A stretch of DNA of 64,000 nt from Flavobacteriaceae bacterium PRS1 (GTDB lineage: Bacteria; Bacteroidota; Bacteroidia; Flavobacteriales; Flavobacteriaceae), in the NCBI GenBank assembly GCA_003709165.1, contig RDRZ01000002.1:1-64000 (forward strand). The letters are read 5' to 3'. Both the position numbers and the translations under genes were made by a program. Of the stretch, positions 1-64,000 are shown piece after piece. The first letter of the stretch is position 1, and each line of letters starts with the position of its first letter. The notes under the pieces are model-generated. The model saw nothing but the letters and a program-made list of their open reading frames with translations. It had not been told where the DNA came from and ran no database searches.

Positions 1-16
1 TTAATTATTATTTAAA

Positions 17-1474
17 ATGCTCAAACAGTTTTTACAATTTAAATTATCTCAAAAATTATCGCCTCAACAAATACAGTTGATGAAGCTGATACAGCTTCCT
101 ACTTTAGCTTTTGAGCAGCGCATAAAACAAGAACTTGAAGAGAATCCTGCATTAGAAAGCGGAAAAGACAATACTGATGATTTAGAGGACAATTTTGATA
201 ATACTTCTGAAGACTATAATGATAACGAATCCATTAATGCAGAAGATATTAATGTTGATGAGTATTTGAGTGATGACGAAATACCTGATTACAAAACACA
301 AGTCAATAATTATAGTCCTGATGATGATGACAAAAGTATTCCTTATGCCTCAGGAATTTCGTTTACGCAACATTTAACAACACAATTAAATACATTTAGA
401 TTGGATGAAGAAGGCCGTATTATTGCCGAATTTTTAGTTGGCAGTGTTGACGGAAGTGGTTATATCCGCCGTTCTTTATCAGATATAATGGATGATCTTG
501 CATTTACACAAAACATTTACACAACCGAAAATAAAATAGAAGTTACTTTAAAAATTGTACAACAATTAGATCCTGCTGGAGTAGCTGCCAGAAATTTGCA
601 AGAGTGTTTAAGTATTCAGTTACAACGTAAAGCCAAAACCCTTAATACAGAGTTGGCTCTTAATATTATTGAAAAAGCTTTCGATCAGTTTACAAAAAAG
701 CACTATAAAAAATTGCTTCTAAAATTTAATGTTAATGAAGTGCAGCTTAAAGATGCTATTTTAGAGATTGAGCGTTTAAATCCAAAACCGGGAGGTTCTT
801 TTTCGGGAAACACTAGAATGGTCGAACATGTTGTTCCAGATTTTACTATTAAAATTATGGATAACCAATTAGAATTAACACTTAATGGCAGAAACGCTCC
901 TGAACTTCATGTGTCAAGGGAATATAACAATATGCTTAAAGGCTATAAGGAAGCCAAAAACAAAACTAAATCTCAAAAAGATGCTGTACAGTTTATTAAA
1001 CAAAAATTAGATGGCGCTAAATGGTTTATCGAAGCTATAAAACAACGTCAACAAACTTTGTTTGTAACTATGAGTGCTATTATGAACTATCAAAAAGAGT
1101 ATTTTTTAACAGGCGACGAGCTTAAATTGAAACCTATGATTCTTAAAAATATTGCTGATGAAATAGATATGGATGTTTCTACAGTATCGCGTGTAGCAAA
1201 CAGTAAATATGTTGATACGCCTTACGGCACTAAACTTATAAAAGAATTTTTTAGCGAATCGATGACAAATGCACAAGGTGAAGAAGTCTCAACGCGTGAG
1301 ATTAAAAAAATATTGGAAACAGTAATCGAGGTTGAAAACAAGAAAAAACCATTAACTGATGAAAAGCTTGCGAAGATTTTAAAAGATAAAGGCTATCCGA
1401 TTGCAAGACGTACTATTGCAAAATATAGAGAGCAGCTTGACATACCAGTTGCCAGACTCAGAAAACAAATATAA
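17..1474 (+). CDS. rpoN: RNA polymerase sigma-54 factor
   Basis: The 485-residue product is a full-length sigma-54 factor, which directs core RNA polymerase to -24/-12 promoters and needs an AAA+ activator to open them. The N-terminal Gln/Leu-rich activator-interacting region (about residues 3-48) is followed by an acidic linker (50-110), the core-binding domain, a helix-turn-helix near 390 and the invariant RpoN box ARRTIAKYRE at residues 463-472. The ATG lies 17 bases into the window, so the promoter is not visible. The next gene begins on the base after the stop, so the two are probably co-transcribed. No sigma-54 activator is encoded in this window. Confidence 0.97.
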   Translation: MLKQFLQFKLSQKLSPQQIQLMKLIQLPTLAFEQRIKQELEENPALESGKDNTDDLEDNFDNTSEDYNDNESINAEDINVDEYLSDDEIPDYKTQVNNYSPDDDDKSIPYASGISFTQHLTTQLNTFRLDEEGRIIAEFLVGSVDGSGYIRRSLSDIMDDLAFTQNIYTTENKIEVTLKIVQQLDPAGVAARNLQECLSIQLQRKAKTLNTELALNIIEKAFDQFTKKHYKKLLLKFNVNEVQLKDAILEIERLNPKPGGSFSGNTRMVEHVVPDFTIKIMDNQLELTLNGRNAPELHVSREYNNMLKGYKEAKNKTKSQKDAVQFIKQKLDGAKWFIEAIKQRQQTLFVTMSAIMNYQKEYFLTGDELKLKPMILKNIADEIDMDVSTVSRVANSKYVDTPYGTKLIKEFFSESMTNAQGEEVSTREIKKILETVIEVENKKKPLTDEKLAKILKDKGYPIARRTIAKYREQLDIPVARLRKQI

Positions 1475-2080
1475 ATGAGTGTTGTTTTAAAAAGTATATC
1501 ATATATTTTTCACCCATTAATGATGCCTTTTTTTGCTGTTTGTTTTTATTTTACAAAATCTCCTCGTTTTATTCCTTTACCAATAATTAAAGTAAAATTG
1601 TATTCGTTAGTATTACTTACTATCATTCTTCCCATACTTCTCTTTTTTGTATTAAAAACATTACGAAAAGTAAATACTGTTAACTTAGCTACACCTAAAG
1701 AACGTATTATTCCTTTAACTATAAATTGTATTATTGTCTTGTTTATTGTTCAACGTTTGCTGCCATCTAACGAGATTACTGAACTATATTTCTTTTTTAT
1801 TGGAATGCTTCTATCTACTTTATCTTGTTTAATGTTAGCGCTTCTAAATTTTAAAGCTAGTATCCATATGATTGCTTCTGGAGGAGTATTACTGTTTCTT
1901 ATTGCCTTAAGTATTCATTTTAATATTAACATAAATGGTACTTTAGCAATCTTTTTTATTATTATAGGAGCAATCGCGACATCAAGACTACATTTAAATG
2001 CACATACTAATATTGAGTTAATAATAGGATTTTTTGTTGGATTGATTCCGCAGCTAATTGTGCTGAATTATTGGTTATAG
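1475..2080 (+). CDS. Integral membrane protein of unknown function
   Basis: This 201-residue protein is almost entirely hydrophobic, with about six predicted membrane segments and short polar loops (one contains the charged stretch TPKERII near residue 72). I see no catalytic motif that would place it in an enzyme family; a loose resemblance to PAP2-type membrane phosphatases is not backed by their active-site signature. Its ATG directly follows the rpoN stop codon, which implies translational coupling. The rpoN-membrane protein-porT order, with porT on the other strand, looks familiar from flavobacterial genomes, but that is recollection and not something the sequence proves. Confidence 0.8.
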   Translation: MSVVLKSISYIFHPLMMPFFAVCFYFTKSPRFIPLPIIKVKLYSLVLLTIILPILLFFVLKTLRKVNTVNLATPKERIIPLTINCIIVLFIVQRLLPSNEITELYFFFIGMLLSTLSCLMLALLNFKASIHMIASGGVLLFLIALSIHFNININGTLAIFFIIIGAIATSRLHLNAHTNIELIIGFFVGLIPQLIVLNYWL

Positions 2081-2094
2081 TATTACTGTTGTCT

Positions 2095-2303
2095 GGTTAA
2101 AGACTTAAGACCTCTACGCTGAAAGAACAGAGAATCAAGACTTTATTGTAACTAATTGATAATGTAATTGTTAAAATTCATAAGATTCAATAATTTCTGT
2201 TTTCTTGCTTATTATAAAAGCAAGGTGTCAATAAGTCAACACTCATAAACATAACAAAAACTACACTTTAACGGTTTAATTAATTTTTTACTCGGGCAAC
2301 AAT
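2095..2303. repeat. Dispersed intergenic repeat, copy A
   Basis: This ~210-bp stretch aligns along its length with 9944-10175. Shared blocks include TAAAGAC, AGAATCAAGACT, AACTAATTGATA, a CTTGC...GCAAG hairpin followed by GTGTCAA, and a right end of TTAATTTTTTACT ending in CAACAAT. It contains no ORF and fills the gap between the membrane-protein stop and the porT stop, its right end abutting the 3' end of porT. Confidence 0.7.
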
Positions 2304-2305
2304 AG

Positions 2306-2995
2306 TTATAGTATATAAAATATAAGTCCAATTTTAATAGCGTTAAAATCTATAGATTCCCCATTAATTTTTGTTTCTTTTTTAAATATAGGATTTAGCA
2401 CATAGTACAAATAAGCATTAAATGTGTTGTAGCCTACACTTAAAGTTAATCCATACTGAATCTTTTCAAAATCATCAATATTGCTGAGTTTAATGTTTTC
2501 TTGAGAACTGTTAAATTTTGAAGTTGTAGCAAACACATAACCCAATTTAAATCCAGTATAAATTCTCCAAAATTTATACGATTCTGCTGTAGAAGTTCTC
2601 CACCTGAATTCAAATGGGATTTCTACAAGATGCATTGAAAACTTATTTTTAGTATATGACGTATTATCAAGAATTTCATAGTTAAGCATTCCCTGTTCAT
2701 CTTCAGAAATCAATAGATTTTGATTAAACGAATTCGTAGAATAACCCAGACCTAAACCAAAAGCTATGGTTCTGTTTTTATTGATTGGCATATCTCTAAT
2801 AAAACCAAAGTGAAAACCGCTGGAAAAACCACTTTGTGACATACCTTCAGGCATCTTGCCCAGAAGATTGTACGTAATTGCAAAATAAAACTGGTCTTCT
2901 CTATAAAGATTATCTGCTTCTGAAATAGTATTATCCTGTCCTAATATAGAATGATAACTTATTAATGTTAGTATTAAAATTAAAACAACTCTCAT
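2306..2995 (-). CDS. porT: PorT/SprT-family outer-membrane protein of the type IX secretion system
   Basis: The 229-residue product has a cleavable signal peptide (about 1-19, ending ILGQ) and then alternating beta-strands that finish in a hydrophobic strand, as in an eight-stranded barrel. It matches my knowledge of the PorT family (SprT in Flavobacterium johnsoniae): size, the N-terminal FYFAITYNLL strand and the position near rpoN and exbD. PorT proteins are needed for T9SS secretion and, in gliding species, motility. It is transcribed away from rpoN and separated from the exb operon by a hairpin-rich 240-bp gap with a terminator, so it probably has its own promoter. I rate the family assignment higher than the exact symbol. 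Confidence 0.8.
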   Translation of the reverse strand: MRVVLILILTLISYHSILGQDNTISEADNLYREDQFYFAITYNLLGKMPEGMSQSGFSSGFHFGFIRDMPINKNRTIAFGLGLGYSTNSFNQNLLISEDEQGMLNYEILDNTSYTKNKFSMHLVEIPFEFRWRTSTAESYKFWRIYTGFKLGYVFATTSKFNSSQENIKLSNIDDFEKIQYGLTLSVGYNTFNAYLYYVLNPIFKKETKINGESIDFNAIKIGLIFYIL

Positions 2996-3069
2996 GTTGT
3001 AAAGTTAAATATAAATATATTCGAGGCAAACCCACAAGGTATTCAACAGACAATAATTTTTAAAGTTCT

Positions 3070-3166
3070 GAAGCGAGCTTCGAGGTTATAAACCTGATAT
3101 CCCGTTAAAAAACGGGATTAGTTCAACTATTAGTTTTGAAAAGTTGCGTAGCAATTAATTCAAAAC
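3070..3166. repeat. Array of four short inverted repeats
   Basis: Four hairpins follow one another: GAAGC-ga-GCTTC (3070-3081), AGGTT-ata-AACCT (3083-3095), ATCCCGTT-aaaa-AACGGGAT (3099-3118) and GTTTTGAA...TTCAAAAC enclosing TTGC-gta-GCAA (3133-3166). They fill the gap between the exb operon and porT. They look like REP-type sequences; whether they act on RNA is unknown. Confidence 0.6.
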
Positions 3167-3183
3167 GAAGTTTCACTAATAAA

Positions 3184-3210
3184 AAAGGCATTCTAAAATA
3201 GAATACCTTT
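3184..3210 (-). terminator. Probable rho-independent terminator of the exb operon
   Basis: Read on the minus strand, AAAGG plus AGAAT pairs with ATTCT plus CCTTT around one mismatch and a 5-nt loop, followed by a run of T residues. It starts 28 bases past the stop of the last exbD gene. Confidence 0.65.
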
Positions 3211-3237
3211 AAATTTTAAAATTATAGAAGAATTGTC

Positions 3238-3708
3238 TTAATTAGACATATTTCTTATTGATGCATAATTTATTTTTAAAGCATTTACTTTTCTAAGTTC
3301 CTGCTTAATATCTCCAACAATTCCCATATTTGCTTTCTTATCAACTTTTAAGGATGTTATTAAGAATGGCCTTTCTTCTTCACGTTTGTCTGCCCTCTCA
3401 GCTGCAATAAAAGCTGCAATGTCAGTTACTTCAGCAAATTTATCGTTTAGTTGTATTCTTGCTTCAGTACCATACTGCTTTTTATAGTTTTTACTAGGCT
3501 TCCCTACATAAATATACATCACCAAATTCTTCTTTTCAAGTTTCTCAACTTCTGAAGCTGATGGTAGTTTGTTTTCAATTTTAAGCGTACTATCTCTCAT
3601 TACAGTAGCTACCATAAAGAAAAATAATAACATAAACACAATATCTGGTAAAGATGCTGTATTAATTGCTGGCACACCGCCATCTTGTTTCTTTTTAAAT
3701 TTAGACAT
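3238..3708 (-). CDS. exbD: ExbD/TolR-family biopolymer transport protein (second copy)
   Basis: This 156-residue protein has one N-terminal transmembrane helix (about 18-40) and a C-terminal periplasmic domain, the ExbD/TolR layout. The conserved membrane Asp that carries protons in the family is D22, in the LPDIVF motif. With ExbB it would form a proton-driven motor in the inner membrane that energises an outer-membrane partner such as a TonB-dependent receptor. It is the last gene of the four-gene minus-strand operon, 29 bases after the first exbD. Two tandem exbD genes are common in Bacteroidota. No tonB is nearby, so the partner cannot be inferred. Confidence 0.93.
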   Translation of the reverse strand: MSKFKKKQDGGVPAINTASLPDIVFMLLFFFMVATVMRDSTLKIENKLPSASEVEKLEKKNLVMYIYVGKPSKNYKKQYGTEARIQLNDKFAEVTDIAAFIAAERADKREEERPFLITSLKVDKKANMGIVGDIKQELRKVNALKINYASIRNMSN

Positions 3709-3737
3709 ATTGTTATAATACTGTATTAAATTCTAAA

Positions 3738-4361
3738 TTACTGAACTTCTGAAAGTTTCATAGGATACTCCAATTTTATTTGGGATATCAGCTCTTTTAA
3801 CTTTTTTTTATTACCAATCCAAGTTGAACTAGGTTTAGAGTTCTTTTGCATCTCTAAAAAATCCATACCTCTAAATCCTTTTTGTGGACCTATTTCAAGA
3901 GCTCGCCTATTTCGCAAGACATTATATGCCCCTACCAATTCGTTTTGAACTGAAATATAGAAACCATAAGATGTTTGTCGTTCGTTCTTTAAAGAAATAA
4001 TTGCTTTGTCTGGATGATCGGAAGATTTTGGATTCCTTTTCCCCTTACAATAATTACATTTTTCGCCATCTGCATTAGTTCCTCCTCCATTATCTAAAAA
4101 CTCAACAGCAGCAGCTCTTAAATCTTTAACTTGCATTAGTTCATCTTCTACCTGCAATTGATCCTTACCATTTAATAAAACGGTAAATATATTCTTTTGT
4201 TTGATAATTACATCTTCTTGAGAATCTTCCATTGGGGGTAACTTCCTGTTAATACCCCAATCTTTTTCCATAGTCGTAGTTACCAAGAAAAATATTAACA
4301 GTAAAAATGCAATATCTGCCATAGAGCCTGCATTAACTTCGGGTGCTGCTCGTTTTGCCAT
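3738..4361 (-). CDS. exbD: ExbD/TolR-family biopolymer transport protein with an inserted CxxC segment
   Basis: The 207-residue product carries the ExbD signature: a single N-terminal helix with the proton-carrying D16 in the MADIAFLLLIFF motif, then a periplasmic domain. It is about 50 residues longer than its neighbour and than typical ExbD. Part of the extra length is a Lys-rich loop with a Cys pair (C102 and C105, context CNYCKGK), which could bind metal or form a disulfide; this is inference. It begins 2 bases after the upstream membrane-protein gene, so the genes are translationally linked. It probably pairs with the second ExbD in one motor complex. Confidence 0.92.
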   Translation of the reverse strand: MAKRAAPEVNAGSMADIAFLLLIFFLVTTTMEKDWGINRKLPPMEDSQEDVIIKQKNIFTVLLNGKDQLQVEDELMQVKDLRAAAVEFLDNGGGTNADGEKCNYCKGKRNPKSSDHPDKAIISLKNERQTSYGFYISVQNELVGAYNVLRNRRALEIGPQKGFRGMDFLEMQKNSKPSSTWIGNKKKLKELISQIKLEYPMKLSEVQ

Positions 4362-4363
4362 AA

Positions 4364-4816
4364 TTACTTGATTAGTTTTTTAACTCCTGTAAATAATATT
4401 GAACCAATAGCTAATATACCTAAAATATAAAATGCTACTAATCCAGCTCCAACTAAGTGAGACGACATTTCAGTTGCTATGCCTTCACTATGCTTGTATA
4501 CAGTTGGATCTCCTCCAGATAAAACATAAGATACTACTAATATAGCGACAAATGCTCCTAAACCTATTAAGGTGCTTTTTAAAGATCCAGTATCTGTAAA
4601 TAAATTTTTGATTACAAAACCTATAACAAATAACAAAACTATTACAAAAATCAAGTAGGCAACATAAGCCATATTGTCAACTAAACTTGTGTCTTCACCA
4701 GCTTCATAAGCCGAAGTAATTGCTGTATCGCCTTTAGAGATAATCATCACTAAAATTATAGCGCCAATTAAACTTAATACAGCAGCAAGTATCTTTAAAA
4801 TTTTATGTAAATTCAT
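4364..4816 (-). CDS. Small four-helix membrane protein in the exb operon
   Basis: This 150-residue protein has four predicted membrane helices (about residues 6-28, 50-72, 85-103 and 122-145) with short polar connections and no recognisable catalytic motif. It lies between exbB (26 bases upstream) and the first exbD (2 bases downstream), so it belongs to the same transcript and may be an accessory subunit of the ExbB/ExbD motor. I recognise the arrangement from flavobacterial genomes but know no function for the protein. Confidence 0.85.
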   Translation of the reverse strand: MNLHKILKILAAVLSLIGAIILVMIISKGDTAITSAYEAGEDTSLVDNMAYVAYLIFVIVLLFVIGFVIKNLFTDTGSLKSTLIGLGAFVAILVVSYVLSGGDPTVYKHSEGIATEMSSHLVGAGLVAFYILGILAIGSILFTGVKKLIK

Positions 4817-4842
4817 AATAATTATATTATTTTAAAGGGTTA

Positions 4843-5640
4843 TTACTTCTTGTGTCTGATTAATAAGTCCATCAATGTAATTGATGCATCTTCCATATCG
4901 TTAACTATACTATCTATTTTTGCAATAATGTAATTATAAAATATTTGAAGTATAATAGCTACTACCAAACCAAATACAGTTGTTAAAAGTGCTATTTTAA
5001 TACCTCCAGCAACTAATGAAGGGTTCATATCTCCAGCAGCTTCAATTTTATCGAATGCAGAAATCATACCAATTACTGTTCCCATGAAACCAAGCATAGG
5101 AGCCAATGCAATAAATAGTGCAATCCAAGACACGTTCTTTTCTAATTGTCCCATTTGCACACCTCCATAACTTACAACAGCTTTTTCAACCTGTTCCAAT
5201 CCTTCATCAACTCTATCTAAACCTTGATAAAATATAGAAGCTACAGGTCCTTTTGTGTCTCTACATATTTCTTTTGCAGCATCAACACCACCAGAAGCAA
5301 GTGCATCTTCTACGTTTTGAGTTAATTTTTTAGTATTTGAGGTAGAAAGATTTAAAAAGATAATTCTCTCAATAGAGATTGCTAAACCTAGAATTAAGCA
5401 TAATAATACAATGCCCATAAAACCTGCACCTCCTTCAATAAATCTCTTTTTTAATTCTTGATGAAATGTAGCTTCTTCAGCAGGAGCCGCATCATCTTCT
5501 TGAGTTAAACTTACAACCGTATTAACAATAGTGTTTGTGTTTGTGTTTGTGTTTGTGTTTGTGTTCGCATTTGTATTAGCATTTACAGTTCCGAATGTCA
5601 TAATACCAGCGATAGCCAGAATAGAAAATAATCTTTTCAT
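4843..5640 (-). CDS. exbB: MotA/TolQ/ExbB-family proton channel protein
   Basis: The 265-residue product starts with a signal-like hydrophobic segment, then an Asn/Thr repeat and an acidic stretch (residues 22-55), then the three-helix MotA/TolQ/ExbB core. The hallmark region APMLGFMGTVIGMISAFDKI lies in the second half. ExbB pentamers surround ExbD dimers and conduct protons. It is the first gene of the exbB-orf-exbD-exbD operon. The oddity is a hexanucleotide repeat encoding Asn-Thr pairs just after the signal segment (5531-5566); because the unit is 6 bp, changes in copy number stay in frame. Confidence 0.93.
   Translation of the reverse strand: MKRLFSILAIAGIMTFGTVNANTNANTNTNTNTNTNTIVNTVVSLTQEDDAAPAEEATFHQELKKRFIEGGAGFMGIVLLCLILGLAISIERIIFLNLSTSNTKKLTQNVEDALASGGVDAAKEICRDTKGPVASIFYQGLDRVDEGLEQVEKAVVSYGGVQMGQLEKNVSWIALFIALAPMLGFMGTVIGMISAFDKIEAAGDMNPSLVAGGIKIALLTTVFGLVVAIILQIFYNYIIAKIDSIVNDMEDASITLMDLLIRHKK
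5531..5566. repeat. Hexanucleotide tandem repeat in exbB
   Basis: Five perfect GTGTTT units and one GTGTTC unit lie in tandem on the plus strand, encoding Asn-Thr dipeptides of ExbB on the minus strand. They fall in the linker after the N-terminal hydrophobic segment. Confidence 0.95.
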
Positions 5641-5801
5641 TGATTTTAATCTTAAATTTTATTAGTTAAGGGTTAAAGATATAAAAAAAATGTAATTAAA
5701 AAATAAAAATTACGATAGAGAAGATAAGATTAACCTTGTTGATCTAATAAATCTCTTATTTGTGTGTCAAAGAAAATAAAACTAGTTATTATTCTCTTGT
5801 G

Positions 5802-5889
5802 CAGAGAGGAAGGGATTCGAACCCTCGATACGCTATTAACGCATACACGCTTTCCAAGCGTGCGCCTTCGACCGCTCGGCCACCTCTCT
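5802..5889 (-). tRNA. tRNA-Ser (anticodon GGA)
   Basis: On the minus strand the sequence folds as a class II tRNA. The acceptor arms AGAGAGG and CCTCTCT pair over 7 bp, followed by a D arm, an anticodon stem with loop centre TTGGAAA (anticodon GGA), a long variable arm (TATGCGTTAATAGCGTA) and the T loop GGGTTCGAATCCC. The long variable arm and the GGA anticodon identify tRNA-Ser reading UCC/UCU. The discriminator base is G and the following bases are not CCA, so the CCA end must be added enzymatically. Confidence 0.95.
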
Positions 5890-5963
5890 AAAAATTTATT
5901 TTTTTCTTACAGCGGTTGAAATAACAAAAAAAAACTTAACTGCTAAAGTTTTGATTGTTAATT

Positions 5964-6980
5964 TTAAGATATTTCACCTCTTAAAGAAGTTTCAAAAAGA
6001 GTTCTAAAGTCGTTTGAAGATAAATTTTTACCTAATAAATACATTAGTTTTGTAATTGCTGCTTCGGTTGTTATATCTTTTCCTGAGATAATCCCTATCT
6101 TTTTTAACTGTGTACTTGTTTCATATTGACCCATTGCTACACTTCCTCCCGAACATTGTGTTACATTAATAATATATATTCCTTTTGTTATAGCTTCTTT
6201 TAATAATGTAATAAACCAATCTTCAGTAGTGCAATTTCCTGCTCCATAAGTTTCTAAAACAATCCCTTTAAGGTTTGTAGAATTAAATATGGTTTGTAAG
6301 AGAGAACAAGAAATTCCTGGAAATAATTTTACAAGGGCAATATTAGTATCCATTTCTTTATGTACAACTAACTTTATTGTAGCATCTGGCTCAAGTAAAT
6401 AAGGAAAGTTAATTTTTAAATGGACTCCTGAAACTGCTAAATCCGGATAATTTAAGGAAGCAAATGCTTCAAAATGTTCGGCATTTATTTTTGTGGTTCG
6501 ATTGCCTCTGTATAATTTATACTCAAAATACAAACCTACTTCTTTTATTACAGGTTTGTTTTCTTTTAGTAACGATGCCACTTGAATAGAAGTGATTAAA
6601 TTTTCTTTGGCATCGGTTCTTAAATCTCCAATTGGTAATTGTGAGCCTGTAAAAATTACTGGTTTGGATAAGTTTTCTAACATAAAGCTTAATGCTGAAG
6701 CCGAATAACTCATTGTATCGCTTCCGTGTAACACAACAAAACCATCATAAGAGTTATAATTGTCTTCAATAATTTCAGCCCAATATTCAGGATTAATATT
6801 CGATGAATCTATAGGTTCATTAAATGAAATGGTTTGTATGGTACAATCTAAAAGTTTAAGTTCCGGAATCTTAATTATTAAATTATTAAAGTCGAAAGAA
6901 CGCAAAACTCCTGTTTCGGAATCTTTAATCATCCCAATTGTTCCTCCTGTATATATTAATAGTATGTTTGATGTCTTCAT
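5964..6980 (-). CDS. ansA: Type I (cytoplasmic) L-asparaginase
   Basis: The 338-residue enzyme hydrolyses L-asparagine to aspartate and ammonia. Both halves of the asparaginase active site are visible: the TGGTIGM motif at residues 11-17, with nucleophile candidate T14, and HGSDTM at 85-90. There is no signal peptide, which fits the cytoplasmic type I form. The start codon is 1 base after the tatD stop, so the two genes form an operon; the pairing has no obvious biochemical logic. The tRNA-Ser gene lies downstream on the same strand. Confidence 0.93.
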   Translation of the reverse strand: MKTSNILLIYTGGTIGMIKDSETGVLRSFDFNNLIIKIPELKLLDCTIQTISFNEPIDSSNINPEYWAEIIEDNYNSYDGFVVLHGSDTMSYSASALSFMLENLSKPVIFTGSQLPIGDLRTDAKENLITSIQVASLLKENKPVIKEVGLYFEYKLYRGNRTTKINAEHFEAFASLNYPDLAVSGVHLKINFPYLLEPDATIKLVVHKEMDTNIALVKLFPGISCSLLQTIFNSTNLKGIVLETYGAGNCTTEDWFITLLKEAITKGIYIINVTQCSGGSVAMGQYETSTQLKKIGIISGKDITTEAAITKLMYLLGKNLSSNDFRTLFETSLRGEIS

Positions 6981-6981
6981 T

Positions 6982-7749
6982 TTAAACTTTAAAAACGTCT
7001 TTAGAATTTGATGTAGTAATTTCGGCTATTTCTTCTTGTGATAACTCATATAGTTCCGATACCTTTTCTAACACCTTTAATATATAACTACTTTCATTGC
7101 GCTTCCCTCTATATGGTGTTGGCGATAAATATGGCGAATCGGTTTCTAATACTATATGTTTAAGGTCTATTTGATTTAGGAATTTATCTATTTTACCGTT
7201 TTTAAAAGTCACAACACCTCCAATACCAAGCTTCATATTATACGAAATGGCTTTATGAGCCTGCTCTAAAGTACCTGTGAAACAATGAAAAATTCCGAAT
7301 AAATCATCTGATTTTTCTTCTTCTAATATTTCAAATATCTCATCAAAAGCTTCTCTGCAATGTATTACGATTGGCAGTTTATATTGTTTTGCAAGTTTTA
7401 TTTGAGTTCTGAAAGCTTCTTGCTGAAAAGCTAAGGTTGATTTATCCCAATACAAATCAATCCCAATTTCACCAATCGCAATAAAAGAACGCTCTAATAA
7501 TAATTGTTTAACATGTTCTAATTCAGTCTTATAATTTTCTTTAACAGACGTTGGATGCAATCCCATCATTAAAAATACGTTTTCAGGAAAGTCTTTTTCC
7601 AACTGAAACATTGCTTTTGTGTAAGAAGAATCTATGGCAGGGATAAAAAAGCGTCTTACCTTTAAGTCTAAAGCACGCTCAATCATCTCTTTTCTGTCTT
7701 CATTAAAAGCTTCACTATATAAATGTGTATGAGTGTCTGTAATTATCAT
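6982..7749 (-). CDS. tatD: TatD-family metal-dependent deoxyribonuclease
   Basis: The 255-residue protein is a TatD-type amidohydrolase-fold DNase. Metal ligands expected for the family are present: HTH at residues 7-9, E94 in GEIGID, H130 in IHCRE, H155 in FHCF and D204 in ETDSPY. Family members show 3'-5' exonuclease activity on DNA and are linked to DNA repair. The gene heads the tatD-ansA operon. A -7 box TACTTTTG ends 4 nt before the ATG (7754-7761), which suggests a leaderless mRNA. Confidence 0.94.
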   Translation of the reverse strand: MIITDTHTHLYSEAFNEDRKEMIERALDLKVRRFFIPAIDSSYTKAMFQLEKDFPENVFLMMGLHPTSVKENYKTELEHVKQLLLERSFIAIGEIGIDLYWDKSTLAFQQEAFRTQIKLAKQYKLPIVIHCREAFDEIFEILEEEKSDDLFGIFHCFTGTLEQAHKAISYNMKLGIGGVVTFKNGKIDKFLNQIDLKHIVLETDSPYLSPTPYRGKRNESSYILKVLEKVSELYELSQEEIAEITTSNSKDVFKV

Positions 7750-7753
7750 ACAG

Positions 7754-7761
7754 CAAAAGTA
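7754..7761 (-). promoter_or_regulatory. -7 promoter box of tatD
   Basis: TACTTTTG matches the Bacteroidota -7 consensus TAnnTTTG and ends exactly 4 nt before the tatD ATG. No TTG is found at the usual ~20-nt spacing; the nearest candidate is at 25 nt. Confidence 0.5.
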
Positions 7762-7942
7762 AGGGTTTGTTAGGAAATAAAGTTTGCAAAAATAACGAAG
7801 TAATTTTGTTTATTTTAGAGGCGTAAAAATATTGAATAGCTATAGTTTATTCAACATCTTTACAACAAAGAAAGTAAGCAAAATAACAAGTCAAGATGTA
7901 AAGGTTATTTCATTAATCTATGATTCTTACTATTTAAAAAAA

Positions 7943-8380
7943 ATGACGTTACAAGAATTTCTTATACCGCAAGGCTATGTAAAAATTAAACTTAAGTTTA
8001 CGAAGACTAATCATTTTGAAATTAATGCAAGCATAAATGGCATTAAAGGCAAGTTTATTTTAGATACAGGCGCATCAAATTCATGTATTGGTTTTGATTC
8101 GGTTGAGACCTTTAATTTAAAAGTTGAAGATTCCGATGTTAAAGCAGCTGGAGCTGGTGCAACAGATATGTTGACAAAAATTTCTAAAAAAAATGTGGTT
8201 AAAATAGGTAAATGGGAAAAAGATAAGGTTGCATTAATTTTGTTTAATCTTACCTATGTTAATACTGCTTTAATTAATCATAACTCAAATCCTGTGGATG
8301 GTATTATTGGAGCGGATATTTTAAAAAAAGGAAATGCCATTATAGATTATCAAAAAAAACAATTATATCTTAAACTTTAA
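7943..8380 (+). CDS. Retropepsin-like aspartic protease family protein
   Basis: The 145-residue product has one aspartic-protease half-domain: the active-site motif DTGAS at residues 41-45 after a hydrophobic strand, and the second hallmark, GIIGADIL, near the C-terminus. Proteins of this size in clan AA work as homodimers. No signal peptide is seen, so it is probably cytoplasmic. I start at the ATG at 7943 because the protein then begins at the family's usual position; the frame stays open upstream to a TTG at 7832, which would add 37 residues. A possible -7 box (TAATTTTG, 7801-7808) leaves both starts open. The substrate is unknown. Confidence 0.82.
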   Translation: MTLQEFLIPQGYVKIKLKFTKTNHFEINASINGIKGKFILDTGASNSCIGFDSVETFNLKVEDSDVKAAGAGATDMLTKISKKNVVKIGKWEKDKVALILFNLTYVNTALINHNSNPVDGIIGADILKKGNAIIDYQKKQLYLKL

Positions 8381-8409
8381 TTATAACGTATTAAATCCCT
8401 ATACATTTC

Positions 8410-9015
8410 ATGAAGCCATCCATTATTATTGCCGATGACCACCCTTTAGTATTAAAAGGATTATATGATTTTTTAACCGAAAAAAACCACAATGTAGTTG
8501 GAAGCGCAACAAATGGTAAAGAAGCCTACGAATTAATAATTAAGCATAAACCAGACATTGCTATTTTAGATATTAGAATGCCTTATAAATCAGGTATAGA
8601 GATTACCGAAGCCTGTATAAGTAATAATATAAAAACAAAAATCGTGCTTATAACTTTCGAAAAGAGCGCACAACTTTACCATCAGGCAAAAGCATTAAAC
8701 GTTTCTGGTTATATACTTAAAGAATTTGCTTTAAGCGAAATTGAAAACTGCCTGACTGCCATTGAAAACAACAACCCTTTTTATAGTCCAGAAATTGAAG
8801 AATTTATGTTAACTCAAGAAGACGTAATTGATATGAGTATTTTAACACCTACCGAAAAAAAGATACTTAAATTAATTGCTCAAAATAAAACTGCTAAAGA
8901 GATTGGTGTTATTTTATTTACATCTAGCAGAACTGTCGAAAAACATAAAAGTCACATTATCAATAAACTAAATATAGAATCTCATCAGAATAGTTTATTG
9001 ATTTGGGCAAAATAA
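8410..9015 (+). CDS. LuxR/NarL-type response regulator
   Basis: The 201-residue protein joins a receiver domain (about 1-118) to a LuxR-type DNA-binding helix-turn-helix (about 140-198). The acidic pocket (D9, D10) and the phospho-acceptor D54 in ILDIRMP are present, and a conserved Lys lies in GYILKEF. It should be phosphorylated by a sensor kinase and then bind DNA. No kinase gene is adjacent, so it is an orphan regulator in this window. It starts 29 bases after the retropepsin-like gene, so a shared transcript is possible. Confidence 0.93.
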   Translation: MKPSIIIADDHPLVLKGLYDFLTEKNHNVVGSATNGKEAYELIIKHKPDIAILDIRMPYKSGIEITEACISNNIKTKIVLITFEKSAQLYHQAKALNVSGYILKEFALSEIENCLTAIENNNPFYSPEIEEFMLTQEDVIDMSILTPTEKKILKLIAQNKTAKEIGVILFTSSRTVEKHKSHIINKLNIESHQNSLLIWAK

Positions 9016-9317
9016 AATCAAGATTTCTTTTTGTAAATATACGTAACGTTACGTATTGTTTAGTGTCCTTTTATTACAGACATTTACAGTGCTATTAATT
9101 AGTCATTAGGGAGAATTAGCGAAAGCTCTGGGTTATTTTTAATTCAGAGCTTTCAAATTAAATCTTTTCCCTTTTTAATCTACATCCAGATTTATCTATT
9201 AATAAAAATAATAACCTTAGAAACAAGATTATTTTAATTGGATTAGTTGTTATAGTTATACTCGTTATTTCTATAAATTTTTTATAAATGAAAAAGCATT
9301 TTTTAAAAAGGTGCTTC
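9016..9317. other. Intergenic region with a hairpin and a start-less open frame
   Basis: This 302-bp gap contains a perfect 10-bp inverted repeat (9121-9154) that could terminate the response-regulator transcript. An open frame (9162-9287) has no ATG, GTG or TTG, and its end encodes a hydrophobic stretch resembling a membrane helix. I see no other feature. Confidence 0.5.
9121..9154 (+). terminator. Possible terminator hairpin after the response regulator
   Basis: GAAAGCTCTG pairs perfectly with CAGAGCTTTC across a 14-nt loop. The downstream tract is AT-rich with T runs but not a clean poly-T, so the terminator role is tentative. Confidence 0.5.
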
Positions 9318-9893
9318 CTATTCTTTCCATTTTAAGGTTTCCATAATATGCTGAATGTCTTTCTTAAGATAATCTGCGGCAGGAAGAATTGAATCATAAT
9401 TAGGCTTTACATAAAAGTATAAAGAACCCGTTAAAAAATGGGTAATACTATCGGTTACATAAAATTGGGCTTGTGATGCTACATTCCCATCTACTTCGTA
9501 AAACATACCATAAACACGCTGTTCAAGATTTCCAAATGACTGTCCTGTTATTGCATCTGCTTTTCTTGCATGTGATTGAGTAATATTTTGTGCATCATTA
9601 ATTAGCAATTGTAAATTATTGGCATCTATTTTTTTATATGTCAAAAAAATGGTTGCTTTAATAGTAGGATAAGTAACTTCTAAGCCTAAAGTTTTTTTAT
9701 TTCTTGATGATTTTATAACTCCTATTTTATTAGCAATACTGTTTTTTTTAAAAGTAAAGGGTAAGTTGGTATTAACTTCTTTATATTGTGGCTTAGGATA
9801 CTCTAATCTTAAAAATGCTTTTGGTTTTGGCATAGGTTCGTTACCGCAAGACATAAAAAAGACTATTGCAAAAAGGAAGAATATATTTTTCAT
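9318..9893 (-). CDS. gldD: Gliding motility lipoprotein GldD
   Basis: The 191-residue product has a lipoprotein signal peptide with the lipid-attachment Cys at residue 16 (context FFMSCGNEP) and the GldD-like start of the mature part (KPKAFLRLEYPKPQY). GldD is needed for gliding and T9SS function in Flavobacterium johnsoniae; its molecular role is not settled. I choose the ATG at 9893 over the GTG at 9905, because the GTG lies inside a short hairpin (9901-9914) and would add only four non-conserved residues. It lies downstream of gldE on the same strand, but a 360-bp gap with a dispersed repeat separates them, so it may be transcribed alone. Confidence 0.92.
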   Translation of the reverse strand: MKNIFFLFAIVFFMSCGNEPMPKPKAFLRLEYPKPQYKEVNTNLPFTFKKNSIANKIGVIKSSRNKKTLGLEVTYPTIKATIFLTYKKIDANNLQLLINDAQNITQSHARKADAITGQSFGNLEQRVYGMFYEVDGNVASQAQFYVTDSITHFLTGSLYFYVKPNYDSILPAADYLKKDIQHIMETLKWKE

Positions 9894-9943
9894 AGCATTG
9901 CCCACAAAAGTGGGTATCTTATTATAATTAAACAGTATTGTCA

Positions 9944-10175
9944 GGCTAAAGACATAAGACTGCTTCGCTATAAGAGCAAAGAATCAAGACTACATTATAA
10001 CTAATTGATATTGTATTAGTTAAAATTAATCAGGTTCAATAACTCGCGTTTCCTTGCATATTTTCAAAAGCAAGGTGTCAAATTTTAGAAACCTCTAAAT
10101 AACTTGTGCTGAACTTGTTTAAGTATAACAAACACAATGCTTTAGCGACTTATTAATTTTTTTACTAACAACAAT
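9944..10175. repeat. Dispersed intergenic repeat, copy B
   Basis: This aligns with 2095-2303. The best-kept part is the middle: AACTAATTGATA, GTTAAAATT, then TTCAATAA, then CTTGC(A)TATT...AAAGCAAGGTGTCAA; the right end is again TTAATTTTTTTACT followed by ACAACAAT. It holds no ORF and makes up most of the 9906-10253 gap between gldE and gldD. In that gap I see only this repeat and the small CCCAC-aaaa-GTGGG hairpin at 9901-9914. Confidence 0.7.
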
Positions 10176-10253
10176 GATAATTAAACTTTAGAGCTTGTCC
10201 AATAACTTTAAGTACTTACAACTTTATCACACTTTAAGTACTGTGTAGTTACA

Positions 10254-11585
10254 CTAATCTTTAATCGTAACTTTAATTTGTTTTATGCGTTTTTTATCTA
10301 TGGCTTCAATAGTAAAAACGTAATTATCAAAATTTATTTCACTTCCTTTTTTAGGAAAACTTCCGGAAACCTCTAAAACAAATCCAGCAATAGTTTCTGA
10401 TTCACCTTTTTTAGTTTCAAAAACAGTTTCATCTTCAAGCTCAATAATTTTATAAAAGTCTTTTAATGTTGTTTTTCCTTCAAACACAAAATTGTTTTCA
10501 TCGAGTTTAGAATATGTAAGGTCATCTACATCAAACTCATCACCAATATCACCTACAATTTCTTCTATAACATCTTCAAGAGAAACAAGCCCAGAAGTTC
10601 CTCCATACTCGTCAACTACAACAGCAAGATGCACTTTCTTTTCTTGAAATTCTACCATTAAATCGTCTAACTTTTTGTTCTCAGGCACAAAAAACGGTTC
10701 TCGAAGTAAGCTCGTCCAATCAAAATATTCTTTATCTAAATGAGGTAATAAATCTTTTACGTATAAAATACCCGAAATAGTATCTACATTATCTTTGTAA
10801 ACAGGAATTCTGGAATAACCATGTTTAATTATTTCGGGAATAATCTCGCTATATTTTAGATTTTCATCTAAAGCAAAAATATCAATTCGTGGTCGCATCA
10901 CTTGTTTAGTGTCAGTATTTCCAAAAGACAAAATTCCCTTTAATATTTTATGCTCTTCACTCGTTGTGTCTTCTTCACTGGTTAATTCTAAAGCTTGCGA
11001 TAATTTATCAATATTTAAATTAGATTTCTGTTTCCGTAATTTATTACTAATAGTTTTTGTTACTCTTTGCATTGGTAAACTTAAAGGCGAAAAAACAGTG
11101 TCTAATATTTTTAATGGATATGCCATGAATTTCGAAAACTTTAAATTATTCCGGCTGGCATATACCTTTGGTAATATTTCTCCGAAAAGCAAAATCAAAA
11201 ATGTGGCAGTAACTACTTTTAAAAAGAATACGAGATTAAATTCAAAAAAATAAAAATCAATAGCAGTATTAACATTTTTAAATAAAATATCGCTTATTGA
11301 AGCAAACAAAATAACAATAGCAATATTTATAAAATTATTGGCTATTAATATAGTCGCCAATAATTTTTGAGGGTTTTGTAAAAGTTTAGAAACTATCTCT
11401 ATAGGCTTGGATTTTTCTTCTAGAGCAGTATCAATATCTATTTTTGTGAGCGAAAACAAAGCGACTTCGGCACCCGAAATTAATGCTGAACATAGCAAAA
11501 GGAAAAATAAAATGACAAATCCAAATGCAATTGAAACATCAATTGTGTTAAGGTAGATAATTAAACTAAAGGGATCGGGATCCAA
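10254..11585 (-). CDS. gldE: Gliding motility-associated CNNM/CorC-like membrane protein GldE
   Basis: The 443-residue protein has an N-terminal membrane domain with several helices (about 20-155, including SGAEVALFSL typical of CNNM/DUF21 domains), then two CBS motifs (about 200-330) and a C-terminal transporter-associated HCC domain (about 350-440). General CNNM/CorC homologues are linked to magnesium or cobalt efflux; GldE is partly redundant with GldD-linked functions in gliding. The assignment to GldE rather than a generic hemolysin-family protein rests on the position next to gldD and downstream of ssb and mutY. It starts 24 bases after the ssb stop. Confidence 0.9.
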   Translation of the reverse strand: MDPDPFSLIIYLNTIDVSIAFGFVILFFLLLCSALISGAEVALFSLTKIDIDTALEEKSKPIEIVSKLLQNPQKLLATILIANNFINIAIVILFASISDILFKNVNTAIDFYFFEFNLVFFLKVVTATFLILLFGEILPKVYASRNNLKFSKFMAYPLKILDTVFSPLSLPMQRVTKTISNKLRKQKSNLNIDKLSQALELTSEEDTTSEEHKILKGILSFGNTDTKQVMRPRIDIFALDENLKYSEIIPEIIKHGYSRIPVYKDNVDTISGILYVKDLLPHLDKEYFDWTSLLREPFFVPENKKLDDLMVEFQEKKVHLAVVVDEYGGTSGLVSLEDVIEEIVGDIGDEFDVDDLTYSKLDENNFVFEGKTTLKDFYKIIELEDETVFETKKGESETIAGFVLEVSGSFPKKGSEINFDNYVFTIEAIDKKRIKQIKVTIKD

Positions 11586-11609
11586 ATGATATTGTATTAG
11601 TGAAACAAT

Positions 11610-12056
11610 TTAGAACGGTAAGTCATCTTCTTCTGTGGCTGGCTCGTTTACTACTTCTTGATTTTTCTGTACAGATGGTTGTACTTCTTGTGAAGCAGCT
11701 TCAACTGAAGCGCTTTCTCTTTTTGTGGATAAAAATGTAAAATCTTTACACTGAATTTCGGTAGAAAAACGATCTATTCCTTTATCATCTTGCCACTTAC
11801 GTGTTTTAATTCGTCCTTCAATATAAACCTTGTCTCCTTTGCTTAAATATTTTTCGCAAATCTCTGCAGCTTTATTTCTTACCACTATATTATGCCATTC
11901 TGTGTTAGAAACACGCTCATTAGTTTGTTTGCTAACATAGGTTTCGGTTGTGGCTAACGGAAAACGACCTATACAGCCACCACCTTCAAAATAATGCATT
12001 TTTACTTCGTCTCCCAAATGCCCAATTAGCATCACTTTATTTAATGTTCCTGACAT
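11610..12056 (-). CDS. ssb: Single-stranded DNA-binding protein
   Basis: The 148-residue protein has an N-terminal OB fold (about 1-108), beginning MSGTLNKVMLIGHLG, a flexible linker, and the acidic C-terminal tip EEDDLPF used by SSB to recruit repair and replication proteins. It coats single-stranded DNA as a tetramer. It lies between mutY and gldE on the minus strand; mutY ends 89 bases upstream, and a -7 box (12080-12087) suggests ssb-gldE has its own promoter. Confidence 0.96.
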   Translation of the reverse strand: MSGTLNKVMLIGHLGDEVKMHYFEGGGCIGRFPLATTETYVSKQTNERVSNTEWHNIVVRNKAAEICEKYLSKGDKVYIEGRIKTRKWQDDKGIDRFSTEIQCKDFTFLSTKRESASVEAASQEVQPSVQKNQEVVNEPATEEDDLPF

Positions 12057-12079
12057 AATTATTTATTTTATTAAAAATA

Positions 12080-12087
12080 CAAAATTA
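12080..12087 (-). promoter_or_regulatory. -7 promoter box of ssb-gldE
   Basis: On the minus strand TAATTTTG matches TAnnTTTG and lies 23 nt before the ssb start codon. I could not find a TTG at the usual upstream distance. Confidence 0.4.
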
Positions 12088-12145
12088 ACCGAATTATTAT
12101 AGACTTTTTTAAAAGTAATAAAAAAATATGAACAATATATTTATT

Positions 12146-13186
12146 CTAAAAATTAAACCTATCTATAAATCTGCTTATCAAAACTGGTACTGGATAAGAT
12201 TTTATTTTTGTTATATCTATTCCTGTTCTCGGAAGTTCTTTAACTTTTAAAACCCAAAACTTTGTATATAAATGTTGATGAGAAAGTTTATGAACAATTT
12301 CGGTTTCATTAAAAAGACTAAAACTATAATCTGCACCATTAATATATGTAATCACATCATTATTATTTTTGAAATTTTCATGTAATAATGATTCACTTGT
12401 TTCAATTAAGGGGAATTGATATAAATATTGCCAAATCCCTTTCTCTTTACGTTGCTCTAAAATCGTTTTATTGCTTTCTGAAACAAACACTAAAAAATTA
12501 AAATATTTTTTTGAAATTTTAGTTTTACTAATTTTAACAGATAGTTCTGCTATTCTGTCAAATTGCAATGCTACACATGTTGCATTTAATGGACATATTT
12601 TACAATTTGGCGTCTTTGGTTTGCATTGCGTTGCACCAAACTCCATAATTGCTTGGTTATAATCTCCAATATTGTTTTTAGGCAATAGTGATTGCGCAAG
12701 TGATTTAAATTTTTTGATACCTTGAGTTGAATTAATAGGAACCTCAATTCCGAAAAAACGGGACAATACTCTATAAACGTTACCATCTACAACTGCTGCT
12801 GGCTCATTATAACAAATTGAAGCAATTGCGCTTGCAGTATAATCTCCAACGCCTTTAAGTTTTAATAGCTCTTTATAGGTCTTCGGAAACTCTCCGTTTA
12901 ATTCGCTTACAATATACTTTGCTGAAAAATGCAAATTCCGAGCTCTCGAATAATAACCCAAACCTTGCCACAGCTTTAAAATGGTACTTTCTTTAGCTAT
13001 TGCAAGATCAAAAACTGTAGGAAAGTTAGCAACAAAATCTTCATAATAAGGTAAGCCTTGTTTAATTTGTGTTTGCTGCATTATAATTTCTGAAAGCCAT
13101 ATACAATAAGGATTTCGTGTTTCTCTCCAAGGAAGCTCTCTCTTATGTTCTGAATACCAATATATTAATATTTTTGTAAAATTCAT
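12146..13186 (-). CDS. mutY: A/G-specific adenine DNA glycosylase
   Basis: The 346-residue enzyme removes adenine mispaired with 8-oxoguanine. The helix-hairpin-helix region (LKGVGDYTASAI, about 110-121) is followed by catalytic D134 in VVDGNV; E33 is the second catalytic acid. The [4Fe-4S] loop has the correct CX6CX2CX5C spacing at C188, C195, C198 and C204. The C-terminal NUDIX-like domain (about 225-340) reads the oxidised base. The cluster would be supplied by the suf genes at 51-58 kb. It is transcribed toward ssb and diverges from the HU gene. Confidence 0.95.
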   Translation of the reverse strand: MNFTKILIYWYSEHKRELPWRETRNPYCIWLSEIIMQQTQIKQGLPYYEDFVANFPTVFDLAIAKESTILKLWQGLGYYSRARNLHFSAKYIVSELNGEFPKTYKELLKLKGVGDYTASAIASICYNEPAAVVDGNVYRVLSRFFGIEVPINSTQGIKKFKSLAQSLLPKNNIGDYNQAIMEFGATQCKPKTPNCKICPLNATCVALQFDRIAELSVKISKTKISKKYFNFLVFVSESNKTILEQRKEKGIWQYLYQFPLIETSESLLHENFKNNNDVITYINGADYSFSLFNETEIVHKLSHQHLYTKFWVLKVKELPRTGIDITKIKSYPVPVLISRFIDRFNF

Positions 13187-13249
13187 TTAAAAAAATTCCT
13201 TGACTGACAAAAATAAACGTTTATTTGGTTAAATTTTAATGTATTAGAC

Positions 13250-13281
13250 TTGAAATATTGAATATAAAATACATATATTTG
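13250..13281 (+). promoter_or_regulatory. Promoter of the HU gene
   Basis: TTG (13250-13252), a 21-nt spacer and TATATTTG (13274-13281) match the Bacteroidota promoter pattern. The resulting leader is about 40 nt and A-rich before the ATG at 13326. Confidence 0.6.
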
Positions 13282-13325
13282 CAACCCTTATAATTAATAA
13301 ATAACCCTTTAAAAAACAACAAACA

Positions 13326-13616
13326 ATGACTAAAGCTGATATAGTAGCAAAAATTTCTGAAAAATTAGGAATAGAAAAAGGAGATGTTCAAGCAACAGTA
13401 GAAACATTTATGAGTGAAGTTAAAACATCTTTAGAAGGTGGCAATAACGTATATCTTAGAGGTTTCGGCAGTTTCATCATCAAAGCCAGAGCAGAAAAAA
13501 CCGGTAGAAATATTTCAAAAAATACAACTATTATAATTCCGGCTCACAACATACCTGCATTTAAACCAGCAAAAGTTTTTGTTGAAAGTATAAAAGCTAA
13601 TGTTAAGATTAAATAA
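13326..13616 (+). CDS. HU/IHF-family DNA-binding protein
   Basis: This 96-residue histone-like protein has the HU fold: two N-terminal helices, a beta-sheet saddle and the DNA-binding arm with LRGFGSF and the Asn/Ile-rich IIIPAHNIPAFKP region, where the Pro that intercalates DNA in the family is kept. It bends and compacts DNA as a dimer. It has its own promoter (13250-13281). Forty bases downstream is a small basic-peptide gene that ends in a strong terminator, so both may share a transcript. Confidence 0.95.
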   Translation: MTKADIVAKISEKLGIEKGDVQATVETFMSEVKTSLEGGNNVYLRGFGSFIIKARAEKTGRNISKNTTIIIPAHNIPAFKPAKVFVESIKANVKIK

Positions 13617-13656
13617 AACAATTAATAAAATATTAATTTAAAAAAAGTATTAATTT

Positions 13657-13746
13657 ATGCCAAGTGGTAAAAAACGTAAAAGACACAAGGTTGCTACGCA
13701 TAAGCGTAAAAAAAGACGAAGAGCTAATCGTCACAAGAAAAATTAA
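13657..13746 (+). CDS. Very small, highly basic protein (29 residues)
   Basis: An ATG at 13657 opens a 29-codon frame starting MPSGKKRKRHK and ending NRHKKN; about two thirds of the residues are Lys, Arg or His. It lies between HU and rng and is followed 2 bases after its stop by a perfect 12-bp terminator stem. Length, charge and the MPSGKKRKRHK start suggest a conserved nucleic-acid-binding peptide, perhaps ribosome-associated. I recall that Bacteroidota ribosomes have lineage-specific small proteins but cannot say this is one. The alternative is a nucleoid-associated peptide, as its neighbour is HU. Confidence 0.75.
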   Translation: MPSGKKRKRHKVATHKRKKRRRANRHKKN

Positions 13747-13748
13747 CA

Positions 13749-13778
13749 CGAAAAAGTAGTTTGATGACTACTTTTTCG
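13749..13778 (+). terminator. Rho-independent terminator after the small basic gene
   Basis: CGAAAAAGTAGT pairs over 12 bp with ACTACTTTTTCG around a 6-nt loop. It starts 2 bases after the stop codon of the 29-residue gene. The stem itself ends in a T-rich tract. Confidence 0.8.
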
Positions 13779-13875
13779 ATTTATATTAAAATCGTTCTTT
13801 GATATTAAATTTATGATAATTTACTTTATACACTTATGTTTTTAGGAATTTTGACAAATTTATTTTTTTCTTTAT

Positions 13876-13927
13876 CAAGGCACAAATTTCAATCATAGCC
13901 TTAGCTACGATTTAAATTTTAACGCAG
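13876..13927. repeat. Palindromic repeat core, related to 28634-28685
   Basis: On the minus strand this reads CTGCGTTA, AATTT, then TAGCTAAGGCTAT, AAATTT and CCTTG. The same blocks, in the same order and with similar spacing, occur at 28634-28685 inside a MITE-like element. Confidence 0.55.
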
Positions 13928-14026
13928 ACAAAGGGAAAAAGAACAAGTATAAAAACTGAAAATCTATGTGTATTAAGTATAATATGCTTTTACCTTACCA
14001 TAATCATAAATTTTACAGATTAAAAT

Positions 14027-14042
14027 CCCGATAATTATCGGG
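14027..14042. repeat. 16-bp palindrome CCCGATAATTATCGGG
   Basis: It is a perfect palindrome upstream of rng. A very similar palindrome, TCCCGATAGCTATCGGGA, lies at 52735-52752, and CCCG...CGGG hairpins lie at 3099-3118 and 16789-16808, suggesting one REP-like family. Confidence 0.6.
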
Positions 14043-14112
14043 GCCTGTGAATCAAATTAAATATGTATAATCCATCTGTCACACTTAAACGTGATAGATT
14101 AAAATTAACAAA

Positions 14113-15660
14113 ATGAATAAAGAATTAATAATTCGTTCTAGTTCTAACACTGTTGATTTTGCCTTATTAAAAGATGGAAAACTAATTGAATTACAAAAAG
14201 ATGAAGAAGGCAATAATTTTTCGGTTGGCGATGTGTTTTTAGCCAAAATCAGAAAATCTGTTGCTGGTTTAAATGCAGCATTTGTTAATGTTGGTTATAA
14301 AAAAGATGCGTTTTTGCATTATCATGATTTAGGTCCAAAACTTCCAACTCTTTTAAAATTCGTAAAACGTGTAAGCACAGGTAAACTTAGAGATTATTCT
14401 TTAAAGAATTTCCCATTTGAAAAAGATATTGATAAAAACGGCAGCATTGCTGACGCCATAAAATCAAATCAATCTGTATTAGTACAAATAGTAAAAGAAC
14501 CAATATCTACTAAAGGACCACGAATTAGTTCGGAGCTTTCATTAGCTGGTAGATATTTAGTTTTAGTTCCTTTTTCTGATCGAATTTCAATTTCTCAAAA
14601 AATTGAAAACAGAGAAGAAAAAGACAGACTTAAACGTTTGCTTAAAAGTATAACTCCAAAAGGATTCGGAGTTATAGTACGTACTGTTGCAGAAGGCAAA
14701 AAAGTAGCTGAACTAGACAGAGATTTACAAAATTTGTATGGTCGTTGGGCCGCAATGTGTAAAAAGCTACATAAAGCACATCATCCTAGTAAAGTGTTAG
14801 GAGAAATGAATAAAGCCTCTTCTATTTTAAGAGATATATTTAATGACTCTTTTACTTCAATAATAGTAGATGATGAATTGCTTTACATTCAAATAAAAGA
14901 TTATTTGCAAGAAATTGCACCTAAAAAAGAATCAATAGTTAAGTTGTATCAGTCTAATATTCCAATTTTTGAAAAACATGGAATTGAGAGGCAAATAAAA
15001 ACATCCTTTGGACGCACTGTGTCTATGGCAAAAGGAGCTTATCTTATAATAGAACATACAGAAGCTCTTCACGTTATAGATGTTAATAGCGGAAATCGCT
15101 CTAACAAAGCAAAAAACCAAGAGGATACAGCACTTGAAGTTAATTTAATTTCGGCTACTGAACTTGCTCGCCAATTACGCTTGCGTGATATGGGCGGAAT
15201 CATAGTAGTTGATTTTATTGATATGAATAGAGCTGTACATAGAAAAAAACTCTTTAATCATCTTCGTGAAGAAATGAAAGATGACAGAGCAAAACACAAA
15301 ATTTTACCTCCAAGTAAATTTGGATTGATACAAATAACCAGACAACGAGTACGACCAGAACTGAAAATTAAAACCAGAGAGGAAGATCCAAATGGTATTA
15401 ATGGTCAAGAAGTTGAAGCTCCTATCGGAATCGTACAAAAGATTTCGCACGATCTGGAAGAACTATTAAAAAAAGACTATAAAAAGCTGACTTTAAACAC
15501 ACATCCTTTTATAGCAGCCTATTTAACAAAAGGCTTTCCATCTATACGTTCAAAATGGTTTTTTGAACACAAAAAATGGGTGAATATATTACCAAGAGAT
15601 GCTTACACATATCTAGAATATCATTTTTTTGATAAAAATGGTAACAAAATTGAATTGTAA
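14113..15660 (+). CDS. rng: Ribonuclease E/G family endoribonuclease
   Basis: The 515-residue protein is a short RNase G-type enzyme that cuts single-stranded RNA in rRNA maturation and mRNA decay. It has an N-terminal S1 RNA-binding domain (about 36-130), the 5'-sensor region (FGVIVRTVAEG near 185-195) and the DNase I-like catalytic domain with metal-binding D323 (HVIDVNSGN) and D367 (VVDFIDM). The CPxC zinc-link motif of E. coli RNase E/G is absent; there is a single Cys, C216. Thus dimer-dimer contacts must be made differently. The C-terminal RNase E scaffold is missing, as is usual for RNase G. A strong terminator follows. Confidence 0.95.
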   Translation: MNKELIIRSSSNTVDFALLKDGKLIELQKDEEGNNFSVGDVFLAKIRKSVAGLNAAFVNVGYKKDAFLHYHDLGPKLPTLLKFVKRVSTGKLRDYSLKNFPFEKDIDKNGSIADAIKSNQSVLVQIVKEPISTKGPRISSELSLAGRYLVLVPFSDRISISQKIENREEKDRLKRLLKSITPKGFGVIVRTVAEGKKVAELDRDLQNLYGRWAAMCKKLHKAHHPSKVLGEMNKASSILRDIFNDSFTSIIVDDELLYIQIKDYLQEIAPKKESIVKLYQSNIPIFEKHGIERQIKTSFGRTVSMAKGAYLIIEHTEALHVIDVNSGNRSNKAKNQEDTALEVNLISATELARQLRLRDMGGIIVVDFIDMNRAVHRKKLFNHLREEMKDDRAKHKILPPSKFGLIQITRQRVRPELKIKTREEDPNGINGQEVEAPIGIVQKISHDLEELLKKDYKKLTLNTHPFIAAYLTKGFPSIRSKWFFEHKKWVNILPRDAYTYLEYHFFDKNGNKIEL

Positions 15661-15662
15661 AA

Positions 15663-15695
15663 AAATCCTTATTCGAAAGAGTAAGGATTTTTTTT
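15663..15695 (+). terminator. Rho-independent terminator of rng
   Basis: A 12-bp stem (AAATCCTTATTC with GAGTAAGGATTT, one G-U pair) closes a GAAA tetraloop and is followed by a run of T residues. It begins 3 bases past the rng stop codon. Confidence 0.9.
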
Positions 15696-15703
15696 GTTTT
15701 TAT

Positions 15704-15731
15704 GGATTTCTGCTCCCGCCAGAATGACAAA
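15704..15731. repeat. REP-like repeat, copy 1
   Basis: GGATTTCTGC, TCCCGC and CAGAATGACAAA match the better palindrome at 16837-16864 at all but about six positions. The two copies bracket the Tas-like gene. Confidence 0.6.
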
Positions 15732-15734
15732 ATA

Positions 15735-16772
15735 TTAAGGTGCAGGATTAGGTATTACAGCATGTATTGCATTAATCTGTTCTAAAATGTCTTTGCTTAA
15801 TTCTATATTAATACTATCAATATTTTCTTTGAGTTGCTCCATAGTTGTAGCTCCAATAATAGTACTGGTTACAAATGGTTGCTGTGTCACAAAAGCAAGA
15901 GACATTTGTGTTAAGCTCAAATTATTATTCTCTGCAATTTGTAAATATTTCTTGGTGGCTTCGGTAGATTGCTCGCTACTGTATCTTGTAAATATTGGAA
16001 ACAATTTTAAACGAGAGTTTTTACTAGCTGTCCCTTTAATATATTTACCGGAAAGCACTCCAAATGCTAATGGAGAATAAGCTAACAATCCTATTTTTTC
16101 TCTAATAGCTACTTCTGCCATATCGCCTTCAAAAGGTCTGTTTAACAACGAATATGCATTTTGAATGGTGATTATTCGTGGAAGATTATGTGTTTTAGAT
16201 TCTTCCAAATACCGCATCATTCCCCATGCTTTCTCGTTAGATAAACCAACATAACGAATTTTTCCTTCTTTAATAATGTCGTCAAGTGTGTGAAGCACTT
16301 GGTTAAAATTATCTTCCCAAGGATCGTTGGGATTATGACTATAATCTCTAATACCAAAGGTATTGGTCTGTCGTTCTGGCCAATGCAATTGATATAAATC
16401 TATATAATCGGTTTGGAGTCTTTTTAACTCTTGATTTACTGCATCTTTAATCGCTTCTTGACTAAAACCAGTTGTTCGTATATGTTCAGTATATTCTCCT
16501 GGTCCAGCAATTTTTGATGCTAATACTACCTTGTCTCTATTCCTGGTTTTTTGTAACCAAGTACCAATAATTTCACTTGTTCTACCGTATGTTCTTGCTT
16601 CGGCTGGAACTGGATATAATTCTGCTGTATCTATAAAATTAATCCCTTGTTCAAAGGCATAATCTAATTGTGTATGCCCTTCGGCCTCTGTGTTTTGGTT
16701 GCCCCAAGTCATAGAACCCAAGCATATTTTGCTAACTTTTATATTGGTATTTGGAAGTGTTGTGTATTTCAT
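15735..16772 (-). CDS. Aldo/keto reductase, Tas-like
   Basis: The 345-residue NADPH-dependent oxidoreductase has the aldo/keto reductase catalytic tetrad at D48, Y53, K87 and H130, on a TIM barrel. The N-terminal half (LGSMTWGNQNTEAEGH..., then FIDTAELYPVP) resembles E. coli Tas, a protein found as a suppressor of tyrosine starvation; the true substrate is uncertain. It is a single minus-strand gene, flanked on both sides by copies of one REP-like sequence. Its 3' end faces that of rng, with the rng terminator and a REP copy between them. Confidence 0.92.
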   Translation of the reverse strand: MKYTTLPNTNIKVSKICLGSMTWGNQNTEAEGHTQLDYAFEQGINFIDTAELYPVPAEARTYGRTSEIIGTWLQKTRNRDKVVLASKIAGPGEYTEHIRTTGFSQEAIKDAVNQELKRLQTDYIDLYQLHWPERQTNTFGIRDYSHNPNDPWEDNFNQVLHTLDDIIKEGKIRYVGLSNEKAWGMMRYLEESKTHNLPRIITIQNAYSLLNRPFEGDMAEVAIREKIGLLAYSPLAFGVLSGKYIKGTASKNSRLKLFPIFTRYSSEQSTEATKKYLQIAENNNLSLTQMSLAFVTQQPFVTSTIIGATTMEQLKENIDSINIELSKDILEQINAIHAVIPNPAP

Positions 16773-16788
16773 TGAAAATTTATTTTCA

Positions 16789-16808
16789 ATTCCCGTGAAA
16801 ACGGGAAT
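16789..16808. repeat. Hairpin ATTCCCGT-gaaa-ACGGGAAT
   Basis: A perfect 8-bp stem with a 4-nt loop lies just upstream of the Tas-like gene, 30 bases from the REP-like copy at 16837-16864. It belongs to the CCCG...CGGG hairpin group found elsewhere in the window. Confidence 0.6.
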
Positions 16809-16836
16809 CCTTAATAATTAAAACTTGAATAATAAT

Positions 16837-16864
16837 GGATTCCTGCCTACGCAGGAATGACAAA
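16837..16864. repeat. REP-like repeat, copy 2
   Basis: ATTCCTGC-ctac-GCAGGAAT (16839-16858) is a perfect 8-bp stem followed by GACAAA. I know this sequence type as a frequent intergenic repeat in flavobacterial genomes. It may help terminate the OmpA-like gene, whose stop is 8 bases away, on the minus strand. Confidence 0.7.
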
Positions 16865-16871
16865 TCAACCC

Positions 16872-17831
16872 TTATAGATCATTCAACAATTTTGAAATAT
16901 CATCTAATTTAGGTGTCAAAATAACTTCAATACGTCTGTTCTTTGCTTTCCCTTCAGCAGTATCATTAGTAGCAATTGGAGCAAATTCGCCTCTTCCGGC
17001 TGCTGTTAAATTTTCTGGATTTATAGTTGCATTTTCACGTAATATCTGCACAATTGCTGTTGCACGTTTGGTAGATAAATCCCAGTTTCCTTTTACTTGT
17101 CCACTTCCGGTATATGGCACATTATCTGTATGACCTTCAATTAATACTGCGATGTCTGGATTATCGCCTAATACGTTTCCTAATTGTTGTACTGCTCTAC
17201 GTCCTTCGGCTCCTACTTCCCAACTTCCTGAACCGAATAATAATTTATTTTCCATAGAAACATAAACTTTTCCATCGCGTTGTTCTACAATTAATCCTTT
17301 GCCTTCAAAATCGGATAATGCTCTGGAAATTGCATTTTTTAAAGCTGTCATTGCAGCATCTTTTGCAGCGATAAGACTTTCTAATTCTTCTACACGCCTT
17401 GACCTGTTTTCCAATTCTTTTTTTAATGTTTCTAATCTTGCATTTTCTGAAGCAAGAGCTTGCTCCTTAACTTCTAATCGGGCTAATAACTCTCTGTTCT
17501 TTTTGGAATTTTCTGCAATAGCAGCCGAACTGTTTTCTTCTAAAGCATCATAAGAAGCTTTTAAATTATCATAATTTGACTTTATTGCATTATAATCGCT
17601 TTGCAATTTATCTCTTTGTACAACTACTTCGTCGTAATCTCTTTGAAGCTGTCTCAAACTATTTTCTGCTTTATTTTTGGCATTTAAAAGCGTTTCATTT
17701 TTATTGGAAAGATTCCTGTTTTCTTTTTTTAAATTGGTGTATTTTCCTTCTAAATCCTTATAAACTTTTGGTGACACACATGAGGTTATAAAAATTAGTG
17801 CTACAACTGTTAATAATATTTTTTTTATCAT
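16872..17831 (-). CDS. OmpA-family peptidoglycan-binding lipoprotein with coiled coil
   Basis: The 319-residue product has a lipoprotein signal peptide (lipobox ITSC, Cys 18), a long heptad-rich coiled coil (about 22-165) and a C-terminal OmpA domain (about 190-310). The peptidoglycan-binding signature is clear: IEGHTDNVPY, then NWDLSTKRA, and GRGEFAPIATN. It probably anchors the outer membrane to the cell wall; the coiled coil could set the spacing or bind partners. It is a single gene between the Tas-like gene and exoIII on the same strand, with short gaps. Confidence 0.93.
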   Translation of the reverse strand: MIKKILLTVVALIFITSCVSPKVYKDLEGKYTNLKKENRNLSNKNETLLNAKNKAENSLRQLQRDYDEVVVQRDKLQSDYNAIKSNYDNLKASYDALEENSSAAIAENSKKNRELLARLEVKEQALASENARLETLKKELENRSRRVEELESLIAAKDAAMTALKNAISRALSDFEGKGLIVEQRDGKVYVSMENKLLFGSGSWEVGAEGRRAVQQLGNVLGDNPDIAVLIEGHTDNVPYTGSGQVKGNWDLSTKRATAIVQILRENATINPENLTAAGRGEFAPIATNDTAEGKAKNRRIEVILTPKLDDISKLLNDL

Positions 17832-17899
17832 TTTTATTTTTTATTTATAAGAATTTAGTGTAAAGTTTACAGTATTTTATACTGCCAACTGAATACTAC

Positions 17900-18667
17900 T
17901 TACAAATTTTCTATTTCTACTAAAATTGGACAATGGTCGCTATGAAATGCATCAGACAGTATAACGGCTCTTTTTATTTTTTCTTGTAATGGATTTGCTA
18001 CCATGGCGTAATCTAATCGCCAACCTTTATTATTGGCTCTTGCATTGGCGCGATAACTCCACCAACTGTATTGATGTGGTGCCGAATTTAAGTGTCTGAA
18101 CGAATCTATAAATCCGCTTTCTATAAAACTTCCAATCCATTCTCGTTCTACGGGTAAAAATCCAGATACATTTTTTAAACCTTTCGGATTGTGAATATCT
18201 ATTTCTTCGTGACATATATTATAATCTCCACAAATAATAAGGTTTGGATATTCCTTTTTTAGCTCATTTATATATCCCTGAAATAGTGCCATATATTCCA
18301 GTTTGTGCTCTAAACGCATCATATTGGTCCCAGATGGTAAATACAAACTCATAACTGAAATATCAGGAAAATCTATACGAAGATTCCGGCCTTCAAAATC
18401 CATTGATGCTATTCCTGTCCCATATTCTATACGGCTTGGTTCGGTTTTACATAATATGGCGACACCACTATATCCTTTTTTTTGTGCACTAAACCAATAG
18501 TTATATTGATAACCAGCTTCAGCAAAAACGTTTAAATCCAGTTGTTCTTTTAATGCTTTAATTTCCTGTAAGCAAATCACGTCAGGATTGGCACTTTTTA
18601 ACCAATCTATAAAGCCTTTATTTATTGCTGCTCGAATGCCATTTACATTGTAAGAGATGATTTTCAT
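17900..18667 (-). CDS. xth: Exodeoxyribonuclease III (AP endonuclease)
   Basis: The 255-residue enzyme of the exonuclease III / APE1 family cuts DNA at abasic sites. Catalytic residues of the family are present: N7, E35 (LQEIKAL), Y109, D148 and N150 (ICGDYN), and the closing SDH at 243-245. Its length is close to E. coli Xth. It is a single minus-strand gene that diverges from the large SprA-like gene. With mutY it gives the window two base-excision repair functions. Confidence 0.95.
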   Translation of the reverse strand: MKIISYNVNGIRAAINKGFIDWLKSANPDVICLQEIKALKEQLDLNVFAEAGYQYNYWFSAQKKGYSGVAILCKTEPSRIEYGTGIASMDFEGRNLRIDFPDISVMSLYLPSGTNMMRLEHKLEYMALFQGYINELKKEYPNLIICGDYNICHEEIDIHNPKGLKNVSGFLPVEREWIGSFIESGFIDSFRHLNSAPHQYSWWSYRANARANNKGWRLDYAMVANPLQEKIKRAVILSDAFHSDHCPILVEIENL

Positions 18668-18790
18668 TTGTAAGGATAAGATATTTCAGCTAAAATAAAT
18701 AATGCTTTACTTTTACGCTATTAATTTATAGCTGTTTTTAACTAAAACTATCAACAAAATATTTTAGAGTTATGACAGTTTAAGTATCAG

Positions 18791-21700
18791 ATGAAATTTA
18801 CACTTCTTTTATTAATTCTTTTATTCAGTGTTTGTGCGTTTGCTCAAGACCAAACTTCTAATTACAGAACTAAAAAAGTTGCTGTAAAAGATTCTATTGT
18901 TATTGATAGCGTGAGTATAAATTCCAGTAAGTTTCTGTTACGAAAAAAAAATAATACCATTATAGATTCTTCTTTTTATACTATTGATTTTTCAAAAGCA
19001 TTGTTAACTTTTAAAAAACCTATTGAAACTGATTCGATTATTATTGAATACTTGCGTTTTCCAAAATTCTTAACAAAAACCTATAGGCAGTTAGACACTG
19101 AAATAATAGTAGAAAACACTCGTAATTTAGATAAGTTATATAAGTTGTCTCAACCAAGCGATGTAAGAAGTTTTACACCTTTTGATGGTTTAACAACTTC
19201 GGGAAGTATTTCAAGAGGTGTTACCGTTGGAAATAATCAAAATTCGGTTTTAAAAAGTGAATTATATTTGCAAATTACTGGAAAATTAAGCGATAAAGTG
19301 TCGTTAAGAGCATCGATTCAAGACGCGAATATTCCGCTTCAGGAAAGTGGTTATTCGCAACGATTGGATGAATTTGATCAGGTTTTTATAGAATTATTTA
19401 GTGAAAACTGGAATATTAGAGCTGGAGATATCGACCTTATAAATACAGATTCATATTTTGCACAGTTTTCTAAACGTGTACAAGGCTTATCGGTAAATAT
19501 AAATTTAGAGCATTCTGATTCTAAAACCAATCTTTTTGCGTCTGGAGCATTGGTAAGAGGACAATTTCAAACCAGTCAATTTACTGCTCAAGAAGGTAAT
19601 CAAGGCCCATATAAATTACAAGGCTCTAATGGCGAACTGTTTGTTCTTATTGTTTCGGGAAGCGAAACCGTTTATGTAAATGGCGTTATTGTAGAACGTG
19701 GCGAAAGCAAAGATTATATTATAAATTATAATGCTGGAGAAATTATTTTCAACTCCACGTTTCCGATAACTTCCGAAATGCGAATTACGGTTGACTATCA
19801 GTTTAGCAATAGCAATTATTCGCGTCTTATTGTTCTTGGTGGTGGAAACTATGAAACTGATAAATTAAAAATTGGTGTTTCGGTTTATTCTGAAAACGAT
19901 GCTAAAAACCAACCTTTACAACAAAATCTATCGCCCGAACAAGTTCAAATTTTAGCTGATGCTGGTGATGACAGATCGTTAATGGTTGCGCCTTCAGGTG
20001 TTCCGGAAGAATTTAATGAAAATAGGATTTTATACAAAAAAGAAGTCATAAATACTGTTGAAGTATTTGTGTTTTCCAACAATCCTAACGATGACCTTTT
20101 TAGTGTAAAATTTTCGTTGGTAGGCGAAAATCAAGGCAATTACATTTTAAGTAGCATTAATGCAATTAGCAATATATACGAATATGTTGTGCCAATTGCA
20201 GGAATTCCGCAGGGAAACTTCGAACCCATTATACAACTTATTGCGCCAACAAAACTTCAAATAGCTCTAATTAACGGAAGCTATAGACCTTCTGAAAAAA
20301 CGACTATTAATTTTGAACTTGCAGGAAGTAAAAACGATTTGAATCTATTCTCTTCTTTAGACGATGATAATAATGATGGTTTTGCAGGATACTTAAAACT
20401 GGAACAGAACATTATTAAAACAGATAGCCTTTGGGATTTAAGCGCAAAAATAGATGGCAATTTTATTCAAAATGATTTTAGGACTATTGAGCGTTTGTAT
20501 CGTGCCGAATTTAATCGCGATTGGAATATAGAAAATCCGCTTGGCGACCAACAATTATTAACTTCAGGTTTGCAATTGTTTCATCCAAAAAAAGGGGTTA
20601 TTAGTTATCAATTTGAACATTTAAATTACTCCGAAAATTTTAATGGAAACAGACATTTAACAACAGTTAATTTACGTTTGAATCGGTTTAATATAATATC
20701 GTACACAAGTATTTTAAATGCTAAATCCAATATAAATACCTCAACGTTTTTAAGGTCTTTCAATCATATTTCTTATGGTTTTAACACTAGTTGGATTGGT
20801 ACTAAAATTTCATTCGAAGACAACGAACAAATAAATAAAATCACGAATGAACTAACACCTTTAAGTCAAATATTTATGTCTTACGAGTTCTTTGTTGGTA
20901 TTGGAGACAGCACCAAAGTATTCGCCGAAATTGGTTATAAAAACAGGATTAACGATAGTATTAGGAACAACAGTTTACAAAAAGTGAACACATCAAATAC
21001 CTATTATATAAATTCTAAAATTATTCAAAATGAACGTACAAATTTGTCGCTATACATTAATTTCAGATTGCTTAAAAGTGAAGATACAACTGTAGAAGAT
21101 GAGCAATCCTTAAACTCCAGATTGCAATACAGTCAGCGATTTTTTAAACAACTTATATTATGGAACACGGTTTTCGAAACCAATTCCGGAACGCTTCCGC
21201 TGCAAGATTTTACCTATGTAGAAGTTGAAGCTGGACAAGGTGCTTACACTTGGATTGATTATAATAATAACGGCATTCAGGAATTAGAAGAATTTGAAAT
21301 AGCACAGTTTCAAGATCAAGGTAATTATATAAGAGTCTTGTTACCAAATCGTGTGTTTATAAAAACGCATCAAAACAGGTTGAGCCAAACGCTTACTATT
21401 AATCCACAGCAGTTTTTTGGAGAAGATGGTGTTAAAAAGTTCTGGTCACACTTTTACAATCAAACCTCTTATTTATTAGACCGAAAAATAAAACGTGATG
21501 GCAATAATTTTAATATCAATCCTTTTGAAAGCGATGCCAAAAACCAGTTGGGATTGCAATTAATTTTTAGAAATGTGTTATTTTTTAATAGAGGGAAACA
21601 GCATTATACAACCTCATACACTTATTTGTCAAACAAATCTCGCAACCTATTATCTATAGGCTTTATCGAAAACAATTTAAAAAGTCATCAACTAAACTTT

Positions 21701-22198
21701 AACCATAAGTTTGCAACAAGTTGGCTTATTACATTACAATCTAATTTTGATGTCAATGAAAGTGTAAGCGAGAATTTTGCAAGCAAGAATTTTAATATTG
21801 ATGAAGTAAGTTTTAATCCAAAGCTGTCTTATTTATTAAATGACAACACACGTTTTGATGTGTTTTATCAATACACTACTAAAGATAATACTATTGGTAG
21901 TTTTGAGAGTTTACAGCAGCAAAAGTATGGCGTTTCATTTACCTTTGCCAGCACACAAAAAGCAGCGATTAGCGGCGAATTTAATGTGTTTTCAAATAAT
22001 TTTGAAGGCAATGCAAATACGCCAGTTGGTTACCAAATGTTAGAAGGTTTACAACCCGGGGAAAACTTTACCTGGAGTTTGTTTGCTCAAAAAAAAATTA
22101 CTAAATTTTTAGACCTTAACCTCACTTATTTTGGCAGAAAAACCGAAACCAGCAAAACCATACATACAGGAACTGTACAGTTGAAGGTTTATTTTTAA
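18791..22198 (+). CDS. Large SprA-like outer-membrane protein
   Basis: The 1135-residue product begins with a signal peptide (about 1-18, ending AFAQ) and then consists almost wholly of beta-strand pattern. A core region (about 115-340) recalls SprA/Sov, the T9SS outer-membrane translocon: the SGSISRGVTVGNNQ motif, RAGDIDL, and the VYVNGVIVERGESKDYIINY and GEIIFN motifs. SprA is about 2400 residues, so this is a half-sized relative or a different barrel with the same repeat module, not sprA itself. It ends in a Phe (KVYF), as outer-membrane barrels often do. No cofactor or enzyme motif is seen. Its function is unknown. Confidence 0.8.
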   Translation: MKFTLLLLILLFSVCAFAQDQTSNYRTKKVAVKDSIVIDSVSINSSKFLLRKKNNTIIDSSFYTIDFSKALLTFKKPIETDSIIIEYLRFPKFLTKTYRQLDTEIIVENTRNLDKLYKLSQPSDVRSFTPFDGLTTSGSISRGVTVGNNQNSVLKSELYLQITGKLSDKVSLRASIQDANIPLQESGYSQRLDEFDQVFIELFSENWNIRAGDIDLINTDSYFAQFSKRVQGLSVNINLEHSDSKTNLFASGALVRGQFQTSQFTAQEGNQGPYKLQGSNGELFVLIVSGSETVYVNGVIVERGESKDYIINYNAGEIIFNSTFPITSEMRITVDYQFSNSNYSRLIVLGGGNYETDKLKIGVSVYSENDAKNQPLQQNLSPEQVQILADAGDDRSLMVAPSGVPEEFNENRILYKKEVINTVEVFVFSNNPNDDLFSVKFSLVGENQGNYILSSINAISNIYEYVVPIAGIPQGNFEPIIQLIAPTKLQIALINGSYRPSEKTTINFELAGSKNDLNLFSSLDDDNNDGFAGYLKLEQNIIKTDSLWDLSAKIDGNFIQNDFRTIERLYRAEFNRDWNIENPLGDQQLLTSGLQLFHPKKGVISYQFEHLNYSENFNGNRHLTTVNLRLNRFNIISYTSILNAKSNINTSTFLRSFNHISYGFNTSWIGTKISFEDNEQINKITNELTPLSQIFMSYEFFVGIGDSTKVFAEIGYKNRINDSIRNNSLQKVNTSNTYYINSKIIQNERTNLSLYINFRLLKSEDTTVEDEQSLNSRLQYSQRFFKQLILWNTVFETNSGTLPLQDFTYVEVEAGQGAYTWIDYNNNGIQELEEFEIAQFQDQGNYIRVLLPNRVFIKTHQNRLSQTLTINPQQFFGEDGVKKFWSHFYNQTSYLLDRKIKRDGNNFNINPFESDAKNQLGLQLIFRNVLFFNRGKQHYTTSYTYLSNKSRNLLSIGFIENNLKSHQLNFNHKFATSWLITLQSNFDVNESVSENFASKNFNIDEVSFNPKLSYLLNDNTRFDVFYQYTTKDNTIGSFESLQQQKYGVSFTFASTQKAAISGEFNVFSNNFEGNANTPVGYQMLEGLQPGENFTWSLFAQKKITKFLDLNLTYFGRKTETSKTIHTGTVQLKVYF

Positions 22199-22244
22199 AG
22201 CTTAAGCAATATTTTGTAAATTGTTCAATAATAAAATTTACATC

Positions 22245-22619
22245 ATGAACATGAATATCTTTCTTAAACTCTCGGCAATTTTATTTTTATCAATGACTCA
22301 GTCCTGTGATTCGACAAAAGCTTCAGCAACAGAGAAGAAAGCTGAAACAAATACAACCAAAGAAATGAACACATTAATTAGTGAAGGCTATGTAGCTGGA
22401 ACAATAAAATACCAGGTCGAAAGTAAATGCAGCTATATTCTTATTGATGAGAAAACTGGTATTAAATACGACCCTGTTAATATAGGTGAAGAAAAATTTA
22501 TGCCGTATAAAAATGATGCCAACAAAGTATATTTCAAATATCTTTCTTTACGAAGAATGAATAGATGTAATGAGGCAAGCCCTGTCCAACTTATTGATAT
22601 TCAATTAAGACAGGAATAG
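22245..22619 (+). CDS. Small lipoprotein of unknown function
   Basis: The 124-residue protein has a lipoprotein signal peptide with Cys 21 (TQSCDSTK), a Thr/Lys/Ala-rich linker (about 22-50) and a small domain of about 75 residues with two further Cys (contexts SKCSYIL and MNRCNEA) that could pair. I prefer the ATG at 22245 to an upstream TTG at 22221, as the signal peptide then has a normal length; ATG 22251 is also possible. It follows the SprA-like gene by 46 bases, so the two may be co-transcribed. A 32-bp palindrome terminates it. Confidence 0.8.
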   Translation: MNMNIFLKLSAILFLSMTQSCDSTKASATEKKAETNTTKEMNTLISEGYVAGTIKYQVESKCSYILIDEKTGIKYDPVNIGEEKFMPYKNDANKVYFKYLSLRRMNRCNEASPVQLIDIQLRQE

Positions 22620-22646
22620 ATTCTTCAACATAAAATTTGGAGCATA

Positions 22647-22678
22647 AAGAAATCCAAAACAATTGTTTTGGATTTCTT
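22647..22678. terminator. Bidirectional terminator
   Basis: A 32-bp perfect palindrome with arms starting AAGAAATCCAAAACAA separates two convergent genes. It has A and T runs on both sides of the stem, so it can work in both directions. Confidence 0.8.
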
Positions 22679-22695
22679 CTATTACATAATTAAAG

Positions 22696-25600
22696 TTATT
22701 TAACCACTATGCGCTTAATATTACTGGCTCTATTATTTCCGATCTTTACAAAATAAATACCAGCCGCAACATGAGACATATCTAATCTATATTCATAGCC
22801 CCGTCCAGTTTCATTTTCAAGTGTTCGCCACATTAAGTTTTGACCAAGAACATTTAATATATTCATATTGAGTCGCTCATTAATAGTATTAGTAGGTAAT
22901 TTAATCAAGAATTGATTGTCTTCTTCATAAATTACTGTAATACCTTCCTGAACTAATACATTGTCGATTGACAAAGTCATATTACCACATAGCTGAAGCG
23001 ACCAATCAAAAAGTGTACCTTGATCAACATTAGCGTTATCTGTAATTACCAGCGACCAATCTCCCATAGAGCTTAAACCATCCAGTGTGGCTAAACTACC
23101 CTCCGGTTGAAAAGTACCATTATAAGGTGGCGCACCTGATGTAATAGGTGTTGCCGCTTCGTCATCAAACACTGTAGTCATATAATTATCCCCAGTGCTT
23201 CCATTTCGATCAGTTAAAACAACTTCTACCGTATTACCTGGTGAGAATAACGAAATACTTAAATCATCATCCCATGTATGCTCTATGTTTACGGTTATAT
23301 TCACATCATCAATCACAAAATCATCCGTAAAATTGATTATAGAAGTTGTAATTGTTCCACCGTCTGGTCCTATTTGCTGAGCTGTTGTATTTGATAGCGT
23401 TTGACATTCCAAATTCGTAATTGAAGTGTTAGCCGTATTATTACTTCCATCTGAATCACCTGCCAATAGTGTACTTGAAGAAATAGCATAAGTTGCCGGC
23501 GTTGATAAATTGGCTGTAATGACAAAATCATACGAAATTGAACTTCCAGGATTTACGGTAGCGGCAACCATTTCAACAACAGGCGTTCCACTGTCAATAA
23601 TATAATTTACATTAAAATTAGATTGTGCTGCTGTCCCAAAATTCTCTATGGTAATAGTAACCATTTCGTTGATTAATCCCTCACCACTTACTGGGGCAGT
23701 AATTGCAGTAACACCTATATCAGTGGCAGATACATGTAAAACGTTTTCAGTTGCACAATCGTTGCCCGTATCTTCGTCTATACCTAAAGTTGTACAGGAC
23801 ATTATTGAATATGTTTGACCTTCAGTTGAAAGATCGGCTGTGGTGACAAATACATGCTGCGATGTTGTTTGTGATGCTAAAGTACCCACAAATGCTTCGG
23901 TGATTACGGGACCACCATCAACCTGATAGGTTATATTAAAACCAGATGCAGCATTATCTCCAAAATTAAAGACAGTAACTGTAACTGTTTCAGCATTTGT
24001 TAATGTGCCATCTGTAGGTGTATCAACACTTATTACACCTACATCATCCATGGGATTAGTCATATTACCACAAAGCTGAAGCGACCAATCAAAAAGTGTA
24101 CCTTGATCACCATTAGCGTTATCTGTAATTACCAGCGACCAATCTCCCATAGAGCTTAAACCATCCAGTGTGGCTAAACTACCCTCCGGTTGAAAAGTAC
24201 CATTATAAGGTGGCGCACCTGATGTAATAGGTGTTGCCGCTTCGTCATCAAACACTGTAGTCATATAATTATCCCCAGTGCTTCCATTTCGATCAGTTAA
24301 AACAACTTCTACCGTATTACCTGGTGAGAATAACGAAATACTTAAATCATCATCCCATGTATGCTCTATGTTTACGGTTATATTCACATCATCAATCACA
24401 AAATCATCCGTAAAATTGATTATAGAAGTTGTAATTGTTCCACCGTCTGGTCCTATTTGCTGAGCTGTTGTATTTGATAGCGTTTGACATTCCAAATTCG
24501 TAATTGAAGTGTTAGCCGTATTATTACTTCCATCTGAATCACCTGCCAATAGTGTACTTGAAGAAATAGCATAAGTTGCCGGCGTTGATAAATTGGCTGT
24601 AATGACAAAATCATACGAAATTGAACTTCCAGGATTTACGGTAGCGGCAACCATTTCAACAACAGGCGTTCCACTGTCAATAATATAATTTACATTAAAA
24701 TTAGATTGTGCTGCTGTCCCAAAATTCTCTATGGTAATAGTAACCATTTCGTTGATTAATCCCTCACCACTTACTGGGGCAGTAATTGCAGTAACACCTA
24801 TATCAGTGGCAGATACATGTAAAACGTTTTCAGTTGCACAATCGTTGCCCGTATCTTCGTCTATACCTAAAGTTGTACAGGACATTATTGAATAGGTATT
24901 ACCTTCTGTTGACAGATCTGCCGTTGTAGCAAATACATGCTGCGATGTTGTTTGAGATGCCAATGAGCCCACAAACGCTTCAGTGATCACTGAACCACCA
25001 TCAACCTGATAGGTTATATTAAAACCAGATGCAGCGTTGTCTCCAAAATTAAAGACAGTAACTGTAACTGTTTCAGCATTTGTTAATGCACCATCGGTTG
25101 GTGTGTCAACACTTATTACACCTACATCATCCATAGTATTAGGTGCCAATTGAAATACACCCGCAATATTTTTCCGTCCAGTAGACATTAATTCATTGAC
25201 GAACCAGAATTTTTTATCACCATCCGGGTCAATATCAATTTTACTATAATCACCATAACGTCCAGCACCTCCTGGAATATCTGCATCACCTGCCATTATA
25301 ACTTCTTCGTCTATAGCCATTGTACCTAGAGCATCATTGGCAAATCGCCCAGAATAATATGAGCCTACTCTTACATTTGGATCGGTACTATTTGGGCTTG
25401 ACATGGATGTATAACCTAATCCTATATTACCTAGTATATCCATAATCATGCTTGCATTCCAAGCATGTCTATTATCTGGTGCGGTATAGGTTCCTTCCTG
25501 AAAAACACTCCAAGGCTGATTATCACCCGATTGTCTCAATTCATACCATCTTACTCCAGCTTGTTTTGTTGCTGTGCCATCTACATCAACGACAAAATTA

Positions 25601-26760
25601 AACACTGCCGAGTTATGTCCTGCAAACTTTCTGAACTGTGCTTGGTTCATTATTGTCGCTTGTAAAGCATCAATAGGAACACCTCCGCCAGGTTGAACTA
25701 AGTTATTAAAACTACCGCCATCAAAAACACTTACAAAGGGTGTCACTGTTCCGGTACCAGCATCAATTCCTAATTGAGTTGCAGCAGATACTGTTGAATT
25801 TCCTATCGTTACCCAATCCATATCAATGGTCCAAAGTTTTATATGATCTTGTACAATGCCTCCACCAAATGCATCATCTTGCATATACACAACGGTAGCA
25901 CCGCCAGTAGCTGGTAAATTATTATTACTTACGTTTAAGACTTGCAGACCATGAAAACCAAAAGTTACTAAACCTGGTAGATTAAAACTCGTTATTTGAG
26001 GTGTGGTTCCTGCTCCTGGAGGATCGATCATGGCATCTCTTTCAAAAACATGAATTTTATTAACAGACCCCGTGTTATCGGTCATATAATATCCATCACT
26101 CCAAACAGATAATTTTTGATAATCATTTACAACAGCCCATGTGTATACGGTCCAACTATCAGTTACTGGATCCGGTCCATCAGAAACTGCTATAGTAACA
26201 CCAGCACCTAAAATAGTTATCACCCATTTGTCTGCTGCATTGTCATAAGAAGCAGTTAAATCACAACAATAATCACCATCAACTCCGCCAAAAATATTGT
26301 TAGGTCCTAACAATGCTGTTAATGGATTACCACTTTTATCAAAAATCCTAAACGCTGTATTTATAACAGCAAAGTAATGGTTTGGTCCTACGGCTCCAGC
26401 AGGATCTGTTGGTTGTGAATTGGAAGCAGCTGTTTCAAAAACAAGCTCAGGCGGATCTGTTGGAATCTTATTTGTTAAATAATAAGGGGCTTTGGTTAAG
26501 ATGTCATCTCCTTTTGACCCTTTTCCTGGAACAACATCAAATTTTGAAGCTCTTTGCCTTCCATCTTGCATTTCCTTAAACTCGCTAAGTTCTGCAACAA
26601 CAAGATTTGTTCTTGAAGCAATTGAAGGAACATGTTCAACTTTTGTAGGGTAACCTGAATAAGTTGGTCCTTGGGGCTTATTTTCAATTTGTTGTGCTAT
26701 AAGTAAGTTAGTACTAAATAAAAAAAAGAAAATAAAAAGCCTGTGTAGTTTTATTTTCAT
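22696..26760 (-). CDS. Giant T9SS-exported surface protein with duplicated CARDB and P domains
   Basis: The 1354-residue protein has a signal peptide (1-22), an N-terminal region of about 530 residues, then two copies of a 361-residue block and a C-terminal T9SS type A sorting domain (last ~75 residues, ending IKRIVVK). Each block holds two CARDB-like Ig modules (DIGVTAITAP and DDVGVISVDTP starts) and one proprotein-convertase P domain (WDDDLSISLFSP...GDWSLVITDNA). The N-terminal region (TDPAGAVGPNHYFAVIN) may form a beta-propeller; I see no protease triad. It is a secreted, surface-attached protein of unknown activity. The tandem blocks are nearly identical at DNA level. Confidence 0.88.
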   Translation of the reverse strand: MKIKLHRLFIFFFLFSTNLLIAQQIENKPQGPTYSGYPTKVEHVPSIASRTNLVVAELSEFKEMQDGRQRASKFDVVPGKGSKGDDILTKAPYYLTNKIPTDPPELVFETAASNSQPTDPAGAVGPNHYFAVINTAFRIFDKSGNPLTALLGPNNIFGGVDGDYCCDLTASYDNAADKWVITILGAGVTIAVSDGPDPVTDSWTVYTWAVVNDYQKLSVWSDGYYMTDNTGSVNKIHVFERDAMIDPPGAGTTPQITSFNLPGLVTFGFHGLQVLNVSNNNLPATGGATVVYMQDDAFGGGIVQDHIKLWTIDMDWVTIGNSTVSAATQLGIDAGTGTVTPFVSVFDGGSFNNLVQPGGGVPIDALQATIMNQAQFRKFAGHNSAVFNFVVDVDGTATKQAGVRWYELRQSGDNQPWSVFQEGTYTAPDNRHAWNASMIMDILGNIGLGYTSMSSPNSTDPNVRVGSYYSGRFANDALGTMAIDEEVIMAGDADIPGGAGRYGDYSKIDIDPDGDKKFWFVNELMSTGRKNIAGVFQLAPNTMDDVGVISVDTPTDGALTNAETVTVTVFNFGDNAASGFNITYQVDGGSVITEAFVGSLASQTTSQHVFATTADLSTEGNTYSIMSCTTLGIDEDTGNDCATENVLHVSATDIGVTAITAPVSGEGLINEMVTITIENFGTAAQSNFNVNYIIDSGTPVVEMVAATVNPGSSISYDFVITANLSTPATYAISSSTLLAGDSDGSNNTANTSITNLECQTLSNTTAQQIGPDGGTITTSIINFTDDFVIDDVNITVNIEHTWDDDLSISLFSPGNTVEVVLTDRNGSTGDNYMTTVFDDEAATPITSGAPPYNGTFQPEGSLATLDGLSSMGDWSLVITDNANGDQGTLFDWSLQLCGNMTNPMDDVGVISVDTPTDGTLTNAETVTVTVFNFGDNAASGFNITYQVDGGPVITEAFVGTLASQTTSQHVFVTTADLSTEGQTYSIMSCTTLGIDEDTGNDCATENVLHVSATDIGVTAITAPVSGEGLINEMVTITIENFGTAAQSNFNVNYIIDSGTPVVEMVAATVNPGSSISYDFVITANLSTPATYAISSSTLLAGDSDGSNNTANTSITNLECQTLSNTTAQQIGPDGGTITTSIINFTDDFVIDDVNITVNIEHTWDDDLSISLFSPGNTVEVVLTDRNGSTGDNYMTTVFDDEAATPITSGAPPYNGTFQPEGSLATLDGLSSMGDWSLVITDNANVDQGTLFDWSLQLCGNMTLSIDNVLVQEGITVIYEEDNQFLIKLPTNTINERLNMNILNVLGQNLMWRTLENETGRGYEYRLDMSHVAAGIYFVKIGNNRASNIKRIVVK
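22975..24057. repeat. 1083-bp tandem duplication, unit 1 (C-terminal block)
   Basis: This unit aligns without gaps, at an offset of 1083 bp, with 24058-25140. From 23028 to 23811 (784 bp) I see no difference by eye; outside that block there is roughly 10% divergence. One non-synonymous change lies near the 5' edge on the plus strand (Val here, Gly in unit 2). Confidence 0.95.
24058..25140. repeat. 1083-bp tandem duplication, unit 2 (N-terminal block)
   Basis: This is the partner of 22975-24057; the block 24111-24894 matches 23028-23811. The first CARDB module of the two units differs at five residues, while the second CARDB and the P domain are otherwise identical. Confidence 0.95.
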
Positions 26761-26854
26761 AATAAGTAGGTTTTAATATGGAGTTAAGAATCGTAAAGAT
26801 AATTTATTTTTAATTAAAAATAAAGCAAGCTTTATCTTAGCAATATGATTTTAT

Positions 26855-28396
26855 CTACATTTTTAATAACCAAGTTTTTACATCAACTTCTTTCTTGATA
26901 ATCTCTCGTAATGCTTCAATCTTAACTCGTTTTTGTTCCATAGTGTCTCTATGTCTAATGGTTACTGTATTGTCTTCTAAAGTATCGTGGTCTACGGTAA
27001 TACAAAATGGTGTCCCGGCAGCATCTTGTCTTCTATAGCGTCTTCCTATGGCATCTTTTTCATCATAGGCTACATTAAAATCCCATTTAAGATCCTCAAA
27101 AATTTTATGTGCTATTTCCGGTAAACCATCTTTTTTAACCAAAGGTAAAATTGCTGCCTTTGTAGGAGCTAATACCGCTGGTAATTTTAAAACCGTTCGC
27201 GATGTTCCGTTTTCTAGTTCTTCCTCTTGTAACGAATTTGATAATACTGCTAAAAACATACGATCTAAACCAATGGATGTTTCAACCACATAAGGCACAT
27301 AACTTTTGTTTTCTTCATGATCGAAATACTGCAATTTTTTTCCTGAGAATTTTTCGTGTTGGCTTAAATCAAAGTCCGTACGTGAATGTATGCCTTCCAA
27401 TTCTTTAAAGCCAAATGGAAATTTAAACTCAATATCTGTTGCTGCATCGGCATAATGTGCTAATTTCTCATGATCATGAAACCGATAATTTTCTGCTCCT
27501 AATCCTAATGATAAATGCCATTTTAGTCTGGTTTTTTTCCATTTCTCATACCATTCGGTTTGAGTTCCGGGTTTTACAAAAAACTGCATTTCCATTTGCT
27601 CAAACTCACGCATTCTAAAAATAAATTGTCGAGCTACTATTTCGTTTCTAAAGGCTTTTCCTGTTTGAGCAATTCCGAAAGGAATTTTTAATCGTCCTGA
27701 TTTTTGAACGTTCAAGAAGTTTACAAAAATGCCTTGGGCAGTTTCCGGACGTAAATACAAATCCATAGCAGTTTCGGCAGAAGCTCCTAATTTTGTGCCA
27801 AACATTAAATTAAACTGCTTAACATCGGTCCAGTTTCTACTTCCTGTTAAAGGGTCGGTAATTTCTAGTTCTTCAATAAGTGCTTTTACATCTGCTAGAT
27901 CTTCGTTTTCCAAAGATTTGCCGAGACGTTTTAAAATAGCTTCGCCTTTTTGTTTGTAGCCTACAACTCTTGGATTGGTAGAGATAAATTCTTCTTTATT
28001 AAAAGCATCACCAAAACGTTTGGTTGCTTTTTTTACTTCCTTTTCAATTTTAGCTTCTAACTTGGCAACATAATCTTCAATTAAAACATCGGCTTTGTAG
28101 CGTTTTTTAGAGTCTTTATTATCAATTAACGGATCGCTAAAAGCATCAACATGTCCTGAAGCTTTCCAAGTTGTAGGATGCATAAATATTGCAGCATCTA
28201 AACCCACAATATTTTCGTGCATTTGCACCATGGCTTTCCACCAATAATCGCGAATATTATTTTTTAACTCTACACCATTTTGCCCATAGTCGTAAACAGC
28301 ACTTAACCCATCATATATTTCACTACTCTGAAACACGTAACCATATTCTTTTGCATGAGAAATTACCTTCTTAAATTTATCTTCTTGATTTACCAT
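26855..28396 (-). CDS. glyS: Glycyl-tRNA synthetase (dimeric type)
   Basis: The 513-residue class II synthetase charges tRNA-Gly. It is the single-chain alpha2 type, as shown by length and domain order: N-terminal catalytic domain with motif 2 (RNEIVARQFIFRMREFEQME, about 250-270), motif 3 (the GLDRMFLAVL segment) and a C-terminal anticodon-binding domain (about 415-513). This form is usual in Bacteroidota; E. coli uses a two-gene enzyme. A -7 box ends 4 nt before the ATG, so the mRNA may be leaderless. It is a single gene. Confidence 0.95.
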   Translation of the reverse strand: MVNQEDKFKKVISHAKEYGYVFQSSEIYDGLSAVYDYGQNGVELKNNIRDYWWKAMVQMHENIVGLDAAIFMHPTTWKASGHVDAFSDPLIDNKDSKKRYKADVLIEDYVAKLEAKIEKEVKKATKRFGDAFNKEEFISTNPRVVGYKQKGEAILKRLGKSLENEDLADVKALIEELEITDPLTGSRNWTDVKQFNLMFGTKLGASAETAMDLYLRPETAQGIFVNFLNVQKSGRLKIPFGIAQTGKAFRNEIVARQFIFRMREFEQMEMQFFVKPGTQTEWYEKWKKTRLKWHLSLGLGAENYRFHDHEKLAHYADAATDIEFKFPFGFKELEGIHSRTDFDLSQHEKFSGKKLQYFDHEENKSYVPYVVETSIGLDRMFLAVLSNSLQEEELENGTSRTVLKLPAVLAPTKAAILPLVKKDGLPEIAHKIFEDLKWDFNVAYDEKDAIGRRYRRQDAAGTPFCITVDHDTLEDNTVTIRHRDTMEQKRVKIEALREIIKKEVDVKTWLLKM

Positions 28397-28400
28397 GATG

Positions 28401-28408
28401 CAAAAATA
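28401..28408 (-). promoter_or_regulatory. -7 promoter box of glyS
   Basis: On the minus strand TATTTTTG matches TAnnTTTG and is followed by CATC and then the ATG. I see no TTG about 20 nt upstream. Confidence 0.5.
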
Positions 28409-28447
28409 GAAATTTAGCTATTGTATTGGCTTAATTTATCTTATAAT

Positions 28448-28742
28448 TTAAGGGCAGCTCTAAAAATGCCTTCGCATCAAAATTTTCAGAGCTTTTCAAA
28501 GACAAGAAAAAGTTTTGAAATACTACCCGCCTGAATGACAAAGTCGGGCAGGTCGAGATAATGTGATGAATTTTGAGGCAGTATTTGGAAATCTCTGAAA
28601 ACCCGATGGGAACAAATATAATAAACAATCTGACTGCGTTATATTTTTTTTCAATAGCTATGGCTATTCAAAAAAATATACCTTGCATCTTATTCATTAT
28701 CTTTGTTTTTTGAAAGAAATGAGTTTTTAGAGCTGCCCTTAA
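28448..28742. mobile_element. MITE-like element, 295 bp, with perfect 19-bp inverted ends
   Basis: The left end TTAAGGGCAGCTCTAAAAA (28448-28466) is repeated exactly inverted at 28724-28742. Inside lie a REP-like segment (28526-28555) and a long imperfect hairpin (28641-28680). There is no transposase ORF. The outermost bases are TTAA at both ends, which could be part of the inverted repeat or a TTAA target duplication. It fills most of the 390-bp gap between the divergent glyS and comF-family genes. Confidence 0.7.
28634..28685. repeat. Palindromic repeat core inside the MITE-like element
   Basis: CTGCGTTA, a T-rich arm, TAGCTATGGCTAT, an A-rich arm and CCTTG occur in order. The arms pair into a hairpin around the TAGCTATGGCTA centre. 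The minus strand of 13876-13927 has the same layout. Confidence 0.6.
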
Positions 28743-28786
28743 TATCTTAAAACTCAATTTATACAATTTTCTTTATTTAATAAAAT

Positions 28787-29464
28787 ATGTTTAAGATTCT
28801 GTTGAACTTATTCTTTCCAAAAGTATGCTATGCTTGCAGTCATTTACTGACTGATAATGAACTCCATATTTGTACGACTTGCAGACACAATTTGCCTGTT
28901 ACCAATTATCATTTTGAAAATAATAATACTGTAGAAAAAGTGTTTTATGGACGTGTTAAAATAGAACATGCTACAGCACTTTTAAAGTTTGAAAAGAAAG
29001 GAATTGTACAGCAATTAATTCATAACTTAAAATACAAAGGACATGAAACTATAGGTAAACTTTTGGGCGAATGGTTAGGGAATGAACTTAAAACTGTTGA
29101 TGCCTACACTACTATTGATGTTGTAATTCCAGTGCCACTACATAAAAATAAACTACGAAAAAGAGGTTTTAATCAGGTTGCAAAATTTGGAATTGAAATT
29201 GCTAAATCTTTAAATGCAGAGTATATAGATTCTGTGTTAATTAAAACAACGGCAACTAAAACCCAAGTGTTTAAAAAACGAATAGCACGATGGAACGATG
29301 TTAATGAAATTTTTTCCGTAATCAATACTAACCTTATTGAAGGCAAACATATTCTTTTGGTAGATGATATTATTACATCTGGAGCTACTATTGAAGCCTG
29401 TAGCAATATGTTAAATAAAGCAGACAATATTAAAATAAGTGTTGCTACAATGGCAATTGCGTAA
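28787..29464 (+). CDS. ComF-family phosphoribosyltransferase-like protein
   Basis: The 225-residue protein has an N-terminal zinc-finger-like set of cysteines (C14, C17, C29, C32) and a C-terminal phosphoribosyltransferase domain with the PRPP loop VDDIITSGAT (192-201). This is the ComF layout. ComF supports DNA uptake in naturally competent bacteria, but homologues are common in species not known to be competent. It lies downstream of the MITE-like element, 45 bases before an Ig-like lipoprotein gene that has its own -7 box. Confidence 0.92.
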   Translation: MFKILLNLFFPKVCYACSHLLTDNELHICTTCRHNLPVTNYHFENNNTVEKVFYGRVKIEHATALLKFEKKGIVQQLIHNLKYKGHETIGKLLGEWLGNELKTVDAYTTIDVVIPVPLHKNKLRKRGFNQVAKFGIEIAKSLNAEYIDSVLIKTTATKTQVFKKRIARWNDVNEIFSVINTNLIEGKHILLVDDIITSGATIEACSNMLNKADNIKISVATMAIA

Positions 29465-29502
29465 ACCCTTTTTCGTTATACTTTTTAGCATACAAAATTA
29501 CC

Positions 29503-29510
29503 TATATTTG
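29503..29510 (+). promoter_or_regulatory. -7 promoter box of the Ig-like lipoprotein gene
   Basis: TATATTTG matches TAnnTTTG and lies 20 nt before the ATG at 29531. The upstream GTG at 29510 overlaps this box, which argues against using it as the start. Confidence 0.5.
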
Positions 29511-29530
29511 TGAAAAATTTTAATAAGAAA

Positions 29531-31141
29531 ATGCCTAAGAGTCTTTCAAATTTAATTTTTATCGTTGTTGTAAGTTTCGTTTTGGTTAATTGTGCAAATC
29601 GTGGTACACCGTCTGGAGGCGAAAAAGATGTTACGCCTCCCGTAATTTTAAAATCTATTCCTGAAAACTATTCGGTTAATTTCAATGCAAAGGAAATAAA
29701 AATATATTTTGACGAGTATATTAAAATTAAAGACTTGCAAAAACAACTCATTATTTCTCCTCCAATGGATCCAGAACCTGAAATTACACCTTTGGGTTCG
29801 GCAAGTAAATACATTACAATTAAAATTTTTGACACACTACAACCAAATACAACCTACGCCTTTAATTTTGGCGAAAGTATCGTAGATAACAACGAGGGTA
29901 ATCCTTATCCATTTTACAGATATGTATTTTCGACAGGCGATTATATCGATTCTTTAAGCGTAAAAGGAAAAATAGTTGATGCTGTAAACCGAAAACCTGA
30001 CGAGTTTGTTTCGGTATTATTGTATGAAATAGATTCTACATTTACAGACTCCATAATTTACAAACAAAAACCAAAATATATTACGAATACATTAGACAGT
30101 ACAACGACTTTTAAGCTGGAAAATTTAAAGGCCGGAACCTATTTAATGATTGCTTTAAAAGAAGAAAATAACAATTATACGTTTCAGCAAAAAACAGATA
30201 AAATAGGATTTCTAAAAGATTTTATAAGCGTTTCTGCCGATACTTCGGCTGTTTATACTATAAAGTTATTTAATGAAGAAATCGATTTTAAAGCGACTAG
30301 ACCTAAACTAATTTCTGGGAATAAAATAGCTTTTGGATATGAAGGCGATTTCATAAACATGAAGATTAATCTACTGTCTGAAAAACCAAACAATTATAAA
30401 AGTACAATAACGAAAGACCAAAAAGCAGATTCGTTATTGTATTGGTACAAGCCAAAATTTGAAACCGATTCGTTATTGTTTAAAGTTAGCAACACATCCT
30501 ATGCAGATACGTTAACGGTTAGGTTAAGGTCGCTTGAAAAAGATTCTTTAGTTATTACTTCTATTCAAAGTAGAAAAAGTCCTTTTATTGAAGATTTTAA
30601 AATTGAAGCTAATATCCCAATTATATCAATTAACGAAAAAAAGATAACCATTCTTGATAAAGATTCTATGCAAGTGGATTTTTCTACAACTTTTGATGAG
30701 CTTAACAACCGATATACTTTTTCTTTTCCAAAGAGGGAACAAGAACGATACAAAATACAAATGTTACCTGAAACGTTTACTGATTTTTTTGGAAACAAAA
30801 ACGATACTTTAAATTATTCAGTTAGTACAAAACAATTCTCCGATTATGGTAATGTTAGATTGACTTTTCAAAATGCTACTTATCCTTTAATTATACAGTT
30901 AATTGACCAAAATGGTGAGGTAAAAGAAGAACAATACACTACCAAACCAGAAGTGTTAGATTTTTTAAATGTAGATCCAGGTGAGTATTATGTTCGTGTC
31001 ATATTTGATGAAAATGAAAATGAAAAATACGATTCTGGAAATTACCTTTTAAAAAGACAACCAGAGCGTGTAAGCCATTTTGAAATAGAAGCAGTAAGAG
31101 CAGGCTGGGATATTATAGAAACATTAGTGTTTAAGGAATAA
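29531..31141 (+). CDS. Ig-like (Big_5) domain lipoprotein
   Basis: The 536-residue product has a lipoprotein signal peptide with Cys 21 (VLVNCANRGTPSGG), a Big_5-type Ig-like domain (about 35-130; the PPVILKSIPEN and FDEYIKIKDL motifs) and further beta-rich domains to the end. It is probably tethered to the outer membrane. I have seen this type as a conserved single-copy gene in flavobacteria, function unknown. I choose the ATG at 29531 because the GTG at 29510 is in the promoter box. Its last 11 bases overlap the end of the convergent omega-amidase gene. Confidence 0.88.
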   Translation: MPKSLSNLIFIVVVSFVLVNCANRGTPSGGEKDVTPPVILKSIPENYSVNFNAKEIKIYFDEYIKIKDLQKQLIISPPMDPEPEITPLGSASKYITIKIFDTLQPNTTYAFNFGESIVDNNEGNPYPFYRYVFSTGDYIDSLSVKGKIVDAVNRKPDEFVSVLLYEIDSTFTDSIIYKQKPKYITNTLDSTTTFKLENLKAGTYLMIALKEENNNYTFQQKTDKIGFLKDFISVSADTSAVYTIKLFNEEIDFKATRPKLISGNKIAFGYEGDFINMKINLLSEKPNNYKSTITKDQKADSLLYWYKPKFETDSLLFKVSNTSYADTLTVRLRSLEKDSLVITSIQSRKSPFIEDFKIEANIPIISINEKKITILDKDSMQVDFSTTFDELNNRYTFSFPKREQERYKIQMLPETFTDFFGNKNDTLNYSVSTKQFSDYGNVRLTFQNATYPLIIQLIDQNGEVKEEQYTTKPEVLDFLNVDPGEYYVRVIFDENENEKYDSGNYLLKRQPERVSHFEIEAVRAGWDIIETLVFKE

Positions 31142-31910
31142 AAAAGAGGTCTTTATCGTCTAAAAATTTTAATTTTTCTTTAATAGTTGTTAAATTTGTT
31201 TTAGACAAAGTTGTAATTTCTATCATTTCTTCGTCTTCTTTAAAATTGGATAGCTGTTTTCCTAAAGCATCATAAACTACAGAATGTCCAGGATATTCGT
31301 TATTACTTTCGTCCTTTCCTACTCGATTTACACCAATACAATAACTCATATTTTCTATAGCTCTTGCTTTAAGTAAAGCGTCCCAAGCTTCAATTCTTGG
31401 TTTTGGCCAATTGGCAACATAAATTATCACATCGTAATTTTCCGCATTTCTTGACCAAACTGGAAAGCGTAAATCGTAACAAATTAAAGGACAAATTTTC
31501 CATCCTTTATAATTTACAATCAGTTTTTTAGTTCCTGAAGCAAATACTTTGTGCTCTCCTACAAGAGTAAAGGTGTGACGTTTGTCATAATATTCAATTT
31601 CTCTTGAAGGATGCACAAAAAACAATCGGTTATAAAAGTTGTTGTTTTCTTTAATAATAATACTTCCTACAATTGCAGCTTGTTTTTTAACAGTCAGATA
31701 TTGCATCCATTTTAAAGTATCTCCTTCCATGGTTTCGGCAACCGCTTCGGCATTCATTGTAAAACCTGTTGTAAACATTTCTGGAAGAATAATCAAATCA
31801 ATATCTTCAGGAAGTGCTTCAATTTTTACTAAAAAAGGATATCTGTTCTTTAATGGATTTTCCCAAACCAAATCGGCTTGAATAATTGCTATTTTCAATT
31901 CATCTTGCAT
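31131..31910 (-). CDS. Nitrilase-superfamily omega-amidase
   Basis: The 259-residue carbon-nitrogen hydrolase has the catalytic triad E44 (LPEMF), K110 (YDKRHTF) and C144 (CYDLRFP). Sequence and length fit the omega-amidase branch (YafV/Nit2-like), which deamidates alpha-ketoglutaramate and alpha-ketosuccinamate. The upstream neighbour, 13 bases away on the same strand, encodes a glutamine/methionine-type aminotransferase that would make that substrate, so the pair forms a two-step pathway for recycling the methionine keto acid using glutamine. The 3' end overlaps the convergent lipoprotein gene by 11 bases. Confidence 0.9.
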   Translation of the reverse strand: MQDELKIAIIQADLVWENPLKNRYPFLVKIEALPEDIDLIILPEMFTTGFTMNAEAVAETMEGDTLKWMQYLTVKKQAAIVGSIIIKENNNFYNRLFFVHPSREIEYYDKRHTFTLVGEHKVFASGTKKLIVNYKGWKICPLICYDLRFPVWSRNAENYDVIIYVANWPKPRIEAWDALLKARAIENMSYCIGVNRVGKDESNNEYPGHSVVYDALGKQLSNFKEDEEMIEITTLSKTNLTTIKEKLKFLDDKDLFFIP

Positions 31911-31923
31911 TTTATAAAAGTAA

Positions 31924-33066
31924 TTAAATCTTGTTTAATATTTCAGCAGCCTTTTTTAAAGTATCATCTGTTTTGGCAAAACAAAAGCGAAGCATTTTAT
32001 TGTCTAAATTATTTTCGTTAAATACCGATATTGGTATTGAAGCAATCCCTTGTTCAATTGTTAATCGCTTTGCGAAATCTAAATCATTTTCTAAAGTAAT
32101 TTTTGAATAATCCAATCCTTGAAAATAAGTGCCTTTTGAAGCTGTAAACTTGAATCTAGAATCTTTAATCAAGTTTAAAAATAAATCTCTTTTATCTTGA
32201 TAAAATTCTGATAATTCTAAATAATGATTAGGCTCTTGTAGATATTCGGCTAATGCCTTTTGTAATGGATGATTGACACAAAACACATTAAACTGATGTA
32301 CTTTTTTAAACTCATCCATCAATTCTTTTGGTGCACAACAATAACCCATTTTCCATCCTGTGTTATGAAACGTTTTACCAAAAGAAGCTGTTATAAAACT
32401 TCGTGATTTTAAATTTGAGAACAAGCAAACGCTTTGGTGTTTTTCGCCATCAAAAATAATATGCTCATAAACCTCATCGCTCAATACAATTATATTTGTG
32501 CCTTTGGTTAATTGTTGAAGTTGAAGCATATCAGCTTCAGAAAAAATGGTACCACTTGGATTTTGAGGCGTGTTAATGATAATCATTTTGGTTTTATCAT
32601 TAATCTTTTGTTTAACACTTTCCCAATTAACAGAATAATCTGGCGCTTCTAATTGTATAGATATGGTTTTCCCGCCATTAAGTTCTATAGTCGGTTCGTA
32701 ACAATCGTAAGCCGGACGAAAAATAATCACTTCATCATTCTCTCTAATAAACGATGAAATTATTGTGTAAATGGCTTGTGTAGCGCCTGCTGTAACAGTT
32801 ATTTCTGTTTCCGGATGATAACTTGCATTATAAAGCAATTCAAACTTTTTTGATATGGCGACTCGAATTTCTAAAATTCCGGGCATAGGAGCATATTGGT
32901 TATAGCCAGAATTCATGGCTTTACTAACTAAGTCAATCAATTTCTGATCGCTCTTAAAATCTGGAAACCCTTGAGACAGGTTAATCGCATTGTGTTTATA
33001 CGCTAAAGTCCCCATTACCGTAAATATGGTGGTCTTTACATTTGGAAGTTTAGATGAAATATTCAT
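31924..33066 (-). CDS. PLP-dependent aminotransferase, methionine/glutamine type
   Basis: The 380-residue class I/II aminotransferase has the PLP-binding residues N168 (INTPQNPSG), D197, Y200 and the Schiff-base K231 in SFGKTFHNTGWK. The last motif and overall sequence resemble E. coli YbdL, which prefers methionine, and the glutamine transaminase K group. The adjoining omega-amidase supports a glutamine-linked transamination role, e.g. turning 4-methylthio-2-oxobutanoate into methionine. No signal peptide, so cytoplasmic. An alternative is general aromatic or aspartate transamination. Confidence 0.92.
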   Translation of the reverse strand: MNISSKLPNVKTTIFTVMGTLAYKHNAINLSQGFPDFKSDQKLIDLVSKAMNSGYNQYAPMPGILEIRVAISKKFELLYNASYHPETEITVTAGATQAIYTIISSFIRENDEVIIFRPAYDCYEPTIELNGGKTISIQLEAPDYSVNWESVKQKINDKTKMIIINTPQNPSGTIFSEADMLQLQQLTKGTNIIVLSDEVYEHIIFDGEKHQSVCLFSNLKSRSFITASFGKTFHNTGWKMGYCCAPKELMDEFKKVHQFNVFCVNHPLQKALAEYLQEPNHYLELSEFYQDKRDLFLNLIKDSRFKFTASKGTYFQGLDYSKITLENDLDFAKRLTIEQGIASIPISVFNENNLDNKMLRFCFAKTDDTLKKAAEILNKI

Positions 33067-33130
33067 AATATCTTTTTATAAATATAAAAAATCCATATGA
33101 AAATTTATAATGAATTGTTTAAATGAAATA

Positions 33131-34066
33131 TTATTCTTTTAACTCAATAGCATCTAACTTATTAAAAACAGAAATAATAATGTTTACCGCTTCTTTAAAA
33201 AATTCAGGATGAATGTTTTCATAATCATCATTAGGCTTATGATAATCTTTATGATCTTCTACTCCAAAATATAGAAAAGGGATTTTCTTTTTATGAAAAG
33301 AGCCATGATTGGAAGAGTTTGTCCAGTTTTGTTTGCCGTCGGAGCCATCATGACCAATTAATAATTTTATATTTCCTGATACTTTAAAGTTTTCAATTAG
33401 AGCTTTCAATGTCTCGTTATAACGTGTCCCAACAGCAAATAATTCATTCTTGTCACTGCGACTAATCATATCCATATTTATATTAGCTTCAATATAATAT
33501 AAAGGAACAATAGAATTATTTACAAAATATTTAGAGCCTTTTAAACCCAACTCTTCGCTATCAAAAGCTGCCAAAATTACTGAATGTTTAGGCGGATTAT
33601 TTTTAAAATACTCTGCAAAAGCAAATAATGCACTTACTCCAGACGCATCATCGTCTGCACCATTGTATATCTCGCCATTTTTAATTCCTTCGTGATCGTA
33701 ATGGGCACTAATCACAATATATTTATATGGAAAAGTAGTTCCTTTAATAAATCCTAATACATTAACACCATTGTACATTTTACCTTTGCTTGTAAAAGTA
33801 AAATCTTGTGTGAAGGTTTTGCCAAGAGGTAATACTTTTAATTCCTTGAATTGGTCAACTATATATTGTTTTGCTTTTATTGCTCCTTTGGTTCCGGTTC
33901 TCCTTCCTTCATAATCATCTGAAGACAATGTTTTTATATGTTGGAGTAATTGGTCTTCATCAAAATATGCTTGGTCTTCTGAAGATTTTTTCGAAACTGT
34001 TTGTGCATTACATGGAATACTTAACAGAAAAATTAGTATTCCAAGGGTTATTATTTTATAGTTCAT
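33131..34066 (-). CDS. Exported M28-family metallopeptidase
   Basis: The 311-residue protein has a signal peptide (1-21, ending CNAQ) and a peptidase domain with the M28 zinc site: H122 and D124 (SAHYDHEG), D138 (GADDDASG), and catalytic and ligand E171-E172 (SEELG). It is likely an aminopeptidase acting on peptides in the periplasm or at the surface. No T9SS sorting domain is visible. It is 64 bases from the aminotransferase start, so it could be read together with it, but no functional link is evident. Confidence 0.93.
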   Translation of the reverse strand: MNYKIITLGILIFLLSIPCNAQTVSKKSSEDQAYFDEDQLLQHIKTLSSDDYEGRRTGTKGAIKAKQYIVDQFKELKVLPLGKTFTQDFTFTSKGKMYNGVNVLGFIKGTTFPYKYIVISAHYDHEGIKNGEIYNGADDDASGVSALFAFAEYFKNNPPKHSVILAAFDSEELGLKGSKYFVNNSIVPLYYIEANINMDMISRSDKNELFAVGTRYNETLKALIENFKVSGNIKLLIGHDGSDGKQNWTNSSNHGSFHKKKIPFLYFGVEDHKDYHKPNDDYENIHPEFFKEAVNIIISVFNKLDAIELKE

Positions 34067-34100
34067 AAAGTATAATTATATTAGGGGATCAAATCTAAAT

Positions 34101-34130
34101 AAAAATCCCAAACTATTGCTTGAGATTTTT
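34101..34130 (-). terminator. Probable terminator downstream of the BspA-like gene
   Basis: AAAAATC-c-CAA pairs with TTG-a-GATTTTT around an 8-nt loop, with T residues following on the minus strand. It lies 62 bases after the stop of the BspA-like gene. Confidence 0.55.
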
Positions 34131-34191
34131 TATTTATGATAAGTTTATATGTTCTTACATTACTTTAAACTTGCTTTAATAAGCTATCCAT

Positions 34192-36429
34192 TTATTGTTT
34201 TACAATCCTCTTTGTAATCTGTCCTTTATTTGAATATGTATTAATAAAATACATGCCACTACTTAAGTTGGTTAGTGAAATATTTTCCTGACTTTTATTT
34301 CCTGATACTACAATATCTTGTAAAACCCTCCCATTTATATCATACATAATTATACGTTCTAATATGTTATTACTTTGTATATGTAGTATGTCTTTAACCG
34401 GATTAGGATATAACAAAATGCTTCCTAACTCATTATCTTCTAAACCTAATACGCCACAAGTACCACTAAATAAACCACCATCTGTAATTGTCCAATTATC
34501 ACCACCAAGTAAAAGTATATCAGTCATATGTGTCCTTGCAGTTTGAGCAGCCATAGTACAATATTGAGAGTTACCTCCATCAAATGATTCGCTGGGTTTA
34601 AGATTTTGAGCATCCCAACCAATTAGTAAGGCATCATAATTAGCGTCTGATAGTGTTACTCCATTAAACATAAGTGTAAAATCGGTAATGCTCGTTACAT
34701 TAGCTGTATTCCAATTAAGAGGTTGCCCTGCATTATTAAAGTCTGTGGTGCCGGAAAACATAACATTCATAGATACAACGGAAGATACATCCCAACCGCT
34801 AATGTCTTGATTAAAAGGGGTGTTAAGAAACATAGCAGTCATATTGGTGATTAAAGAAGTGTTAAAAGTACTGATGTCCTGGTTAAAAGCTGTATTACTA
34901 AACATAGCAGTCATATCAGTTGCCGCTGGAGTACTCCAACTTAGTGGCTGCCCACCGTTATTGAATGCCGTACTACCAGTAAACATTAAATAAAAATTAG
35001 TGACACTATCTACATTCCAGGAACTGTTGTCTTGGTTAAATCCACCCGCTAACCAAAACATATTACCCATATTTGTTACACTAGATGTATTCCAATTTAA
35101 AGGTTGATCACCATTATTAAATGCACTCGCTCCCCAAAACATTGAGCTCATATTTGTTACATTACTTGTATCCCAAGAACTAACATCTTGATTAAAAGCA
35201 GTTGCACCGCTGAACAATTTGTTAAAGCTTGTTGCACCTGTTGTAGTCCAGTTTAAAGGTTGTCCACCGTTATTGTATAAAGAGGCTTGGCTAAACATAG
35301 CTTGTAGGTTTGTCACATTATTTAAATTCCAACCACTAAGGTCTTGGTTAAAGGTTCCTCAATTCATAAACATATTTGACAAATCTGTAGCTGCTATTGT
35401 ATTCCAACTTAAAGGTTGCCCTCCATTATTAAAGGCAGTATTATTAAAGAACATAGAACTAAAATCTGTCGCTTTTTCTACATTCCAAGCACTAATGTCT
35501 TGGTTAAATCCACCCGCTCCCCAAAACATAAATAACATATTAGTTACTGCAGATGTATTCCAGGTTAACGGCTGTCCTCCGTTATTAAAAGCACCAGTTC
35601 CCAAAAACATTGAAACCATGCCTGTCACTTTACTTGTATCCCAAGCACTAATGTTTTGGTTAAACACCCAAGCGCCATTAAACATACTAGACATATTCGT
35701 TGCTTTTGCAGTATTCCATCCACCTATATCTTGGTTAAAGGCTTGTGCTCTACTGAACATTCCTAAAAAATTTGTTACATTAGAAGTGTTCCAGGCACTT
35801 ATATCTTGGTTGAATACTGTAGTTATATTAAACATCCAGCTCATATCTGATACCATGGAAGTATTCCAGCTTAATGGTTGCCCGCCATTATTAAAAGCAC
35901 TTGTATTATAAAAAAGATAACTCATATTCGTTACTGTAGAAGTATCCCAAGCACTAATATCTTGATCAAAAATAGTAGCTAAACCAAACATAAAGCGCAT
36001 ACTTGTTACACCAGATAAATCGGGAGTATCAGTAGCATTGCCCATTAAATTAGAAGCTTCGGAAAAAGCTCTATCCATAGAAGTCCAAGCGTTGTTTTCC
36101 CATTGGTCTATGGAGATAATTTTTCGTCTATCGCCTTGATTATTAAAATAAATACGTGGAAAAGTGCCTCGTATACTAAAGGTGTAAGTACCAGATGTAT
36201 TAAAATCGTGGGTGACGTTTCCAGTAATACCAATCTCGTCAAAATTGCCATCATTATCCCAATCTACATCATAATTATATCCTCCACCAATTGTTGGAAT
36301 GGTAATGGATGTACTGTTTGAAGTTCCTGGGTTGTCTGTTTTCCAAGTGGTAATAAACTCGTTTTGCGAAAACACACAAGTACTAAAAATAAAAAATAAA
36401 GCATAACAAACTACAGTTTAATTTTTCAA
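34192..36429 (-). pseudogene. BspA-like (DUF285) repeat surface protein with T9SS domain, broken by stop codons
   Basis: Two frames (34192-35316 and 35359-36375) are in the same phase and together form one gene of about 745 codons. Sixteen or more repeats of about 30-40 residues with the FNQDISAWDTS and NMSSMF motifs mark BspA-type leucine-rich-like repeats; the last ~75 residues are a T9SS type A sorting domain (YPNPVKD...ITKRIVKQ). An in-frame TGA at 35359-35361 splits the repeats between NMFMN and GTFNQD. The 5' end is damaged too: the signal peptide (VVCYALFFIFSTCVFSQ) lacks a start codon and is preceded by an in-frame TAA (36418-36420), with a TTG at 36427-36429 before that. Two sequencing errors are the alternative. 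Confidence 0.85.
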
Positions 36430-36634
36430 AGAAACTTAAGTATTAGTAATATAGTATTTGGGAACTTAATTGCTATTAAACGGAGTGTTTAAAAAATGAT
36501 TGTTTTTCATTTCTTATACCTGTATAAAACAGATACTATTTCATACATTCAGTAATTAAACACCTACAATATAAGAGTATTTTTTTAAATAGATAAATTG
36601 AGTGTTATTTAAATACAGATTTTAAGTAACTATA

Positions 36635-37378
36635 TTACTTTAAACTTGCTTTCATCAATTCTCTATTCATACGAGCAATGGTATCTAACGAAATACTTTT
36701 AGGGCATTCAATTTCGCAAGCTCCTGTATTTGAACAGTTACCAAAGCCTTCCAAATCCATTTGTGCTACCATATTCAACACACGATCTGCAGCTTCAATT
36801 TGCCCTTGAGGCAACAATGCATATTGAGATACTTTAGCGCCAACAAACAACATTGCTGATGAGTTTTTACAAGCTGCCACACAAGCACCACAGCCAATAC
36901 AAGTTGCTGCATCCATAGCTTTATCGGCGGCATGTTTAGAAATAGGAATTGAATTTGCATCCTGTGTGTTTCCAGAAGTATTTACAGAAATATATCCTCC
37001 AGCTTGCTGGATACGTTCAAAAGACATTCTGTCAACCACCAAATCTTTAATAACAGGAAATGCTACCGCTCTAAATGGTTCAATAGTAATAGTTTCACCA
37101 TCTTTAAACCTTCTCATATGTAATTGGCAAGTAGTAACTCCTCTGTCTGGACCATGAGCTTGCCCATTGATGTACATAGCACACATACCACAAATACCTT
37201 CGCGACAGTCGTGATCGAAAGCAACAGGGTCGTCTCCAGAGTTTACGAGCTGTTCATTCAATACATCCATCATTTCTAAAAAAGACATGTGTTCTGAAAT
37301 ATCAGTCACTTTATAATCGACCATTTGACCCTTTGCGTTGGCGTTTTTTTGTCTCCAGATTTTTAGTGTTAAATTCAT
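36635..37378 (-). CDS. sdhB: Succinate dehydrogenase/fumarate reductase iron-sulfur subunit
   Basis: The 247-residue protein carries three Fe-S clusters that pass electrons from the flavoprotein to the quinone. The [2Fe-2S] ligands are C58, C63, C66 and C84; the second group is C160, C163, C166 and C170 ([11 protein letters not shown]), and the third is C215, C221 and C225 ([11 protein letters not shown]). This is the shape of type B enzymes. It is the last gene of the sdhC-sdhA-sdhB operon, 156 bases after sdhA. The clusters depend on the suf system encoded further on. Confidence 0.96.
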
Positions 37379-37534
37379 TTTGTTTTTGTTTATAAAAAGC
37401 TACTTAAAAGAATTCATATTTTTACAATTAATTTAAATAATATCATATAGATAAAAGAGAAGAGAGAATAGAAAAAAGAGAGGTGTCTGTTTTTAAATTC
37501 TATACTCTTTATTCTATTTTCTTTGTTCCAAAAA

Positions 37535-39547
37535 TTACTTATAACTCCTCGTTTTCAACTCAATATCTTTAAACTCTAATTCTTCTTTATGCAAAACAGC
37601 ATCAGCAGGTTCGCCTTGGTATTCCCAAGCTGAAACATACGCATAATCTTTATCGTTACGTTTTGCTTCTCCCTTTTGTTCTCCTTCTAACTCTACTGAT
37701 TCTTCTCTAAAATGTCCTCCACAAGATTCGTTTCTTGCTAAAGCATCTTTTGCAAATAATTCTCCGAGTTCTAAAAAGTCGGCAACACGACCTGCTTTTT
37801 CCAGTTCAGGATTCATTTCGTTTTCACTTCCCGGAACATTTACATTTTTCCAGAAATCTTCACGAATGGCTTTAATATCTGCCATCGCCTCTTTTAAGTC
37901 TTTTTCGTTACGAGCCATGCCTACTTTGTTCCACATTACGGTCCCTAATTTTTTATGAAAATAATCTACAGACTTGTTCCCTTTATTATTAATGAATAAA
38001 TTAATACGTTCCGAAACTTCTTTTTCAGCTGCTTCAAATTCCGGAGAATCGGTTGAAATTTTCCCTGTACGAATATCATCAGATAAATAATCACCAATAG
38101 TATAAGGCAATACAAAATAACCATCTGCCAAACCTTGCATTAACGCTGAAGCTCCTAAACGGTTAGCCCCATGATCTGAGAAATTAGCTTCGCCAATACA
38201 ATATAAACCAGGAACGGTAGTCATTAAATTATAATCTACCCAAATGCCTCCCATCGTATAATGAGTTGCTGGATAAATCATCATTGGAGTTTTGTATGGA
38301 TCCTCGTCAACTATTTTCTCATACATCTGGAATAAGTTTCCGTATTTTTCTTCTATAACTTCCTGACCAAATTCGTATATTTTTTTTTCGGAAGGATTAG
38401 AAATACCATGAATTTTTGCCTGCTCTTTTCCGTAGCGAATTATGGCTGATTTAAAATCTAAATACACCGCTTCGCCTGTTTTGTTTACGCCATAACCTGC
38501 ATCGCAACGCTCTTTAGCGGCACGAGAAGCCACATCACGAGGAACAAGATTTCCAAAAGCCGGATAACGACGTTCTAAATAATAATCTCTTTCTTCTTCA
38601 GACAAATCGGTTGGTTTTTTACGACCTTCTCTAATTGCCATGACATCATCCATATTTTTAGGCACCCAAATACGTCCATCATTACGTAAGGATTCAGACA
38701 TTAATGTCAATTTAGATTGATAATCTCCCGAACGCGGAATACAAGTAGGATGAATTTGAGTATAACAAGGATTTGCGAAATACGCTCCTTTTTTATGCAT
38801 TTTCCAAGCTGCTGTGGCATTAGAACCCATTGCGTTTGTAGATAAGAAATATACATTTCCGTAGCCACCGGATGCAATAACAACTGCATGAGCCGAATGT
38901 CGTTCTAACTCACCTGTAATTAAATTACGTGCAATAATTCCTCGTGCTTTCCCATCAACAATAACTACATCCAGCATTTCATGGCGGTTAAACATTTCGA
39001 TTTTACCACGAGCAATTTGTCTATTCATTGCCGAATATGCTCCTAATAATAATTGTTGGCCTGTTTGACCTTTAGCATAAAAAGTCCTCGAAACAAGAAC
39101 TCCACCAAAAGAACGATTATCTAATAAGCCTCCATATTCACGTGCAAAAGGCACACCTTGAGCTACACATTGGTCAATGATATTTCCAGAAACTTCTGCT
39201 AAACGATACACATTTGCTTCGCGAGATCGATAATCGCCTCCTTTTACCGTATCATAAAATAATCTATAATTAGAATCACCATCACCTTGATAATTTTTTG
39301 AAGCATTAATTCCACCTTGTGCTGCAATAGAATGTGCACGACGTGGAGAATCTTGATAACAAAATGCTTTTATATTATAGCCTAATTCTGCTAAAGTTGC
39401 GGCAGCCGAGCCTCCTGCCAAACCTGTACCAATCATAATAATATCAATGTTACGTTTATTGGCAGGGTTCACTAAATCGATATTATTTTTATAATCTGTC
39501 CATTTATCTTTAATTGGACCTTGAGGTACTTTTGAATCTAAAGTCAT
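37535..39547 (-). CDS. sdhA: Succinate dehydrogenase/fumarate reductase flavoprotein subunit
   Basis: The 670-residue subunit oxidises succinate to fumarate. FAD is bound by GTGLAGG (40-46) and covalently by a His in HSIAAQGG (H72). It contains the substrate-side motifs, e.g. [13 protein letters not shown] near 264 and [17 protein letters not shown]. The length (670) is typical of Bacteroidota and epsilonproteobacterial type B enzymes. It starts 12 bases after sdhC and is followed by sdhB. Confidence 0.97.
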
Positions 39548-39559
39548 AATTGTATAAGA

Positions 39560-40240
39560 TTAATGATGATTAAAGTGATGATAAAGTGCTATAAAAATAA
39601 ATCCCAGAGGAAGAATTATAGAATATGCTATGCCAATATTTTGTAATGTTTTCTTTCTTCCTGCTGTAACTCCCATAGATTGGAACGCTGATGTAAAGCC
39701 ATGTAACAAGTGTAATGCTAAAAACACAAAAGCTACTACATAAGCTCCAACTCTAACAGGATTTAAAAAATTTTCCTGAAGCTCATGGAAATATCTGTAA
39801 CCATCTACACCTTCATGTAATCCAGACCAATCCCCTTTAATAAATTTTGTATTAATTTCCGGAAACCAAAAATCTATAAAATGTAATATGATAAAAGCTA
39901 AAATGGCAACACCAGACCAAATCATATTTCTACTCATCCACGAAGAATTAGCAGCACTCTGGTTTTTAATATACTTTACTTTTCTTGAACTCAAATTTTT
40001 GAATTCCAATATAAACCCCATTACAAAATGAAAAACAACACCAAAAATTAAAATTGGTTGTATTACAAATTGTATTATGGAACTTGTTCCCATAAAATGT
40101 GACACTTCGTTAAAGACATCTGGATTAAAAACCGATAAAATATTGATTGCAAAATGTTGAAGTAAAAAGATCATGAGGAAGAATGCCGAAAGTGCCATGG
40201 CTACTTTTCTTCCTATTGAAGATTTAAAAAATCCACCCAT
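39560..40240 (-). CDS. sdhC: Succinate dehydrogenase cytochrome b subunit (type B)
   Basis: The 226-residue membrane protein has five predicted helices, the type B architecture with two haems, in contrast to the separate SdhC and SdhD of E. coli. Candidate haem ligands are the His residues in LQHFA (near 28), FHFVMG (near 86), ILHFIDF (near 119) and LHLLHGF (near 177). It anchors SdhA-SdhB to the inner membrane and reduces menaquinone. A well-formed promoter lies 27 nt upstream. No sdhD is present, as expected. Confidence 0.94.
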   Translation of the reverse strand: MGGFFKSSIGRKVAMALSAFFLMIFLLQHFAINILSVFNPDVFNEVSHFMGTSSIIQFVIQPILIFGVVFHFVMGFILEFKNLSSRKVKYIKNQSAANSSWMSRNMIWSGVAILAFIILHFIDFWFPEINTKFIKGDWSGLHEGVDGYRYFHELQENFLNPVRVGAYVVAFVFLALHLLHGFTSAFQSMGVTAGRKKTLQNIGIAYSIILPLGFIFIALYHHFNHH

Positions 40241-40266
40241 TATTTTGAAGTTAATTAAATGTTAGG

Positions 40267-40298
40267 CAAAAGTAGTGCTTAACGTAATTTTAGGCAAA
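40267..40298 (-). promoter_or_regulatory. Promoter of the sdhCAB operon
   Basis: On the minus strand TTTG (40295-40298), a 20-nt spacer and TACTTTTG (40267-40274) match the Bacteroidota consensus TTG-N19-21-TAnnTTTG. The leader to the sdhC ATG is about 26 nt. Confidence 0.65.
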
Positions 40299-40334
40299 CT
40301 TTGAAAGTTTTTTATTAAAAATCTTATAGGGATA

Positions 40335-41570
40335 TTAGAAATTAAACCTAGGGTTTACTATAGTGTTATATATAGACCCAAATGAATAACTTAAACCTAT
40401 ACTAAAAAAGTAGTTATATCCTGATTTTAATTGTTGTTGTCGTAATAATAAATCTTCTAAAGACACATCTCCTGCTGCCAAATTAACTTGGTTTCTGTTT
40501 ATACTATAACTTCCATGAAGATTTAAGCTAAACCCTTTAAATAATCTAACGTTTGTACCAATAAAAAATGATAATGAATATAAACTGGTATCATGTAAAA
40601 ATTGCTCTAATGCTGCTTCACCAGATATACTTCCCCATTTTTGATTTACACTTCCTCCCAAAGACAGCTCGTGCTCCCATAGATATTCACTGTCTTCCCC
40701 AAAAATAGTGCTTTCAATATAGTTATTATAAACAATCCCGTTTCTATATGATAATGTTAACTGTTTTTTTGCGGACTCATCATATTTAAAAAAGTTGTAT
40801 TCAATTGCAGGTTTAAAAGACCAATAAAAATCTTTATTACTAAATACAGAAGAACCTAATCTTCCAAATGCGCCTATGGACCAATGATTATTTAAACTAA
40901 TGACATCGCTTACTCTGACAAATTTTGAGCTTTGGATTGATACAATCTCATCATCCTCAAAACTAAATGTAGATTTACTTTCATTAAACCCTAGCCTGAT
41001 AGAAAACTTATTCTCTTCTGTAACTCGTTTTGCAGACAGGTTAATATTTAGATTGCTAAACTTACTTGTTTCTTGTCCATTAAACCGTCCATTTGCACCT
41101 ATACGAAAAACCCAATAATTCCATGGGTCAACTACTTTTTCTTTAGGTTCTTCATCTTTTGGGTTAGGAATGCTTACCGATACCTCACCAATTGTATTTT
41201 TCTCTATCCAAAAACGAACTAAGCCAAGTTTAATATACTCTAAAGTATGCTTTCTAATATCATCGTTAGTCATATTTGTATCAGTAGAAAATTCCAGCTT
41301 ATAATTAATCGCTTCAAATTCATTTTTTCCAATAAAGTCTATCTCATATTCTCTCCCTCCACTTCCATTTCTTTGTGTAACAAAAAACAAATGCACATCG
41401 CTGAAGCTTTGATCTCTTACAAATTGTACATTCCCTAAATTCTGTTTCATATACGTAGTATCACATCTATCACAATCTAAAAATATTTTTAAATCGCTAT
41501 TAGAAACTTGAGAAAAGGATGAAAAAGTAAAGCAAAAAAATAAAAGTGTAGTAATTGCTGATTTTAACAT
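40335..41570 (-). CDS. Outer-membrane barrel-type protein of unknown function
   Basis: The 411-residue product has a signal peptide (1-20, ending SFSQ), a small N-terminal domain (about 21-150) with a CDRC motif, an acidic linker with Pro and Glu (about 130-147), and a C-terminal half rich in alternating strands that ends in Phe (PRFNF), typical of an outer-membrane beta-barrel. I recognise no named family. It is a single minus-strand gene 96 bases upstream of sdhC; the sdh promoter lies between them. Confidence 0.8.
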   Translation of the reverse strand: MLKSAITTLLFFCFTFSSFSQVSNSDLKIFLDCDRCDTTYMKQNLGNVQFVRDQSFSDVHLFFVTQRNGSGGREYEIDFIGKNEFEAINYKLEFSTDTNMTNDDIRKHTLEYIKLGLVRFWIEKNTIGEVSVSIPNPKDEEPKEKVVDPWNYWVFRIGANGRFNGQETSKFSNLNINLSAKRVTEENKFSIRLGFNESKSTFSFEDDEIVSIQSSKFVRVSDVISLNNHWSIGAFGRLGSSVFSNKDFYWSFKPAIEYNFFKYDESAKKQLTLSYRNGIVYNNYIESTIFGEDSEYLWEHELSLGGSVNQKWGSISGEAALEQFLHDTSLYSLSFFIGTNVRLFKGFSLNLHGSYSINRNQVNLAAGDVSLEDLLLRQQQLKSGYNYFFSIGLSYSFGSIYNTIVNPRFNF

Positions 41571-41645
41571 TGATTGATGGTTTTGTTAACTTAGCCAAAT
41601 TAGCCTTTACAAAACGACCTAAATACTTTTTTAGTTTATTTTAAC

Positions 41646-41690
41646 AAAAGGATTTCTAATTTAGAACGAGTCTAATAAAATTCCTTTTTT
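41646..41690 (-). terminator. Possible terminator after the BNR-repeat gene
   Basis: On the minus strand AAAAGGAA pairs with TCCTTTT, with an inner TTAGA/TCTAA stem; the arms are unequal, so the fold is imperfect. It starts 10 bases past the stop codon. Confidence 0.4.
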
Positions 41691-41699
41691 ATTAATAAA

Positions 41700-44543
41700 T
41701 TATTTCACTTCTAAAGCTGTTTTTTCAGAACCTATTTGGATGGTATATTTTCCTTTGGGTAAATAGTAATTTCCGTTTTTAGCCTTTTTAATTTTAATAT
41801 CGGTATTTTCTTTTAAAAAAGCTTTTCTTCCTTTTTCAGTGATGGTTAAATCATAATCGGTATAATTAAAGCCTATATCTGTTTTTACTGATATTGTATT
41901 TAGTTCTATTCCACTTTCTGATACTATTTTAATAGTTAGATTTTCAGATGTATTAGCATAGAATTTAAAAGTTGTGGACGGCTCAAAAGCTTGACTCCAT
42001 TTGCTACGAGAACTTCCCCAACGTGAAGAATATCGTACACTTTCAGTTTTGAAAAGTAGTATAGATGCATTCATTTTTGATGCATTCATTTGTTGTAAAG
42101 GTGCAATATTAGCTTTATAAATGCTTCTTCCGTGAGTTCCTAAAAGAATATCTTTTGCTTCAGCCTGTACAGCAATATCATGAACAGCTACATTTGGCAA
42201 TCCTTTACTAAAAGCTTCCCAAGAAATTCCATGATTAAACGATACATAAGCACCATTATCTGTTCCGAGATATAAAAGATTTTCATTTTCAGGATCTTCT
42301 CTAATCACATTTACTGGTGACATTGGAATATTAGAGCTAATACTTTTCCATGTTTTTCCATAATTTTCACTAACATAAACATAGACTTTAAAATCATCCC
42401 AACGATATCCATTCAAGGTTACATAAACACGTTCTTTTTTATATTGTGAAGCTACAATTCGAGACACCCAAAGATCCTTTGGAAATGAATCAGAAACAAT
42501 ATCCCAATTTCCTCCACCATTTTTGGTTATATGTAATAATCCATCATCACTTCCTGTGTATATTAACCCAAATTTAAATGGAGATTCGGTAATACTAGTT
42601 ATAGTTCCATAAGCTACATTTCCTTTCTTTCCTCCTTTGGTTAAATCTCCACTTATAGCTTCCCAATCATCACCTTGATTCATAGATCTCATTAATTTAT
42701 TACCTCCTAAATACAAAATGTCCTGGTTATGAGGTGATAACAAAATTGGCGTTTGCCAATTAAATCGATATGGATTCTCTCCTAACTCGTGCTTTATAGA
42801 TAAGCGCGTTGTTTTATTAGTTTCCCTATTAATTCTAAAATAATTTCCAAATTGAAATCCAGTATAAACAATATTGGCGTTTCGAGAATCTACCTGGACT
42901 TGCATACCATCTCCGCCCATAATACCTTCCCATGGATATTGACCTCGAGCATGCCATGATTTATTTTCTCTGGCATTATTTGCGCCAACCCAAACACCAT
43001 TATCTTGCAAACCTCCATACACATTATATGGTTTTTCATTATCAACAGCAATTGCATAAAACTGCCCAACAGATGGTGCATTGTTTTTAATCCAATTTTC
43101 TCCATCGTCATAGGTTATGTTCACTCCACCATCGTTTCCATTTATTAAATGATTAGGATTGTTAGGATTTATCCAAAGAATATGATGATCGCCATGAACA
43201 TTTTCAGCACCAATCGATGTAAATGTTTTGCCACCATCTTTCGATTTTAAAATAGGCACGCCATAAACATAAATATTATTTTCATTATTTGGAGCAACAT
43301 AAATGTGTCCAAAATAATAACCATAACTATAATACAATCCGTCTAAAAAGCCGTCATGTGTTTTACTCCACGTTTTGCCTCCATCTATACTTTTATAAAT
43401 TTCGGCGCCAATAACAGGAGTATCAAACAGCATAGAATTCGCATCTTCTAAATATTTAGCAAGGTCAATAGGTTTTACACTACCACTTCTTACCATTTGT
43501 TTAACATTTTGGGCGCGATATTTTTCTTGAAAACCATTCGTTTTTAAAAATGTATTGAGCTTTTTATCATCCAGACTTAAAAGTGTTTCGGTACTCATTG
43601 TCTTAAAGTCATCTTTAGTTAAATCGTCAGATTTTTCTTTTTCATCTTCAGAAGATCTTCTAAACTGATTGTCGTGAATAGCATAAACTATATTGTAATT
43701 GTAAACAGCAAAACCAATTCTACCAACACCTTGTCCTATTGGGAAACCACTTCCCTCTATTGAAACTTTTGTCCACGTTTCTCCAGCATCAGTACTTTTA
43801 TAAATAGCTGAATTGTTTCCGCTTCCATCAAAATCCCAAGCTTTTCTATCTTTTGTCCAGGACGACGCAAACATCACATTAAAATTATTCGGTGAATGTT
43901 GCATATCTATAATCCCACTTATATCATCTATAAAAAGTGTTTGCTTCCAAGTATTACCTCCATCTGTAGTTTTATAAACACCTCGTTCGTTATTTGGTGA
44001 ATATAAATGTCCTGTTACACCAACCACAACTTCGTCTGGATTGTTAGGATTAATTAATATTCGCCCTATATGATGCGAATCTGTAAGCCCAACATTTTGC
44101 CAAGTTTTACCATTATCGCTAGATTTTAATATCCCAATTCCTGCATAAGACGAACGTGAGGAATTATTTTCTCCTGTCCCAACCCAAATAGTTCTGCTTT
44201 TCCAATCAACTGCAATATCACCAACATTTTGCGTGTTTGAATTATCAAGGATTGGTGTAAAAGTTGTGCCATTATTTACAGTATACCAAACACCTCCAGA
44301 AGCATAGGCCACATAAAACTCGGATGGGTTATCAGGATTAACAGCCAAATCGGTTACACGACCACTCATAATAGTGGGGCCTATATTAGTAAAAGGCACA
44401 TTTTTTACTATTGAATTTTTTTGCATTTCTTCTTTTTGTTGCAATGCGTTTTGCACTATATCTGCAGTAGAAGCAGCTTGTTGTGCATTAGCTTGTAAAG
44501 TAAAAAGAAGACTTAATGATAAAATTAATTTTAGGATATTCAT
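41700..44543 (-). CDS. Exported BNR/VPS10-type beta-propeller protein
   Basis: The 947-residue product has a signal peptide (1-20, ANAQ) and many sialidase-type BNR/Asp-box repeats: SSDNGKTWQ, TTDGGNTWK, STDAGETWT, SIDGGKTWS, SKDGGKTF and others. They should fold into two beta-propellers (about 50-290 and 380-830). A charged segment (about 300-365) separates them. It resembles the VPS10/sortilin-like glycosyl hydrolase family common in Bacteroidota, but no catalytic residues can be assigned, and no T9SS sorting domain is obvious. It is a single gene, divergent from pepP. Confidence 0.88.
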   Translation of the reverse strand: MNILKLILSLSLLFTLQANAQQAASTADIVQNALQQKEEMQKNSIVKNVPFTNIGPTIMSGRVTDLAVNPDNPSEFYVAYASGGVWYTVNNGTTFTPILDNSNTQNVGDIAVDWKSRTIWVGTGENNSSRSSYAGIGILKSSDNGKTWQNVGLTDSHHIGRILINPNNPDEVVVGVTGHLYSPNNERGVYKTTDGGNTWKQTLFIDDISGIIDMQHSPNNFNVMFASSWTKDRKAWDFDGSGNNSAIYKSTDAGETWTKVSIEGSGFPIGQGVGRIGFAVYNYNIVYAIHDNQFRRSSEDEKEKSDDLTKDDFKTMSTETLLSLDDKKLNTFLKTNGFQEKYRAQNVKQMVRSGSVKPIDLAKYLEDANSMLFDTPVIGAEIYKSIDGGKTWSKTHDGFLDGLYYSYGYYFGHIYVAPNNENNIYVYGVPILKSKDGGKTFTSIGAENVHGDHHILWINPNNPNHLINGNDGGVNITYDDGENWIKNNAPSVGQFYAIAVDNEKPYNVYGGLQDNGVWVGANNARENKSWHARGQYPWEGIMGGDGMQVQVDSRNANIVYTGFQFGNYFRINRETNKTTRLSIKHELGENPYRFNWQTPILLSPHNQDILYLGGNKLMRSMNQGDDWEAISGDLTKGGKKGNVAYGTITSITESPFKFGLIYTGSDDGLLHITKNGGGNWDIVSDSFPKDLWVSRIVASQYKKERVYVTLNGYRWDDFKVYVYVSENYGKTWKSISSNIPMSPVNVIREDPENENLLYLGTDNGAYVSFNHGISWEAFSKGLPNVAVHDIAVQAEAKDILLGTHGRSIYKANIAPLQQMNASKMNASILLFKTESVRYSSRWGSSRSKWSQAFEPSTTFKFYANTSENLTIKIVSESGIELNTISVKTDIGFNYTDYDLTITEKGRKAFLKENTDIKIKKAKNGNYYLPKGKYTIQIGSEKTALEVK

Positions 44544-44667
44544 AAGTTAGTTAGTTTAAGGTTTGAAAGTAAACAAATGTCATTGTTTCACAAAATTTTA
44601 CTTCCGTATTAACGTCTATTGCTTTAATTTATTTTATTTTTGAAGCATTACGAAAACCTAATATATA

Positions 44668-45957
44668 ATGAAATACAATCTAATAGATAACGCCTTATTT
44701 ATAAAAAATAGAAAAAACTTCATAGCTCAAATGAAATCAAACAGTTTGGCTGTTTTTAATTCTAACGACATGTACCCAATAAGTGCGGATAGCACCATGC
44801 CTTTTGAACAGCATCGCGATATTTTTTATTTAAGTGGTGTTGATCAGGAGGAAAGTATTTTAGTGTTGTTTCCTGGTTGTCCAAAAGAAAAGCATCGTGA
44901 GATATTATTTTTAAAAGAAACCAACGAACATATCGCTGTTTGGGAGGGCGAGAAATTAACTAAAGATGCTGCTTTAAAAACTTCTGGAATTAAAACCGTG
45001 TATTGGTTACAGGACATGGAGAAAATATTGTTCGAAATTATGACACAATGTGATACCGTGTATATAAACACCAATGAACATTATCGCGCTGCGGTTGAAA
45101 CGGAAACACGTGAAGATCGTTTTACCAAATGGTTGAAAGACAAATATCCTGCTCATTCTGTGGCAAAAAGCAATCCTATTTTACAACGACTTCGTTCAGT
45201 AAAAGACCAAATAGAATTAGATTTAATACAACAGGCTTGTGATATTACTGAAAAAGGATTTCGTCGTGTTTTAAATTTTGTAAACCCCGGAGTTTGGGAA
45301 TACGAAATTGAAGCTGAATTTATGCACGAATTTTTACGTAGTCGTTCTAAAAAGTTTGCCTATACACCAATCGTTGCGTCGGGCAATAATGCCAATGTAT
45401 TGCACTACATTGAAAATAACCAACAATGTAAAACCGGAGATTTAATACTTATGGATGTTGGTGCAGAATACGCTAATTACTCTAGTGATATGACCCGGAC
45501 AATTCCTGTGTCTGGAAAGTTTACCGAGAGACAAAAAGATGTTTACAATGCTGTAAATCGTGTAAAAGATGAAGCTACTAAACTTTTAGTTCCCGGAGCT
45601 ATTTGGGAAGATTACCATACAGAAGTTGGTAAATTAATGACATCTGAACTCTTAGGTTTAGGATTGCTCGATAAAGCTGATGTGCAAAACGAAAACCCAG
45701 ATTTGCCAGCTTATAAAAAATATTTTATGCATGGCACATCGCATCATATGGGATTAGATACCCACGATTATGGTATTTTAACCGAACCAATGCAAGCCAA
45801 TATGGTGTTTACTGTAGAGCCTGGAATTTATATTCCAGATGAAGGTTTTGGAATTCGATTAGAAGACAATGTCGTAATACAAGCACAAGGAGAACCTTTT
45901 AACTTAATGAAAAATATTCCTATTGCAATTGAAGAAATTGAGGATTTGATGAATTAG
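44668..45957 (+). CDS. pepP: Xaa-Pro aminopeptidase (M24B)
   Basis: The 429-residue cytoplasmic enzyme releases N-terminal residues linked to proline. The N-terminal domain (1-175) is followed by the pita-bread catalytic domain with the dinuclear metal ligands D263, D274, H359, E384 and E399 (motifs MDVGAEY, SDMTRT, GTSHHMGLDTHD, FTVEPG, GIRLEDN). A possible -7 box TATTTTTG lies at 44635-44642. It is convergent with brnQ. Confidence 0.95.
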   Translation: MKYNLIDNALFIKNRKNFIAQMKSNSLAVFNSNDMYPISADSTMPFEQHRDIFYLSGVDQEESILVLFPGCPKEKHREILFLKETNEHIAVWEGEKLTKDAALKTSGIKTVYWLQDMEKILFEIMTQCDTVYINTNEHYRAAVETETREDRFTKWLKDKYPAHSVAKSNPILQRLRSVKDQIELDLIQQACDITEKGFRRVLNFVNPGVWEYEIEAEFMHEFLRSRSKKFAYTPIVASGNNANVLHYIENNQQCKTGDLILMDVGAEYANYSSDMTRTIPVSGKFTERQKDVYNAVNRVKDEATKLLVPGAIWEDYHTEVGKLMTSELLGLGLLDKADVQNENPDLPAYKKYFMHGTSHHMGLDTHDYGILTEPMQANMVFTVEPGIYIPDEGFGIRLEDNVVIQAQGEPFNLMKNIPIAIEEIEDLMN

Positions 45958-45973
45958 TTTTCATCTAATTTTT

Positions 45974-47275
45974 TTATCGAATTATTGAAGTTTCCTTTTT
46001 ACTAAACACATTAACCAACAAAAAAGTCATAAAAGCCGGCAAAACCCAACCTAAATTATGTTGAGCAAAAGGAATAATGGTTTTTATACCTTCTAAATTT
46101 TCAGATGGAATTAAAAAACTTGCAACATCTGGAATGCTAAAAATAAAAGTTACCAAAACTACTCCCCGAAATACTGTTTTAGAAGCAAATTTTTCTGGTA
46201 TTACATTTAGCAAAATCAATACTATAGTTATAGGGTAAATAAACATTAATACCGGAAGTGCTATCATAATAATGGAATGAAAATCTAATTGTCCAACTAA
46301 TATTCCTATTAAACACGCGACTACTCCTGTAATTGTATATGCATTTTGAGACTCTTTAAATAGCCCTTTAAAATAATCGGCTGTTCCCGTAATTATTGCA
46401 ACAGCAGTTGTAAAGCATGCTAAAGTAATTAAAACACTTAAAACTGTGTTTCCAAATGATCCTAATGACGCTATACTTATGCCTCGCAACAATGTTGCTC
46501 TTTGCATATCACTACTTAATGATGTGTCAATATTAATTTCTGAACCATAAAAAGCACCAACCGAAATTAGACCTGAATAAATTATAAATAGGCCTAAACC
46601 AGCTATTAATCCGGATTTTTTAATAAGATCTTTTTTTGCTTCAAATGTAGCATGACTTTTAAAATTCAACGATATAATTATAACGGCTCCAACAACAACA
46701 GCTCCAATTGCGTCAAAGGTTTGGTAACCTTCTAATAATCCGCTCACAATGGGTGCTTCAAATTTAGATGCATTCGTTATCATTTCACTCGAAAACAAAC
46801 CAATTCCAATAATTAGTAACAGCATAATCACAATTAATGGTGTTAAGTATTTTCCAATAAAATTTAAGATTTTATTACGGTTTAAAACAAATAATAGTAC
46901 TAAAGAAAAATAAATAGTACTGGTTAACAATGCACTAGTTCCAAAAGTAGGATAAATAGCAATTTCGTGGGTTGCAGATGCTGTTCTTGGTGATGGGATT
47001 GCAATAGAAATTATATATACTATTACACAATACACTAAACTAAAAAAGGGTGAGACTTTTTTACCAAAGTCGTACATTGTACCTTGTAACTTGGCATGTG
47101 CTAAAATTCCTAAAATTGGAATAACAACAGCTGTAATCATAAACCCAATCGTTACCCAAAACCAATCTTCTCCTGAATTATAACCTAAAAGTGGCGGAAG
47201 TAATAAGTTTCCTGCTCCAAAAAACATCGAAAACAAAGCAAAACTTGTAATTAGAACTTCTTTAGTTTTATTCAT
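45974..47275 (-). CDS. brnQ: Branched-chain amino acid carrier (BrnQ family)
   Basis: The 433-residue protein has about 12 membrane helices and the LIV-carrier start with FFGAGNLLLPP. It should import Leu, Ile and Val with Na+ or H+. I place the start at the ATG at 47275; the frame stays open to 47389, but the extra 38 residues (Cys/Phe-rich) are not family-like. It is convergent with pepP, 16 bases apart. Confidence 0.93.
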   Translation of the reverse strand: MNKTKEVLITSFALFSMFFGAGNLLLPPLLGYNSGEDWFWVTIGFMITAVVIPILGILAHAKLQGTMYDFGKKVSPFFSLVYCVIVYIISIAIPSPRTASATHEIAIYPTFGTSALLTSTIYFSLVLLFVLNRNKILNFIGKYLTPLIVIMLLLIIGIGLFSSEMITNASKFEAPIVSGLLEGYQTFDAIGAVVVGAVIIISLNFKSHATFEAKKDLIKKSGLIAGLGLFIIYSGLISVGAFYGSEINIDTSLSSDMQRATLLRGISIASLGSFGNTVLSVLITLACFTTAVAIITGTADYFKGLFKESQNAYTITGVVACLIGILVGQLDFHSIIMIALPVLMFIYPITIVLILLNVIPEKFASKTVFRGVVLVTFIFSIPDVASFLIPSENLEGIKTIIPFAQHNLGWVLPAFMTFLLVNVFSKKETSIIR

Positions 47276-47492
47276 TTTTTTAAATTTAGCTTCTTCGAAG
47301 ATAACTGAAAAATAAGAAGATATGCAAAACGCACTAAAAACGAAGTTCATAAAATATGAGCATATTGAAACACATAGCAATAAAAACAAAAATATTGTAC
47401 GTTTTAACTTATAATATAATGCATTTCATCGAAAAAATACGTAGTTTGTTATTTTTTTACTATGTTTATATCACCCAATAACCTACTTAATT

Positions 47493-47762
47493 ATGAAAAC
47501 AACTACTTCTAACTCAACGGGGTCAGTTTCCAAAATGTACTGTAATGTGTTTGGACATCAGTATGATGTTACAAAAAAAGTGACAAAACATGTGAAAGAA
47601 TACACCTGTAAATGTTGTAAAAAACAGTTAACAACAAACAGTAATAGTCACTTAACCGAACTTACTCCAACTTTTAGAGAAATCAACTCGCTTTTAGAAC
47701 GTATTTATTCAAATAGAATGATGCGGTTACAACAAAAAATGTATGCAACAACTGCTGCATAA
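47493..47762 (+). CDS. Small Cys/His protein, possible zinc-ribbon (paralogue 1)
   Basis: The 89-residue protein has a C-x4-H pair (C17, H22; motif CNVFGHQY) and a CKCC cluster (C39, C41, C42), followed by H53 and an alpha-helical tail. The pattern C-x4-H...C-x2-C suggests one zinc site, recalling DUF1660-type small proteins, some from phages. A paralogue at 48013 keeps the same Cys and His positions and the segments KEYxCKxC and LTPxxxEINSxLExI. Function unknown. No other phage gene is nearby. Confidence 0.75.
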   Translation: MKTTTSNSTGSVSKMYCNVFGHQYDVTKKVTKHVKEYTCKCCKKQLTTNSNSHLTELTPTFREINSLLERIYSNRMMRLQQKMYATTAA

Positions 47763-48012
47763 CTTTAGCTCTAAATGTCTTATTTTTGGCAATGTGACCA
47801 ACAATAAATTTAATTTCTTTTAGTAAAAATCTCTATTCCTATACTTGTAACTATATCGAAGAAATATACATTTAGTGGAATAACCAACCTGAAAAGTTGC
47901 TTTTCAAAGACAAAAACAAACCTTTCAACGATTTTTTACATAGAACACCAGCTATTTTAAATAAATATTTTACTTTAAAAGCCCTTAATTAACTAGCTAA
48001 AAGTAAAGTATA

Positions 48013-48261
48013 TTGAAATCCCTCTATTGTTCCCTTTTTGGACACGATTATTCTATAAGTAAAAATGTTACTAATTATGTTAAAGAATATATCTGTAAAC
48101 ATTGTAAAGAACAAGTGACTACAAGCGGAAATGGTCATTTAATCTTGCTCACTCCAAAGTACAAAGAAATAAATTCTGAACTTGAAAAAATCCATACAAG
48201 GAGACTTAAACGAAAATCGCTTCTTCTTAATCCTCAAGAGAATTCCAGCCTTGTGCTGTAA
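48013..48261 (+). CDS. Small Cys/His protein, possible zinc-ribbon (paralogue 2)
   Basis: The 82-residue product is a paralogue of the one at 47493: C6, H11 (CSLFGHDY), C28, C31 (CKHC) and H42 are at the same relative positions. The only suitable start is TTG at 48013; in-frame stops lie just upstream and no ATG is placed before the conserved region. The last 35 bases overlap the end of the convergent thiL gene. If TTG is weakly used, this could be a fading copy. Confidence 0.65.
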   Translation: MKSLYCSLFGHDYSISKNVTNYVKEYICKHCKEQVTTSGNGHLILLTPKYKEINSELEKIHTRRLKRKSLLLNPQENSSLVL

Positions 48262-49273
48262 TAGGAATTTTTGTGTCTGCTCTGGTTATAAGATGCATTC
48301 CAGAACTTTCATCTGTCATATATCCAATTACAGTTAAATTAGGATTCGCCTTAATTTTTGGATAATCCTCTTGAGAAATCGTCATTAATAGTTCGTAATC
48401 CTCTCCTCCATTTAAAGCGATGGTAGTACTATCCATTTTAAACTCTTCACAGGTAGAAATTACCTGAGGATCTAATGGTATTTTGTTTTCATACAAATCG
48501 CATCCTACTTTGCTTTGCTTACATAAATGCATAATTTCTGAAGACAAGCCATCACTTATATCTATCATTGCAGTTGGTTTTACTTCCAAATCTTTAAGAA
48601 GTTTTATAATATCTTTACGGGCTTCCGGTTTTAATTGACGTTCAATAATATAGGAGTATTGATCTAAATCTGGTTGATTATTCGGATTTACTTTAAATAC
48701 TTCTTTTTCTCTTTCCAACACTTGCAAACCTAGATATGCAGCACCTAAATCTCCAGTAACAACAAGCAAGTCACTTGGTTTTGCAGCGTTCCTGTAAACG
48801 ACATCCTCTTTATTTGCTTTACCAATAGCGGTAACCGAAATTAGCAATCCAGATGTCGACGAGGTTGTATCTCCTCCAATAACATCTATGTTATAAACAT
48901 TTGCTGCGGTTTCAATTCCAGCATACAATTCTTCAAGTGCTTCTAGAGAAAATCGATTGGAAACTGCTATTGAAACTGTAATTTGAGTTGCTTCAGCATT
49001 CATTGCATATACATCTGAAAGATTTACAATCACTGCTTTATAACCTAAATGCTTTAAAGGCATATAACTCAAATCAAAATGAACACCTTCAATCAGTAAA
49101 TCTGTTGTCACTACGATTTGTTTGGTCTTGTGTTCTAAAACAGCAGCATCATCTCCAATTCCCTTTATGGTACTTTTATGTTTTAACTTGAAGTTTTTAG
49201 TAAGGTGGTCAATGAGAGCAAACTCTCCTAATTTGCTTAAAGGTGTGCGTTGTTGATTTTTGTCTTCTATCAT
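48227..49273 (-). CDS. thiL: Thiamine-monophosphate kinase
   Basis: The 348-residue kinase makes thiamine diphosphate from thiamine monophosphate. The AIR-synthase-like fold is supported by GIGDDAAV (38-45), TTDLLIEGVHFD (56-67), NLSDVYAMNA (84-93) and, in the second half, IDISDGLS. The start codon is preceded by a complete promoter whose -7 box ends 4 nt before the ATG. No TPP riboswitch is seen. No other thiamine gene lies in the window. Its 3' end overlaps a small convergent gene by 35 bases. Confidence 0.94.
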   Translation of the reverse strand: MIEDKNQQRTPLSKLGEFALIDHLTKNFKLKHKSTIKGIGDDAAVLEHKTKQIVVTTDLLIEGVHFDLSYMPLKHLGYKAVIVNLSDVYAMNAEATQITVSIAVSNRFSLEALEELYAGIETAANVYNIDVIGGDTTSSTSGLLISVTAIGKANKEDVVYRNAAKPSDLLVVTGDLGAAYLGLQVLEREKEVFKVNPNNQPDLDQYSYIIERQLKPEARKDIIKLLKDLEVKPTAMIDISDGLSSEIMHLCKQSKVGCDLYENKIPLDPQVISTCEEFKMDSTTIALNGGEDYELLMTISQEDYPKIKANPNLTVIGYMTDESSGMHLITRADTKIPITAQGWNSLED

Positions 49274-49277
49274 ACCA

Positions 49278-49308
49278 CAAAAATACTGTCCTTTTTGAGT
49301 ATTGCCAA
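49278..49308 (-). promoter_or_regulatory. Promoter of thiL, directly at the start codon
   Basis: On the minus strand TTG (49306-49308), a 20-nt spacer and TATTTTTG (49278-49285) are followed by TGGT and the ATG. The spacing fits the consensus exactly and predicts transcription starting at or next to the start codon. Confidence 0.65.
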
Positions 49309-49340
49309 TAAATAAATATTAAATTGCAATAAAAAAAGCT

Positions 49341-50801
49341 ATGAAATACCCAAAACTTATAATCCAAGTTGCTTCATTATTTATCGTTTTTATTATAATG
49401 ACTAACTGTTCAGATGAACCAGTAGATATAACTATTATTACTGATACTGATGGAGATGCAATTTCAGATTCTAATGACAATTGTGTTAATATTGCAAATT
49501 TGGATCAATTAGATACAGATAATGACGGGATTGGAGATGAATGTGATGATGATGATGATAATGACGGTGTTTTAGATAATATTGATAACTGTCCGCTAGT
49601 AGCAAACCCTAATCAAGAAGATCTGGACAACGATGGTATTGGTGATGTTTGTGATGATTCTAGTATGTTAGCTTCACTATTCCCTTGTGAAAATGGATTT
49701 GCAGATATCTATCCTTGTAACGATTACGATTTAATGGCTCATGTTCCTATTGAAGATTTAGGAGGGACAGGAGCTGAAGGTAATGATTCCTGGGGTTGGA
49801 CAGATTCTACAACAGGAAAAGAATATGCATTAATAGGAACAACAACAGGAACTGCATTTGTTGATATTTCAAATCCGATTGAACCTTTATTACTTGGGAC
49901 ACTTCTAACCGCTACTATAAATAGTTTGTGGAGAGATATCAAGGTCTATAACAATCATGCTTTTATAGTGAGTGAAGCACCAAATCATGGTATGCAAGTC
50001 TTCGATTTAACAAGATTAAGAAACGTAGCAAATCCTCCCGAAACTTTTACTGCTGATGCACTTTATACTGGATTTGGCAGTGCTCATAATATAGTTATTA
50101 ATGAAGATAGCGGTTTTGCCTATGCGGTAGGAACTTCTACTTTTAATGGTGGACCTCATTTTATAAATATTCAAAATCCAACAAATCCTATTGCAGCTGG
50201 AGGATATGCTATTAGTGGTTACTCTCACGATGCTCAGGTTGTGACATATAATGGTCCTGACAGTGATTATTCTGGGCATGAAATTTATTTAGGAAGCAAC
50301 GGAAATGAAATTGTTGTAGTAGATGTTACCGATAAAAATAATGTTATCAATATTAGTAGTTTTTCATATCCACAAAATGCATTTGCTCATCAAGGATGGT
50401 TAACTGAAGATCATAGGTATTTTATTATTGGGGATGAGGTTGACGAACTCACTTTTCACTTTAACACAAAAACAATAGTGTTTGATCTTAACGACTTGGA
50501 TAATCCTGTTTTATCATCTACCTATTCAGGACCAACATTAGCAATAGATCATAATGGATATGTTGTAGGAAACACATATTATTTAGCTAATTATAGAGCT
50601 GGATTAAGAGTCCTTGATATCACTAATATTGGTGCTGCAACTAACTCAATGACTGAAATAGGTTTTTTTGACACTTTTCCATCAAGCGATAGTGCCAACT
50701 TTAATGGCGTATGGAATGTATACCCATATTTCGCTAGTGGTAATATTATAATTAACGATATTGAAGGTGGTTTGTTTATTGTCCGTAAAAGCGTTAATTG
50801 A
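49341..50801 (+). CDS. LVIVD-repeat, choice-of-anchor B-type lipoprotein with thrombospondin-3 repeats
   Basis: The 486-residue product has a lipoprotein signal peptide (Cys 23, MTNCSDEP), then Asp-rich thrombospondin type 3 repeats (about 32-110; [12 protein letters not shown] and DNDGIGD motifs) that should bind calcium, then a propeller-like domain with LVIVD repeats (about 120-486; FVDISNP, VFDLTRL, VVDVTDK, VLDITNI). The layout fits the choice-of-anchor B family. It should sit on the outer membrane; ligand unknown. It diverges from thiL. Confidence 0.88.
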
Positions 50802-50888
50802 GTACTTAACTTCATTCCAATAGAAATACACTATCAAATCATTTATAAATATAATGTAAGCCCATAAGGTAAAACAGGACTAAAATTG

Positions 50889-50896
50889 TATATTTG
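50889..50896 (+). promoter_or_regulatory. -7 promoter box of the suf operon
   Basis: TATATTTG matches TAnnTTTG and lies 33 nt before the sufA ATG. No clear TTG is seen at the usual distance. Confidence 0.5.
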
Positions 50897-50929
50897 CACT
50901 CTATTTAGAATTAATCTATATAACGGTTT

Positions 50930-51259
50930 ATGATTAAAGTTTCAGAAATAGCCAAAATTAAAGTTATTGAGCTTATGCATGATGAAGGCTACGATTACAA
51001 AACCGACTTTGTAAGAGTTGGGGTAAAAAGTGGTGGCTGCTCTGGTTTGTCATACGATTTAAAATTTGATAGAGAAAAAGATGATGATGATAAAGTATTT
51101 GAAGACAATGGGGTTAAAATTATTGTAGATAAAAAAAGCTTTTTATACTTAATAGGAACTACTTTAGATTATTCTGGAGGATTAAATGGAGCTGGATTTG
51201 TGTTTAACAATCCTAATGCCAATCGCACTTGCGGTTGTGGAGAAAGTTTCTCATTATAA
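50930..51259 (+). CDS. sufA: A-type Fe-S carrier protein SufA/IscA family
   Basis: The 109-residue protein is a HesB/IscA-type carrier. The three conserved Cys that hold the cluster are C37 (GGCSGLSY), C101 and C103 (CGCG near the C-terminus). It receives clusters from the SufBCD scaffold and passes them to target proteins. It is the first gene of the suf cluster, 10 bases before sufB. Confidence 0.95.
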
Positions 51260-51269
51260 TTTTAAGACA

Positions 51270-52718
51270 ATGAATAAGTTTACAGAAGACGATTTAAGAG
51301 AAGAACTTAAAACTCAAGAATATGAGTATGGTTTCTATACTGATATTGAGTCAGACACATTTCCTAAAGGATTAAATGAAGATATTGTTCGGGCTATTTC
51401 TAAAAAGAAAAAAGAGCCACAATGGATGACTGATTGGAGACTTGAAGCATTTCGTATCTGGGAACAAATGGATGAACCCAAATGGGCAAATGTAACCTAC
51501 AAAAAACCAGATTTTCAAGACATAAGTTATTATTCTGCACCAAAATCAGTCGATCCAAATAAAACATTAGACGATGTAGATGAAGACCTTTTGGCCATGT
51601 ATAAAAAGTTGGGCATATCTATTGACGAACAAAAAATGATGAATAACATTGCAATAGACATTATTGTAGATTCTGTTTCTGTTGCAACAACTTTTAAGAA
51701 AACACTGGCAGAAAAAGGCATTATTTTTTGTCCTATTTCTGAAGCCATTATAGAACATCCCGAATTGGTTAAAAAGTATTTAGGAACCATTGTTCCTCAA
51801 AGAGACAATTTTTACGCAGCGTTAAATTCAGCAGTTTTTACAGATGGTTCTTTTTGCTACATTCCAAAAGGTGTAAAATGCCCAATGGAATTATCAACCT
51901 ATTTTAGAATTAACGAAGGTGGAACAGGTCAGTTTGAGCGTACCCTTTTAATTGCTGATGAAGGAAGTTATGTGAGCTATTTAGAAGGCTGTACTGCTCC
52001 GGCACGTGATGAAAACCAATTACACGCAGCAGTTGTAGAACTTATTGCGTTAGATGATGCCGAAATAAAATACAGTACAGTACAAAACTGGTATCCTGGA
52101 AATGCCGAAGGAAAAGGAGGAGTTTTCAATTTTGTAACCAAAAGAGGGATTTGTCATAAAAATTCAAAGATTTCCTGGACACAAGTAGAAACAGGAAGCG
52201 CTATTACTTGGAAATACCCAAGTTGTATATTAAAAGGAGATAATTCTATTGGTGAATTTTACTCTATTGCTGTGACTAATAATTACCAGCAAGCAGATAC
52301 TGGAACCAAAATGATTCATATTGGTAAAAACACCAAATCCACAATTATTAGCAAAGGAATTTCAGCAGGTAAATCACAAAACAGTTATCGTGGTTTAGTA
52401 CAAATTCATTCTCGTGCAGAAAATGCTCGTAATTTTTCGCAATGCGATAGTTTACTAATGGGAAATGACTGTGGTGCACACACATTTCCATATATAGAAG
52501 TAAAAAACAAAACAGCACAAATAGAGCATGAAGCTACAACGAGTAAAATTGGTGAAGATCAAATTTTTTACTGCAACCAAAGAGGAATCGACACCGAAAA
52601 AGCTATTGCTTTAATTGTAAACGGATTCAGTAAAGACGTATTAAACAATCTTCCTATGGAATTTGCTGTAGAGGCTCAAAAATTATTAGAAATTAGTTTA
52701 GAAGGCAGTGTAGGATAA
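51270..52718 (+). CDS. sufB: Fe-S cluster assembly scaffold SufB
   Basis: The 482-residue protein is the scaffold subunit of the SufBC2D complex. The beta-helical core contains the family motifs [19 protein letters not shown] and, near the end, [12 protein letters not shown] and CNQRG. I start at the ATG at 51270, because the frame's upstream extension overlaps sufA and is not family-like. A palindrome (52735-52752) and a lipoprotein gene lie between it and sufC. Confidence 0.96.
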
Positions 52719-52734
52719 TTATCATTTCTGCAAA

Positions 52735-52752
52735 TCCCGATAGCTATCGGGA
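52735..52752. repeat. 18-bp palindrome between sufB and the lipoprotein gene
   Basis: TCCCGATAGCTATCGGGA is perfect and belongs to the CCCG...CGGG group found at 14027-14042. No T-run follows, so it is unlikely to be a standard terminator; it could affect relative expression in the operon. Confidence 0.6.
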
Positions 52753-52832
52753 AGGAATCTCATAAATTAAACCACAAAAATAAATTCAAAAGCCTTAATT
52801 AAAAAGAATTGAAGTTTTAACGGAAAATAACT

Positions 52833-53252
52833 ATGAAAAAAATAATTTTATCAGTATTAATTCTTTCTTCATTAATAAGCTGTAAAAACGATTCAAAAAA
52901 AGATAATCAAGAAGAAATCATCACAACTGATGGTTCAGAAAAAACAGCGAAGCAAAGTGATGGCTTAACACTTTTAAAAGGTGATTTCATATATTTTGCA
53001 GATGCTGCTGTATTACAAACTCATCGTGAAGTTTATGGAGTAGTTATAGACGAAAAAATGCATGAACTTGATAAACAGGTGCAACAATATAAAATTGAAA
53101 CTACAGATATGGTTCCTGTAGAGATACGTGGAAAAATAATTCCAAAACCAGAAAACGAAGAAGGCTGGCCGTTTCGTATTGAGATTAAAGAAATATTAAA
53201 CGTTAGCAAGCCAAAACCGGAAGATAACGCAATCATAAAAATAGGAGAGTAA
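52833..53252 (+). CDS. Lipoprotein of unknown function embedded in the suf operon
   Basis: The 139-residue protein has a lipoprotein signal peptide (Cys 17, SLISCKND), a Lys/Asp/Glu-rich linker (18-45) and a small domain of about 90 residues with no Cys. It lies 4 bases before sufC, so it is co-translated with the Suf machinery although it acts outside the cytoplasm. I recall a similar gene at this place in related flavobacteria. It does not resemble a known Suf protein, and its role is unknown. Confidence 0.82.
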   Translation: MKKIILSVLILSSLISCKNDSKKDNQEEIITTDGSEKTAKQSDGLTLLKGDFIYFADAAVLQTHREVYGVVIDEKMHELDKQVQQYKIETTDMVPVEIRGKIIPKPENEEGWPFRIEIKEILNVSKPKPEDNAIIKIGE

Positions 53253-53256
53253 TAAT

Positions 53257-54009
53257 ATGTTAAAGATAGTTAATTTGCACGCAAGTGCTGAAGGTAAAAC
53301 CATTTTAAATGGTATAAATCTGGAAATAAAAGCTGGGGAAGTTCATGCTATAATGGGTCCAAATGGTTCAGGAAAGAGCACATTGGCTGCCGTAATTGCT
53401 GGTAAAGAAGAATATACCGTTGAGAAAGGTAAGATAACTTTTGAAGGTCAGGATATAGACGAATTATCTGCCGAAGAACGTGCACACAAAGGCATCTTTT
53501 TATCGTTTCAATATCCGGTAGAAATTCCAGGAGTTTCAGTTACTAATTTCATGAAGACTGCTATTAACGAAACTCGTAAAGCAAAGGGATTAAAAGACAT
53601 GCCAGCAAGCGAAATGCTTAAATTAATTCGAGAAAAATCAGAGCTTTTAGAAATTGATAGAAAGTTCCTGTCCCGTTCTTTGAATCAAGGTTTTTCTGGA
53701 GGTGAAAAAAAACGTAACGAAATCTTTCAAATGGCTTTGTTAGAACCAAAACTGGCAATTCTTGATGAAACAGACTCCGGTTTAGACATTGATGCGATTC
53801 GTATTGTATCTAATGGCGTTAATAAACTAAAAAACGAGAACAACGCTATAGTTATTATTACACATTACCAACGTTTGTTAGATTATATTGTTCCTGATTT
53901 TGTTCATGTAATGCACAATGGTAAAATCGTAAAATCGGGTACAAAAGAGTTGGCGTTAAAGCTTGAAGAAAAAGGATACGATTGGATTAAAAAAGAAGTG
54001 TACGGGTGA
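53257..54009 (+). CDS. sufC: Suf ATPase SufC
   Basis: The 250-residue ABC-type ATPase powers cluster assembly on SufB-SufD. Walker A is GPNGSGKST (34-42), the signature is FSGGEKKR (about 148-155) and Walker B is LAILDETDSGLD. It is soluble and lacks membrane partners, as expected for SufC. It is followed by a 156-bp gap holding direct repeats before sufD. Confidence 0.97.
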   Translation: MLKIVNLHASAEGKTILNGINLEIKAGEVHAIMGPNGSGKSTLAAVIAGKEEYTVEKGKITFEGQDIDELSAEERAHKGIFLSFQYPVEIPGVSVTNFMKTAINETRKAKGLKDMPASEMLKLIREKSELLEIDRKFLSRSLNQGFSGGEKKRNEIFQMALLEPKLAILDETDSGLDIDAIRIVSNGVNKLKNENNAIVIITHYQRLLDYIVPDFVHVMHNGKIVKSGTKELALKLEEKGYDWIKKEVYG

Positions 54010-54019
54010 TTTAGTCAAC

Positions 54020-54040
54020 AGTCACAGTAAACAGTATGCA
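54020..54040. repeat. Short repeat shared with 57576-57596
   Basis: AGTCACAGTAAACAGTAT and the following bases match 57576-57596 with two differences over 21 bp. Both copies lie in gaps of the suf cluster. Confidence 0.7.
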
Positions 54041-54110
54041 GTTGAACTTCCCTGATTAGTGTTGACTGGTTTAGTCAATTTATATTAGGGATGTACAACA
54101 TACAAGTTAC

Positions 54111-54159
54111 TGAACACTGAACACTGAACACTGAACACTGAATACTGAATACTGAATAC
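54111..54159. repeat. Heptanucleotide tandem repeat before sufD
   Basis: Four TGAACAC units and three TGAATAC units follow each other without interruption, ending 6 bases before the sufD ATG. The array occupies the place of a ribosome-binding site, and no Shine-Dalgarno sequence is seen between it and the ATG. Confidence 0.95.
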
Positions 54160-54165
54160 TAAACA

Positions 54166-55479
54166 ATGGATTTAAAAGAAAAACTAATATCATCATTTCT
54201 TGCATTCGAAAACCAAATGGATGTCGATACTTATGTGCATGACATTAGAACTGAAGCTATAAAAACATTTGAAGACAAAGGGTTTCCTACCAAAAAAGAT
54301 GAAGACTGGAAATACACGTCGCTAAATCGGGTTTTAAAAGAAAACTATACTTTATTTCCTAAAAAAGAAAATACATTAGAATATCGAGAGATAAAAAAAT
54401 ATTTCATTCACGATATAGATTCTTATAAAATTGTGTTTATAGATGGAGAATATTCTTCTTATTTTTCTGAAACCACACACGATGGTATGGATATTTGTTT
54501 AACATCCGCAGCACTTGCTAAACCAAAATATAGATTAATAATTGAAAACTATTTTAATAAAATAGCAACAAAAGATAGTTTAACTTCCTTAAATACTGCG
54601 TTCTCAAACGAAGGTGCTTATATACATATCCCAAAAAATAAACTGGTAGAAAAACCCATTCAAATTTTACATTTCTCGACAGGAAACGAAGCTGCTTCAA
54701 TGCTACAGCCACGTAATTTAATTATAGTGGACGAAAACTCACATGTTCAAATTATTGAACGACACCAAAGTTTAACCGATAATCCTGTGCTTACTAATAG
54801 TGTGACTGAGATATTTGCAAATAAGCGTGCTATTGTAGATTATTATAAAGTTCAGAACGATAATCAAAATGCATCTTTAATCGATAATACGTTTATTAAC
54901 CAAAGACGAGAAAGTATTTGTTCGGTGCATACTTTTTCTTTTGGGGGAAAATTAACACGTAATAATCTTAAATTTTATCAAAATGGCGAACGTATTAATT
55001 CTATTCTGAAAGGAATTACCATTATTGGCAACAAACAACATGTTGACCATAGTACATTGGTAAAACATATTGAACCTAACTGCGAAAGCCATCAGGATTA
55101 CAAAGGTATTTTTGAAGATAATTCAGTTGGAGTTTTTAATGGCAAAGTAATTGTTGAGAAAGAAGCCCAAAAAACTAATGCCTTTCAAGCCAGCAATAAT
55201 ATTTTGCTTAATGACAGAGCAACGATAAACGCCAAACCTCAATTGGAAATTTTTGCTGACGATGTGAAATGTTCTCATGGATGCACTATTGGTCAATTAG
55301 ATGAAAATGCACTATTTTATTTGCGTACCAGAGGCATTCCAAAAAAAGAAGCCAAAGCTTTATTAATGTATGCTTTTACTAATAATGTTTTAGAAAGTGT
55401 TAAAATCCCTGAACTTAAACAACGCATCCATAAAATTATAGCTACTAAACTTGGCGTAAATATTGGGTTTGAACTTTAA
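54166..55479 (+). CDS. sufD: Fe-S cluster assembly protein SufD
   Basis: The 437-residue protein is the SufB paralogue in the SufBC2D complex. The C-terminal two thirds form the beta-helix, with the family motif KCSHGCTIGQLDENALFYLR near 365-385. Its start codon is directly behind the heptanucleotide array (54111-54159), so variation in the array would alter the leader. It is followed 2 bases later by sufS. Confidence 0.95.
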   Translation: MDLKEKLISSFLAFENQMDVDTYVHDIRTEAIKTFEDKGFPTKKDEDWKYTSLNRVLKENYTLFPKKENTLEYREIKKYFIHDIDSYKIVFIDGEYSSYFSETTHDGMDICLTSAALAKPKYRLIIENYFNKIATKDSLTSLNTAFSNEGAYIHIPKNKLVEKPIQILHFSTGNEAASMLQPRNLIIVDENSHVQIIERHQSLTDNPVLTNSVTEIFANKRAIVDYYKVQNDNQNASLIDNTFINQRRESICSVHTFSFGGKLTRNNLKFYQNGERINSILKGITIIGNKQHVDHSTLVKHIEPNCESHQDYKGIFEDNSVGVFNGKVIVEKEAQKTNAFQASNNILLNDRATINAKPQLEIFADDVKCSHGCTIGQLDENALFYLRTRGIPKKEAKALLMYAFTNNVLESVKIPELKQRIHKIIATKLGVNIGFEL

Positions 55480-55481
55480 TA

Positions 55482-56720
55482 ATGAAATCCACTATTCAAC
55501 ATATTGCTTTTAATGTCGAAGAAATCCGTAAAGACTTCCCAATACTATCCCGAAAAGTAAATGGAAACCCTTTAGTGTATTTTGATAATGCTGCAACATC
55601 ACAAACGCCACAAGTGGTTATCGACGCTATTGTAAATTATTATTCAAGTATAAATGCTAACATACATAGAGGTGTACACAGTTTAAGTCAGGAAGCAACT
55701 GATGCTTATGAGCAAGCACGGCAAAAAATTCAAACACATTTTAACGCCAAACACAGCCACGAAATTATATTAACTTCTGGCACAACTCATGGTATAAATT
55801 TAGTAGCTCATGGGTTTTCTTCTTTATTGCAACAAGGAGATGAGATTATCGTTTCGGCTTTAGAACATCACAGTAATATAGTACCATGGCAAATGTTATG
55901 CGAACAAACAGGAGCAATTCTTAAAGTAATTCCAATGAATCAGGAGGGTGAATTGGTTATTAGTGACTATGATAATTTACTTTCGGAAAAAACCAAACTG
56001 GTTTTTGTAAATCATATTTCCAACGCTCTGGGAACCATCAATCCTATTAAAGAAATTATTAATAAAGCTCATAATGTTGGAGCAGCTGTTTTAATAGATG
56101 GCGCGCAATCATGTCCTCATTTAAAACCAGATGTACAAGCATTAGATGTCGATTTTTATGTTGCATCTGCTCACAAAATGTGTGGTCCGACTGGTGTTGG
56201 AGTGCTTTACGGAAAGTCATCATGGCTCAACAAATTACCACCTTATCAAGGAGGAGGTGAAATGATTGCTGAAGTTACTTTTAAAAAAACCACTTATGCC
56301 GACTTACCGCATAAATTTGAAGCAGGTACACCTAATATTTGTGGTGTTATCGCTTTTGGTGTTGCAATTGACTATATAAATTCCATCGGATTTGATAACA
56401 TTGCAGCTTATGAGAATGAGCTTCTGAATCATGCAACAAAAAACCTCCTGGAAATAGAAGGCTTAAAAATTTACGGAACTTCACGTAATAAAACATCAGT
56501 TATTTCATTTAATATTGAAGGTATTCATCCTTACGATATTGGATCCATTGTAGATAAATTAGGAATTGCTGTTAGAACTGGACACCATTGTGCACAACCC
56601 ATAATGGATTTTTACAACATTCCAGGTACAGTAAGAGCTTCGTTTTCATTTTATAACACTCTAGAAGAAATTGACGTATTAGTTGATGCTGTTAAAAAAG
56701 CGAAATTGATGTTGTCTTGA
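55482..56720 (+). CDS. sufS: Cysteine desulfurase SufS
   Basis: The 412-residue PLP enzyme takes sulfur from cysteine for cluster assembly. It is a group II desulfurase: the PLP-binding Lys is K232 (ASAHKMCGPTG), H130 stacks on the PLP ring, and catalytic C370 lies in RTGHHCAQP. It is 2 bases after sufD and 91 bases before sufE, its sulfur acceptor. Confidence 0.97.
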   Translation: MKSTIQHIAFNVEEIRKDFPILSRKVNGNPLVYFDNAATSQTPQVVIDAIVNYYSSINANIHRGVHSLSQEATDAYEQARQKIQTHFNAKHSHEIILTSGTTHGINLVAHGFSSLLQQGDEIIVSALEHHSNIVPWQMLCEQTGAILKVIPMNQEGELVISDYDNLLSEKTKLVFVNHISNALGTINPIKEIINKAHNVGAAVLIDGAQSCPHLKPDVQALDVDFYVASAHKMCGPTGVGVLYGKSSWLNKLPPYQGGGEMIAEVTFKKTTYADLPHKFEAGTPNICGVIAFGVAIDYINSIGFDNIAAYENELLNHATKNLLEIEGLKIYGTSRNKTSVISFNIEGIHPYDIGSIVDKLGIAVRTGHHCAQPIMDFYNIPGTVRASFSFYNTLEEIDVLVDAVKKAKLMLS

Positions 56721-56765
56721 TTTTTCTTTGTAATACTATTTTAAACCCCATAAAAGATGAAAACA

Positions 56766-56796
56766 TTGAATAGCAATAATTCTTATTGTATTTTTG
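56766..56796 (+). promoter_or_regulatory. Internal promoter upstream of sufE
   Basis: TTG (56766-56768), a 20-nt spacer and TATTTTTG (56789-56796) match the consensus well. The -7 box overlaps the TTG at 56794, which supports the downstream ATG at 56812 as the sufE start. Confidence 0.6.
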
Positions 56797-56811
56797 TATA
56801 AAATTGAGAAC

Positions 56812-57234
56812 ATGACCATACAAGATATACAAAGCGAGATTATAGATGAGTTTTCAATGTTTGACGATTGGATGCAGCGTTACGAATATATGATTGATCT
56901 CGGTAAGTCTATGCCGCTAATTAACGACCAATATAAAACTGAGGATAATCTTATAAAAGGATGCCAAAGTAGAGTTTGGGTTTATGCCGAAATGAAAGAC
57001 GACAATGTTATTTTTACAGCAGATAGCGATGCTATTATTACCAAAGGCATTATAGCTATTATAATAAGAGTATTCTCAAATCAGCATCCAAAAGATATCA
57101 TTAAGGCAGACACTAATTTTATAGATGAAATTGGTTTAAAAGAACATTTATCGCCAACGCGTGCAAACGGATTGGTAAGTATGATAAAACAAATTAAATT
57201 GTACGCCTTGGCGTACCAAACACAATTAAATTAA
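56812..57234 (+). CDS. sufE: Sulfur acceptor protein SufE
   Basis: The 140-residue protein accepts persulfide sulfur from SufS at C51 (IKGCQSRVW) and delivers it to SufB. Length and motif match the family. I use the ATG at 56812 because the further upstream TTG lies in a promoter box. It can be transcribed from its own promoter as well as from sufA. The next gene starts 1 base after its stop codon. Confidence 0.95.
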   Translation: MTIQDIQSEIIDEFSMFDDWMQRYEYMIDLGKSMPLINDQYKTEDNLIKGCQSRVWVYAEMKDDNVIFTADSDAIITKGIIAIIIRVFSNQHPKDIIKADTNFIDEIGLKEHLSPTRANGLVSMIKQIKLYALAYQTQLN

Positions 57235-57235
57235 A

Positions 57236-57559
57236 ATGGAAACAACTATAGACACCAATGCATTAGGCGAAAAAATTGTTCGTGTAATAAAAACAATATT
57301 CGATCCGGAAATTCCTGTAGATATTTACGAATTAGGATTAATCTATGATGTTTTTGTAAACGAAGACCTTGATGTAAAAATCCTTATGACATTAACTACA
57401 CCAAATTGTCCTGTTGCTGAAACACTTCCGCTGGAAGTTGAAGAAAAAATAAAATCGATAAACGAAGTTAAGAGTGCTAAAGTCGAAATCACTTTCGATC
57501 CTCCTTGGAGTCAGGATTTAATGAGTGAAGAAGCAAAGCTAGAATTGGGAATGCTGTAG
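57236..57559 (+). CDS. SufT/MIP18-type (DUF59) Fe-S assembly factor
   Basis: The 107-residue protein is a DUF59-domain protein; the motif DPEIPVDIYELGLIYDV is at about 23-39 and the conserved Cys is in TTPNCPVAETLP. Such proteins, SufT or YitW in other bacteria, help mature Fe-S enzymes. It begins 1 base after sufE, which supports the role. It is a single domain without an ATPase (Mrp) fusion. Confidence 0.92.
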   Translation: METTIDTNALGEKIVRVIKTIFDPEIPVDIYELGLIYDVFVNEDLDVKILMTLTTPNCPVAETLPLEVEEKIKSINEVKSAKVEITFDPPWSQDLMSEEAKLELGML

Positions 57560-57575
57560 TTAGTATCCAGTATTC

Positions 57576-57596
57576 AGTCGCAGTAAACAGTATTCA
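57576..57596. repeat. Short repeat shared with 54020-54040
   Basis: It differs from the copy in the sufC-sufD gap at two of 21 positions. The surrounding gap is full of CAGTATTCAGT-like words that are the complement of the TGAATAC units before sufD. Confidence 0.7.
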
Positions 57597-57645
57597 ATAA
57601 CAGTTTGAGTGTTCAGTTTGAGTGTTTTCAAAATAAACTTTTTTT

Positions 57646-58152
57646 ATGTCAGATGAAATAATAAATCGCGTTGCCAACAGCAAACTAATAACCATTAATT
57701 TAGAAGACTTTTATCCCGAAGGTAAGCGTGTCGTTTTTGATATTAAAGATTGGTTATTTGAAGGTCTGATTCTACGTGAAAAGGATTTTAGATTAAAAGC
57801 AAAAGAACATGACTGGTCTCAATATCAAGACAATTATGTTGCTCTAACCTGCTCTACAGATGCCATTGTGCCAGGCTGGGCATATATGTTGCTTACAACA
57901 TATTTAAACACTTTTGCTAAAAAAGTGCTTATAGGTAATCTTGAAATTCTTGAAACCTCTTTATACCAAGATATTATTAATAAAATTGATGTCTCTTTTT
58001 ATACAGACAAGCCTGTTATTATAAAAGGTTGTGCAAATAAACCTGTCCCTGAAAATGCTTATATTTTACTCACAACAAAACTAATGTCTGTAGCGAAATC
58101 GGTAATGTATGGTGAAGCCTGTTCTTCGGTTCCACTTTATAAGCGAAGATAA
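57646..58152 (+). CDS. DUF2480 family protein
   Basis: The 168-residue protein matches my knowledge of DUF2480, a family confined to Bacteroidota and often next to suf genes. Visible features are the FDIKDWLFEGLILREKDFR segment (about 30-48), CSTDAIVPGWAYMLL and, near the C-terminus, KGCANKPVPENAY. Several Cys are present but no zinc-finger spacing. No biochemical function is known to me. It ends the suf cluster. Confidence 0.88.
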   Translation: MSDEIINRVANSKLITINLEDFYPEGKRVVFDIKDWLFEGLILREKDFRLKAKEHDWSQYQDNYVALTCSTDAIVPGWAYMLLTTYLNTFAKKVLIGNLEILETSLYQDIINKIDVSFYTDKPVIIKGCANKPVPENAYILLTTKLMSVAKSVMYGEACSSVPLYKRR

Positions 58153-58231
58153 ATTCTGATTTTAACCTGTTATAAATCAATAATTATAAGTTCCCTATAT
58201 TAGCAATCGTTTTAAATTCTGAAACCATTTT

Positions 58232-59158
58232 ATGAGAAAAATACTTCTGCTAACTATCTTTTTTATTTCATTAGTATCAATTAAAGCCCAGACATTAGAA
58301 GAATTAAAATCTGAACAAAGTATAAAAAAAAATTCTATCTCAGCACTTCAAAGTAAAGTTGATGATTTACAAGATCTAATTGATGCCCTTCCTGGATGGA
58401 AAATTAAAGCCTTTGGAACTATTGGAGGAAGTTTGTCTGGTTTTGATAATTGGTATTCTCAAGGCACACCAAATAATAGTTCTGGAAGTATTGGATTTAC
58501 TGTAAATGCAAATGCGGATTTATTACAAGATAAATTTTTCTGGAAAAATGCTTTAACTTTAAATTTAAAATGGGTAAAGTTAGATGATAAAGATGATCCA
58601 ACTGATAAGGATTCTTTTGAATCAACTACAGATGTGTTTAACATTTCTTCTCTATATGGTTATAAATTGAATGAAAAATGGGCTGTTTCTGCTCTTGCCG
58701 AATACAGAACAACCTTATTAGATAATTTTAATGATCCTGGATTTTTAGATTTAGGAGTTGGTGTAACATGGACACAAATAGCCGATTTAGTTGTGGTAAT
58801 TCATCCTCTTAATTATAATTTTGTTTTTAGCAATAAAGACGCCATTTTCGAGTCGTCGTTAGGCGCAAAAATAGTTGCATATTACACCAAAAAAATAGGC
58901 GCAGTTAACTTTAAAACGAATCTTTCTATGTTTCAAAGTTATAAAAGTTCTAATCTTTCTAATTGGACTTGGACTAATTCTTTTAGTTATACGTTTTGGA
59001 AAAATATTGGTGTTGGTTTTGATTTTGGTTTAAGAAATAACAAACAGGAAGCTTTAAACTATGCCATAAATACTTTAGGTGATGCAACTGCAACTTTTGA
59101 TAATGTAGATAACCATTTGCAAACGTATTGGATATTTGGATTAAGTTATTCGTTTTAA
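58232..59158 (+). CDS. DUF3078 domain outer-membrane protein
   Basis: The 308-residue product has a signal peptide (1-19, SIKAQ), a short coiled coil (about 20-50) and a DUF3078 region (about 55-308) of beta-strands such as FWKNALTLNLKWVKLDD and KWAVSALAEYRTTLL, ending in LSYSF, the aromatic terminal strand of a barrel. It is probably in the outer membrane; function unknown. Its last 4 bases overlap the end of the convergent hflX. Confidence 0.88.
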   Translation: MRKILLLTIFFISLVSIKAQTLEELKSEQSIKKNSISALQSKVDDLQDLIDALPGWKIKAFGTIGGSLSGFDNWYSQGTPNNSSGSIGFTVNANADLLQDKFFWKNALTLNLKWVKLDDKDDPTDKDSFESTTDVFNISSLYGYKLNEKWAVSALAEYRTTLLDNFNDPGFLDLGVGVTWTQIADLVVVIHPLNYNFVFSNKDAIFESSLGAKIVAYYTKKIGAVNFKTNLSMFQSYKSSNLSNWTWTNSFSYTFWKNIGVGFDFGLRNNKQEALNYAINTLGDATATFDNVDNHLQTYWIFGLSYSF

Positions 59159-60363
59159 TTTTCATCATAATCCGGATACAAAAAATGATTGTAAGGAAAA
59201 CGTGTTATATGAATTTGTCGCACTTCATTATAAACTCGTTTTTTAAAATACTCAAGATTTTCTTTTTTTAATGCCGAAATAAACAATGCATTATTTCCTA
59301 TTTTACTCATCCAAGTGTTTTTCCATTCTTCTAATGTATAGTTCGCTTTTGTTCTTACTGCAATTAAATCGTCATCATCAAAAGGTTCGGGTTTATAAGC
59401 GTCTATCTTATTAAAAACCATAATAGTTGGCTTATCAGAACTGTTAATCTCATCCAACGTTTTATTAACAGATTCTATCTGGTCTTCAAAATTTAGATGT
59501 GATATATCAACAATATGCAGTAATAAATCGGCTTCTCGAACTTCATCTAAAGTGCTTTTAAAAGAATCTATCAATTGGGTTGGCAGTTTTCTGATAAACC
59601 CAACAGTATCTGTCATTAAAAAAGGGAGGTTTTTAATAACTACTTTTCGTACTGTAGTATCAAGTGTGGCAAACAATTTGTTTTCGGCAAAGACTTTAGA
59701 TTTGCTAATAACATTCATAAGTGTAGATTTGCCAACATTGGTATAACCCACTAAAGCGACTCTTACCATTTTGCCGCGATTACCTCGCTGCACAGCCATT
59801 TGCTTGTCTATGATTTTTATTTTGTCTTTCAACAAAGCAATTTTATCTCGAACAATACGTCTGTCGGTTTCTATTTCGGTTTCACCTGGCCCACGCATTC
59901 CGATTCCTCCTTTTTGTCTTTCAAGATGTGTCCACATTCCTTTTAAGCGAGGTAATAAATATTCGCATTGCGCTAATTCTACTTGTGTGCGAGCATAACT
60001 TGTTTGAGCGCGTTGTGCAAAAATATCGAGTATTAAATTGGTTCGGTCCAATACTTTACAATCCAATATTTTACTAATGTTTCGTTCTTGTGCCGGAGAT
60101 AATTCATCATCAAAAATAGCAGTACCAATATCATTTTCCTTAATAAATCGTTCTACATCTTCCATTTTTCCCTTGCCAATAAAGGTTTTAGGATGAGGTA
60201 TATCTAACTTTTGAGTAAATCGTTTTAATACTTCTCCTCCAGCAGTATATGTTAAAAATTCCAGCTCGTCTAAATATTCTCTAGATTTTTCTTTATTTTG
60301 ATCTCTTGTAATAACGCCTATCAAAACCGTTTTTTCTAAATCGATATCTTTCTTTTCTATCAT
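59155..60363 (-). CDS. hflX: GTPase HflX
   Basis: The 402-residue protein is a ribosome-associated GTPase that helps to split or rescue stalled ribosomes. The HflX-specific Gly-rich motif KGGIGMRGPGETEIETDRR lies at 151-169, and the GTPase domain has the P-loop GYTNVGKST (206-214), DTVGFIRKLP as G3, and NKID as G4. A -7 box (60380-60387) lies upstream. It diverges from an EEP-family gene. Confidence 0.96.
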   Translation of the reverse strand: MIEKKDIDLEKTVLIGVITRDQNKEKSREYLDELEFLTYTAGGEVLKRFTQKLDIPHPKTFIGKGKMEDVERFIKENDIGTAIFDDELSPAQERNISKILDCKVLDRTNLILDIFAQRAQTSYARTQVELAQCEYLLPRLKGMWTHLERQKGGIGMRGPGETEIETDRRIVRDKIALLKDKIKIIDKQMAVQRGNRGKMVRVALVGYTNVGKSTLMNVISKSKVFAENKLFATLDTTVRKVVIKNLPFLMTDTVGFIRKLPTQLIDSFKSTLDEVREADLLLHIVDISHLNFEDQIESVNKTLDEINSSDKPTIMVFNKIDAYKPEPFDDDDLIAVRTKANYTLEEWKNTWMSKIGNNALFISALKKENLEYFKKRVYNEVRQIHITRFPYNHFLYPDYDEN

Positions 60364-60379
60364 TGCTTAATATAAGTTG

Positions 60380-60387
60380 CAAATGTA
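60380..60387 (-). promoter_or_regulatory. -7 promoter box of hflX
   Basis: On the minus strand TACATTTG matches TAnnTTTG and lies 16 nt before the ATG. No TTG is at the usual distance. Confidence 0.4.
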
Positions 60388-60454
60388 CAAATTGAAATTT
60401 TCTTCTGATAAAACATATCTATGATTGTTTGATTTTAGTATTTTAGATTTATCA

Positions 60455-61402
60455 ATGGAAAAATACTTCACAATAGCGTTTTATAACCTCGAAAATTTAT
60501 TTGATATTTTTGATGATAAATATACTCGCGATGACGATTTTTTACCAACTTCGGAAAAGCATTGGACTCCAAAACGCTATAAGAAGAAAGTGAGAAAGTT
60601 GGGATACACTATCTCTAAAATTGGAACAAAAACATCAAGTAATCTTCCTGTATTAATTGGTTTGGCTGAAGTAGAAAACAAATTGGTAGTTAATGATTTG
60701 ATACATTCAAAATTTTTGAAAACTGAAAATTATGGCGTTGTACATTACGACTCGCCCGATGAAAGAGGTATTGATGTTGCACTTATTTATAACAAAGATT
60801 TTTTTAAAGTAAAAAGTTCTGAAACATTCTCAGTAATCCTATTTCATGAAGATGGCGAAATAGATCGCACTCGCGATATCCTGTTAGTTGAAGGTTTTTT
60901 GAATAAAGAAAAAATTTATGTGTTAGTTAACCATTGGCCGTCGCGACGAGAAGGCGAAAAAGAAAGTGAAGCAAAACGTTTAATTGCTTCAACTAAAGTT
61001 ATTGAAATAATTGATTTAATAAAACAAAAGGATGATAATCCAAAGATTATTGTAATGGGAGATTTTAACGATAATCCTTCGAATAAAAGTATTAAACAAT
61101 TAACAAGTTCTCAAGATTTATATAACCCCATGGAAACATTACTTTCCTTTGATAAAGGAAGTTTAAGCTTTAAACATAAATGGAATATATTCTATCAAAT
61201 ACTTTTTACAACCAATTTCTTTGAATCAAAACCTCAAGCACATCGTTTTTCTAAAGCCAATATTTTTGATGATGATTTTTTAAAACAGTTTAAAGGGAAG
61301 TATAAAGGCACTCCATTTAGAACTTATGTTGGAAAAAAATATAAAGGTGGCTACAGCGATCATTTTCCGGTTTATATCCATTTAAAGAAAACTACGCAAT
61401 AA
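60455..61402 (+). CDS. Endonuclease/exonuclease/phosphatase family protein
   Basis: The 315-residue protein belongs to the EEP superfamily. The catalytic set is present: N and E in FYNLENLFD (about 8-16), E in IGLAEVENK, H in VNHWPSR, D and N in VMGDFNDNP, and the closing SDHFPVY. No signal peptide is seen when starting at ATG 60455; a TTG at 60425 would add ten residues. The substrate (DNA, RNA or phospholipid) cannot be inferred. Its 3' end overlaps the convergent membrane-protein gene by 21 bases. Confidence 0.92.
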   Translation: MEKYFTIAFYNLENLFDIFDDKYTRDDDFLPTSEKHWTPKRYKKKVRKLGYTISKIGTKTSSNLPVLIGLAEVENKLVVNDLIHSKFLKTENYGVVHYDSPDERGIDVALIYNKDFFKVKSSETFSVILFHEDGEIDRTRDILLVEGFLNKEKIYVLVNHWPSRREGEKESEAKRLIASTKVIEIIDLIKQKDDNPKIIVMGDFNDNPSNKSIKQLTSSQDLYNPMETLLSFDKGSLSFKHKWNIFYQILFTTNFFESKPQAHRFSKANIFDDDFLKQFKGKYKGTPFRTYVGKKYKGGYSDHFPVYIHLKKTTQ

Positions 61403-61756
61403 AATAATTGCTAATGCTGTGCTTGCAATTGGAAGTAACCAAAGTAAAAAAATATTATAATCTGACTGTTTTTTCTTATTCATTTTGGCTTTTAAAATCA
61501 TTAAACTTCTTCCGCTATAAGACATCCAATTTTTGAAATAGATTGCTATTGAAGTTATTATAAATAACATCCAAGCATTATCTGCAGTAAGTGTGTCTAC
61601 GTGCATTTGTTTAAAAAAGCCTGCAAAAAAACTTCCTAATAAAAGTAGCAAACTTATTTGAAATAATGATATATAAAAGACAGCTATTGAAATTGCCTTT
61701 TTTGGAAAAGACTTTTTATAGTAAGTATTAACAGTAATAAATAATTGAATGAACAC
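61382..61756 (-). CDS. Small membrane protein of unknown function
   Basis: The 124-residue protein has about three hydrophobic helices (about 20-45, 60-75 and 105-122) and a Lys-rich loop (about 88-97, KAKMNKKKQS). I see no family motif. It lies downstream of the endonuclease I gene on the same strand, behind that gene's terminator, so it may rely on read-through or a promoter I cannot see. Confidence 0.7.
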   Translation of the reverse strand: MFIQLFITVNTYYKKSFPKKAISIAVFYISLFQISLLLLLGSFFAGFFKQMHVDTLTADNAWMLFIITSIAIYFKNWMSYSGRSLMILKAKMNKKKQSDYNIFLLWLLPIASTALAIILLRSFL

Positions 61757-61779
61757 TATTGTTTTACCTTTTTAAAATA

Positions 61780-61808
61780 AAAACCTGCTAAATTAACTAG
61801 CAGGTTTT
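61780..61808 (-). terminator. Rho-independent terminator of the endonuclease I gene
   Basis: An 11-bp perfect stem (AAAACCTGCTA with TAGCAGGTTTT) around a 7-nt loop runs into T residues on the minus strand. It lies 24 bases after the stop codon. Confidence 0.85.
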
Positions 61809-61832
61809 ATCTCTTTATAATTTTGGTTATTC

Positions 61833-63983
61833 CTATTGTTTTATTAATTTTTTAGTAATTATACCATTATTTGAATTAAGTTTCACAATATAAATTCCTT
61901 TATTAAGTCCTGAAACATTAATATATTTTTTATTAGAAGTAATTTTTCCAATTAAAACTTGCTTCCCTAAAATATCATATATTATAACATCAATATCTTG
62001 ATTAGAATTAAAATAAAGAAAATTATTATTTACAGGGTTTGGAAACATTTTAATTGAATTATAAACCAAATCATTTACATTAAGTGTTGAAGTATGCTGA
62101 CCAATATCATCTACAGTATTTTTAGCAAAAGATTCCCACTCATTATGATCATATAATACATTTGGCCCAGAAATATCACTTCTTCTTCTTAAAGTTATGT
62201 CTTGTGCAAAATTTGAAGAGCCTCCATTGAAAACTCCAATAATGTCTATTAAAACATCATTCTTAAATAAACCAACAGGATCATTTCCATTAAAACTAAC
62301 TGGAGCCCCATAATCAGGAGCCATATTAGGCACAGAAATATCTGCTTCAGCTATTAATGTAGCATTATCCGCATTTCCATTAATGACAACAAAAACATCT
62401 CCTGGAACTATACTTGTAACACTACCACTTGACAAATCTAAAGGTGTCAACCAAGCTCCACCACCATTTGTTTGTCTTTTAATTGTATAACCTGATAAAT
62501 TAATTGTTGAATTAGTAACATTTGCAATTTCTAGAGCTTTATTATTTGCAGAACCTTCTACGTATTCAGAGAAAAATAATTCTGTTGCTCCATTGGAGGA
62601 GCCATCTGTAGTAGTTCCGTTTACCGGAGAACTCTGTTCAGATTGATTATTAACTGCATCTTTAGCTAAAACTGTCACAGCATATGAAGTTGAAACGGAT
62701 AAATTAGTAATTGTGTATGAAATAATTGCTGTTGTCCCATTAAATATTCCATCTAGATAGATGTCATAACCTGTTACAGCAGTATTGTCTGTAGACTCGT
62801 TCCAAGTTATTTTAAATGAAGAGTCAGTTTCATCACTAACTACGAGATTAATAGGAATTGATGGAGCCTCTGTATCCTCTAAAGTAGTTCCAAACACAGC
62901 AGGGCTTTCTGCAGATTTGTTATTAACAAGATCTTTCGCTAAAACTGTAAAACTGTACATTGTGTTAGAATCTAAACCAGAAATTGTAATACTTGTACTT
63001 GAGGTTATAGTTATTAAATTTCCGTCAACAAAAACTTCATAACCAGTTACACCAATATTATCAGTAGAAGCTGTCCAAGAAACATCAATTGAAAACGTAG
63101 TAATATTATTTAACGTAACATTGGCTGGAACACTTGGTGCTTCAGTATCGCTACTTGTATAAATCCCCCAAATATCTTCAGCAGAATCTCCACCCCAAAT
63201 TCTTGTTGCTAAATATGGATTATCTATAAACGGATTTCTATTTCCTTGAGCATACGTATTTGATGTGTTTTCATGAAAAATATTACGCTGTTTTTCAAAA
63301 TCAGATACTGGGTCTTCTACATTCCAATTAAGGAATAAATCAATCATATCATCTGGAGTAAATGTGCCGCTTCCAACGCCAACAGCCGAAGGTAAACATT
63401 GGTCACCATAGCGAACATACATGTACATCATCATCCTTGCAACATCACCTTTCCATTCATCCCCTGGATACCAAGCTATCTTATTACCTACATATGTTTC
63501 AATTGAAGAGCCTGAATTACCAGAACCTAAACCAAATTTTCTGTTACTTCTTGTTGAATTTAAGGAAGCATCTGAAGGCCTTATACTGTGTGCGTCTGCT
63601 CCAGGGCCTACAAATTCTAAATTAGGATTGCCGAGTGATCTAGGAAAAACATGCTCTCTGTTCCATTCTCCTTGTCCACCACCATTATTATCAATTCCAC
63701 GCTCTCTATCATTTACAATTGTTCCATCAGACCCATCTTCCCATCCATAAATTAAAAGAACTTCTTGTGCGTTAGTTGGGTTTACATCAGTTGCTTTACA
63801 AGCTTCCCAAACTCCTGGAGTGTATACTAACATGTTAGTATGAGTTGTTGTGATTTTAGTATTAAGCTCTCCTTTTAACGCTATTCCTGATAATGATAAA
63901 TTCACATTGTTATAATAAGCCTCTTGAGCGAATATGAAAGTGAATGATACTATAAATATTATAGAAAGTACTTTTTTAATCAT
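61833..63983 (-). CDS. T9SS-exported endonuclease I with fibronectin III and lamin-tail domains
   Basis: The 716-residue protein has a signal peptide (1-20, FIFAQ), an endonuclease I/NucM-like catalytic domain (about 40-285; WNREHVFPRSLG with H111, then NRNPFIDNP), two fibronectin type III domains (about 283-370 and 375-460), a lamin-tail domain (about 465-600; ELFFSEYVEGSANNKALEI) and a C-terminal T9SS type A sorting domain (about 640-716, ending ITKKLIKQ). It should be secreted or surface-bound and degrade extracellular DNA, perhaps for phosphate or nucleosides. The signal peptide suggests the start at 63983 is right; the promoter is at the window edge. Confidence 0.93.
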   Translation of the reverse strand: MIKKVLSIIFIVSFTFIFAQEAYYNNVNLSLSGIALKGELNTKITTTHTNMLVYTPGVWEACKATDVNPTNAQEVLLIYGWEDGSDGTIVNDRERGIDNNGGGQGEWNREHVFPRSLGNPNLEFVGPGADAHSIRPSDASLNSTRSNRKFGLGSGNSGSSIETYVGNKIAWYPGDEWKGDVARMMMYMYVRYGDQCLPSAVGVGSGTFTPDDMIDLFLNWNVEDPVSDFEKQRNIFHENTSNTYAQGNRNPFIDNPYLATRIWGGDSAEDIWGIYTSSDTEAPSVPANVTLNNITTFSIDVSWTASTDNIGVTGYEVFVDGNLITITSSTSITISGLDSNTMYSFTVLAKDLVNNKSAESPAVFGTTLEDTEAPSIPINLVVSDETDSSFKITWNESTDNTAVTGYDIYLDGIFNGTTAIISYTITNLSVSTSYAVTVLAKDAVNNQSEQSSPVNGTTTDGSSNGATELFFSEYVEGSANNKALEIANVTNSTINLSGYTIKRQTNGGGAWLTPLDLSSGSVTSIVPGDVFVVINGNADNATLIAEADISVPNMAPDYGAPVSFNGNDPVGLFKNDVLIDIIGVFNGGSSNFAQDITLRRRSDISGPNVLYDHNEWESFAKNTVDDIGQHTSTLNVNDLVYNSIKMFPNPVNNNFLYFNSNQDIDVIIYDILGKQVLIGKITSNKKYINVSGLNKGIYIVKLNSNNGIITKKLIKQ

Positions 63984-64000
63984 AAATAATAGTTTTGTTA

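Follow-up and report, generated by a model that had tools for sequence, protein, structure and literature searches.

How can two adjacent segments of one gene be identical over hundreds of bases and yet differ at more than a tenth of the bases just beside them? The question is raised by a gene for a predicted surface protein of 1354 aa in the window, the whole 64,000-nucleotide stretch of DNA that was analysed. The gene holds two in-frame units of 1083 bp, 361 codons each, arranged head to tail (22975-24057 and 24058-25140). The encoded protein consists of a predicted signal peptide, an N-terminal region of ~540 aa, two CARDB-CARDB-P units and a T9SS type A sorting tail, laid out as follows:

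22696-26760, minus strand: surface-protein gene, 1354 aa (open reading frame list and domain search)
25141-26760, minus strand: N-terminal region (aa 1-540), no Pfam match
24058-25140, minus strand: unit 1 (aa 541-901), with CARDB1 at 25134-24808, CARDB2 at 24807-24496 and the P domain at 24495-24058
24895-25140, minus strand: diverged CARDB1-side stretch of unit 1, 29/246 differences to unit 2
24111-24894, minus strand: 784-bp core of unit 1, identical to the core of unit 2
24058-24110, minus strand: far end of unit 1 past the core, 2/53 differences to 22975-23027
22975-24057, minus strand: unit 2 (aa 902-1262), with CARDB1 at 24051-23725, CARDB2 at 23724-23413 and the P domain at 23412-22975
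23812-24057, minus strand: diverged CARDB1-side stretch of unit 2, 29/246 differences to unit 1
23028-23811, minus strand: 784-bp core of unit 2, identical to the core of unit 1
22975-23027, minus strand: far end of unit 2 past the core, 2/53 differences to 24058-24110
22702-22917, minus strand: T9SS type A C-terminal sorting domain (aa 1282-1353), Por_Secre_tail, TIGR04183

Pfam models match the protein in four CARDB stretches, two P_proprotein domains and the C-terminal Por_Secre_tail. The latter scores 35.0 bits against a cut-off of 27 (PF18962, E 1.7e-08), in agreement with NCBIfam (TIGR04183, 27.3 bits against a cut-off of 23, E 2.6e-06). Because of this tail and of a signal peptide assigned by visual inspection, the protein is predicted to be secreted and attached to the cell surface via the T9SS tail. 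The N-terminal region had no Pfam match in any of the five family members searched and gave a poor AlphaFold model (pLDDT 41.7, five sequences as input); a profile search of this region against solved structures returned a single match, with an E value of 0.48, which we take as chance. The CARDB-CARDB-P unit was modelled as all-beta with fair confidence (pLDDT 73.7), its pTM of 0.49 making the arrangement of the domains unreliable, so that a rod shape is not readable from the model. Searched by sequence against solved structures, the unit had no relative at E <= 0.01. In the structure search, the best fold matches of the model were multi-domain beta-sandwich proteins, e.g. transglutaminases; Kex2 and an Aeromonas serine protease, both of which we take to carry P domains, stood lower (E ~2e-5 to 5e-5, TM-scores 0.22-0.25). 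These matches to a predicted model are consistent with the Pfam assignment and indicate nothing beyond it.

The two units differ at 31 of 1083 bases in total, and these differences are very unevenly distributed. At a lag of 1083 the sequence matches itself in an exact run of 784 bp, which ends at a sharp border at 23811/23812, and the two differences past its other end sit at 22990 and 23027 (unit 2 positions). When differences were placed at random (20,000 placements, in a register shifted by 6 nt and with 34 differences), the longest clean run was 126 on average and at most 336, against the 784 observed. An earlier note on this DNA had described two adjacent 361-codon blocks spanning 22975-25140, an identical core at 23028-23811 and 24111-24894, and a flank of ~250 bp diverged by ~10 per cent; the aligned units bear out the coordinates, the blocks and the exact run, and the flank measures 11.8 per cent. 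Along the two units the differences form a mosaic of 29/246, 0/784 and 2/53. The note had described the core as holding the second CARDB and the P domain; it also takes in the final ~29 residues of CARDB1, its edge falling at ~aa 622, within that domain (aa 543-651). The junctions of the units coincide with domain borders; when the sequences ahead of unit 1, between the two units and past unit 2 are compared, only a few bases are shared outside the unit itself. No further copy of the unit was found elsewhere in the genome assembly, which is estimated to be 84.65% complete. Tandem Repeats Finder left the 1083-bp repeat blank because of its period limit of 500.

The two parts of the mosaic also differ at silent sites. 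Between the units, the CARDB1-side stretch has a dS of 0.49 and a dN of 0.04 (dN/dS ~0.08), and the core has zero changes over ~184 synonymous sites; fourfold-degenerate third positions are alike at 30/44 in CARDB1 versus 130/130 in the core. These values mean that the CARDB1 copies drifted for a long time under purifying selection, mostly at synonymous sites. For calibration, the neighbouring gene of ~1135 aa has a dS of 1.07 to its counterpart in the same-genus genome G003, with 150 of 298 fourfold sites alike, which makes the duplication younger than the split from G003 and far from recent. Judged from these sequence comparisons, the duplication would be much older than the identity of the core.

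The surface-protein gene sits between the genes for glycyl-tRNA synthetase and for the ~1135-aa protein. The same arrangement is found at locus L034, where the latter protein has 1134 aa, and at L035 two tandem copies of the gene lie between the same neighbours. In G003 the flanking genes are adjacent, 333 nt apart, and the surface-protein gene is absent (L219 113-447, compared with window positions 22199-26854); the whole gene has therefore also been gained or lost. Searches of four same-genus genomes yielded either partial matches (best E 3.4e-24) or no match. In genome G002, glycyl-tRNA synthetase has efflux-type neighbours instead. Two contigs of a same-genus bin (G001:C115 and G001:C65) match part of glycyl-tRNA synthetase, with identities of 93% and 74%, perhaps through contamination.

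At E <= 1e-40, 87 of the 397 same-family genomes contain homologues of the N-terminal region, several of them with two or three matches, and this ~540-aa region marks an uncharacterised and widespread Flavobacteriaceae family. Our comparison set comprised 34 distinct proteins with this region, the window's own included, taken from the matches listed: the best ones among the 87 of 397 genomes plus those of two further homologue searches. Among the matches listed, none of the 33 other family proteins has the doubled unit, and relatives that bear a P domain carry CARDB-CARDB-P once, with the exception of the second gene of L035; the remaining relatives have a C-terminal part without a match to the CARDB or P models used here. 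The long homologues (11 proteins at 10 loci, including the L035 pair) also lack a doubled unit, and eight of the nine outside the L035 pair show no match to the CARDB or P models. Two of the 34 proteins are cut by contig ends. One of these, L036, stops inside CARDB2; a repeat could interrupt an assembly at such a point, but the case is only suggestive. The window's two CARDB1 copies group as sisters in the tree with support of 100/96, these domain trees having few columns and many weak forks; the nearest outside CARDB1 is 76-78% identical to them at the protein level. Since the CARDB1 copies are sisters and the 33 other proteins are without a doubled unit, the duplication is lineage-specific.

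Two relatives are of particular use for comparison. The protein of L034 (982 aa) has the same N-terminal region, CARDB1-CARDB2-P domains, sorting tail and neighbours, but a single unit only. The second L035 gene, 1239 aa long when counted from its ATG, belongs to the same family, stands beside a tandem gene copy and has an internal domain duplication of its own. This duplication differs in repeating CARDB2-P only, resulting in CARDB-CARDB-P-CARDB-P; its copies are 62% (CARDB2) and 53% (P) alike, and the longest exact in-frame self-repeat is 14 nt. L035 as a whole (4426-11389) thus carries the family gene twice in tandem, with a CARDB2-P duplication of old date in the second copy. In a separate observation, L034 and L048 pair as sisters in the P-domain tree (78% identity) but not in CARDB1, which hints at an exchange of C-terminal domains between lineages.

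The history that we propose begins with a head-to-tail duplication of the CARDB1-CARDB2-P block at domain borders, which would have taken place in the lineage of this organism after its split from the nearest relatives compared. The two copies would then have drifted apart, mainly by synonymous changes, until recombination between the units copied a tract that starts inside CARDB1 and stops shortly before P ends, the old differences staying outside the copied tract. The simplest route would be one gene-conversion event; expansion and contraction by unequal crossover would give the same outcome. We put the probability of a lineage-specific tandem duplication whose core was later homogenised by recombination, with gene conversion as the simplest route, at roughly two in three. 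As expected of a conversion tract, a clean stretch of 0/784 lies between older differences of 29/246 and 2/53, the second flank being thin, with the old divergence on the P side based on two of 53 bases only. The earlier note had proposed an older duplication with a homogenised core, and the dS of 0.49 outside and 0 inside, with older differences on both sides, agrees with it; its choice of gene conversion specifically goes further than these data.

Could the core be identical simply because selection forbids any change in it? The strong purifying selection on CARDB1 would fit such an explanation. The protein identities of the window's domains to those of L034 and of the two L035 proteins (L035a and L035b) are 0.62-0.73 for CARDB1, 0.61-0.62 for CARDB2 and 0.53-0.56 for P, so that the core, at 53-62%, is no better preserved than CARDB1. 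Between species its rate of evolution is no lower than that of CARDB1, and synonymous sites in it change freely. Selection does not account for the identity of the core, which is not intrinsically conserved between species, and we give this explanation next to no chance. An unlikely, though more serious, alternative is that the whole unit was duplicated recently and the CARDB1 stretch of one unit was then replaced by a diverged allele from another strain or species. This would produce the same sharp border and the same identical core, and the sister P domains of L034 and L048 suggest that domains are swapped within the family. No donor was found among the sequences compared, which include only four same-genus genomes, the nearest outside CARDB1 being the one at 76-78%; moreover, a second event would be needed for the two differences past the opposite end of the core (22990 and 23027).

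The two further alternatives depend on how the genome was assembled. When 120 contig ends (60 of 61 contigs) were compared, 24 pairs, involving 22 ends, were found to share exactly 55-59 terminal bases, and none to share 12-54. Such termini are the mark of a short-read de Bruijn graph with k=55, the usual top value of metaSPAdes, which is a likely assembler. The earlier note's worry about short-read assembly at this repeat was therefore well founded. In a k=55 graph the 784-bp core forms a single node that the path enters twice, with the inner CARDB1 as a loop; the loop requires the core to be present at least twice and leaves the number of passes free, which puts the number of units at two or more. 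Even with a third unit or further ones the duplication would not be an artefact, because a core copy stands on each side of the diverged inner CARDB1 and two is the floor. An array of at least three units, expanded and contracted by unequal crossing over and perhaps still longer than two units today, is compatible with such a graph, which cannot count passes through 784-bp repeats by read spanning, and with the varying make-up of the relatives, mostly CARDB1-CARDB2-P and in one case CARDB1-CARDB2-P-CARDB2-P. It needs two events, compared with one for conversion, and no extra copy exists elsewhere in the genome assembly; we regard it as quite improbable. The perfect core might also be a product of the assembler, two ordinarily diverged copies having been merged by bulge collapse. 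Isolated differences in the core would form bulges and may have been collapsed, which could not happen to differences that are near the unit ends or as dense as in CARDB1, and the surviving differences are in places that offer no 55-base anchor for closing a bulge. We simulated such collapse in 4000 trials with assumed bulge sizes of 165 (3k, from the SPAdes defaults), 500 and 5000, counting a trial as matching the observed pattern when it kept a clean run of 784 or more and no fewer than 20 CARDB1-side differences. With divergence spread uniformly along the unit, the mosaic came out in no more than 0.3% of trials at any setting tried, including the largest bulge size. A core truly diverged by 1% looked perfect in ~30% of trials, by 2% in 6-11% and by 3% or more in under 4%. 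The mosaic is therefore real, and the true divergence of the core is bounded at ~2-3%. The core that the earlier note called perfectly conserved is perfect in the assembly and, more strictly, at least about 97-98% identical. An origin of the mosaic in the assembler is thus very improbable, even though metaSPAdes is described as merging bulges aggressively (PMC8021871) and the shared contig ends point to a graph of this kind.

Duplication followed by homogenisation of the core, our preferred reading, is nothing out of the ordinary, and the protein is of a type already known. Periscope Proteins (PMC8201768, PMC9704523) have folded domains repeated in tandem almost without change, placed between an N-terminal region and a C-terminal signal for attachment, and their high DNA identity is offered as the substrate of intragenic recombination. 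The present protein resembles them in its two 361-aa units, which differ at 31/1083 nt and are all-beta in the model. It differs from the proteins described there in that only two units appear in the assembly, each composed of three domains (CARDB-CARDB-P, 361 aa), in that a T9SS tail takes the place of sortase or autotransporter attachment, and in that the identity is a mosaic. Fibrillar adhesin-like proteins (PMC9210967) likewise have stalk-like domains in several copies, together with an N-terminal region that lacks annotation; here, in contrast, no adhesive domain was recognised. The main text of PMC9210967 has no mention of CARDB, and that of the periscope review PMC9704523 has 0 occurrences of 'bacteroid' or 'type ix'. 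A literature search by titles and abstract openings retrieved no CARDB-P-T9SS proteins with tandem units. Each unit would add three beta-sandwich domains, and hence length, between the N-terminal region and the anchor, so that by analogy with periscope and fibrillar proteins the units may form a stalk. A bolder and rather doubtful proposal would be a T9SS-secreted periscope-like protein with an extensible CARDB-CARDB-P unit, in which recombination keeps CARDB2-P alike while CARDB1 diversifies, and in which length and the CARDB1 face vary within the species. The differences in unit make-up known here are between species, and variation of unit number within a species would be an extension of them.

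The locus provides a clean and small case of a duplicated block that was later partly homogenised, set in a predicted Bacteroidota surface protein; the phylum goes without mention in the main text of the periscope review (PMC9704523). In addition, shared 55-base contig termini expose the short-read graph behind an assembly and thereby limit what can be claimed about perfect repeats in such genomes. Much shorter tandem repeats are present elsewhere in the window: a hexamer-type repeat of GTGTTT with 5.8 copies at 5531-5584, and ~8 copies of the 7-base unit ACTGAAC at 54109-54165, a possible contingency repeat.
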